A DNA stretch of 43,152 nucleotides from Chitinophaga pinensis (GTDB lineage Bacteria > Bacteroidota > Bacteroidia > Chitinophagales > Chitinophagaceae). The stretch is taken from contig CAMCQV010000006.1 in the NCBI GenBank assembly GCA_945877085.1, positions 1-43,152 on the forward strand, in the 5' to 3' direction. This document shows, piece after piece, positions 1 to 43,152 of the stretch. The number at the start of each line of letters is the position of its first letter. Positions within the stretch are counted from its first letter, which is position 1. The notes under the pieces were generated by a model. That model did not search any database, was not told the origin of the DNA, and worked only from the letters and a program-made list of their open reading frames with translations. The position numbers were made by a program, and so were the translations under genes.

Positions 1-650
1 TGAATGATATTTTCTAGAGGCGTACCTGTTGGTGCCGCTTCTACCCTAACTGGTTCGTTAAAATAATCATTCATCAACTTTTCTACATCATCCGTAATCG
101 TTGCAGAAAATAATAAATTCTGTCTTTTTGCAGGAACGAGTTCTAAAATATTGGTGATCTGTTTTCTAAATCCAAGGTTCAACATTTCATCCATTTCATC
201 AATGACGACCTTTTTAATATATTTTGTTTTAAGTGCACCATTCATGATTAAGTCAAATAATCTACCTGGCGTTGCCACTAAAACATCTACCCCTTTTTCT
301 ACTTCTATTTGTTGTGTATTGATATTCACCCCTCCAAAGACTCCTACCGTGATCACGCTCATGTAAGGGGTTAATTTCTTAACAGCCTCTACCACCTGTA
401 CCACCAATTCTCTGGTTGGAACAATGATTAATATTTGAGGATCTTTGTTTTTATCGAATTTCCATTGTCTAAGACAGGGTAACAAATAAGCAAAAGTTTT
501 ACCTGTTCCGGTTTGGGCAATACCACAAACATCCCTTCCAGACATCACTACCGGGTAAACACGGTGTTGAATGGTTGTAGGATGGGTATATCCTAAATCT
601 TCTAAGGCCCTTGCTAATGGAGAATTGATATTTAATTGGTCAAAAGTCAT
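1..650 (-). CDS. DEAD/DEAH-box RNA helicase, C-terminal part cut by window start
   Basis: Reverse translation from ATG at 650: MTFDQLNINSPLARALEDLGYTHPTTIQHRVYPVVMSGRDVCGIAQTGTGKTFAYLLP...PTREL...VVIDEMDEMLNLGFRKQ; Q motif, AQTGTGKT, PTREL and DExD motifs. Confidence 0.93.
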   Translation of the reverse strand, partial: MTFDQLNINSPLARALEDLGYTHPTTIQHRVYPVVMSGRDVCGIAQTGTGKTFAYLLPCLRQWKFDKNKDPQILIIVPTRELVVQVVEAVKKLTPYMSVITVGVFGGVNINTQQIEVEKGVDVLVATPGRLFDLIMNGALKTKYIKKVVIDEMDEMLNLGFRKQITNILELVPAKRQNLLFSATITDDVEKLMNDYFNEPVRVEAAPTGTPLENII

Positions 651-780
651 AAGGACGAAGTTAACTCAATAAAACCAAACATTTGGGATAGGCTATTTCA
701 TCAAGAATCATCCTAATTGAGGCCTAAATATCCCCTCAATTAGCAAAAACGAAGTATATTGCATCAAATTCACTGACTCA

Positions 781-2049
781 ATGACAATTCTTCTCAGGCA
801 AGTCAAAATTGCTGATCAGCATTCGCCATTCAACGGCCAATTAAAAGATATTCTTCTTCAAGACGCAGTATTAGTTTCCATTCAAGACCATTATGATGGA
901 AAAGCAGATCAAATTGTAGACATTCCAGGCACAATTGTAAGTTTAGGTTGGGTAGATCCATTTACGCATTTTTGTGACCCAGGTTATGAGCATAGAGAAA
1001 CTTTAATGACTGGTGCGGCTGCTGCACAATCAGGAGGATTTACCACAGTTTTTGTAGTTCCAAATACACAGCCTGTGATTGATAATAAAACTCAGGTGAA
1101 TTATATCGTTCAACAACAGCAACATCTACCAATTGAAATTTTACCAATAGGTGCATTGTCTAAAAAAATAGAAGGAAAAGATTTAGCGGAGATGATAGAT
1201 ATGCATCAAGCTGGTGCGGTTGCTTCGAGTGATGGCTTATACCCTGTTCAATCCAACTTGCTATTTCTGAAAGCATTACAATATGTAAAAACTTTTGATG
1301 GTGTAGTCATTCAAATGCCAATTGATAAGAGCATGGGTGCTATAGGATTAATGAATGAGGGGATTACATCTACACAAATTGGATTACCAGGCATCCCTGC
1401 GATTGCGGAAGAGTTGATGATTGCAAGAGATATTGAATTATTAAAATATACCAATTCTAAACTACATATTACTGGTGTAAGTACAGCAAAAGGAATTGCA
1501 TTAATTGAAGCTGGTAAAAAAGCAGGTTTAGCACTCACATGTAGTGTTACGCCATACCATTTATATTTCAACGAAACAGATTTAAGCACTTATGATACCT
1601 TGTTGAAAGTGTATCCACCTTTAAGAACAAAAGCAGATCAGTCAGCTTTACAAGATGCTGTGGAACGCGGTGTGGTAGATTGTATTAGTTCCCATCACCA
1701 ACCTCAGGATTGGGATGGGAAAACCATTGAGTTTGAATACGCGAAAGCAGGCATAGCATGTATTGAAACCACCTATTCAACGATCAACCATTTATTCCCG
1801 AATTTAAAAGACGAAGCTATAGCCAATTTGTTATCCAATCATGCAAGACAAATTTTTAAGCTTAGTTCAAGTTCTATTCAAGAAGGTCAAAAAGTGGATC
1901 TTACTTTATTCAATCGTACAAGTTCCATAACACCAACTAAATCAGGATCTAAAAGCAAGTCTGTGAACAATCCTTTCTTGGATAAAACACTAAAAGGAAC
2001 TGTCATTGGTACTTATTCAAAAGGACAATTTCATCTTAATAATAAATAA
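781..2049 (+). CDS. Dihydroorotase-like amidohydrolase, probably non-catalytic
   Basis: Full-length dihydroorotase-type fold signature (GGFTTVFVVPNTQPVID, MNEGITSTQIGLPGIPAIAEE, VSTAKGIALI) but degenerate metal ligands. Confidence 0.85.
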   Translation: MTILLRQVKIADQHSPFNGQLKDILLQDAVLVSIQDHYDGKADQIVDIPGTIVSLGWVDPFTHFCDPGYEHRETLMTGAAAAQSGGFTTVFVVPNTQPVIDNKTQVNYIVQQQQHLPIEILPIGALSKKIEGKDLAEMIDMHQAGAVASSDGLYPVQSNLLFLKALQYVKTFDGVVIQMPIDKSMGAIGLMNEGITSTQIGLPGIPAIAEELMIARDIELLKYTNSKLHITGVSTAKGIALIEAGKKAGLALTCSVTPYHLYFNETDLSTYDTLLKVYPPLRTKADQSALQDAVERGVVDCISSHHQPQDWDGKTIEFEYAKAGIACIETTYSTINHLFPNLKDEAIANLLSNHARQIFKLSSSSIQEGQKVDLTLFNRTSSITPTKSGSKSKSVNNPFLDKTLKGTVIGTYSKGQFHLNNK

Positions 2050-2079
2050 TAACAATCATATTTTTTAATAAAATAAAAC

Positions 2080-2604
2080 ATGGAAAAACAAATCACTTCT
2101 CATATTGTTAAAGGCGCTATTTTAGGCGGTATCTCTATTTTATTTAGCATCATTATTTATATTTTTAACTTATACACTACACAATGGTTAAGCTGGTTGA
2201 GTTATGCCATTTTGATTGGTGGTATTATCTATGGTAATGTTTTATTTGCAAATCAAAATGAAAACAAAGTAACCTTTGGTAATATTTTTGCGCATGGTTT
2301 TAAAACAACAGCAGTAATTATCGTTATTACTGTTTTGTATACTCTACTAGCATTGTATGTTTTATTCCCAGACATGGTAGATAAAATCATTGAATTGTCT
2401 AGAACAGAGATGTTAAAGAATCCAAAGATGACGGACGAGATGATAGACCAAGCAATGACAATGACTAAGAAATTATTCCTTCCTTTTGCGGTTGCAGGTG
2501 CTATTTTTGGTACTGGATTTATAGGTGCAATTGGTTCTTTAATTGGTGCTGCTGTTGCAAAGAAAAATCCAGTAGACCCATTCAAACAAGATACAGCTCA
2601 ATAA
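2080..2604 (+). CDS. DUF4199 membrane protein
   Basis: 174 aa, hydrophobic segments at both ends, pattern typical of DUF4199; next to GT2 as is common in Bacteroidetes. Confidence 0.75.
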   Translation: MEKQITSHIVKGAILGGISILFSIIIYIFNLYTTQWLSWLSYAILIGGIIYGNVLFANQNENKVTFGNIFAHGFKTTAVIIVITVLYTLLALYVLFPDMVDKIIELSRTEMLKNPKMTDEMIDQAMTMTKKLFLPFAVAGAIFGTGFIGAIGSLIGAAVAKKNPVDPFKQDTAQ

Positions 2605-2611
2605 ATTGAAC

Positions 2612-3553
2612 ATGCAGATATCTGTCGTTATACCTTTATACAATGAAGCTGAGTCTTTGCCAGAATTAATGGCATGGATTCACCGTGTGATGGAGGCCAA
2701 TTCATATGCTTACGAAGTGATTATGATTGACGATGGTAGTGATGATGGTAGTTGGGATGTGATTACAAATTTACGCAATCAATATCCACCATTAAAGGGT
2801 ATTAAATTTCAACGTAATTACGGTAAGTCTGCAGCATTAAATGAGGGTTTCAAAGCTTCCCAGGGGGATATGGTCATGACAATGGATGCCGATTTACAAG
2901 ATAGTCCAGATGAAATTCCTGAATTCTATAACATGATTATAAATCAAGGTTATCATTTAGTGAGTGGATGGAAGAAAAAACGTTTTGATAATACTTTTAC
3001 AAAGAATATTCCTTCTAAATTATACAACGCTGTTGCAAGTAAAAGCTCAGGCATTCATTTACACGATTTTAATTGTGGGATTAAAGCCTATCAATTAAAT
3101 GTGGTTAAGAGTATTGAGGTATTTGGTGAGATGCACCGTTATATTCCAATCCTAGCAAAATGGGCAGGATTCAAAAGAATTGGTGAAAAAGTGGTACAAC
3201 ACCAAGCAAGAAAATATGGTCATACAAAATTTGGATGGGAAAGATTTGTAAATGGTTTTTTAGATTTATTAACCATTCAGTTTTTATCCAAATTTGGTAA
3301 AAAGCCAATGCAATTTTTTGGATTAATTGGTACCCTATTCTTCTTAGTGGGATTTGTCTCTTTTTTTTACATCGTAATAGGTAAGTTTATAGATCCTGAT
3401 ACAAGTATTACCAACAAACCTGCTTTTTATATTGCCCTAACTTCCATGATCATAGGTACACAATTATTTTTAGCAGGTTTTATAGCTGAAATCATGAATC
3501 GTAATGCGGCTGATAGAAACACCTATTTAATTGAGGAGAAACAAGGATGGTAG
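2612..3553 (+). CDS. Glycosyltransferase family 2 (DPM1/GtrB-like) with C-terminal TM helices
   Basis: ISVVIPLYNEAESLPEL, IDDGSDDGSW, DADLQDSPDEIP; two C-terminal TM segments. ORF track start 2606 is TTG; ATG at 2612 preferred. Confidence 0.9.
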   Translation: MQISVVIPLYNEAESLPELMAWIHRVMEANSYAYEVIMIDDGSDDGSWDVITNLRNQYPPLKGIKFQRNYGKSAALNEGFKASQGDMVMTMDADLQDSPDEIPEFYNMIINQGYHLVSGWKKKRFDNTFTKNIPSKLYNAVASKSSGIHLHDFNCGIKAYQLNVVKSIEVFGEMHRYIPILAKWAGFKRIGEKVVQHQARKYGHTKFGWERFVNGFLDLLTIQFLSKFGKKPMQFFGLIGTLFFLVGFVSFFYIVIGKFIDPDTSITNKPAFYIALTSMIIGTQLFLAGFIAEIMNRNAADRNTYLIEEKQGW

Positions 3554-4677
3554 ATCGATTGATCATTATGGGGCCAGCTTGGCCATTGAGAGGCAACCTA
3601 GCTGCTTTTGATGAAAAACTAGCGCATGATTTCATGCAAGCTTCGATCCAAACTAAAATTTATACATTCTCATTACAATATCCAGACTTCTTATTTCCTG
3701 GTATAACACAATATTCATCAGATCCTGCACCAAAAGGTCTTTCTATTGAAGTTGCAATGAATTCCATCAATCCTTTTAATTGGATTAAGGTGGGTTTGAA
3801 AATAAAAAAAGAACGCCCAGATTTAATCATCGTACGTTATTGGATTCCTTTTTTAGCTCCTTGTTTAGGGACTATTTTAAGCATTGCAAAAAGCAACAAA
3901 CATACCAAGGTGATTGCTATTGTGGACAATATGATACCTCATGAGAAAAGAATTGGAGATAATTTATTGACAAAGTATTTTGTGCGATCTGTGGATGGCT
4001 TTTTAACCATGAGCAAAAAAGTACAAGATGATGTGCGCCTTTTCACACATAAACCTTCCTGCATTGCTCCCCATCCTATCTATGATCATTTTGGAGAAGC
4101 AATGCCGACAACAGAAGCAAGGAAATTATTGCATTTACAAGACACGGATAAAGTCATCCTATTTTTTGGATTTGTAAGAGCCTATAAAGGATTAGACTTA
4201 TTAATTGAAGCAATGTCCAATCCAGCTATTCAAGCTGCTGGCATTAAACTAGTCATTGCTGGTGAATTCTACGAATCACCTACCCCTTATTTAGAGCAAA
4301 TTAAAGCACTTGGATTGTCTGACACAATCTCAGTGTACAACGAATATATAGGAGAAAGAGACGTCAAATTATATGTTTCAGCTGCAGATTTTATTATTCA
4401 ACCTTATCGCAATGCAACACAAAGTGGCGTCACACCAATGGCTTATCATTTTTTAAAGCCTATGTTGGTGACCAATGTTGGTGGTTTGGCAGACACTGTT
4501 CCACATGATAAAGTTGGTTTGGTTGTGGAGCCTAATCCTAGTGACATTGCAAAAGGAATCCTTCAATTATATGACAGAGGCACTGCGCACTTTATGCCCC
4601 ATTTGATCACAGAGAAGAAAAAATATAGTTGGGAACAAATGAGACAATCTTTTTTAACTTTGTACCAACAATTATAA
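3547..4677 (+). CDS. Glycosyltransferase family 4 (GT-B)
   Basis: VILFFGFVRAYKGLDLLIEA, GEFYE, QPYRNATQSGVTPMAYHFLKPMLVTNVGGLADTV. Confidence 0.88.
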   Translation: MVDRLIIMGPAWPLRGNLAAFDEKLAHDFMQASIQTKIYTFSLQYPDFLFPGITQYSSDPAPKGLSIEVAMNSINPFNWIKVGLKIKKERPDLIIVRYWIPFLAPCLGTILSIAKSNKHTKVIAIVDNMIPHEKRIGDNLLTKYFVRSVDGFLTMSKKVQDDVRLFTHKPSCIAPHPIYDHFGEAMPTTEARKLLHLQDTDKVILFFGFVRAYKGLDLLIEAMSNPAIQAAGIKLVIAGEFYESPTPYLEQIKALGLSDTISVYNEYIGERDVKLYVSAADFIIQPYRNATQSGVTPMAYHFLKPMLVTNVGGLADTVPHDKVGLVVEPNPSDIAKGILQLYDRGTAHFMPHLITEKKKYSWEQMRQSFLTLYQQL

Positions 4678-4705
4678 ATACCACTTGCCAAGTAAATCAT
4701 TCGCC

Positions 4706-5287
4706 ATGTCATTACAACAAATAAAATCGATTATAGAAGGTTCTATCCAAGTAAAGCAAGCTTTACTGAATGACCAAGTTTTGGTTACAGAGATCGAAAA
4801 AGTGGTTGATGCCATTACAAATGCATTTAAAAATGGAAACGCCGTTTATTTTGCAGGCAATGGAGGAAGTGCAGCAGATGCTCAACATTTAGCAGCTGAG
4901 TTTTCTGGTCGTTTTTATAAGGACAGAAAAGCTTTGCCTTCTGATGCTTTACATTGTAATAGTTCCTACCTCACTGCTGTTGCCAATGACTATAGTTATG
5001 ATGTGATTTATGCAAGACTATTAGAAGGATTAGCGAAACCTGGTGATGTCTTAGTAGGTATTAGCACTTCTGGGAATTCAGGGAATATTGTCAAAGCATT
5101 CGAAATGGCTAAATCTATTGGAGTGGTAACAGTTGGATTCACAGGTGCTGGTGGTGGTCAAATGAAATCATTGAGTGACTTTTTAATCAATATTCCTTCT
5201 ACAACGACACCAAGAATACAAGAGTCACATATATTAGTTGGGCATATCATTTGTGAATTAGTAGAAGAAAATATATTCGGCAAATAA
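4706..5287 (+). CDS. gmhA: Phosphoheptose isomerase (D-sedoheptulose 7-phosphate isomerase) family
   Basis: SIS domain: FAGNGGSAADAQHLAAEFSGRFYKDRKALP, GISTSGNSGNIVKAFEMAK, ESHILVGHIICELVE. ATG at 4706 preferred to TTG at 4685. Confidence 0.9.
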   Translation: MSLQQIKSIIEGSIQVKQALLNDQVLVTEIEKVVDAITNAFKNGNAVYFAGNGGSAADAQHLAAEFSGRFYKDRKALPSDALHCNSSYLTAVANDYSYDVIYARLLEGLAKPGDVLVGISTSGNSGNIVKAFEMAKSIGVVTVGFTGAGGGQMKSLSDFLINIPSTTTPRIQESHILVGHIICELVEENIFGK

Positions 5288-5836
5288 ATGCTAGGTAATT
5301 TACATATCACAAAAGACTGGACTTTGTTTTTAGATCGTGACGGCGTGATTAATCACGAAAAAAAAGAGGACTATATACGTCATTGGTCTGAATTCAAATT
5401 TTACACAGAAAGCTTAGCAGCGCTTCCCCTACTTGCTCAGAAATTCGATAGAATCATTATTACGACCAATCAAAAAGGCATTGGTAAAGGTTTGATGACA
5501 GTCACTGATCTAGATTTGATCCATCATAATATGACAAATCATATTTTAGAATTAGGTGGCAGAATAGATGCCATCTATTATTGCCCAGATTTAGATAATT
5601 TATCTATCAATAGAAAACCTCAACCTGGTATGGCTTTTCAAGCCAAGGAAAAATTTCCTTCAATTGATTTTACAAAGTCTATTATGGTAGGCAATAGAAT
5701 GTCTGATATGGAATTTGGACGCAATGTAGGTATGCATACAGTGTACTTGGCTACAACACATCCTGAAGCTCCATTCCCTGATACTAAAATAGATGACCGC
5801 TATGATCATCTATTACAGTTTGCAGAGGCAATTTAA
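5288..5836 (+). CDS. HAD-IIIA hydrolase, GmhB-like (heptose bisphosphate phosphatase-like)
   Basis: LFLDRDGVIN motif I, TTNQKGIGKG, RKPQPGM; directly abuts gmhA stop codon; Zn loop and motif IV divergent. Confidence 0.78.
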   Translation: MLGNLHITKDWTLFLDRDGVINHEKKEDYIRHWSEFKFYTESLAALPLLAQKFDRIIITTNQKGIGKGLMTVTDLDLIHHNMTNHILELGGRIDAIYYCPDLDNLSINRKPQPGMAFQAKEKFPSIDFTKSIMVGNRMSDMEFGRNVGMHTVYLATTHPEAPFPDTKIDDRYDHLLQFAEAI

Positions 5837-5905
5837 TTCCTTTGTAATTTAAAATCTTATACATTTAATCGTTTCAGAAACATGTTATGTTCCACAATTA
5901 AGTGT

Positions 5906-7690
5906 TTAATCTAATTTTAAAACCGCTAGGAAAGCTTCTTGTGGAATTTCAACGTTTCCAATTTGACGCATTCTCTTTTTACCTTCTTTCTGCTTCTCTA
6001 ATAATTTACGTTTACGACTGATATCACCACCATAACATTTTGCAGTTACATCCTTACGCATGGCAGAGATATTTTCTCTAGCCACTACTTTTGCACCAAT
6101 AGCTGCTTGTATAGCAATTTGGAATTGTTGCTTAGTCAATAAATCTTTTAATTTCTCACAAAGTTTACGGCCAAACTCAGCAGATTTTCCTCTGTGTATT
6201 AAAGCACTTAAAGCATCCACTTTTTCGTTGTTCAATAAGATATCCATCTTCACAATATCTGCATCTCTAAATCCAATCTGAGTATAATCAAAAGAAGCAT
6301 AACCTCTTGTTTGACTCTTTAATTTATCGTAGAAATCAAATACAATCTCTGTTAATGGCATTTCAAAAATCAATTCTACCCTAGTTGGTGTAAGGTAACT
6401 CTGATTGATCAGCATCCCTCTTTTGCCTAAACATAATGTAATAATATTACCAATATAGTCAGGTGTCGTAATAATCTGTGCTCTAATAAATGGTTCTTCG
6501 ATACGCTTGATCTTTACTGGATCTGGCATCTCAGTTGGATTATTCACAATAATTTTTTCATCTCTTGTAGTATAGGCAATGAAACTTACGTTAGGAACAG
6601 TTGTAATGACTGTTTGGTTGAACTCACGTTCTAAACGTTCTTGCACAATCTCCATGTGTAAAAGTCCAAGGAATCCACAACGGAATCCAAAACCTAATGC
6701 TTGAGAAGTTTCTAATTCAAAAGTTAAAGAGGCATCATTCAATTGTAATTTATCCATACAATCTCTTAATTCCTCAAATTCATCTGTATTCACTGGGTAG
6801 ATTCCAGAGAATACCATTGGTTTTACTTCCTCAAAACCATGAATCATTTCTCCAGGATTATTGGCTAAAGTAATGGTGTCTCCTACTTTAACTTCCTTCG
6901 CTACTTTAATGCCAGTAATTATATAGCCCACGTCTCCTGCCCTTACTTCGGCCTTTGGTGTCATGGCTAATTTTAAAACCCCCACTTCATCCGCAATGTA
7001 TTCTCTACCAGAAGCGACAAATTTAATTTTATCGTTCTTTTTTAATACCCCGTTCATGATTCTATAGTAGACAATAATTCCTCTAAAATTATTGAACACA
7101 CTATCAAAAATTAAAGCTTGTAGTGGTGCTTCTGTATCACCAGTAGGAGCTGGGATTCTTTCCACAATGGCTTGTAAAATTTCTTCGATACCAATACCTG
7201 AACGGCCACTAGCTAATAAAATATCTTCTTGTTTACATCCAATTAAGTCAATAATTTGATCTGTGACTTCTGGGATTTTAGCACCATCCATGTCAATTTT
7301 ATTGATCACCGGGATGATCTCTAAATTATTGTCAAGTGCTAAGTATAAATTACTGATTGTTTGTGCTTGAATGCCTTGTGAAGCGTCCACTAATAATAAA
7401 GCACCTTCACATGCTGCTAATGCACGACTCACTTCATAACTAAAATCAACGTGACCAGGAGTATCAATTAAATTTAAAGTGTAGGTTTCTCCTTTATGGA
7501 TATAATTGATCTGTATTGCGTGACTCTTAATAGTAATCCCTTTCTCTCGTTCTAAATCCATATCATCCAACACCTGGTTCATCATCTCACGTTCTGTAAT
7601 CGTTTTGGTATGTTCTAATAAACGATCTGCCAAGGTACTTTTACCATGATCAATGTGGGCGATGATACAAAAATTTCTTATATGCTTCAT
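5906..7690 (-). CDS. lepA: Elongation factor 4 (LepA) GTPase
   Basis: [66 protein letters not shown]-terminal [30 protein letters not shown]. Confidence 0.98.
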
Positions 7691-7716
7691 GTAATAATGC
7701 GTGTTCTTTATTTAAA

Positions 7717-8478
7717 CTATTTAAGTGCGTTGATGATGGCTGCAAATTCAGTTGCAATTAAAGAGGCCCCACCAACCAATCCTCCGTCTACATCTGGTTG
7801 TGAAAAAATTTCTTTTGCATTCGCAGCTTTTACACTGCCTCCGTATAAAATTGAAATTTGATCTGCGATTGCTTGACCGTAATGGGCAGCAAATACAGAC
7901 CTGATATATGCATGAATTTCTTGGGCTTGTTCACTTGTTGCAGTTTTGCCTGTACCGATAGCCCAAATTGGCTCATAGGCAATCACCACTTTTACAATTT
8001 GTGCTGCAGATAACTGAAATAAGGCATTTTTTAATTGTGCTTCTACAAAACTATTCTGTGTACCTGCTTCTCTAATTTCTAATGGTTCGCCGCAACAAAA
8101 TATTGGGGTACTACCAATAGATAAAACAGCTTCTGTTTTTTCTGCTAATAAAGCATCTGTTTCATTAAAATATTCACGTCTTTCTGAATGTCCAAGTACA
8201 ATGTGTTTTACTCCTTCGGAAGCATACATGGATGCCGCAATTTCACCTGTGTAAGCGCCATTTGTTTTTTGGTGACAATTTTGTGCTGCAACAAACATAT
8301 GTTGTTTGCCAGTCAACTTTTGAATAGCTAAAGGAATATAAATAGCAGGAACAGCAAAAATGGCTGATTGATTTTCGGATAATTTAAGATCTGAAGCAAC
8401 TAATTGGTCTAATAAAGTTTCAGCCTCATTTTGGCTTAAATTCATTTTCCAGTTTGCTGCAGCTATTTGTTTTCTCAT
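7717..8478 (-). CDS. tpiA: Triosephosphate isomerase
   Basis: ANWKMN, LGHSERREYF, AYEPIWAIGTGKTA, YGGSVKAAN. Start could be 8478 (MRKQIAAANWKMN), 8487 (ATG) or 8493 (TTG); 8478 preferred from the -7 motif position. Confidence 0.96.
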   Translation of the reverse strand: MRKQIAAANWKMNLSQNEAETLLDQLVASDLKLSENQSAIFAVPAIYIPLAIQKLTGKQHMFVAAQNCHQKTNGAYTGEIAASMYASEGVKHIVLGHSERREYFNETDALLAEKTEAVLSIGSTPIFCCGEPLEIREAGTQNSFVEAQLKNALFQLSAAQIVKVVIAYEPIWAIGTGKTATSEQAQEIHAYIRSVFAAHYGQAIADQISILYGGSVKAANAKEIFSQPDVDGGLVGGASLIATEFAAIINALK

Positions 8479-8519
8479 AAAATTCATTTTCAAGGCACAA
8501 AGGTAACTAAAAAATAGCG

Positions 8520-9677
8520 CTATTCCATATGAAACAAAGCAGTTAAGACGGCCTTTTCGGCATCAGAGATTTGAAATCCCTTCATTTTTTTCCAATTTTG
8601 GATGTCTTCAATTGCTTTTTCCAAAACATAGCCTTTTGTGATACCCCAACTAAAATTTGGAATCATTTTTGGTAGCAGTCCATTTCCATAAATATTTGCG
8701 GAAGCACCAATATAAGATCCTGTGTTAATGCTTGATTGAATTGCAAATCGGGTATAATCGCCCACTAACATCCCCATTTTATTGCCAATGGTGTCCCATG
8801 ATTTTTGGTATTCATTCCAAATTTGTATTGAACCTGCCGTATTTTTTACATTACTATTACAAGTTCCAGCACCAAGATTACACCATTGTCCAATAATACT
8901 ATCCCCCAAATAACCTTCGTGCGCCTTATTGGAATAGCCCATTAGAATACTATTTTTTATCTCCCCTCCTATAGTACAATAGGGGCCAATTGAAGTTGCA
9001 CCATAAATACATGCATTCATTTTAACCACTGCTTTTTCTCCTAAAACAAATGGGCCTCTTATGGCAGCACCTTCCATGAGCATTGCATTTTTCCCTATAT
9101 ATATTGGGCCTTCTGTGGCATTTAAACTTACACCAGATAATGAAGCACCTTCTGCTATAAAAATATTTTCAGGACAAATTAAACGGTTAGATGAATCCAC
9201 AATTATTGAAGTTTGATTAGCAACTACTTGATTAAAATCAAGTAGAATCATTATGGCGTGTATTTGTAAAAGTTGGATTGGATTTTTTATAAATTTCGCA
9301 GGAATCGTCGTTTTTAAATTAGGGTCACCTAATAAGATTTTTCCAATTGCTCTTTCTTTAGAATTGGAAGCAATCCATTTACCTTCTTTGTCTAATAAAC
9401 TTTCACCTTCTTTTAAATTTAAAATGGCGTTTTTAATAGCAGCATCTGGTAAACAAGTTGAATTGATATAAAAGACAGCATCTTCATTTTGTAAAAAAGG
9501 AGCATCATATAAACCCTGTAAATAAGGACTTGTAAAAACCTGGCATTCTGAATTTAATTGTAAATCCCAACGTTCTTTTATGGAAAAAATACCCACCCTT
9601 ATTTCAGTCAAACTTCTAGTCATACTAAAAGGGTAAAAATGTACCATATCAGGCAAGTCGACTAAGACAAATTCCAT
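8520..9677 (-). CDS. GlmU-family protein: sugar nucleotidyltransferase-like N-terminus plus left-handed beta-helix
   Basis: N-terminal MEFVLVDLPDMVHFYPFSMTRSLTEIRVGIFSIKERW; hexapeptide-like repeats IYIGKNAMLMEGAAIRGPFVLGEKAVVKMNACIYGATSIGPYCTIGG. Confidence 0.8.
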   Translation of the reverse strand: MEFVLVDLPDMVHFYPFSMTRSLTEIRVGIFSIKERWDLQLNSECQVFTSPYLQGLYDAPFLQNEDAVFYINSTCLPDAAIKNAILNLKEGESLLDKEGKWIASNSKERAIGKILLGDPNLKTTIPAKFIKNPIQLLQIHAIMILLDFNQVVANQTSIIVDSSNRLICPENIFIAEGASLSGVSLNATEGPIYIGKNAMLMEGAAIRGPFVLGEKAVVKMNACIYGATSIGPYCTIGGEIKNSILMGYSNKAHEGYLGDSIIGQWCNLGAGTCNSNVKNTAGSIQIWNEYQKSWDTIGNKMGMLVGDYTRFAIQSSINTGSYIGASANIYGNGLLPKMIPNFSWGITKGYVLEKAIEDIQNWKKMKGFQISDAEKAVLTALFHME

Positions 9678-9782
9678 AAAAGAGGTTTTAGGGTCAAAAA
9701 TACGTTAAAGTCAAAATCTAAATTGATAAGTTCCTAACGCATGTTAATTTAATGCTTATTTTCGTGTTCTAATCATTATAAT

Positions 9783-11414
9783 ATGCAACTAGGTTATTTT
9801 AATTATCCGTCTCCAGTAAACGAACCTGTTTTAAGTTATGCACCAGGTTCTCCAGAAAGAAAAGCATTGAAAGAAGCATTGGCTTCCTTAAAGAAAAAGA
9901 CATTGGACATTCCAATGTATATCAATGGAAAAGCAGTTAAAACTGGAAACACGAAGTCAATTCATCCACCTCATGAAACCAAACATGTACTTGGTCAATT
10001 CCATATTGGAACAAAATTGCATGTAGAAAAAGCCATCGAGTCAGCGTTGAAAGTGCGAGAGAATTGGTCGAATATGACATGGGAAACCAGGGCTCATATC
10101 TTTTTAAAAGCGGCAGATTTATTGGCTACAAAATATAGGTTCGAAATGAATGCATCAACGATGTTAGGGCAAAGTAAAAATGCCTATCAAGCTGAAATTG
10201 ATGCTGCATGTGAATTAATCGATTTCTTAAGATTCAATGTGCATTTTTTAAGCCAAATCTATCAACAACAACCTATCTCTTCTCCAGGTATGCACAACAG
10301 AATGGAATGGAGAGGTTTAGAAGGATTTGTATTAGCCATTACCCCATTTAATTTCACAGCCATTGGTGGAAATTTACCTGCATCTGCTGCCATGTGTGGT
10401 AATGTAGTTGTTTGGAAGCCCGCGAATACACAGATCTATTCTGCTCAATTATTCATGCGTATTTTAAAAGAAGCTGGTTTGCCAGATGGTGTAATCAACA
10501 TTGTATATACTGATGGCCCAACTGTGGGTGATGTATGTTTCAAGCATCCAGATTTTGCAGGAGTGCATTTTACGGGTTCTACTGGCGTATTCAATCATAT
10601 GTGGAAGCAGATTGGAGAAAATATTTCTAACTATAAATCTTATCCAAGAATTGTAGGAGAAACTGGTGGAAAGGATTTCGTAATGGTACATCCAAGTGCA
10701 GATGTGGATACAGTTGTGACTGCATTAGCAAGAGGCGCATTTGAATACCAAGGGCAAAAATGTTCTGCAGCTTCAAGGGCTTATCTTCCAAGTAATATCG
10801 CTGCTGCTGTAAAAGCGAAATTGGTTAAAACAGTTCAAACCATGAAAATGGGTACTGTTGAAGATTTTAGCAATTTTGTGAATGCAGTTATTGATGAAAA
10901 GTCATTTAACAATATCTCAAAATACATTGCAACAGTTAAGAAGGACAAACAAGCTAAGATCTTGGTTGGCGGTAATGTCAATAAAACAAATGGCTGGTTC
11001 GTTGAACCAACTGTGATAGATACTAAAAATCCTAAATCGCTTACCATGTGCGAAGAGATTTTTGGGCCAGTATTGACCATCTATACCTATCCTGCAGGTC
11101 AATTCGAGAAAACATTAAAAGTATTGGATAGTACCTCTAAATATGCATTAACCGGTTCAATTATTTCTCAAGATAGAGCTTCTATCGAATTGGCTACCAA
11201 TGTGTTACGTCATTCTGCTGGTAATTTCTATATCAATGACAAGCCAACTGGAGCCGTGGTTGGGCAACAACCATTTGGTGGTGCAAGGGGTTCTGGTACA
11301 AATGATAAAGCCGGAAGTGCATTGAATTTATACCGTTGGTTAAGTGCTAGAACAATCAAAGAAACATTTAACCCTCCAACCGATTATAAGTATCCATTTT
11401 TAAACGAAGCATAA
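9783..11414 (+). CDS. pruA: L-glutamate gamma-semialdehyde (1-pyrroline-5-carboxylate) dehydrogenase
   Basis: ALDH superfamily: TPFNFTAIGGNLPASAAMCGNVVVWKPA, ETGGKDFVMVHPSAD, YQGQKCSAASR, QPFGGARGSGTNDKAG; 543 aa. Confidence 0.95.
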   Translation: MQLGYFNYPSPVNEPVLSYAPGSPERKALKEALASLKKKTLDIPMYINGKAVKTGNTKSIHPPHETKHVLGQFHIGTKLHVEKAIESALKVRENWSNMTWETRAHIFLKAADLLATKYRFEMNASTMLGQSKNAYQAEIDAACELIDFLRFNVHFLSQIYQQQPISSPGMHNRMEWRGLEGFVLAITPFNFTAIGGNLPASAAMCGNVVVWKPANTQIYSAQLFMRILKEAGLPDGVINIVYTDGPTVGDVCFKHPDFAGVHFTGSTGVFNHMWKQIGENISNYKSYPRIVGETGGKDFVMVHPSADVDTVVTALARGAFEYQGQKCSAASRAYLPSNIAAAVKAKLVKTVQTMKMGTVEDFSNFVNAVIDEKSFNNISKYIATVKKDKQAKILVGGNVNKTNGWFVEPTVIDTKNPKSLTMCEEIFGPVLTIYTYPAGQFEKTLKVLDSTSKYALTGSIISQDRASIELATNVLRHSAGNFYINDKPTGAVVGQQPFGGARGSGTNDKAGSALNLYRWLSARTIKETFNPPTDYKYPFLNEA

Positions 11415-11466
11415 GGATAAATTATAGTCTTAAAATACTATATTTGCTACTCAAAAAACAAGGACT

Positions 11467-12462
11467 GTGGCGCAAAAATTTTCTAAAGAAACCTATCTAT
11501 ATTGGTACGAATTGATGCAATTAATCCGTCAATTTGAATCAAAATCAGAGGAAATGTATAAAATGGCGGGTAAAATCCGTGGATTCTTTCACGTATACAA
11601 TGGCCAGGAAGCAATTGCTGCAGGTTGTATGACTGCTACGAATCATGAAGATCCCTTTATAACTGGTTACCGTGACCACGGTTTAGCTTTAGCAAAAGGC
11701 ATGAGTCCAAATGCTGCCATGGCCGAATTGTATGGTAAAGCAACTGGTTGCTCAAAAGGAAAAGGTGGAAGTATGCACTTATTTGATAAGGCTAACTACT
11801 TTTTTGGTGGACATGGGATTGTAGGTGCTCAAATTGGTACAGGTGCTGGTTTAGCTTTTGCAGAACAATATCGTGGATCTAAAAATGTGGTATTGTGTTT
11901 TTTTGGTGATGGTGCTGCAAGACAAGGTATGTTACACGAAGTTTTTAACCTTGCGATGTTATGGAAATTGCCAGTTGTATTTATCTGTGAAAACAATAAC
12001 TACGCAATGGGTACTTCTATCGAAAGAACAAGTAATGTGATCGATATCTATAAATTAGCGGACGCATATGAAATGCCTTCTGATAAGTTGGATGGTATGA
12101 CGCCAGAAATAGTACACGAAGGTGTAGCTAGAGCTGTTAAAAGAGCTAGAGATGGTGAAGGCCCTACGCTTTTAGAAATGAAAACCTATCGCTATAGAGG
12201 ACACTCTGTATCAGATCCTCAAAAGTATAGATCTAAGGATGAGGTAGAAGAATACAAGGATCAAGATCCAATCCTTAAAGTTAGAAAGACCATTTTAGAA
12301 AATAATTTTGCAACAGAAGCGACATTGCAAGAGATTGATGAAAAAATCAATGGTATTGTTGAAGCCTCCGTGAAATTTGCTGAGGACAGTCCTTGGCCAG
12401 ATGATAGCGAAGTATTGAAGGATGTGTATATTGATCAAAATTATCCATTTATCGTAGACTAA
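11467..12462 (+). CDS. pdhA: Pyruvate dehydrogenase E1 component alpha subunit
   Basis: GTG start; GYRDHG, GKGGSMHLFD, GDGAARQGMLHEVFNLAMLWKLPVVFICENNNYAMGTS, YRYRGHSVSDPQKYR. Confidence 0.95.
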   Translation: MAQKFSKETYLYWYELMQLIRQFESKSEEMYKMAGKIRGFFHVYNGQEAIAAGCMTATNHEDPFITGYRDHGLALAKGMSPNAAMAELYGKATGCSKGKGGSMHLFDKANYFFGGHGIVGAQIGTGAGLAFAEQYRGSKNVVLCFFGDGAARQGMLHEVFNLAMLWKLPVVFICENNNYAMGTSIERTSNVIDIYKLADAYEMPSDKLDGMTPEIVHEGVARAVKRARDGEGPTLLEMKTYRYRGHSVSDPQKYRSKDEVEEYKDQDPILKVRKTILENNFATEATLQEIDEKINGIVEASVKFAEDSPWPDDSEVLKDVYIDQNYPFIVD

Positions 12463-12480
12463 TTATTTTAACCAAATCAT

Positions 12481-13131
12481 ATGAGCGAATTACAAGAAGA
12501 ACAAGCACCAGTATCAATTACAAAAAAGAACCAACATTTAATTGTTTATTTATTAGTAGGCGGATTGATTGCTGCAGCCGGCATTTTTGGATACACTGAA
12601 TTATACCAAAAACCTTTAGAAGCAAAAGCTGCTGATGCAATGTATGTTGCAGAAAAATATTTTGCAAATGATTCATCAGAATTCGTTTTAAATGGTGATG
12701 GAACTAGTAAAGGTGTATTGTACATTATCAAAGAATTTAGTGGAACAAAAGCAGCTAATCTTGCAAAATATTATGCAGGTATGAGTTATTACAGATTAAA
12801 GGATTACAATAAAGCAATTGACTACTTGAAAGATTTTTCTACCAATGCGAAGCAAGTACAAGCAGTTGCTTATGGTTCTATTGGTGATGCTTATTCTGAA
12901 TTAAAAAAGAATGAGGAAGCAATAGAATACTATAAAAAAGCTGGAACTCATTTCCCAGAAGATGAAGCAATCTCATCTGAATATTTATTCCGAGCAGCTT
13001 CTTTCTTAGAACTAAATGGCAAAAATGATGCAGCTTTAGAAATCTACAAGCAAATCAAGCAAGATTATCCAAAATCTGAGAAAGGTTTTAGCATTGATAA
13101 ATATATCAACAGACTACAAGTTCAACCTTAA
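12481..13131 (+). CDS. Tetratricopeptide repeat protein with N-terminal TM anchor (YfgM-like)
   Basis: TM segment LIVYLLVGGLIAAAGIFGY then TPRs (AKYYAGMSYYRLKDYNKAIDYL, AYGSIGDAYSELKKNEEAIEYYKKA). Confidence 0.8.
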   Translation: MSELQEEQAPVSITKKNQHLIVYLLVGGLIAAAGIFGYTELYQKPLEAKAADAMYVAEKYFANDSSEFVLNGDGTSKGVLYIIKEFSGTKAANLAKYYAGMSYYRLKDYNKAIDYLKDFSTNAKQVQAVAYGSIGDAYSELKKNEEAIEYYKKAGTHFPEDEAISSEYLFRAASFLELNGKNDAALEIYKQIKQDYPKSEKGFSIDKYINRLQVQP

Positions 13132-13150
13132 TTTGGTTGCTAAAAATATT

Positions 13151-13183
13151 AAAAAGGCATTCTTTCTTTAAGAATGCCTTTTT
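13151..13183 (+). terminator. Rho-independent terminator
   Basis: AAAAAGGCATTCTTtctttAAGAATGCCTTTTT stem-loop 20 nt after the TPR stop codon. Confidence 0.88.
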
Positions 13184-13215
13184 AATTTATTGGAAAGAAA
13201 TCCTTAATTTAGACC

Positions 13216-13935
13216 ATGCAAGTTCAACTCTTTATACCCTGTTTTATAGATCAATTGTACCCTCAGGTTGCATTTAATACTGTAAAAATATTAGAGAAAG
13301 CTGGATGTACAGTAAAGTATAATACACAACAAACTTGTTGTGGTCAGCCAGCTTTTAATGCAGGATTTTGGGGCGAGTCAAAAGATGTTTGTACAAAATT
13401 TGTACAAGACTTTGATGGCGCAGATTATATAGTAAGTCCAAGTGCAAGTTGTGCAGGATTTGTAAGAAATCATTATGGTAAACTTTTTGAGAACAATGCC
13501 TTTCAAAGTCCAGCAAAAAAAGTGTCCTCACAAATTTTTGAATTATCTGAATTCTTAGTTAAAATTTTAGGTATTACAGATTTAGGAGCTAGTTTCAATG
13601 GTAAAGCAACCTACCATGATAGTTGTGCGGGACTTAGAGAATGTAATATTAAAGCAGAACCTAGAGCCTTATTGAGTCAAGTGAATGGACTTGAACTAGT
13701 CGAGATGCATGACAACGAAACATGTTGTGGTTTTGGTGGAAGTTTTGCAGTTAAATATGATACCATCAGTGTAGCTATGGCGGATCAAAAAATTGATAAC
13801 GCTGTTGCGACTGAGGCTGAATATATAATAAGTACAGACATGAGCTGCTTGATGCATATCGATGGACGTATCAATCACAATGGACAAAAGATCAAAGTCA
13901 TGCATTTGGCGGATATCCTTGCAAGCGGTTATTAA
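13216..13935 (+). CDS. (Fe-S)-binding protein of LutA/YkgE (CCG-domain) family
   Basis: Two CCG motifs: TCCGQPAFNAGF and TCCGFGGSFAVKY; HDSCAGLRE. Confidence 0.88.
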   Translation: MQVQLFIPCFIDQLYPQVAFNTVKILEKAGCTVKYNTQQTCCGQPAFNAGFWGESKDVCTKFVQDFDGADYIVSPSASCAGFVRNHYGKLFENNAFQSPAKKVSSQIFELSEFLVKILGITDLGASFNGKATYHDSCAGLRECNIKAEPRALLSQVNGLELVEMHDNETCCGFGGSFAVKYDTISVAMADQKIDNAVATEAEYIISTDMSCLMHIDGRINHNGQKIKVMHLADILASGY

Positions 13936-14011
13936 TTTTAGTGCGCTATATTTATAGCCTTACTCAACATTTTATATTGTCAGTTGTTATAGAATAAATA
14001 ATATCTTTTTT

Positions 14012-14422
14012 ATGGCTTATTGGTTAATCAAATCTGAACCTTTTAAATATTCTTGGGATCAATTCAATAAAGACAAACGTACTTTTTGGGATGGTGTAAG
14101 AAATTATGGTGCAAGAAACAATTTAAGATCCATGAAAAAAGGAGATCTAGCATTTTGGTACCATAGCAACGAAGGGATGGAAATTGTGGGTATTGCAAAA
14201 GTGGTTAAGGAAGCTTACCAAGACCCTACCACAGAAGAGACAGCATGGTTGGCAGTCGATTTTGCGCCCCATAAAAAATTGAAACATCCAGTCACATTAG
14301 CAGATGTGAAGGCCAATACCAATTTGAAAGATATGGCACTGGTAAGATTAGGAAGACTATCCGTTCAGCCCGTTACGAATGCGGAGTGGGAAGAAGTGAT
14401 GAAGATGAGCCAAGGAAAATAA
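14012..14422 (+). CDS. EVE domain-containing protein
   Basis: MAYWLIKSEPFKYSWDQFNKD...TFWDGVRNYGARNNLRSMKKGDLAFWYHSNEGMEIVGIAKVVKEAYQDPT. Confidence 0.93.
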   Translation: MAYWLIKSEPFKYSWDQFNKDKRTFWDGVRNYGARNNLRSMKKGDLAFWYHSNEGMEIVGIAKVVKEAYQDPTTEETAWLAVDFAPHKKLKHPVTLADVKANTNLKDMALVRLGRLSVQPVTNAEWEEVMKMSQGK

Positions 14423-14452
14423 TAGCTAAAAAATGATTTGTTGATTTAATGT

Positions 14453-15685
14453 TTAGTGAAAAAAGGAATAGCCAATAAATATGGCAATGACCACTCCTAT
14501 TAAATCTGCAAATAAACCTGCCCAAACTGCATACCTTACTTTCTTAATTCCAACACTTCCAAAATACAAGGCAATAATATAAAAAGTGGTATCTGCAGAA
14601 CCTTGAAATATAGAAGCCAATTTACCTACAAATGAATCTGGCCCCTGTGTTTGAAATATGTCAAGCATCATACCCCTAGCCCCACTTCCACTTAAAGGTT
14701 TCATGATGGCAACTGGCAAAGCCCCAACAAAATCGGTATTCATTCCTGTAAGTTGTATTAAAAAACTTATTCCATTCAATACATAGATCATGGCACCGCT
14801 ATCTCTAAACACGCGAATCGCAACCAACATGGCTACTAAATATGGAATGATCTTCACAATCACATCAAATCCGTTTTTAGCGCCTTCTATAAATGCATCA
14901 AAAACAGACACTTTTTTATAGGCACCTCCAAGAATGATCGCTACCACAATCCCGATTAAAATACTAGATCCTGCAATTTTTGAAAATAATTCTTTTTGAA
15001 CAGGTGAAAGGCTATTGACAACAAATAAAACAGTCCCCATAAAAAACACTAGTCCCAATAACCAACCAATCAATACCCTATCCCATTTTATTTTTTGATA
15101 TAAACCCACCACAATAATCGAAGCTAATGTGGTACCAATTGTGGCCAAAACACAGGGGATAAAAATACTTGCAGCATCTTGAGAACCTGCCGCTAAACGA
15201 TAGGATATGATTGTTAAAGGTATAATTGTCAATCCGCTCGTATGCAGCACTAAGAACATGATTTGTGCATTGGTTGCTTTCTCTTTCTCTGGATTTAAAC
15301 TTTGTAAACTTTCCATTGCTTTTAAACCAAATGGCGTAGCGGCATTGTCTAAACCTAACATATTGGCACTAAAATTCATGACCATCTGCCCCATGGCAGG
15401 ATGATTCTGTGGTACTTCTGGGAATAAACGACTTAAAAATGGGTTCATCCATTTGGCTAATTTTTGAATTGCCCCAGCTTTTTCAGCAATATTCATCAAT
15501 CCTAAAAAGAAAACCATGGTTCCAGCTAGTGGAAAAGCAACATCAATGACCGAGGATTTTGCTGAATCAAATAATCCATCGGCTAAAAGCTTAAATATCT
15601 CTGTATCTCCTAAAAAGATCAATTTTAAGAGTGCCACCACAAAAGCAATTACAAAAAAAGCGATCCAGATGATATTCAATGCCAT
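14453..15685 (-). CDS. Nucleoside recognition domain protein, SpmA-SpmB-like fusion
   Basis: 410 aa polytopic; LDNAATPFGLKAMESLQSLNPEKEKATNAQIMFLVLHTSGLTIIP (SpmA-like) and PLSGSGARGMMLD...GKLASIFQGSADTTFYIIALYFGSVGIKKVRYA (SpmB-like). Confidence 0.88.
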   Translation of the reverse strand: MALNIIWIAFFVIAFVVALLKLIFLGDTEIFKLLADGLFDSAKSSVIDVAFPLAGTMVFFLGLMNIAEKAGAIQKLAKWMNPFLSRLFPEVPQNHPAMGQMVMNFSANMLGLDNAATPFGLKAMESLQSLNPEKEKATNAQIMFLVLHTSGLTIIPLTIISYRLAAGSQDAASIFIPCVLATIGTTLASIIVVGLYQKIKWDRVLIGWLLGLVFFMGTVLFVVNSLSPVQKELFSKIAGSSILIGIVVAIILGGAYKKVSVFDAFIEGAKNGFDVIVKIIPYLVAMLVAIRVFRDSGAMIYVLNGISFLIQLTGMNTDFVGALPVAIMKPLSGSGARGMMLDIFQTQGPDSFVGKLASIFQGSADTTFYIIALYFGSVGIKKVRYAVWAGLFADLIGVVIAIFIGYSFFH

Positions 15686-15733
15686 ATCTAATTGTTTATG
15701 ATACTAATATAGCCCATTTTGCGATTAGAATTG

Positions 15734-15741
15734 TATTTTTG
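15734..15741 (+). promoter_or_regulatory. Putative Bacteroidetes -7 promoter element (TATTTTTG) for ychF
   Basis: Matches TAnnTTTG, 24 nt upstream of ATG. Confidence 0.5.
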
Positions 15742-15764
15742 CAACCTTAACAATCTAAAATAAC

Positions 15765-16862
15765 ATGGCTTTACAGGCAGGCATTGTGGGTTTACCTAAC
15801 GTTGGCAAATCAACTTTATTTAACGCAGTTAGTAATAGTGCAAAAGCACAAGCAAGTAATTATCGTTTTTGTACGATCGAACCAAATGTTGGTTTAGTAG
15901 ATGTACCCGATACGCGTATCGGTCAATTGGCAGAATTGATTAATCCAACAAGAGTCGTTCCAACCCAATTAGAAATTGTGGATATCGCAGGTTTAGTTAA
16001 AGGCGCTAGCAAGGGTGAAGGATTGGGTAATAAATTTTTGGCAAATATTAGAGAAGTGAGTGCCATTATTCATGTGATCCGTTGTTTTGAAGATGAAAAT
16101 GTATTAAGAGAAGAAGGAAAAATCAATCCAATTGGTGATAAAGATATTATTGAAACAGAATTGCAATTAAAGGATTTAGATAGTGTAGAAAAGAAGATGC
16201 AACGTTCGGAGAAGATGGCTAAAACAGATCCTAAAGCAAAAGTGGAATTAGAAGTTTTACAAAAATGTAAAGCGCATTTAGAAGACGGAAGAAGCATCCG
16301 TTCTTTGGATTTATCAAAGGAAGACCTAACAGCAATTGCGGATATCTTTTTATTAACTGCAAAGCCAGTGATGTACGTAGCCAATGTAGATGAAGCCTCT
16401 ATGCATAATGGTAATGCCTATTCTGAACAATTGGTTGCAATGGCAAAACAAGAAGGTGCCGAAGTGATTGTAATGTGTAATAATATCGAAGCACAAATTT
16501 CTGAAATGGAAGACCCAGATGACAAGGCTTTATTTATGGAAGAATACCAAATGAAAGAACCTGCATTAAATAGATTGATTCAAACAGCCTATAAACTATT
16601 GAAATTAGAAACTTATTTCACAGCGGGTGTGCAAGAAGTTCGTGCCTGGACAATCGGTTCTGGCTGGAAAGCACCTCAGGCAGCGAGCGTGATACATACA
16701 GATTTTGAAAAAGGATTTATTAAAGCCGAAGTGATTGCATTTGATGATTTTATTAAATTCAAAAGTGAAGCAGCTTGCCGTGACAATGGTAAATTAAGAA
16801 TTGAAGGAAAAGAATACATTGTAAAAGATGGAGATGTAATGCATTTTAGATTTAACGTTTAA
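15765..16862 (+). CDS. ychF: Redox-regulated ATPase YchF (Obg family)
   Basis: GIVGLPNVGKSTLFNAVS, NYRFCTIEPNVGLVDVPD, DIAGLVKGASKGEGLGNKFLANIREV, TGS domain C-terminus. Confidence 0.98.
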   Translation: MALQAGIVGLPNVGKSTLFNAVSNSAKAQASNYRFCTIEPNVGLVDVPDTRIGQLAELINPTRVVPTQLEIVDIAGLVKGASKGEGLGNKFLANIREVSAIIHVIRCFEDENVLREEGKINPIGDKDIIETELQLKDLDSVEKKMQRSEKMAKTDPKAKVELEVLQKCKAHLEDGRSIRSLDLSKEDLTAIADIFLLTAKPVMYVANVDEASMHNGNAYSEQLVAMAKQEGAEVIVMCNNIEAQISEMEDPDDKALFMEEYQMKEPALNRLIQTAYKLLKLETYFTAGVQEVRAWTIGSGWKAPQAASVIHTDFEKGFIKAEVIAFDDFIKFKSEAACRDNGKLRIEGKEYIVKDGDVMHFRFNV

Positions 16863-16868
16863 TATAGC

Positions 16869-17693
16869 ATGAAAAAATATGTAGTAGTTGGTATTTGTTT
16901 ATTTGTAATTGCTTGTAACAATACAGATAATGCTCAGGATCCTACTAGCAGCAATGATGCTGCTGATAATACTGCTATTGCTGCCCCAACAGCTTTAAAT
17001 TACTCGATACAAAAAGTATACCCTCACGACACTACTGCCTATACACAAGGTTTAGAATGGCATAATAATAAACTGATCGAGGGCACTGGATTAAGAGGAG
17101 AAAGTGTATTATATCAAATGGATGATCAATTAAAACCATATGGTAAGAAGGTAAATTTAGAGCCCCCCTATTTTGGCGAAGGGATTACAGTATTCGATGG
17201 TAAAATTTATCAGTTAACCTGGGAAGAGCATACGGTTTTTGTCTATGACGCAACTTCATTCAAAAAAATCAATACACTCAATTGGCCATATGAAGGTTGG
17301 GGATTGACACATAATGATACTTCTTTAATTGTCTCCACCGGAAGTAGTAATCTATATTTTGTAAACCCTAAAGACTTTTCTATCCAAAAAACTTTGGGTG
17401 TATTCAATCAGTATGGCTACCAAAGTATGCTCAATGAATTAGAATATGTGGATGGTAAGGTCTTTGCTAATATATATGGTCAAAACGAAATTGTTGTCAT
17501 TGATCCAAATACAGGTAGAATTACGAATAAAATAGATTGTAGCAATTTACTTGCACAAGCAAAAGTAACATATAACCCTTTAACGATTGATCCTGGGTTC
17601 GTACTAAATGGAATTGCTTATAAAAAAACTACAAACACCTATTTTTTAACAGGGAAATGTTGGCCAGTTATTGTAGAAGTTAAATTGAACTAA
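16869..17693 (+). CDS. Glutaminyl-peptide cyclotransferase (plant-type beta-propeller), lipoprotein
   Basis: MKKYVVVGICLFVIAC lipobox; YPHDTTAYTQGLEWHNNKLIEGTGLRGES, LTWEEHTVFVYD, GWGLTHNDTSLIVSTGSS, LNELEYVDGKVFANIYGQNEIVVIDP, LNGIAY. Confidence 0.93.
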   Translation: MKKYVVVGICLFVIACNNTDNAQDPTSSNDAADNTAIAAPTALNYSIQKVYPHDTTAYTQGLEWHNNKLIEGTGLRGESVLYQMDDQLKPYGKKVNLEPPYFGEGITVFDGKIYQLTWEEHTVFVYDATSFKKINTLNWPYEGWGLTHNDTSLIVSTGSSNLYFVNPKDFSIQKTLGVFNQYGYQSMLNELEYVDGKVFANIYGQNEIVVIDPNTGRITNKIDCSNLLAQAKVTYNPLTIDPGFVLNGIAYKKTTNTYFLTGKCWPVIVEVKLN

Positions 17694-17734
17694 TTACACT
17701 AATAAGTATAAAAAGTCTATTTTGCTCAAAAGCG

Positions 17735-18634
17735 CTAATTATTAATTGGATTGGTGCTCTTTTTAAACTCATAGATAATACTACTCCCTTTTGATGCATC
17801 TTTAATGGCGAATAAATTTGAGATCAAGCCAATAAATCCAGCTATTATCATTCCTAATTTTCCAGACTTTTTGTATTGCTCACTTAATAAGCTAACATAA
17901 AAACTATCATACCACATTGGTTTAAAGGAAACTAATTCAAAACCAATTTCATTCAATAAAGTGGTCATTGATTTTGGAGAAAAATGGTATAAATGTCTTG
18001 GTAAATCATATGCAGCCCAATATTTTTTATAATATTTGGCATCAAAGCTAGTATAGTTAGGAACTGCAATAATAAGTCTACCATTCTGTCTCAAACTTTT
18101 ATAACATTGATATAGATAGGGCTTAAGCGCGTGCACATGTTCTAAAACATGCCACATTGTAATCACTTCATACTCATTTTCTGGTAATTTAAAAATGGCA
18201 TCAGTTGGTAGCAGATGCAATTTATAATTTTCGTAAGCTCTTTCTCTTGTGGCTGCATCGGGTTCTAATCCAGTTACTTTCCAGGATTTTTGCTGCATTG
18301 CATGTACAAAAGCACCTGTTCCAGCACCGATATCTAATAAATGTCCCTTATGTCCTGTAAAGAGTGATTGAATCCAATTTGTTTTTTGAGCTAATGTCTT
18401 TGTCCTGATAAGATGATATAATTGGTTCATCCAACCCTCTTTTACGTCGGTGTGAGAAATATAAGCTTCGAATTTATAATACTGCCCTATTTCATCTTGA
18501 TTAGGTAAAGGTGAAGTAAATCTTACACTGCAATGGGAACAATGCAAAATTGTAAAGGAGGTTTGCGTTAGTGACAAGTCTTGACTTTCTATTGCGATTT
18601 GTGGATTGGTATCATTGCAAACTGGACAGTTCAT
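17735..18634 (-). CDS. Class I SAM-dependent methyltransferase with N-terminal zinc-ribbon-like motif
   Basis: MNCPVCND...LHCSHC; LLDIGAGTGAFVHAMQQKSWKVTGLEPD; MWHVLEHV. ATG at 18634 fits better than the ORF start at 18700. Confidence 0.85.
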   Translation of the reverse strand: MNCPVCNDTNPQIAIESQDLSLTQTSFTILHCSHCSVRFTSPLPNQDEIGQYYKFEAYISHTDVKEGWMNQLYHLIRTKTLAQKTNWIQSLFTGHKGHLLDIGAGTGAFVHAMQQKSWKVTGLEPDAATRERAYENYKLHLLPTDAIFKLPENEYEVITMWHVLEHVHALKPYLYQCYKSLRQNGRLIIAVPNYTSFDAKYYKKYWAAYDLPRHLYHFSPKSMTTLLNEIGFELVSFKPMWYDSFYVSLLSEQYKKSGKLGMIIAGFIGLISNLFAIKDASKGSSIIYEFKKSTNPINN

Positions 18635-18639
18635 ACTTT

Positions 18640-19134
18640 TTATTTTAAAAGGATTGCTACAATAGCGATTGTGGCAATAATCAGCGGCAAGATCCACCAT
18701 TGTTTAGAGGAAGTATTGAAATTATTTTCGGTTTGGTCTTCTATTTGTACTTTCTCTAATTGAATTGGTTGAAAATAATGAGCACTATTATAATTAGATT
18801 CGAAAGTATAAGCATCATTTAGAATATTCAATTGTCCTAAATTTCCTAAATCAACTATATTAGAAGCTGATAATTGATTTGTAAAAAAAGCTGCATAATC
18901 AATGATGGCTTGTTCAATAGTACAATCTAAATGTTCTGACAAATAAATATAAAATAATTTATTTGGTTTAGTTGTTGGTTCAATAATAGCATCAAATACA
19001 ATTTGATGCACTGGTGGTTGGAATTGACCATTCAATTGAATGGCATCAATCTGATTCAGTCTTAAATGTCCAATACCTGGTAAAACCAATTGTCCATGAT
19101 CCAAAAAATATTTTTCTAAAATAGTAAGCATCAT
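18640..19134 (-). CDS. HU-CCDC81-like domain protein with C-terminal TM helix
   Basis: LEKYFLDHGQLVLPGIGHLRLNQIDAIQ... resembles the N-terminal CCDC81-HU domain of Bacteroidetes SPOR proteins; C-terminal WWILPLIIATIAIVAILLK. Confidence 0.6.
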   Translation of the reverse strand: MMLTILEKYFLDHGQLVLPGIGHLRLNQIDAIQLNGQFQPPVHQIVFDAIIEPTTKPNKLFYIYLSEHLDCTIEQAIIDYAAFFTNQLSASNIVDLGNLGQLNILNDAYTFESNYNSAHYFQPIQLEKVQIEDQTENNFNTSSKQWWILPLIIATIAIVAILLK

Positions 19135-20972
19135 TATTTTCTAAATTTATATTGTATTCCAGCAAGTATTTGTATTCCTAGAGATGGATAATTTGCCCAA
19201 CGTTGGTATTGTTGGTCTAATAAATTCTCCCCTTTACCCCAAAAAGTCCATTGATCTGAAATGGAATACTGCATTCCTGCATTAAGCACAAAGGTATTGT
19301 TTAATTGGTAAGCATTTCCCAATCCAGCACTGGTTTTAGATCCAGTCCAAAATTGTCCAGAAGCATCCAATAAGAGTTTTTTATTGAATACCCAATTCAA
19401 TTGAGAGTTGAATTCAAAAGGCAGAATCCCCCAGGCTTGTGTATTTTCACGGATCAAATTAAATTGAATATACTTAAAATTATTTTTCCATAATAATTTG
19501 TCGCTAAATTGATACCTTAAATTACCATCCAATTCAATGGCTATGGCTCTTTTCTCAAATAAAACATCAAATTTTAAACCTTCCTGAACAGGGTTATTCA
19601 TTTGTTTAGTTTGATTGAAAAAAGGTAGTTCTCGATAATCATTTAAAGACATATTGAACCCATAATTCAATCGCTTGTTAACTGATACCTGTATATTAAA
19701 ATATTTATTTTCTTTCGAACTAATTGGCATGCTATTTGGAGCAGAAATCCAATGATTTTGACCAATTAATTGAATAAGTTGATTATTGATTACACTTGTA
19801 TTCCAACCTGCATCAATTACATAATTGGTGTCTTTTAATTTTTTAGTTAATTCGATTTTAGGGTACAATGCAAATTCACCATTTGCGATAGTTGGCCTTA
19901 CCCCAATATTCAATCGATACTGTGTTTTATTTAACTCAAGGGATGGATCAATTTGAAAGATGGTATTATTAATTGAATTACTATTTACTTGGGTATATTG
20001 ATTATAATTAAAATTAAAATCAGCATGTAATTTTAAATTATTTTTTAAACTATACATTATTGGGCTGTATAAATCTATTACTAGGTTATTTGCTTGGTTG
20101 ATTAAATTACTGTGATTGAATTTTAAAATGGGTGCATAATTGAATTGATCAGATACTACTTGTTTATTTATAAGTGAAAAGTTTGCACCAATAACTGTCA
20201 ATTTTTGTTCGAAATTCTTTAGTGGCAAAACGGTTGTATCAGGTACTAATCCATAACGATATCTATTGGATTGATTGAAATAAACCTGTGTATTTAAAAC
20301 CTTGTTTTTATTCATTGAATAACGACCATTATAATTAAGCCCAAACGTATTCCACTTTTGGATTGGATGCGGACCTGCAATAGATTCACTCAGGATACTT
20401 AAATGATGCTGCTGTGCTTTTTGATCTACCAAAGCACCTTCTAATTGAATGAATTGATTAAAATAGTTACCCATGCCAATTTTCAGATTGGCAGATTGCC
20501 TTAAAGAAATCATTGAATCAATTTTTATGGCTCTTGGTACCAAGGCAATTGGTTGGTATTGAAAACTTAAATTCTGGCTTGGAACTTGATACGACAAAAG
20601 GACTGAATTGGTATCAACCACTGCTGTTGCATTCAAAAATCCAATTTTAGCCACATTTTTTAATTGAGGTTTAAATGCAGAAACGATTGTAACTACTTTT
20701 TCTGGGATACTGTCAATTGTATACTTCTTGAGTGGTAAACTTGTGATAGGAGTCAATGGACTTATTGTATCTGCAATTTTATAGATGGCAACACTAGGTC
20801 TTTTTTTAATTGATTGATTCTTTATAGAGCTTGTTTTTTTATTAGACTTCTTTTTCTTTTTAGCGCTAATTGTGGTTTTTGCTTTCTTTTTGTTCTTTTT
20901 CTGAGCAATACCCATATTGCTAAAACAAATTAAAGCAATTACTAATAGTCCGTATCTTATAATTGATTTCAT
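19134..20972 (-). CDS. Outer-membrane beta-barrel (porin/TonB-receptor-like) with Lys-rich N-terminal segment
   Basis: Signal peptide ending SNMGIA|QKK; alternating amphipathic beta-strand pattern; terminal LAGIQYKFRK with penultimate-strand aromatic. Confidence 0.72.
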   Translation of the reverse strand: MKSIIRYGLLVIALICFSNMGIAQKKNKKKAKTTISAKKKKKSNKKTSSIKNQSIKKRPSVAIYKIADTISPLTPITSLPLKKYTIDSIPEKVVTIVSAFKPQLKNVAKIGFLNATAVVDTNSVLLSYQVPSQNLSFQYQPIALVPRAIKIDSMISLRQSANLKIGMGNYFNQFIQLEGALVDQKAQQHHLSILSESIAGPHPIQKWNTFGLNYNGRYSMNKNKVLNTQVYFNQSNRYRYGLVPDTTVLPLKNFEQKLTVIGANFSLINKQVVSDQFNYAPILKFNHSNLINQANNLVIDLYSPIMYSLKNNLKLHADFNFNYNQYTQVNSNSINNTIFQIDPSLELNKTQYRLNIGVRPTIANGEFALYPKIELTKKLKDTNYVIDAGWNTSVINNQLIQLIGQNHWISAPNSMPISSKENKYFNIQVSVNKRLNYGFNMSLNDYRELPFFNQTKQMNNPVQEGLKFDVLFEKRAIAIELDGNLRYQFSDKLLWKNNFKYIQFNLIRENTQAWGILPFEFNSQLNWVFNKKLLLDASGQFWTGSKTSAGLGNAYQLNNTFVLNAGMQYSISDQWTFWGKGENLLDQQYQRWANYPSLGIQILAGIQYKFRK

Positions 20973-20981
20973 AATCTTGTG

Positions 20982-23900
20982 TTATTGAGCTTTAATGGTT
21001 TCAGTGATTGCTTTTAGTTTATCTGCAGCAATTTGTTGTAAAGTTGGTATGGTTGCATTTTCAGCTATACTTTTATAGGTTGCAATTGCATTAAAGCTAT
21101 CGTTTTGTGCTAAATAGATATCCCCTAATAAAATGTATGTTTTAGTCACCCAGAATTCGTAAGAAGCTTGTTTTTTTATGACATCAAAGGCGGTCTTTTC
21201 TGCAATATTGTATTTTTGTTGATTGAAATAAATATATGCAGTTAAGTAGTGAGCCTCGGCAGTGTACATTGAACTATTTGATTTTAATACTGTATTCAGA
21301 ATTTGTAAAGCGCTAATAGTATCTTTTTGAGCAATTGTCTGTTGGTACAATGCCATATTTGCCATCAATACATCATCTGTAGCACTATTTTTATCAGCCA
21401 ATATAAGCGCTGCTGTCTTGGAAGCTTCAATCCAATTTTCGGCCTTGTATTGACACCTTAATAGTCCTTTGATTGCTTCATTTTTTTGCTCTTGTTGTGT
21501 TGCATATTGAAGTACTATTTTAAAGTATTGTTCTGCACCAACATAATCTTTTAAATTAAAATAATACAATCTAGCTGCTGTAATCGCTGCTCTTTCCGAA
21601 AATTGATTGGGTGCCTTATTTGCTATTTTTCCAAAATACACCGCAGCTGTATCATATTGATCTAAAGAATAGGCCATTTCCGCTAAAAAATTCATAGCGT
21701 TTAATTGGTATTTGCCAGCTGGGTAAACTTCTAAATATTTTCTGAAACCATTTGTAGCATTGTTATACTTTTTGTCTTCATATTGAATGATTGCAGCTCG
21801 ATACATCAATGAATCTTGTTCATTGAATGACAATGGTTTACCAAAATCATTCATAAATAGAACATAGGCTTCTGGCTGTTGTTCTTCTACAAAAATATTT
21901 CTGATGTATTCCAATGCATTGTCACTTTCGGCTGAATTTGGAAAAGCACTATACAATGATTTAAAATTTTGCAAGGCTTCTTGGTTCTTATTCAAGTTAA
22001 AGTATACAATACCTAATTTATAATAGGCCAAAGGATAGAACTCTGTAGCCTTATTGTCTAATAAAACTTTAGACAATGGCGTAATTGCTTCTTGAAATTG
22101 CTCCTTGCTTGTATAAGTATCTGCTAATTCCATTCTAGCATCACTTAAATACTTAGACTGACTAAAATCAGTATCATAGGTATTCAATATTTTTAGCTTT
22201 TCTTTATTTAAACCAAGCGCGCCATAGATGATCGCTTTTTGTAAAGTGGCATAATCTTCAAAATTCCAACCTAAATCAATGATTTTTTGATAAGATTTCA
22301 ATGCTTGCTTGTATTGTTTTGTCATAAATTGACAATCCGACAAACGTACTAATGCATCTTTCTGATAAGCTGAAGATTCGGTATATGGATTAAAATCTGC
22401 AGCAATCGTAAATAATTGAAGTGCTTTTGTGTAGTTATTATTTTTTAAATGACAGTACCCTAATGTATAATTAGCATGTTTTTTTGTGATTTCACCAATT
22501 TCAATAGGGTCTAAAATATATTTATCTAGATGTTCTATTGCTTCATCTATTCTACCCATTTTATACGATAACTCTCCAATCCAAAAATAGGTTTGTGCTA
22601 AAACGTTCTTATTATATGGCAAATTTTTAACTTGAGTAAATAGTTCATATGCTTTTTCATTTTGACCATCGTTGATCAAAAGTGCAGCCTTACCAAATAA
22701 AATATTTGGGTATAATTTCAAAAGTGCCTCTTCTAATGTATCCATTTTTTGATAGGCTTCATAGGCCTTATTAAAATCATTGCTATACGCTAAGGCGGTT
22801 ACATATAAACTCTTTGCTTCATTATTATAAATACTATTAGGATATGTTTGAGTAAATTTTTCAACCGATTGTAAGGCAACACTATATTCTTTTAATTCAA
22901 TCGACAATTTTGCATAATTAAATAATGCAATTTCTTTCTGAGCTAAATTCTGGCTTTTTGTTGCACAGAGAAAAAATGCATTTTTAGCTCCTAATTTATT
23001 ATTTATTTTTAAGTAAGAAGTTGCCAATAAGTACATACTATTTTGACCTAATGAATCTTCTACATTCGCTAATTGTTTAAACCCTTGTATAGCTTCATTC
23101 CATTGCTGTGCTTGAAAATAACAAAAAGACAATTGGTATAAATCCTGTGATTCTACTTGTTTTTGAGACTTCACATAATTTGCTAAATATGGCAATGCTT
23201 TTTCATATTGTTTTTGCTCAAATAATAAATGCCCCATTAATTGAGCTAATTGGCTGGTGTAATATTGTCCGTTTTTTTGTAATGCTTGCTCTGTATTTTT
23301 GATTGCTGCATCTACATCTCCTAAGAAATAATATAATTGACTGATATAAAAAGGGGTTAATGTGCTGTACGCTTTATTTTGTTCTGCAATTTTAAAACAG
23401 CTTAATGCCAATTTGAAATCTTTTTGTTGCAAAGCAACAAAGCCTGCATAATAATTAGCATCCGTGTAGAATGGACTAGATTTAACTTGTCTTATACTCA
23501 TTAAATAACTTGTAGACTGATCCCAATCCCCTTTTTTAAAATACAAATAACCTAACTGAAACTGCATTAAAGCAAGTTCATTATTTTCAAGGTCATCAAT
23601 ACTGATTTTTTGATATGCATGAATAGATGCATCAACTTGTTGTTTCTTAAAATAATATTTTGCCAATTCAAAATTCAATCTAGAATGATAGATCTTATTT
23701 GAATTATTTTTTAACCAATTTTCGGCTTGCTGAACTGCATAGGATTTTTCTAAAGCCACTGATAATAAATGGTAATGGAAAGCAATATCAACTGCATTTG
23801 GCTCAAAAACATGAGCAGATTGTATGGTTTGATAGGCAGCTAAACTATCCCCTTGCTGAAGGGATTTTAATCCATTTTGATATAATTGACTAAGTGGTGC

Positions 23901-23999
23901 CTCAAAATGCATTAATTGACTTGATACAGGCGTAATGAAAAGCAAGGAAAAAATGAATAGCAATAGGATTGGACTTGCTTTTTTGATGTGTTTTAACAT
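20982..23999 (-). CDS. Large secreted tetratricopeptide repeat protein
   Basis: 1005 aa; signal peptide ending TPVSS|Q; many TPR units (e.g. YYKLGIVYFNLNKNQEALQNFKSLYSAFPNS, YWIGELSYKMGRIDEAIEHLDKYI). Confidence 0.9.
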   Translation of the reverse strand: MLKHIKKASPILLLFIFSLLFITPVSSQLMHFEAPLSQLYQNGLKSLQQGDSLAAYQTIQSAHVFEPNAVDIAFHYHLLSVALEKSYAVQQAENWLKNNSNKIYHSRLNFELAKYYFKKQQVDASIHAYQKISIDDLENNELALMQFQLGYLYFKKGDWDQSTSYLMSIRQVKSSPFYTDANYYAGFVALQQKDFKLALSCFKIAEQNKAYSTLTPFYISQLYYFLGDVDAAIKNTEQALQKNGQYYTSQLAQLMGHLLFEQKQYEKALPYLANYVKSQKQVESQDLYQLSFCYFQAQQWNEAIQGFKQLANVEDSLGQNSMYLLATSYLKINNKLGAKNAFFLCATKSQNLAQKEIALFNYAKLSIELKEYSVALQSVEKFTQTYPNSIYNNEAKSLYVTALAYSNDFNKAYEAYQKMDTLEEALLKLYPNILFGKAALLINDGQNEKAYELFTQVKNLPYNKNVLAQTYFWIGELSYKMGRIDEAIEHLDKYILDPIEIGEITKKHANYTLGYCHLKNNNYTKALQLFTIAADFNPYTESSAYQKDALVRLSDCQFMTKQYKQALKSYQKIIDLGWNFEDYATLQKAIIYGALGLNKEKLKILNTYDTDFSQSKYLSDARMELADTYTSKEQFQEAITPLSKVLLDNKATEFYPLAYYKLGIVYFNLNKNQEALQNFKSLYSAFPNSAESDNALEYIRNIFVEEQQPEAYVLFMNDFGKPLSFNEQDSLMYRAAIIQYEDKKYNNATNGFRKYLEVYPAGKYQLNAMNFLAEMAYSLDQYDTAAVYFGKIANKAPNQFSERAAITAARLYYFNLKDYVGAEQYFKIVLQYATQQEQKNEAIKGLLRCQYKAENWIEASKTAALILADKNSATDDVLMANMALYQQTIAQKDTISALQILNTVLKSNSSMYTAEAHYLTAYIYFNQQKYNIAEKTAFDVIKKQASYEFWVTKTYILLGDIYLAQNDSFNAIATYKSIAENATIPTLQQIAADKLKAITETIKAQ

Positions 24000-24122
24000 A
24001 GGAGCCGTTGTTTAGTAGGATAGTATTATAAAAATACACTTTGATTATAAAACGCTTCGTTAAATAAGCTTATTGTGGAAAAACAGATACAATCCTTAAA
24101 TTTGTCAACAAATGCAATAAAT

Positions 24123-24533
24123 ATGTATGAACATACAACAACAGTAAGGGTAAGGTATGCGGAAACCGATAGAATGGATGTGGTGTATTATGGCAATTAT
24201 GCTATGTATTTTGAAATAGGTCGTGTAGAGGCGATTCGAAATCTTGGTGTATCCTACAAGGATATCGAAGATATGGGTTTCATTCTACCTGTTGTTGAGC
24301 TTAACATTAAGTATTTAAGACCAGCTAAATACGATGATTTAATTACCATTAAAAGTCAGATTAAGACCTTGCCAACCGACCATAAAATTATCTTTGACCA
24401 AGAAGTTTACAATGAAGCTGGAAAGCTTTTAACAATTGGACAGGTTAAACTTTATTTCATGGATGCCTCAATGAATAATAAAATCGAAATGCCTGCTCAT
24501 ATGAAGGAAAAACTAAGTGTCTATTTTAGTTAA
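24123..24533 (+). CDS. Acyl-CoA thioesterase (hot-dog fold, YbgC/4HBT family)
   Basis: VRVRYAETDRMDVVYYGNYAMYFEIGRVEAIRNLGVSY. ATG at 24123 preferred to GTG at 24075. Confidence 0.92.
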   Translation: MYEHTTTVRVRYAETDRMDVVYYGNYAMYFEIGRVEAIRNLGVSYKDIEDMGFILPVVELNIKYLRPAKYDDLITIKSQIKTLPTDHKIIFDQEVYNEAGKLLTIGQVKLYFMDASMNNKIEMPAHMKEKLSVYFS

Positions 24534-24578
24534 ACCGCCTTTTTTGGATTTACTTTGCAACCAAATTGAAGCACATTT

Positions 24579-25838
24579 ATGATGGATCAAATTCAGGCTA
24601 CTATTATCACCATTGGAGACGAATTGTTAATCGGTCAAGTGATTGATACTAATAGTGCATATATCGCTCAAAAGTTGAATTCAATTGGTGTACAAGTGCA
24701 TCAAAGAATTGCAGTTGGTGACGAGGCCGTATCCATCACTAATGCGCTGGATACGGCCATACTAACAAGTCAAGTAGTTATTATTACAGGTGGATTAGGC
24801 CCAACTGCGGACGATATCACAAAACCTTTATTGAATCGATATTTTGGAGGTAAAATGGTACTTGATCAACCTACTTTAGACCATATAATTTATATTTTTG
24901 AGCAGGTTCACAAACGACCAATGATTGAACGAAATCGTAAACAAGCAGAAGTGCCAGATGTTTGCGAGGTTTTATTCAATCAAACAGGTACTGCACCAGG
25001 TATGCTTTTTAAGAAAAACAACAGTCTAATTTTTTCATTACCAGGTGTGCCCCACGAAATGCAATGGTTAACGAATGAAAAGGTTTTACCAATTATACTT
25101 GAAAGACTTCAACTAGGCGTAATAGCACATAGAACATTGCTTACAGCTGGTGTTGGAGAGTCCTTCTTAGCTGAATCTATCCAATCATTTGAAACAAATC
25201 TTCCCGAAAATATCAAATTAGCCTACCTACCCTCCTATGGTATGGTTAGATTAAGATTAACAGGTAAAAGTGATAATGCTGCTAGTTTGAATAGTCAATT
25301 AGATACCCTTTTTGAACAATTAAAGGAACAGGTAAAAGAGCACCTTGTTACAGATAAAGATGAAACATTAGAAGTGGTTGTTGGACGACTTTTGAAAGCG
25401 CAAAACCACACCGTTTCGACCGCTGAAAGTTGTACTGGAGGCTATATTGGACACCTATTATCCAAACATGCTGGATCATCCACCTTTTTTACTGGAAGTA
25501 TTGTTAGTTATGATAATCGTATCAAAACGGAGTTTTTAGACGTCCCAACTAGTATCTTAAAAACGGTTGGAGCTGTTAGCAAGGAAGCTGTAGAACAAAT
25601 GGCCCTAGCAATAAGGTCAAAAATGAACACTGATTTTGGTATTTCAGTCTCAGGTATCATGGGCCCATCAGGTCAAACTGACGAAAAACCACTTGGAATG
25701 GTGTGGATTGGGGTAGCTAATAAAGAAAAAGTGGTTTCTAAAGTCTTTTACCTCCGATTTGATCGTCAAAAGAATATTGAAGTAACGGCCAATCAAGCTA
25801 TAAATTTACTTAGGTTACTCATAATCAATAAGATTTAG
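24579..25838 (+). CDS. cinA: CinA family nicotinamide-nucleotide amidohydrolase
   Basis: TIGDELLIGQVIDTNSAYIAQKLNSIGV, ITGGLGPTADDITK, C-terminal PncC-like TAESCTGGYIGHLLS...GISGIMGPSG-type segment. Confidence 0.96.
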   Translation: MMDQIQATIITIGDELLIGQVIDTNSAYIAQKLNSIGVQVHQRIAVGDEAVSITNALDTAILTSQVVIITGGLGPTADDITKPLLNRYFGGKMVLDQPTLDHIIYIFEQVHKRPMIERNRKQAEVPDVCEVLFNQTGTAPGMLFKKNNSLIFSLPGVPHEMQWLTNEKVLPIILERLQLGVIAHRTLLTAGVGESFLAESIQSFETNLPENIKLAYLPSYGMVRLRLTGKSDNAASLNSQLDTLFEQLKEQVKEHLVTDKDETLEVVVGRLLKAQNHTVSTAESCTGGYIGHLLSKHAGSSTFFTGSIVSYDNRIKTEFLDVPTSILKTVGAVSKEAVEQMALAIRSKMNTDFGISVSGIMGPSGQTDEKPLGMVWIGVANKEKVVSKVFYLRFDRQKNIEVTANQAINLLRLLIINKI

Positions 25839-25841
25839 TCT

Positions 25842-25849
25842 TATTTTTG
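25842..25849 (+). promoter_or_regulatory. Putative -7 promoter element (TATTTTTG) for the E2 gene
   Basis: TAnnTTTG match 16 nt upstream of ATG 25865. Confidence 0.45.
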
Positions 25850-25864
25850 CTAAAATTATTCCCT

Positions 25865-27319
25865 ATGTCTGTAGTTGACTTGATTTTGCCAAAATTGGGT
25901 GAAAGTATCATGGAAGCAACCATTTTAAAATGGCATAAAGCTGTAGGAGATACCATTCAATTAGATGAAACTTTACTTGATATTGCAACAGATAAAGTAG
26001 ACAGCGAAATACCTTCAAGCACTGCAGGTACCATTACAGAAATTTTATTTGAAGTCAATGCAGTAGTTCCTATTGGGACTGTTATTGCTAGAATACAAAC
26101 AACTGATAGTATTGAATCCACGCCAAAAGCAGAAACCGTACAGGCACCTCCTATCATAAAGGAAACTGTTCCAGCTGAAACTATTGCTGAAGAAGTTCCT
26201 TTCACACCTTCTGCTACGAATGTTGAAATGCATCAAGAAAATTCAAATGAGGCAAGATTCTTTTCTCCACTGGTTTTGAATATCGCACAAAATGAAGGTG
26301 TAAGTTTCAATGAATTACAAAACATTCCTGGTACAGGAAGCCAAGGACGTGTTTCTAAAAAAGATATCCTTCAATATATTGCTCAGAAAAAAGCAGGACA
26401 TATTAAAGCACCAGTGTTAAATCAATCAACTGCTGCTCAAGTTCAACCGATTGTTGCATCAGCTCCTGCTAATACAAACAATACAATTCCTCAAGTTCAA
26501 ACTTCAAGTTCAAATACTTTCCCTCCTGCAGACTATGGATTTAATACATCGAATGGTGCAGGTAAATTTGCTAGTCCTGATGAGGTAATCATTACTGGCA
26601 ATACTGAAATTATTGAAATGGATCGTATGCGTAAGCTAATAGCTAAGCATATGGTTGAAAGTGTACAAACTAGTCCGCATGTAACATCATTTGTGGAAGC
26701 AGATGTCACCAATATGGTTGTATGGAGAGAAAAAGTAAAACAACTTTTTGAAAAAAGAGAAGGTACAAAATTGACTTTTACTCCAATGTTCATGGAGTGT
26801 ATCGCAAAAGTCTTAGAACAATTCCCTTATATCAATTGTAGTTTACAAGGTGATAATATTATTTTAAAGAAAGATATAAATATAGGTATGGCCACTGCCC
26901 TACCATCAGGCAACTTAATTGTGCCAGTGATTAAAGGTGCAAATCAATTGAGTATTGTTGGCCTAAGTAAGGCCGTAAACAATTTAGCAAATGCTGCTAG
27001 AAACAATCAATTAAAGCCTCAGGACACACAAGGTGGTACATTTACGGTAACTAATGTAGGTACATTTGGATCCATTATGGGCACTCCTATTATACCACAA
27101 CCACAAGTGGCTATTCTAGCATTAGGCGCTATTAAAAAACGTCCAGTGGTGATTGAAACACCTTCAGGAGATGCAATTTTAGTTCGTCATATGATGTACT
27201 TATCTATGAGCTATGATCATAGAATTGTTGATGGTGCTATGGGTTCAAGTTTCTTATCTGCAGTTGCAAAATCATTTGAACAATGGGATCCAAATAGACA
27301 ATGGTTCCAATATGTTTAA
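25865..27319 (+). CDS. 2-oxo acid dehydrogenase dihydrolipoamide acyltransferase (E2)
   Basis: Lipoyl domain VDLILPKLGESIMEATILKWHKAVGDTI...ATDKVDSEIPS; E3-binding FFSPLVLNIAQNEGV; catalytic YDHRIVDGAMGSSFL. Confidence 0.95.
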   Translation: MSVVDLILPKLGESIMEATILKWHKAVGDTIQLDETLLDIATDKVDSEIPSSTAGTITEILFEVNAVVPIGTVIARIQTTDSIESTPKAETVQAPPIIKETVPAETIAEEVPFTPSATNVEMHQENSNEARFFSPLVLNIAQNEGVSFNELQNIPGTGSQGRVSKKDILQYIAQKKAGHIKAPVLNQSTAAQVQPIVASAPANTNNTIPQVQTSSSNTFPPADYGFNTSNGAGKFASPDEVIITGNTEIIEMDRMRKLIAKHMVESVQTSPHVTSFVEADVTNMVVWREKVKQLFEKREGTKLTFTPMFMECIAKVLEQFPYINCSLQGDNIILKKDINIGMATALPSGNLIVPVIKGANQLSIVGLSKAVNNLANAARNNQLKPQDTQGGTFTVTNVGTFGSIMGTPIIPQPQVAILALGAIKKRPVVIETPSGDAILVRHMMYLSMSYDHRIVDGAMGSSFLSAVAKSFEQWDPNRQWFQYV

Positions 27320-27337
27320 TTAAAACTCTTTCCAATA

Positions 27338-27371
27338 AAAAATAAAGCCCCAAATTGGGGCTTTATTTTTT
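27338..27371. terminator. Bidirectional Rho-independent terminator
   Basis: AAAATAAAGCCCCaaattGGGGCTTTATTTTTT between convergent genes (E2 and S9 peptidase). Confidence 0.92.
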
Positions 27372-27396
27372 AGCTTGATGAGGTTTGATTAAGCTA

Positions 27397-30132
27397 TTAA
27401 TAACCTAATCCTAAGTCTCTTCCTTTCATGATTGCAGGAACGCCTTTAGACATCCATATTGGCATGGGTGCTCCTTTTAAGTAATGATCAAAAAACTGCT
27501 GTTCTCTAATTTGAATATCTTTTCTGTTTTTTCGCTCAACTAAATTATGTGCCTCATTATTGTAAACTAACATCCAGATAGGCTTTGATAATCTACGCAT
27601 AGCGGTAAACATTTCAATACCCTGATACCAAGGCACAGCATCATCTGCATCATTGCTCATAATTACAATTGGCGTTTTTACTTTATTCAATTCAAATAAT
27701 GGTGAATTCTTAATATATAAGTCTGGACGCTCCCATAAATTAGCACCTATACGACTTTGTGTTTTTTCATATTGAAATTGTCTATTAATACCAGCACCCC
27801 ATCTAATTCCTCCATAGGCACTTGTCATATTCACTACAGGAGCACCTGCCCATGCAGCAGCATATAAATTGGTTTTGGTAATCAAGTACGCAATTTGATA
27901 TCCACCCCAGCTTTGACCTTGTAAGCCAATCCTTGTGCTATCAATGAAACCTTTTTGTACCATTGCCCTAGTACCACTTAAAATATAATCATAAGCGCCT
28001 TGACCAGGATAGCCTTTCTTGTACCAAATATCTGGTACAAATACCACATAACCTCGGCTCACAAAGAATGGAATATTTAATCTAGAAGGTGTTGGAGAAG
28101 GAGGTAAATAATTATGTAGGGTTTGATTGTTTCTTTCATAGAAATAGACAATCATTGGATACTTCTTTTTGGCATCAAAATCTTCTGGTAAGTATAAAAT
28201 GCCTTCTGCAGTTCTACCAGTGTAGGCCTTCCATTCAACCAATTGAGATTGCATCCAATTATAATTGGCTTGTTGTGGATTAATTGCAGTGAGTGCAACG
28301 GGCTTTTGTTTTTGCTGCGTAAATGTATATGGGTAAATATTTGCTGCATTTTTTTCATCTTCTTGTAAAACAATCAATTGATTTGATTTTTTTGCACCAA
28401 CAATTGTAGTTAAATGCATTGGAATATCTGTAATTGTAAATAAAGATTTATTCGATAAATCTAAAACAGCAAGACCTTCATTTTTATTGATTTCGTTGTA
28501 TACCCTCAGTAAAATTTGATCTTTAAAACCAATTGTTTTTTTATCTGCATCTAAATTCACAAAACGATATTCATGTTTAGATGAACGTCCTTTGGTTAAA
28601 AGCTGAGAGGCATTTAAACCAGTTGCATCTACCAGCCAAAGATCATAACGGTCATAGAGAATAAAATGTTTGTGATTTTCCATCCACATTGCGATACCAT
28701 AGGCATTAGGTTCATCTGGCACATCATTTTCCTCGTCATATAAAGGAAATTGAATGTCTTTTGCAATTTGCTTGGTCTGCAATGTTGTTGTATTGTAAGC
28801 CTTAAATTGTTTAGCTATTTCATCATAAAAAACTACTAAACTGCCGTCATAGGATGGAATGACTAAACTACTCTTAAGTCCTTTTTGAATCAAATGTCTT
28901 TGACCAGTCTTAGTATTCAATGCATATAAATCTCTTTTCCCATAACCCTCCCATTGACTTGCAATGGTAAAATTTGAATCAATATTGGCAATCGCTAAAT
29001 CACCATCGCCCTCCATTGTCATTTGAATTTGACGATCATTGATTTTTCCAAGATAGGTGAATACATTACTGGCAGGTCTATAGATGACTGCTTCTGTACT
29101 TTTTAAACTAGTTTCAAGACTTTTTAATTGAGTAGATTGCAAATTAGCATCATTATAGTTCCAGATATCAAGGTTTACTCTATCAAATTCTGGCAAGCTT
29201 GTATCCTTCACAGGTAAAATAGGTTGTATACCAAAACTAAGTGAAGCTCCAGTCTTGCTAAAATTGATTTTCTTATCCCCACCAATTGTATATTGATTTG
29301 GCATTACAATATCTGTTCTGTTCATCAAAAATTTGGCAGAATCCATTTCATGCGTATAATAAGCAAGGGTATAATTTTTTTGCAACGCTTTGTCTGTACT
29401 ATCTCTTTCAATTAGGTAGGATAATTGTTTACCCTCATCGTCCCAAGTAAAATTAGTTGCAGTATAAAAACGACTGTTAATCATTTTCAAGTTGGTGTCT
29501 GCAATAGAAGCTAAAAGTATTTTGGCTTCATTTAATTTAGTCTTGACTTGATACATCATTAAACCTTCTCCTTTAGGATGTATAGCATAGTCTGTAATAT
29601 TATTAAAAACCCTTTCTTGGCCTGAATTTAAGTCTCTAAAAAATAGCTGTGCCCCTTCTTTTTTGATATCTGTTTTTGGATCACTTAAAAAAGCAATGAT
29701 ATCATTTCCAAGTTCAGGAATTTGAAAACTTTTAACTGCTGGTATTTTATTGAGATTACCAGTGGCTAATGTCAATATAACCAAACTATCTTTAGGCATT
29801 TCCTCTGGTTTTTTCTTGCCAATCTTAGCCTTTCTGGTTTCATCAAATTTAGGTTTGATCTTAGCAATTAAAAAAGCATTGTTTTCTGAAAACTTTGCTT
29901 GTGCGCCTCTTTCAATAATAATTGTTTGATTTGTTTTAAGATGCTTTACATACAATAGATTGTCCCCTTCTTGTGGGGCAACTGTATAGGACATCCAATT
30001 GCCATCATTTGACAATAAGACCTCTCTTATAGACTGCCATTGGTCATATACGGTATGATCTAAAGGTTTTTTTTGTGCTTGACTATTGATTGATAATAAT
30101 AGCAAGAAAATAGAGTAAACAATTCGCTTCAT
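27397..30132 (-). CDS. S9 family (prolyl oligopeptidase-type) serine peptidase, secreted
   Basis: Signal peptide ...SINSQA|QKKP; catalytic Ser GQSWGGYQ, Asp NDADDAVPW, His NEAHNLVERKNRKD. Confidence 0.95.
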   Translation of the reverse strand: MKRIVYSIFLLLLSINSQAQKKPLDHTVYDQWQSIREVLLSNDGNWMSYTVAPQEGDNLLYVKHLKTNQTIIIERGAQAKFSENNAFLIAKIKPKFDETRKAKIGKKKPEEMPKDSLVILTLATGNLNKIPAVKSFQIPELGNDIIAFLSDPKTDIKKEGAQLFFRDLNSGQERVFNNITDYAIHPKGEGLMMYQVKTKLNEAKILLASIADTNLKMINSRFYTATNFTWDDEGKQLSYLIERDSTDKALQKNYTLAYYTHEMDSAKFLMNRTDIVMPNQYTIGGDKKINFSKTGASLSFGIQPILPVKDTSLPEFDRVNLDIWNYNDANLQSTQLKSLETSLKSTEAVIYRPASNVFTYLGKINDRQIQMTMEGDGDLAIANIDSNFTIASQWEGYGKRDLYALNTKTGQRHLIQKGLKSSLVIPSYDGSLVVFYDEIAKQFKAYNTTTLQTKQIAKDIQFPLYDEENDVPDEPNAYGIAMWMENHKHFILYDRYDLWLVDATGLNASQLLTKGRSSKHEYRFVNLDADKKTIGFKDQILLRVYNEINKNEGLAVLDLSNKSLFTITDIPMHLTTIVGAKKSNQLIVLQEDEKNAANIYPYTFTQQKQKPVALTAINPQQANYNWMQSQLVEWKAYTGRTAEGILYLPEDFDAKKKYPMIVYFYERNNQTLHNYLPPSPTPSRLNIPFFVSRGYVVFVPDIWYKKGYPGQGAYDYILSGTRAMVQKGFIDSTRIGLQGQSWGGYQIAYLITKTNLYAAAWAGAPVVNMTSAYGGIRWGAGINRQFQYEKTQSRIGANLWERPDLYIKNSPLFELNKVKTPIVIMSNDADDAVPWYQGIEMFTAMRRLSKPIWMLVYNNEAHNLVERKNRKDIQIREQQFFDHYLKGAPMPIWMSKGVPAIMKGRDLGLGY

Positions 30133-30183
30133 ATAGGTTTATTTGAGTACCTAATTTACGATAAGTTTTAATCAAATAGGGAT

Positions 30184-31068
30184 CTATTTTGTTTTTTGCT
30201 GACGCAAAACACGAAGCATTTGAAGTAGGACAGATATGGCAATTAAACTCATACCAATATAAAATCCCATGCCCATTTGTTTATGTTCTTGAAACAATAT
30301 AATGGCAATGATAATTCCATAAACTGGCTCTAAATTAAGTGTAACATTCATGGTGAATGCACTAATTTTCTTGAGTGCACTGAGCATCAAGTAATTAGCT
30401 AAAACAGTACAAACCAAAGACAAAATGATAAGCCAGAACCAGTCAGATTGACTAGGCAATATGAAATCTGAATGTTTATAATTTTTGATCCCTATTAATA
30501 CAATAGCTAGAAAACCTAAGCCACCAAGCATCTCAAAAGTTTGAATGGTTTGTGTGGTGTATTGTGTAGTTAATCTTTTATTTAATATGGTAAAAATAGA
30601 TGCAAATAAAGAGGAAACCAAGCCTACCAAAATACCTGTTCTAAATTGAATATCAAATTGAAAAATACATAAAATCCCAATTAGACTAAGTAGACCAATT
30701 AATAATTCATTCCAGATGAATTTTGTTTTAAACATGAATGGTTCGAGTATTGCAGTAAAGAGACCAACACATGAAATACATACCAATGCAACAGAAACAT
30801 TGGCCAACTTAATACTTCCATAAAAACAAACCCAATGAATAGCAATCAAAACACCAATCAACATCAGCCTTACTTTATCTTTAAATACAACTTCATTAGA
30901 TCGTTGATGTAATACGTAAACTGGAATTAATGCTAAAACAGTTAATAACATTCTATAAAACACCAAGTATAAACCATTCAATTGTATCAAATTGCCTATT
31001 GGAGCTGTTAATCCAGCCAAGAAAACAAATACATGTAATTGTATGAACGATCGCTTAAGACTGCTCAC
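30184..31068 (-). CDS. EamA/DMT-family transporter
   Basis: Ten hydrophobic segments, EamA-like repeats (AIHWVCFYGSIKLANVSVALVCISCVGLFTAILEPF; LNLEPVYGIIIAIILFQE). GTG at 31068 preferred; ORF track start is 31125. Confidence 0.88.
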   Translation of the reverse strand: MSSLKRSFIQLHVFVFLAGLTAPIGNLIQLNGLYLVFYRMLLTVLALIPVYVLHQRSNEVVFKDKVRLMLIGVLIAIHWVCFYGSIKLANVSVALVCISCVGLFTAILEPFMFKTKFIWNELLIGLLSLIGILCIFQFDIQFRTGILVGLVSSLFASIFTILNKRLTTQYTTQTIQTFEMLGGLGFLAIVLIGIKNYKHSDFILPSQSDWFWLIILSLVCTVLANYLMLSALKKISAFTMNVTLNLEPVYGIIIAIILFQEHKQMGMGFYIGMSLIAISVLLQMLRVLRQQKTK

Positions 31069-31801
31069 GCTTGATTTGTTTAATAAAACGACCTGTAAAA
31101 GATTGCCATTGCATACTGAGCACACCGAGTACTGCCTCTTTGATGATACCTTTTGACATCTTGCTTACTCCAATTTTTCTATCAATAAAAGTAATAGGCA
31201 CTTCTTTTAATTTAAAGCCTAAGCGCCATGAAGCAAATTTCATTTCAATTTGAAAAGCGTATCCTATGAATTGGATATGATCTAATTGCATTGATGCCAG
31301 TACTTTACTTTTGTAACAAATAAAACCAGCTGTGGGATCTTTAACAGGCATGCCTGTAATAGTTCTTGTATAAAGTGAACCGCCTTTAGAATAAATCAAT
31401 CTATCCAATGGCCAATTTTCTGTTGCCCCACCCATCACATACCTACTACCAATAGCGACATCTGCACCATTTTCACATGCTTCTAATAATCTATCTAAAT
31501 CTAATGGATTGTGTGAGAAGTCGGCATCCATTTCAAAAATATAGTCATACTGATTGTTTAAAGCCCATTTAAAGCCGTGTATGTATGCAGTACCTAAACC
31601 TAGCTTCCCTTTTCTTTCTTGGATAAAAATTTTATCAGGATGAACTTGTATCAATTCTTTAACAATATTGGCTGTGCCATCTGGAGAACCATCATCTACT
31701 ACTAAAACATGGTATTGATTACCTAGGACAATCACTGCATGAATGATAGCTGCAATATTTTCCTTTTCATTAAAAGTTGGTATGATGACAATTTTCTTCA
31801 C
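31055..31801 (-). CDS. Polyprenol monophosphomannose synthase-like GT2
   Basis: KIVIIPTFNEKENIAAII, VVDDGSPDGTA, GLGTAYIHGFKWAL, EMDADFSHNPLDL, GSRYVMGG, FICYKSKVL. Confidence 0.93.
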   Translation of the reverse strand: MKKIVIIPTFNEKENIAAIIHAVIVLGNQYHVLVVDDGSPDGTANIVKELIQVHPDKIFIQERKGKLGLGTAYIHGFKWALNNQYDYIFEMDADFSHNPLDLDRLLEACENGADVAIGSRYVMGGATENWPLDRLIYSKGGSLYTRTITGMPVKDPTAGFICYKSKVLASMQLDHIQFIGYAFQIEMKFASWRLGFKLKEVPITFIDRKIGVSKMSKGIIKEAVLGVLSMQWQSFTGRFIKQIKREQS

Positions 31802-31852
31802 TTTCTATTGGGGGATATGGTATTGTTTACCTTTTTAAGGTTTAAATATAAA

Positions 31853-32620
31853 TTATTTATTTAAAATGGTTCTATTTAAAATCTCTGTTAGCTTCTGTTT
31901 GGTATGTAAAGCGAAGTCCCCTTTCATCATCCAATCATAATATTGAGGTTCCTCTTTTAATACTTGGGTTACTGGCTTGCCCTTATGCTTGCCAAAATTG
32001 AACACTTCAACACCATTTTCCATAATAAATCGACGGGCAAAATCCACAATTTGGTCTTCTCCGGTAAATTTCACAATAGATTCAACTGTATTACCGATGA
32101 CTGGATAACGTTCTAATTGAGCCTCCAATACCTCCCAGGTGGCTGTTGCATCTGCCTCCGCAGTATGTGCATCCTCCAGACTTTTATCACAATAAAATTT
32201 ATATGCTGCTGTCAAAGTGCGTTGTTCCATCATATGAAATACTTTCTGCACATCCAAAAGCTTTCTTGTTTCAATATCAACAGAAATCCCTGCTCTTAAA
32301 AATTCTTCATTTAACATGGGGATATCAAAACGATTGCTATTGTAACCTGCTAAATCAGCCCCTTCTAAAAATTGCTTAATCTCGTTGGCTACTTGTTTAA
32401 AGGTAGGCGCATCTTTTACCATTTCATCTGTAATTCCATGGACAGTTGTGGTAGCAGCTGGAATAGGCATTTCTGGATGGATCAACTTTCTTTTAACTGA
32501 TTTTGAACCATCTGGCATAATTTTTACAATGGCGATTTCCACAATTTTATCGGTACTAACATTGATTCCTGTCGTTTCTAAATCAATAAAACAGATTGGC
32601 TGGAAAAGTTGTAAACGCAT
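31853..32620 (-). CDS. DnaQ-like 3'-5' exonuclease
   Basis: ICFIDLETTGINVSTDKIVEIAIV, TTVHGITDEMVKDAPTF, LAGYNSNRFDIPML, AHTAEADATATWEVLEAQ. Confidence 0.94.
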   Translation of the reverse strand: MRLQLFQPICFIDLETTGINVSTDKIVEIAIVKIMPDGSKSVKRKLIHPEMPIPAATTTVHGITDEMVKDAPTFKQVANEIKQFLEGADLAGYNSNRFDIPMLNEEFLRAGISVDIETRKLLDVQKVFHMMEQRTLTAAYKFYCDKSLEDAHTAEADATATWEVLEAQLERYPVIGNTVESIVKFTGEDQIVDFARRFIMENGVEVFNFGKHKGKPVTQVLKEEPQYYDWMMKGDFALHTKQKLTEILNRTILNK

Positions 32621-32696
32621 AGATAAATTTATAAACCGAAGTTAATCAATATGGTATTGAAAATAACAGATTCAGGTTAAAATTCTTCAAAAGAAT

Positions 32697-32712
32697 GGTG
32701 TAATTTTACACC
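32697..32712. promoter_or_regulatory. Operator-like perfect inverted repeat GGTGTAA-TT-TTACACC
   Basis: 7-bp arms, 2-nt centre, ending 15 nt before ytxJ ATG. Confidence 0.4.
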
Positions 32713-32727
32713 TTAAAATCAGCTTAA

Positions 32728-33054
32728 ATGAATTGGCATCCAATCAACGCGATAGAACAACTAGAACAAATTAAAGCAGCATCCTTTACAACCCCACAGG
32801 TAATTTTTAAACATAGTACCACATGCAGTATTAGCAGGATGGCTTTGGATCGATTTGAACGCGCAGAAACGCCTTTAAACGTTGATTTCCACTATTTAGA
32901 CCTCTTGAATTTTAGGGCAATTTCTAAAGAAATAGCCACATTCTTTCAGGTACACCATGAATCACCACAATTACTGCTAATTAAGGATGGAGAATGTATC
33001 TATGATGAAAGCCATTATGGTATTATGATGGACGAGCTTATATCTTTTCTATAA
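32728..33054 (+). CDS. ytxJ: Bacillithiol-system redox-active protein YtxJ
   Basis: VIFKHSTTCSISRMALDRFE, VHHESPQLLLIKDGECIYDESHYGI. Confidence 0.9.
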   Translation: MNWHPINAIEQLEQIKAASFTTPQVIFKHSTTCSISRMALDRFERAETPLNVDFHYLDLLNFRAISKEIATFFQVHHESPQLLLIKDGECIYDESHYGIMMDELISFL

Positions 33055-34219
33055 CCATTGCACTTGCGCCTCCGCCTCCATTACAAATAGCTGCTGCACC
33101 ATATTTAGCTTGATGGTCTTGTAGAATATGCGTTAGTGTCACAATGATTCTTGCGCCACTACATCCAAGTGGATGCCCCAATGAAACTGCACCTCCTCTT
33201 ATATTCACTTTTGTTGGATCCAAATTTAATAATTTGGTGTTTACCACACCAACAACAGAAAACGCTTCGTTGAATTCAAAAAAGCTGATATCATTAGATG
33301 TTAAATTAGCCTTTTTCAGGGCTTTAGGTAAAGCTAATGAAGGCGCAGTGGTAAAGTATTTAGGATCATGTTCTGCATCCGCAAAACTGGTTATCTTAGC
33401 CAATGGTTTTAAGCCGAGTGTTTTTATTTTTTCGCCACTCATTAAAATAAGTGCTGCTGCACCATCATTCATGGTACTTGCATTCGCAGCTGTGACAGTG
33501 CCATCTTTAGTAAATGCAGGATTTAAACCTGCAATTTTATCAAATTTCACATTGAATGGCTCTTCGTCTTTTCCAATTGTGATTGGATCGCCTTTTCTTT
33601 GAGGAATAACTACAGGAACAATCTCATTTACAAATAAACCTTGCTCTATAGACGATTGTGATTTTTGATAACTTCCAATTGCAAATGCATCTTGTTCTGC
33701 TCTAGAAATTTGGTTTTCAGAAGCACATAAATCTGCAAAATTACCCATTGCCACTTGATCATACACATCTACTAAACCATCTTTAGCCAAGCCATCCAAT
33801 AAAGTGGTGTCCCCATATTTATTACCCCAACGTTGATGCATATTGTAAAACGGTACATTGCTCATGCTTTCCATACCACCGGCTACAACTATATCCGCAT
33901 CCCCTAAAAGAATATTTTGAGCAGCCAATGCAATTGATTTCATGCCACTAGCACATACTTTATTGATTGTGGTACAAATCACTTTATCTGGTAAACCAGC
34001 TAATTTGGCTGCTTGTCTAGCAGGTGCTTGACCTAAGCCTGCTTGTATTACAGATCCCATATACACTTCATCTACTAAATTGGAATCCAAAAGAATTTTG
34101 TCCAAGGCACCTTTAATGGCAATAGCTCCTAATTGAGTTGCAGTTAAACTTTTTAAAGACCCACCAAAGGATCCAATTGGTGTTCTAACAGCGGCAACAA
34201 TAAATACTTCTCTAGACAT
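33038..34219 (-). CDS. Acetyl-CoA C-acetyltransferase (thiolase)
   Basis: AAVRTPIGSFGGSL, TINKVCASGMKSIALAAQ, GGMESMSNVP, GGAVSLGHPLGCSGARI, CNGGGGASAMVIE. Confidence 0.97.
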   Translation of the reverse strand: MSREVFIVAAVRTPIGSFGGSLKSLTATQLGAIAIKGALDKILLDSNLVDEVYMGSVIQAGLGQAPARQAAKLAGLPDKVICTTINKVCASGMKSIALAAQNILLGDADIVVAGGMESMSNVPFYNMHQRWGNKYGDTTLLDGLAKDGLVDVYDQVAMGNFADLCASENQISRAEQDAFAIGSYQKSQSSIEQGLFVNEIVPVVIPQRKGDPITIGKDEEPFNVKFDKIAGLNPAFTKDGTVTAANASTMNDGAAALILMSGEKIKTLGLKPLAKITSFADAEHDPKYFTTAPSLALPKALKKANLTSNDISFFEFNEAFSVVGVVNTKLLNLDPTKVNIRGGAVSLGHPLGCSGARIIVTLTHILQDHQAKYGAAAICNGGGGASAMVIEKI

Positions 34220-34241
34220 ACAATTAAAATTAAATAGTTTC

Positions 34242-35117
34242 TTATAAAGCTTCTTTTGTTTCAGATGTTGTTGGTGCTTCAGGCATTAAACGTATCCCTC
34301 CATCCTCTATCGTTATTTTTTTAGCCTTATACAGCATACCTACATTCATCTTAAAGGCTTTTTTACTGATGCCAAAAAATGCATAAATATCTTCGGGAGA
34401 GGATTTATCATGGTAGGGTAAAAAACCTTTATGTAATTTCAATAACTGAATCAATTTAAGTTGATCATCATCTAATTTTTCAACACCTTGTTTTCCAATT
34501 CCAATATCCAACTTATTATCTTCTCTAATCTTTTTTACAAAACCTTCATCAATCATTTGACCAATATGTAAATGTGTAAAGACTTCGTTTTTATAAACCA
34601 ATCCTTGATGTACTTGATTTACAATCACTACATAGCCAATATCTGATTCTCTGTATACTTGTAATTTTACTTTCTCCCCTTCTTTTACAGTTAGAATGTC
34701 ATTGCTAATTTGATTGTCAATTTTTTCTGTTGCAGCAACCCTGCCTGTTTGTTTGTCTAAATAAAGCTTGACCAAATATTTTCCACCCAAACGCATGCTT
34801 GATAATTGTTGCGATACTGGCACAAATAAATCCTTCATTAAGCCCCAATCCAGAAATGCACCCTGATTGGTAATGGCAACCACTTTTAAAGCAGCAATAT
34901 CTCCAACAACGGCAAATGGCTCTTGTGTGGTGGCAATTAATCGATTGTCTGAGTCATGGTAAACAAATACACTAATGGTATCATCCACTTGTAAACCAGA
35001 AGGCACAAATCGTTTTGGTAACAAAATCCCTTCGGCTCCGTCGTCCATATAAAAACCAAAATCCACTTTTCGGTCTACGCGCATTAAATTGAATTGACCT
35101 ACATTGATGGTTGACAT
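34242..35117 (-). CDS. cvfB: CvfB-like S1 RNA-binding domain protein
   Basis: GILLPKRFVPSGLQVDDTISVFVYHDSDNRLIATTQEPFAVVGDIAALKVV, winged-helix C-terminal DKSSPEDIYAFFGISKKAFKMNVGMLYK. Confidence 0.92.
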   Translation of the reverse strand: MSTINVGQFNLMRVDRKVDFGFYMDDGAEGILLPKRFVPSGLQVDDTISVFVYHDSDNRLIATTQEPFAVVGDIAALKVVAITNQGAFLDWGLMKDLFVPVSQQLSSMRLGGKYLVKLYLDKQTGRVAATEKIDNQISNDILTVKEGEKVKLQVYRESDIGYVVIVNQVHQGLVYKNEVFTHLHIGQMIDEGFVKKIREDNKLDIGIGKQGVEKLDDDQLKLIQLLKLHKGFLPYHDKSSPEDIYAFFGISKKAFKMNVGMLYKAKKITIEDGGIRLMPEAPTTSETKEAL

Positions 35118-35136
35118 ATACTTAGTTTATATAAAT

Positions 35137-37659
35137 TTAGAACAATTCTGGCTGTTCGTCGTTAGGATCTTTAATGACTACTTTATTTTCCCATTGCATT
35201 TCGATGGATTTGCTAAAATCAACTAGTTTGGTACCAACTGCTTTAGAACCCATCACATCTACCATTTTACTCACTTTGAACTTGGCTTTTCTAAGTTGTG
35301 TCCCCTTTCCTGATTCTACCACTAATACAGGTTCAACATGCGTGGTCACAGCAGCTACATAATTGCCATTGCCTTCTTTAATAAACGAAAATGGTGTTTT
35401 TAAGGTAGTTGTCTCAATTTTAAAACGCTTGATATTGAACTGTAATTTCTCTTTATCTAAATAGACAGCAGTAATCACTTTTAATGGGTTAAATTTCTCC
35501 ATAAAAAGCACTTTCTCAGGATCAAACCTTTGGGTCAATTCTGTATCAGTCACCTCGTAATTACCGTCTTTGTATATGACGATTAATTTTTCGTCTTCGA
35601 AAGTACCTAAGTATAAACCCTTTTCTTCGGTATTCAATCTTCCAAATTTATCATCAAACCATAATTTTCTTCCAACTAAAGTGCTTTTACCTGCTTCCTT
35701 AAGTTTAACTTGTTTCACAGGGTATTTTGTAACCTGATTGCCTACACTGGTTCTTCCTTTTACTTCTAATGTTTCAAAGAAAAAGTCGAATTCCTTAATC
35801 CTTGCACTACAGTTTGGACTCAAAACAATTTTCACAGATTCCGCTTCACCATTTGCATTGATGGATAAATAATGCACTTTAGATTTTTCTAAACTCTTAG
35901 CTAAAACGTATTCTTTATCTCTAGTGACTCCAGTAACATTAAAACGTTTTGCATAGCTTATTCCAGAAGCACCATCTACATAAATCATATTGTAAGTAGT
36001 GCGTTCGTCATTTTTCTGAAATACAGCAGCATGAAGGATGTCTTTTCCAATAAATATTTTATCAGACACTTTCACCACTTTCATGGTGCCTCCTTTCGTA
36101 AATGCAATGATATCATCATAATCTGTACAGTCGCAAAGGAATTCGTCTTTCTTTAAACTTGTTCCAATAAAACCTTCAGACCTATTGATATATAGCTTTG
36201 TATTGGCTATGGCAACCTGCTTCACTTGAATGGTGTCAAACTCTTTCAATTCTGTTTTACGCTCTTTGCCTTTACCGTATTTCTTTTGTAAGTTTTCGTA
36301 ATAACTTACTGCATAATCTACAAGATTTTCTAAATTATGTTTTACTTCTTTAATATCTGCCTCGATGGATTTAATTTGAGCAATTAAATCTTCTATATCT
36401 AATTTATAAATCCTTCTTACAGGCTTATCCGTTAATTTTAATAAATCCGTTCTTTCAATTGGTTTTTTGAATTTCTTTTTAAATGGTTCAAAAGCCTTAT
36501 CTATTGCATCAATTACTTTCTCCCAGTTCAGGTGCTTTTTCTCTAATTCTTGGTAAATCTTCTCTTCAAAGAAAATCTTTTCTAAACTAGTAAAATGCCA
36601 TTTATCCAATAACTCTTGTAAATGAATTTCAAGTTCTGATTTTAATAATGCTTTGGTATGGTCTACTGAATGTTTTAATAAGTCACTTGCACCTAAAAAT
36701 TGTGGACGTTGATTCACAATCACACAGGCATTTGGTGACAGGCTAATTTCACAATCGGTAAATGCATATAAAGCATCAATCGTAATGTCAGGTGAAATAC
36801 CAGCCGCTAAATCAATTTGAATTTCGACTTGAGCTGCTGTGACATCAATTACTTTTTTGATTTTAATTTTACCTTGGTCATTGGCCTTGGTAATACTTTC
36901 CATCAATTGAGTGGTTGTTACACCATAGGGCACATCTTTAATCACCAATGTCTTCTTATCTAGTTCTTCGATATGCGCTCTAACCCTTACTTTACCGCCA
37001 CGCTTACCATCATTGTATGCCGAAGCATCTACCATGCCTCCAGTTTGAAAATCTGGTAGTAATTCGAATTTACGTCCTCTCAAATATTTGATACAGGCTT
37101 CTAATAATTCATTGAAATTATGTGGTAAAATCTTAGTGGATAAACCTACCGCAATACCATCCGCACCTTGGGCTAATAAAAGTGGAAACTTCATTGGTAA
37201 AGTAACCGGTTCTTGTTTACGTCCATCATAACTCAAAGCCCAATCGGTTGTCTTTGCATTAAACGCCACTTCTAGTGCGAATTTGCTTAATCTAGCTTCG
37301 ATATAACGAGAAGCTGCAGCAGAATCACCTGTTCTCACATCTCCCCAATTTCCTTGCGTCTCTACCAATAAATTCTTTTGACCTATATTCACCAATGCAT
37401 CTCCAATACTAGCATCACCATGGGGATGATACTGCATACTCTGTCCAATAATATTGGCCACTTTGTTGAATCTTCCGTCATCCATTTCTTTCATGGCATG
37501 CAGGATTCTTCTTTGAACTGGCTTTAAACCATCTTCAATTGCAGGTACCGCTCTTTCCAGAATCACATAGGAAGCGTAATCTAAGAACCAGTTTTTATAC
37601 TGTCCTTGAACGCCAGATTCGTTCTCTGTGACCCTACTTAAATTTTTCTCTTTTGCCAT
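35137..37659 (-). CDS. parC: DNA topoisomerase IV subunit A
   Basis: DYASYVILERAVPAIEDGLKPVQRRILHAM, YHPHGDASIGDALV, catalytic-Tyr region SAAASRYIEARLS. Confidence 0.94.
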   Translation of the reverse strand: MAKEKNLSRVTENESGVQGQYKNWFLDYASYVILERAVPAIEDGLKPVQRRILHAMKEMDDGRFNKVANIIGQSMQYHPHGDASIGDALVNIGQKNLLVETQGNWGDVRTGDSAAASRYIEARLSKFALEVAFNAKTTDWALSYDGRKQEPVTLPMKFPLLLAQGADGIAVGLSTKILPHNFNELLEACIKYLRGRKFELLPDFQTGGMVDASAYNDGKRGGKVRVRAHIEELDKKTLVIKDVPYGVTTTQLMESITKANDQGKIKIKKVIDVTAAQVEIQIDLAAGISPDITIDALYAFTDCEISLSPNACVIVNQRPQFLGASDLLKHSVDHTKALLKSELEIHLQELLDKWHFTSLEKIFFEEKIYQELEKKHLNWEKVIDAIDKAFEPFKKKFKKPIERTDLLKLTDKPVRRIYKLDIEDLIAQIKSIEADIKEVKHNLENLVDYAVSYYENLQKKYGKGKERKTELKEFDTIQVKQVAIANTKLYINRSEGFIGTSLKKDEFLCDCTDYDDIIAFTKGGTMKVVKVSDKIFIGKDILHAAVFQKNDERTTYNMIYVDGASGISYAKRFNVTGVTRDKEYVLAKSLEKSKVHYLSINANGEAESVKIVLSPNCSARIKEFDFFFETLEVKGRTSVGNQVTKYPVKQVKLKEAGKSTLVGRKLWFDDKFGRLNTEEKGLYLGTFEDEKLIVIYKDGNYEVTDTELTQRFDPEKVLFMEKFNPLKVITAVYLDKEKLQFNIKRFKIETTTLKTPFSFIKEGNGNYVAAVTTHVEPVLVVESGKGTQLRKAKFKVSKMVDVMGSKAVGTKLVDFSKSIEMQWENKVVIKDPNDEQPELF

Positions 37660-37680
37660 AACTATATTAATTCGTAAAGA

Positions 37681-38049
37681 CTAGATCCGAAAGGTATCTT
37701 CACTGCCCTCACTTAAACTATTTAATTCAATAAAAACAATATCTGTGATTGCGGTTAATTCATGCCAAACATTTGCAGGAATCCTAACCCTTGTTGGCGC
37801 AATCAATTCAATTGTTTTTGCTTCATTTGTTTCTAAATTCTTCCAGTGCAAATCTGCTTTTCCTTGAACTAAAAGCATGTCTTCTGGATTTTTTCCTGCC
37901 GAAATCCCTTTATGATAATGTTGCCCACTCACTGTGCCCGCATTTCTATACACCAATAAAAATTCACCCGTCCTGTCTGTCGCAAAATAATGCAATGCGC
38001 CACGTTCATCCACTGCTTTAACATCTATTGGGTGCACTTGTACAGACAT
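37681..38049 (-). CDS. Small cupin-fold protein (dTDP-sugar epimerase-like/WbuC-like)
   Basis: GTVSGQHYHKG...PEDMLLVQGKADLHWKNLE...TRVRIPANVWHELTAITDIVFIE. Confidence 0.72.
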   Translation of the reverse strand: MSVQVHPIDVKAVDERGALHYFATDRTGEFLLVYRNAGTVSGQHYHKGISAGKNPEDMLLVQGKADLHWKNLETNEAKTIELIAPTRVRIPANVWHELTAITDIVFIELNSLSEGSEDTFRI

Positions 38050-38054
38050 ATATT

Positions 38055-38891
38055 TTACGATTCTGTTTCATTTACAATAGAAGATCCCCCTGGCATTTGC
38101 ACTACCATATCTTTCCAACCCTTCGTCCAATTACCAACAAATACTATTTTACCTGCTTCTTCCAATGCCTTTAATCGAGCTACAATAAATGCATCTCCCA
38201 ATTTCACTTTTAACTTAGCCATGATATTGGATAAAGCACTTGGTAATTTTTGAGCATTCTTTGTAAGTAAGGATAAAATTTCTTTATCGTAACAACCAAT
38301 ATGCATGCTAACTAATTTCTTACCCCCTTCTAAAAATCGCACACCTTCATTTTCTTGACACAATTTCTTCCATTCATCAGGATCCAATTCAAATTCACTC
38401 AAAGTAATTGGTCTAGCCAATTTTTTAGCTTTCAAAAACTCTTTAGGTTGAATTAGACTTAAATGTGTCGGATAAAATAATTGGCCTTTCTCATTTAAGA
38501 ATGGCAGGTTATTTAAATACAAAACATGAATTCTACTTTGGTATTCCTTAAACTGACTCATTAACCAATAATAGCCTGAAACATCGTGTGCATTTTGTCC
38601 CATCCAAATCCATATCATTTCATTTTCATCATGGGTCAATGAATTGATTAAATGATGCACTGTTAATTTATCATCTACAATATCTAATTGATCTTCATAA
38701 GGAGAATTTGCTAACACATCTTTCCACCAATCTCTTCTTGCTTGGTATCCTACGGTTTCATAAATATCCAATAAAGGGCCAACTGCATAGTCGTCCTTAA
38801 TCTCAATAATCTTACCAGATAAAGATTCATCTAATTCAATAGCCTGCTCTAAAGCGGCTATATCTGCGGTATTAAATACTATGTGTATCAT
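38055..38891 (-). CDS. DUF1835 domain-containing protein
   Basis: [45 protein letters not shown]...[22 protein letters not shown]. Confidence 0.85.
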
Positions 38892-40767
38892 TTGCTTTGT
38901 CTAATTCAACTTTTAAATTATTGATAATAAACTCCTGTCTTTCTGGGGTATTCTTTCCCATATAATATTCTAACAAATGTTGAATATGATCGCCTTGTTC
39001 TAAAATAACTGGTGCCAATTTAATGTCGGAATTGATGAATTTCCCAAACTCTTCGGGACTAATCTCACCCAATCCTTTGAATCTTGTAATTTCTGGTTTA
39101 TTGCCTAATTCAGTGATTGCTTTTTGCTTTTCAGATTCATCATAGCAATAGATGGTCTTTTGTTTATTTCTAACACGGAACAATGGTGTTTCTAAAACAA
39201 ATACATGTCCTCTTTTCACCAAGTCTGGGAAGAACTGTAAAAAGAAGGTGAGCATCAATAATCGAATGTGCATACCATCCACATCGGCATCTGTAGCAAT
39301 CACGATATTGTTATAACGTAATCCATCTAATCCGTCTTCAATATTCAATGCATGTTGTAATAAGTTAAATTCTTCATTCTCATACACTACTTTCTTAGTC
39401 AATCCAAAAGCATTTAAAGGCTTACCCCTTAAACTAAATACAGCTTGCGTATCTACATTTCTGGATTTAGTGATACTTCCACTTGCAGAATCACCCTCAG
39501 TAATAAAAAGGGTACTATTTTGCTGTGTTGAAATAAAGATTTCTTTATTCTTAGCTGGTAATTCATCGTTTAGATGCACTCTGCAATCCCTTAATTTCTT
39601 ATTGTGCAAATTCGCTTTCTTAGCACGCTCATTGGCTAGTTTCTTGATCCCTGCTAATTCTTTTCTTTCGCGCTCGTTCTGCTCGATTCTTTTCTTTAAA
39701 GCATCAGCCACAGCTGGGTTTCTATGCAAGAAGTTATCTAATTCTTTTGCTAGAAATTCAGTGATAAAATTCTTCATACTAGGCCCGCCATCAGCTACAT
39801 TTTGCGATCCTAGTTTCGTTTTAGTTTGACTTTCAAAAACTGGCTCTTGTACTCTAACAGAAATAGCTGCAACAATACTTGTTCTAACATCAGATGCTTC
39901 GTAATCTTTTTTATAAAAATCACGAATTACTTTTACATAGGCTTCTCTAAAAGCTTGTTGATGTGTTCCTCCTTGAGTCGTGAACTGTCCGTTTACAAAA
40001 GAGAAAATATCTTCGCCATAATCATTGTTATGAGAAATAGCAATTTCAATATCCTCCCCTTTCAAATGTATGATTGGATACCTTAATTCATCTGGATTTG
40101 TTTTGCGCTCTAATAAATCCAAAAGTCCATTCTTACTTACAAATTTTTTATCGTTAAAATGAATGACTAAACCAGCATTTAAATAACAATAGTTCCATAG
40201 CTGACTTTCAATATACTCATAAATGAAATGGTAGTTTTTGAAAATGGTTGCGTCAGGTGTAAATACCACCAAAGTACCATTCTGTTCCGTCGTTTTTGAT
40301 TCCTTTGTTTCTTCGATTAATTGACCTCTTTTGAAGCTAGCAGATTTTTGTTTGCCTTCTCTGTAAGCGGTTACTTCAAAATCGTCGCTCAGTGCATTCA
40401 CCGCTTTGGTACCCACTCCATTCAATCCCACAGATTTCTGGAATGCTTTACTATCGTATTTTGCCCCTGTATTAATTTTACTTACTACATCCACAATTTT
40501 ACCCAAAGGAATCCCTCTACCATAATCACGGATAGTGACTGTTTTATCATGAATAGAAATTTCAACTTGTTTACCATATCCCATGGTATGTTCATCGATA
40601 CAGTTATCAATTACTTCTTTTATCAATACATAAATACCATCATCTGGAGCAGTACCGTCCCCCAATTTTCCTATATACATTCCCGGACGCAGTCGAATAT
40701 GCTCCTTCCAATCCAATGACCTAATGGAGTCTTCGTTATATTCTGCACCAATTTTTGCTTCTGCCAT
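38872..40767 (-). CDS. parE: DNA topoisomerase IV subunit B
   Basis: [81 protein letters not shown] at 40767 preferred. Confidence 0.96.
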
Positions 40768-40810
40768 AATTATCAATACTTTATGAGCAATAAATGCCCT
40801 AATCAAGCTG

Positions 40811-40841
40811 CAAATCTAATACTCCAAGTAAGTTTTGCAAT
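40811..40841 (-). promoter_or_regulatory. Putative Bacteroidetes promoter for parE operon: ATTG-N19-TAGATTTG
   Basis: Reverse strand reads GATTG CAAAACTTACTTGGAGTAT TAGATTTG; fits TTG/TTTG - ~19 - TAnnTTTG. Confidence 0.55.
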
Positions 40842-40865
40842 CTAAATATTGGCAAAACTGGGCAA

Positions 40866-41429
40866 ATGTGGATAAAAGGATTAAAGCATTATCTTTATCC
40901 CATCGAAAATAAAGCAACATATCCGATTACCGATCTTGAATTTATCAAAAACAAGGCGGTTGAGCTTGAAGCAGAAAACATCCAATTTCAAGATTTTTTG
41001 AGAAATTTGGACAGTTTAAACTTGGATAAGGCTGTTTTTGAGCTTTCAGAAGCCATTTCACCCAAAATTGAATGTACCGATTGTGGCAACTGCTGTAAAA
41101 GTCTGATGGTCAATATTGATGATGCCGAAGCCAACCACTTATCTGCACATTTAGGACAGACTAGGGATGAATTTGACCAAAAATACCTGGACAAGGGTGA
41201 GTCTGGCAGAATGGTGATCAATGCCATTCCCTGTCATTTCTTGGTCGGCAACAGTTGTAGTGTGTATTCACATCGCTTTGCAGGTTGTAAGGAATTCCCT
41301 GCTTTTCATGTACCTGATTTCAATAAAAGGTTATTTACGACCTATATGCATTACGATCGTTGCCCTATCATATTTAATGTGATGGAAACATTGAAAGTAG
41401 ATACAGGATTTAAACAATCAGGTTCCTAA
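40866..41429 (+). CDS. YkgJ-family cysteine cluster (zinc/iron-chelating) protein
   Basis: ECTDCGNCCKSLMVNI, PCHFLVGNSCSVYSHRFAGCKEFP. Confidence 0.92.
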   Translation: MWIKGLKHYLYPIENKATYPITDLEFIKNKAVELEAENIQFQDFLRNLDSLNLDKAVFELSEAISPKIECTDCGNCCKSLMVNIDDAEANHLSAHLGQTRDEFDQKYLDKGESGRMVINAIPCHFLVGNSCSVYSHRFAGCKEFPAFHVPDFNKRLFTTYMHYDRCPIIFNVMETLKVDTGFKQSGS

Positions 41430-41445
41430 TTTTCAATTGAATACT

Positions 41446-42615
41446 ATGCCACTCAAATTTGGAGTAGATATTATTTTAAAAAATGAACCAAATTGGAAAC
41501 AGGATCGTATTGCCATTTTAACAAATGACGCAGCGAGAACCAATAATGGTATCATATGCAGATTGGCATTAAAAAATGCTGGATTCAATTTAATCAAAAT
41601 ATTTTCACCAGAACATGGCATCAATACAATTGGAGAAGATGGAGCATACATGAAGGATGGAATAGATGAAATTACAGGCCTTCCAATAATTAGTTTATAT
41701 GGTGAAAAATACATTCCAACTTCAGATGACTTGAAAGATGTTGATGTGATGTTATTTGATATTCCAGATGCTGGCACCAGGTTTTACACCTATTTATGGT
41801 CGATGAGTTATTGGATTGAAGCAGCAGCAAAGCTGAATAAAAAGGTAATCATCTTAGACCGACCAAACCCTTTAGGGGGTAATCAATCTTTGATTGAAGG
41901 CCCCATGTTAGATGATACCACATCAAGTTTTATAGGTCGTTTGAATATACCTGTAAAACATCAATGTACCCTTGGTGAATTAGCGCTTTATTTTAATGCA
42001 ACCCAATCTTGGAATGCCAATATCAATGTTATTGCATGCGAGGGATGGAATCGCGAACATTTATTTTATGATTGGATCATGAAATGGGTTAATCCTTCAC
42101 CAGCACTACAAAATTTTGAAGCGACTTTGTTATATCCAGGACTTTGTTTTTTTGAAGCGACCAATGTTTCTGTTGGTAGAGGTACAAACTATTCCTTTGA
42201 ATGGATTGGTGCGGAATGGATGAATTTACCCGCTATGATGTTAGTAGGTCAAAATATTTTGAAGGAAGATCTAAAAATTGAAAACTTGTCTTTACCCATT
42301 ACAATAGATGGAAATACAAAAGATACAAAAGGTATCAGAATAAAAATTATTGAACCTACCTATTATTCAGCAGTCATCAATGGATTGATATTACTAAAAC
42401 TTGTTAAAGATATACATCCAAAAGAATTCACATGGATGCCTTATAAAACAAACGCAAATCCAACTGGCGAAAATCATTTGTCTTTACTATTAGGCATCCC
42501 CAATGCAGAAGCCATCTTTGATTTACCATTACAACAATGGTTACAAAAAATGAGTGTGTTGATAAAAGTAGAGCGTTGGAAGAAAGAGATTGAAACTTAT
42601 TTGCTGTACAATTAA
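41446..42615 (+). CDS. DUF1343 / NamZ-like (exo-beta-N-acetylmuramidase family) protein
   Basis: FGVDIILKN, RIAILTNDAARTNNG, FSPEHGINTIGEDGAYMKDGIDEITGLPIISLYGEKYIP, FDIPDAGTRFYTYLWSM, LDRPNPLGG. Confidence 0.92.
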   Translation: MPLKFGVDIILKNEPNWKQDRIAILTNDAARTNNGIICRLALKNAGFNLIKIFSPEHGINTIGEDGAYMKDGIDEITGLPIISLYGEKYIPTSDDLKDVDVMLFDIPDAGTRFYTYLWSMSYWIEAAAKLNKKVIILDRPNPLGGNQSLIEGPMLDDTTSSFIGRLNIPVKHQCTLGELALYFNATQSWNANINVIACEGWNREHLFYDWIMKWVNPSPALQNFEATLLYPGLCFFEATNVSVGRGTNYSFEWIGAEWMNLPAMMLVGQNILKEDLKIENLSLPITIDGNTKDTKGIRIKIIEPTYYSAVINGLILLKLVKDIHPKEFTWMPYKTNANPTGENHLSLLLGIPNAEAIFDLPLQQWLQKMSVLIKVERWKKEIETYLLYN

Positions 42616-43152
42616 TTAAGGCGTTTCTATAGGTGCTTCAGTTACTTTATCCGTTCTCTTAGTCCCTGCATACAATTCATATTCCAATAATCTACAATCA
42701 ATGGTAGCGTTGAAAAATTCTATTCTTCGACTTGGCTTTAATCTTATTTTTTTAGCCAATTCTAAATTACCTGTAAAAATATAGCCTGTCATCCCCTTGC
42801 ACTTGTTCTTCATATAATCTCCCATGCGCGCATAGGTAGCTTCTAATTCAACTTCCTCCCCTAGTCTGTCTCCATATTCAGGATTGATCATTACAATCGC
42901 ACCTTCTTCGGGTTCTGGCATTTTAGTGGCTTCAAAATCGCAAACCTGAAAATCAATAAGTGCTTCGACACCGGCAACAGATGCATTGATTTTAGCCACC
43001 TTAATGGCGTCTCTGCTGATATCAGATGCGATGATAACTAAATTAGGCAAGTGCCTTACTTGTTCTTTTATAATTGTTCTTTCTTGCTCGTATACTTTTT
43101 TATCATAACCGATGATATGCATGAAAGCATAATTGTTTCTAAATAAACCAGG
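42616..43152 (-). CDS. RlmL-like class I SAM-dependent RNA (guanine-N2) methyltransferase, N-terminal part beyond window end
   Basis: Open frame through window end: PGLFRNNYAFMHIIGYD...IIASDISRDAIKVAKINA...IVMINPEYGDRLGEEVELEATYARMGDYMK...GYIFTGN. Confidence 0.88.
   Translation of the reverse strand, partial: PGLFRNNYAFMHIIGYDKKVYEQERTIIKEQVRHLPNLVIIASDISRDAIKVAKINASVAGVEALIDFQVCDFEATKMPEPEEGAIVMINPEYGDRLGEEVELEATYARMGDYMKNKCKGMTGYIFTGNLELAKKIRLKPSRRIEFFNATIDCRLLEYELYAGTKRTDKVTEAPIETP

Follow-up and report, generated by a model that had tools for sequence, protein, structure and literature searches.

The four minus-strand genes described here lie in a window of 43,152 nucleotides (the whole stretch of Chitinophaga pinensis DNA that was analysed) and, to judge from sequence comparison, are a reduced local form of a gene cluster found across Bacteroidota. 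The best reading, given a probability of about one half, is that the cluster encodes a proton-driven, Tol-like system for outer-membrane tethering or constriction. Computed support covers gene content, synteny, predicted folds and the orthology of a relocated TolQ; from these we infer contacts, energy coupling, localisation and a role in division. Bacteroidota are a major gut and environmental phylum, and in a 2025 survey no tol-pal locus could be identified among them (PMC12204202). How does their outer membrane fold in as the cell divides, with no recognisable Tol-Pal system? The cluster is a good candidate for the machine in question, one that would draw the outer membrane in during division. 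As the cluster is near-universal and brings together a motor of TolQR type, a TonB/TolA-like transducer, a protein that binds septal peptidoglycan and a plug-less outer-membrane barrel, the question becomes directly testable. A literature search, in which few subscription journals were covered, found no published description of the cluster, and novelty is therefore provisional.

In the window, a TPR protein gene (20982..23999, minus strand; 1005 aa) is followed by an outer-membrane beta barrel gene (19134..20972, minus strand; 612 aa), an HU-HU-TM protein gene (18640..19134, minus strand; 164 aa) and a class I SAM methyltransferase gene with an N-terminal CxxC...CxxC (17735..18634, minus strand). 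A YbgC/FadM-type acyl-CoA thioesterase gene, of the same type as the ybgC of tol-pal, is divergent at 24075..24533 on the plus strand. The gap between TPR and barrel genes is 9 nt, the barrel stop and HU start have TAATG in common, and 5 nt separate HU and methyltransferase genes when the latter starts at an internal ATG (18634); the longest methyltransferase open reading frame (to 18700) would give a 61-nt overlap with the HU gene. This arrangement, junctions included, is as the first-pass annotation had described it, and its assignments of TPR, barrel, HU-like and TM regions are borne out by Pfam, orthologue scores and structural models. Fixed stoichiometry, which had been read from the barrel/HU overlap, finds no support; junction spacing differs among relatives. 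Promoter and terminator scans of the locus gave nothing better than shuffled sequence. Nine relatives of the same genus (L032-L040) repeat the four-gene order, as do L144, L113 and L116, and of 62 genomes sampled from the class 61 have the TPR and barrel genes on one strand with at most one gene between them; because of this recurrence, the order is not a matter of chance.

Does the neighbourhood persist across Bacteroidetes, a check posed for the locus at the outset? The synteny extends to other classes: TPR-barrel adjacency is present in several of them, and a TolQ/ExbB, a TolR/ExbD and a TonB/TolA-like gene extend the cluster to six genes in Cytophagales and in several further classes. Among 79 named loci from a scan with a three-sequence TPR alignment, which are mainly Cytophagales and thus not independent, the following genes include TolQ/ExbB in 76, TolR/ExbD in 74 and a TonB-like gene in 75. 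Motor and transducer genes also follow the cluster in L119 and L128-L130. The TonB/TolA-like proteins of relatives have weak TonB_C scores, and in Algoriphagus the transducer TM histidine is replaced by asparagine. In some lineages (L133, L143 and L149) the TPR, barrel and motor genes lie apart, and in most Flavobacteriaceae-like (f21) genomes the motor is unlinked. The energy-supplying half, TolQR, is elsewhere in the genome of the window, on another contig; in the window's family, no TolA-like gene was found next to it. In a tree, the TolQ of this genome (L153) groups within the TolQs that clusters encode and separately from ExbB of the Ton type (L152); by this tree, the relocated TolQ is an orthologue of the cluster-encoded ones.

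The barrel has 22 strands in its AlphaFold2 model, where mean pLDDT per ten-residue block is mostly above 90 from residue 161 onward, and Foldseek matches the model to PfeA (E 4.9e-17) and BtuB (TMt 0.63). Residues 23-156 are disordered in the model, which contains no plug domain, and there is no Pfam plug match. A beta-propeller, to which an IFT122 match (E 0.005) pointed, is ruled out by the structural model. The periplasmic tail carries a TonB-box-like segment of presumed function (20634..20702, minus strand; residues 91-113, EKVVTIVSAFKPQLKNVAKIGFL); in an alignment of 40 sequences of the class, the first core position is V, I, L or F in 40/40 and the second I or V in 38/40. The likeness is confined to a short stretch. 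An ordinary nutrient porin had been kept in mind as an alternative; the model points instead to a plug-less barrel of the TonB-receptor type in a conserved cluster. Might this barrel be a transporter powered by an ExbBD-TonB of its own, part of a Ton-type system dedicated to uptake or export to which the TPR and TM proteins are accessory? The fold is that of TonB-dependent receptors, and the cluster of relatives includes motor and TonB-like genes, but the modelled barrel has no plug, nutrient receptors are variable whereas this one appears near-universal with one strong match per genome, no transport role attaches to the SPOR/HU partner, and another ExbB, with a pair of ExbDs beside it, is present in every genome examined. 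A separate Ton-type ExbB is kept in 5/5 complete or near-complete full-set genomes checked. Such a transporter is unlikely.

The TPR protein, the proposed periplasmic scaffold, has TPR domains (Pfam E 7e-39) and a signal peptide with no lipobox, a lipobox being rare in the family (5/137 members); full-length relatives are present in nearly all sampled Bacteroidota genomes. Were it a chaperone or assembly platform, with an incidental link to the motor, the system could be an accessory to outer-membrane biogenesis or secretion, e.g. T9SS or barrel assembly. Matches to PorW/SprE (E 5.5e-13) and BamD-type (E 5.4e-15) models point that way, but the scores are under curated cut-offs (48.5 bits against 250 for the PorW/SprE equivalog NF052312; 55.5 bits against 81.4 for the BamD-type model), the TPR similarity is generic, and SPOR and TolQR would be left unexplained, so that this role is rather improbable. 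The best matches also include ybgF/CpoB TPR models, where the similarity is again generic and the window's TPR protein is four times longer.

The HU/TM gene is a shortened orthologue of genes for HU-HU-TM-SPOR proteins, with the linker and SPOR missing. Pfam scores of the window protein are sub-threshold (HU-CCDC81_bac_2, 22.8 bits, cut-off 35; HU-CCDC81_bac_1, 12.9 bits, cut-off 26) and those of orthologues far exceed the cut-offs; the two HU-CCDC81 domains of the window protein are evident from its alignment, from the scores of orthologues and from the fold. There is a single C-terminal transmembrane helix (18646..18702, minus strand; residues about 145-163, hydropathy 2.3; model helix 148-163). 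Most orthologues, including order-level ones, carry a SPOR domain, a type of domain that binds peptidoglycan at the division site; it matches the SPOR of FtsN in the PDB. The window protein and the assembly of its genome have no SPOR, and none was found in the genus. A profile of the HU alignment gave a weak match to an L146 protein, at the SPOR end only. Do the HU domains bind the nucleoid, with SPOR or the TM helix linking to the septum, as a membrane-to-chromosome tether in chromosome partitioning? HU-fold domains are confirmed, and a 2017 paper on HU-CCDC81 proteins reportedly proposed such a role for them; but the HU part of the window protein has a net acidic composition (16 D+E, 5 K+R), that of most orthologues ranges from neutral to acidic, short hairpins replace the long DNA-binding arms in the model, and Cyclobacteriaceae dispense with HU. 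Charge and modelled arm length weaken HU as a DNA binder, the nucleoid link suggested earlier is not supported, and a tether of this kind is very improbable. Very improbable as well is a conserved neighbourhood kept together by chance or shared expression with no joint function, which the long unrelated synteny around the cluster in the window's genus would suit, as the TPR-barrel order survives fully changed flanks across families and TolQR-TolA(-FolC) moves as a block, joined to TPR-barrel or apart.

The methyltransferase (Methyltransf_23, E 7e-24), which had been counted as part of the system, is at the locus solely in the window's family and missing from order- and class-level clusters; it is rejected as a core component for that reason and regarded as a family-level passenger. 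A defence-system reading was also set aside: with PADLOC, HU and barrel had no match and the methyltransferase matched by its methyltransferase domain only. Linkage of the thioesterase to the locus is likewise found in the window's family only; the protein scores 88 bits with TIGR00051 (cut-off 68.7) and 77.5 with the tol-pal-specific TIGR02799, under its cut-off of 141.

In the proposed Tol-like tethering system, the full module would be TPR, plug-less TonB-receptor-type barrel, HU/TM/SPOR, TolQ, TolR and TonB/TolA-like protein. The TolQR proton channel would drive the transducer, which would pull the disordered periplasmic tail of the barrel via the TonB-box-like strand, with the TPR superhelix as periplasmic scaffold. 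The TM protein would set the position of the complex, by SPOR on septal peptidoglycan in most lineages, helped by a cytoplasmic HU fold that may bind other proteins. In dividing cells, an energised tethering and infolding of the outer membrane would result, a task that Tol-Pal performs in other bacteria. The HU-TM protein of the window's family would have lost SPOR, and TolQR would have been relocated, so that there the HU-TM protein could act only from the cytoplasmic side. Counted against the Tol-like reading are a window genus without SPOR or a TolA-like gene beside TolQR, a cluster without TolB or Pal, the unlinked lineages, the shortness of the TonB-box resemblance and the Algoriphagus asparagine. 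Of the envelope-spanning or division-site complex of the first-pass annotation, the general idea is indirectly but strongly backed by class-wide synteny, by SPOR in most orthologues and by the TolQR-TolA-like genes that many relatives have in the cluster; the methyltransferase, nucleoid link and fixed stoichiometry fall away. A further claim is that the six genes are what Bacteroidota have in place of Tol-Pal: a proton-driven machine, positioned by a SPOR/HU protein, that pulls on a plug-less TonB-receptor barrel at the septum and so constricts the outer membrane, some families having lost HU or SPOR or moved the motor elsewhere. This claim is tentative, somewhat short of an even chance.

The Tol-Pal gene set is ybgC-tolQ-tolR-tolA-tolB-pal-cpoB. 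The cluster resembles it in a TolQ/TolR-family motor, a TonB/TolA-like transducer, a TPR protein, an adjoining YbgC-type thioesterase (in the window's family) and a proposed division role; unlike it, the cluster is without TolB or Pal and has a plug-less receptor-type barrel, a 1000-aa TPR protein and an HU/TM/SPOR protein. TolB_N is absent in 10/10 genomes, with positive controls, and no Pal is at the window contig or cluster; the genome of the window has four OmpA-domain proteins, none of them at this contig or cluster. TolB or Pal in disguise is rejected on these grounds, and so is a TolB-Pal pair next to the TPR gene of L133, from another class, where the 428- and 171-aa neighbours are EPSP synthase and HSP20. 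The cluster is not Tol-Pal. PorE, a proposed Bacteroidetes outer membrane-peptidoglycan tether and candidate to fill the same phylum's Tol-Pal gap, also has a TPR element, but is a single lipoprotein with CpoB, TolB-like, carboxypeptidase and Pal-like domains, a set that no cluster gene encodes (PMC12204202). With the HU-CCDC81-TM-SPOR proteins of Bacteroidota (Pfam HU-CCDC81_bac_1/2) the window form shares two HU domains and a TM helix, but not the linker and SPOR, and its HU domains are under the Pfam cut-offs. Full-length HU/TM/SPOR orthologues have the topology of FtsN (cytoplasmic N-terminus, TM helix, SPOR); they differ in their cytoplasmic HU domains and in being encoded with barrel, TPR and motor, and the window form is SPOR-less. 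The Ton system is like the cluster in barrel fold, TonB-box-like tail segment and ExbBD-TonB-type genes, but the cluster barrel is plug-less and conserved with SPOR/HU and TPR partners, and a separate ExbB with two ExbD genes exists in all genomes examined. If the Tol-like reading is true, a TonB-receptor barrel would serve here as a mechanical anchor, not a transporter.

The four minus-strand genes of the first-pass annotation, with their junctions, are borne out by the ORF coordinates: a TPR gene (20982-23999, 1005 aa), a barrel gene (19134-20972, 612 aa), an HU/TM gene (18640-19134, 164 aa) and a methyltransferase gene (17735-18634). The methyltransferase start alone is corrected; an internal ATG at 18634 gives a 5-nt junction with the HU gene, which the longest methyltransferase ORF would overlap by 61 nt. 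Within the assembly (1.76 Mb, 140 contigs, 84% complete) the TPR gene occurs once. In nine same-genus relatives (L032-L040), the order NupC-YchF-glutamine cyclotransferase / methyltransferase-HU-barrel-TPR / 4HBT-CinA-E2 is conserved, with few small insertions, to the contig limits, and barrel identity falls to about 25-29%. Most of this order is retained in a further locus, L144. Elsewhere in the window (35137-40806), two further same-strand ORFs, a DUF1835/DUF3658 gene and one of 122 aa, come between the genes for the A and B subunits of a type II topoisomerase.

Gene-neighbourhood conservation bears out the linkage at the centre of this locus. All 62 genomes of an evenly drawn class sample match both the TPR and the barrel profiles. 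In 61 of them the two genes share strand and order and are adjacent or one gene apart; the pair lies within 400 nt in 46 and is looser in 15. For two of the looser genomes, G270 and G278, the barrel match is only partial; in the fetched G270 locus (L132) the genes are adjacent. G093 is the sole sampled genome with the two separated. The median gap is 3 nt (129 fetched loci). In order-level relatives all flanking genes differ and the pair persists, followed in most by a gene of 330-460 aa. The core pair is class-wide and older, and the cluster is also found in other classes. At one locus (L121:8979-9842) an inserted gene of 287 aa, PhzF-like by eye, separates TPR from barrel; other genomes of that genus have a gap of similar size. 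In two loci from one family of another class (L133, L143) a full-length TPR gene is flanked by a CBS-domain gene and by aroA (EPSP synthase); neither has a barrel gene nearby.

The methyltransferase belongs to the class I SAM enzymes and has a CxxC...CxxC segment at its N-terminus; it does not hold up as a core part of the operon. It is patchy at the locus in other genera of the family (present in L113 and L116, absent from L112, L114 and L115) and missing from the loci of order-level relatives, and is treated as a passenger.

Neither a barrel nor a plug is matched by Pfam in the barrel protein. The structural model is confident across residues 160-612, with 22 strands by our count; its closest structural matches are PfeA, Cir and BtuB, a family that the sequence profile matches weakly (E 0.002). 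A barrel without a plug is predicted, because almost the whole stretch of residues 23-156 has a pLDDT under 50. The tail has a conserved segment, EKVVTIVSAFKPQLKNVAKI in the window, whose hydrophobic-x-hydrophobic core is found in 38 to 40 of 40 class sequences; other classes have LPDFVITG or LPEFVITG. Through this short likeness it resembles a TonB box, the strand gripped by TonB.

Alignment makes the 164-aa HU protein an orthologue, in shortened form, of proteins that carry a pair of HU-CCDC81 domains, a TM helix and a long linker, and that end in SPOR. One such protein (L041) has three Pfam matches above cut-offs (76.5, 80.8 and 39.8 bits), and the alignment profile matches IHF/HU in the PDB, plus the FtsN SPOR domain at its end. 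The window protein models well (mean pLDDT 87.5): its one TM helix lies at the C-terminus, with hardly any residues beyond it. Its top structural match is chain 1K of a sperm doublet microtubule (8snb), suspected to be CCDC81, and HU proteins come next. SPOR was not found in the window's assembly (84% complete, sequences divergent) and is undetectable in G009, G073 and G155; the majority of the family's remaining relatives encode a short SPOR protein separately. The Cyclobacteriaceae are the mirror image of the window's family, in which the third gene keeps HU and has lost SPOR: in L154-L198 (Algoriphagus, Belliella, Cyclobacterium; e.g. L129:10153-10989) the third gene encodes TM and SPOR without HU domains. 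Since SPOR is lost in one family and HU in the other, the third gene consists of two separable modules. The window's HU part is acidic (5 K+R vs 16 D+E), and in most orthologues it is neutral to acidic, which argues for protein binding over DNA binding.

What might drive such an assembly? In L119 and L128-L130 the cluster runs on into MotA/TolQ/ExbB and ExbD/TolR genes, usually then a TonB/TolA-like gene. Among 79 named Cytophagales loci, all close relatives, the barrel is present in 77, ExbB in 76, ExbD in 74 and the TonB-like gene in 75. In other classes motor genes follow the cluster in 12/17 inspected loci, which, being chosen partly for pair adjacency, give no frequency. The window's genome has a TolQ/TolR pair away from the cluster, on contig C129, with a peptidase fragment before it and an opposite-strand prmC-like gene after it (names by eye). 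Complete genomes of the family likewise have TolQR relocated; across the family (L153, L259-L263) the pair is unlinked from the TPR-barrel cluster and beside a prmC-like gene. No TolA-like gene adjoins it in these or in the window's 84% complete assembly. In a maximum-likelihood tree the window's TolQ falls within a 23-row class clade that includes the cluster-encoded TolQs (support 100/100); the genome's other ExbB (L152) lies outside, its clade split off by a branch of 2.24 (100/100). Two different ExbD genes follow that ExbB (L152:1084-3237), as in most genomes examined. In L264 and L265 TolQR-TolA is outside the cluster, and a FolC-like gene (by eye) comes next; the same succession occurs inside and outside the six-gene cluster (L264:4514-7735, L265:4643-7788, L129:10991-14320).

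Together these parts would form a Tol-like machine: a proton-driven TolQR-type motor would power the transducer, the outer-membrane barrel would offer its tail for grasping, the TPR protein would be the periplasmic scaffold, and the inner-membrane protein would contribute a septal-peptidoglycan-binding domain. The window's genus has the least complete form, with no SPOR in its assembly and no TolA-like partner beside TolQR, in an assembly 84% complete and with divergent sequences. The label Tol-Pal is excluded because a search of ten genomes did not find TolB and the cluster contains no Pal gene. Tol-pal loci could not be identified in Bacteroidetes in an earlier study, which put forward PorE as an outer membrane-peptidoglycan tether and whose main text does not use the term 'SPOR' (PMC12204202). 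The tol-pal operon includes YbgC, a thioesterase, and CpoB, a TPR protein (PMC7391070), so the window's divergent YbgC-type gene at 24075 and its TPR gene are a suggestive echo of that operon, though the YbgC adjacency was seen only in the window's family and the TPR similarity is generic.
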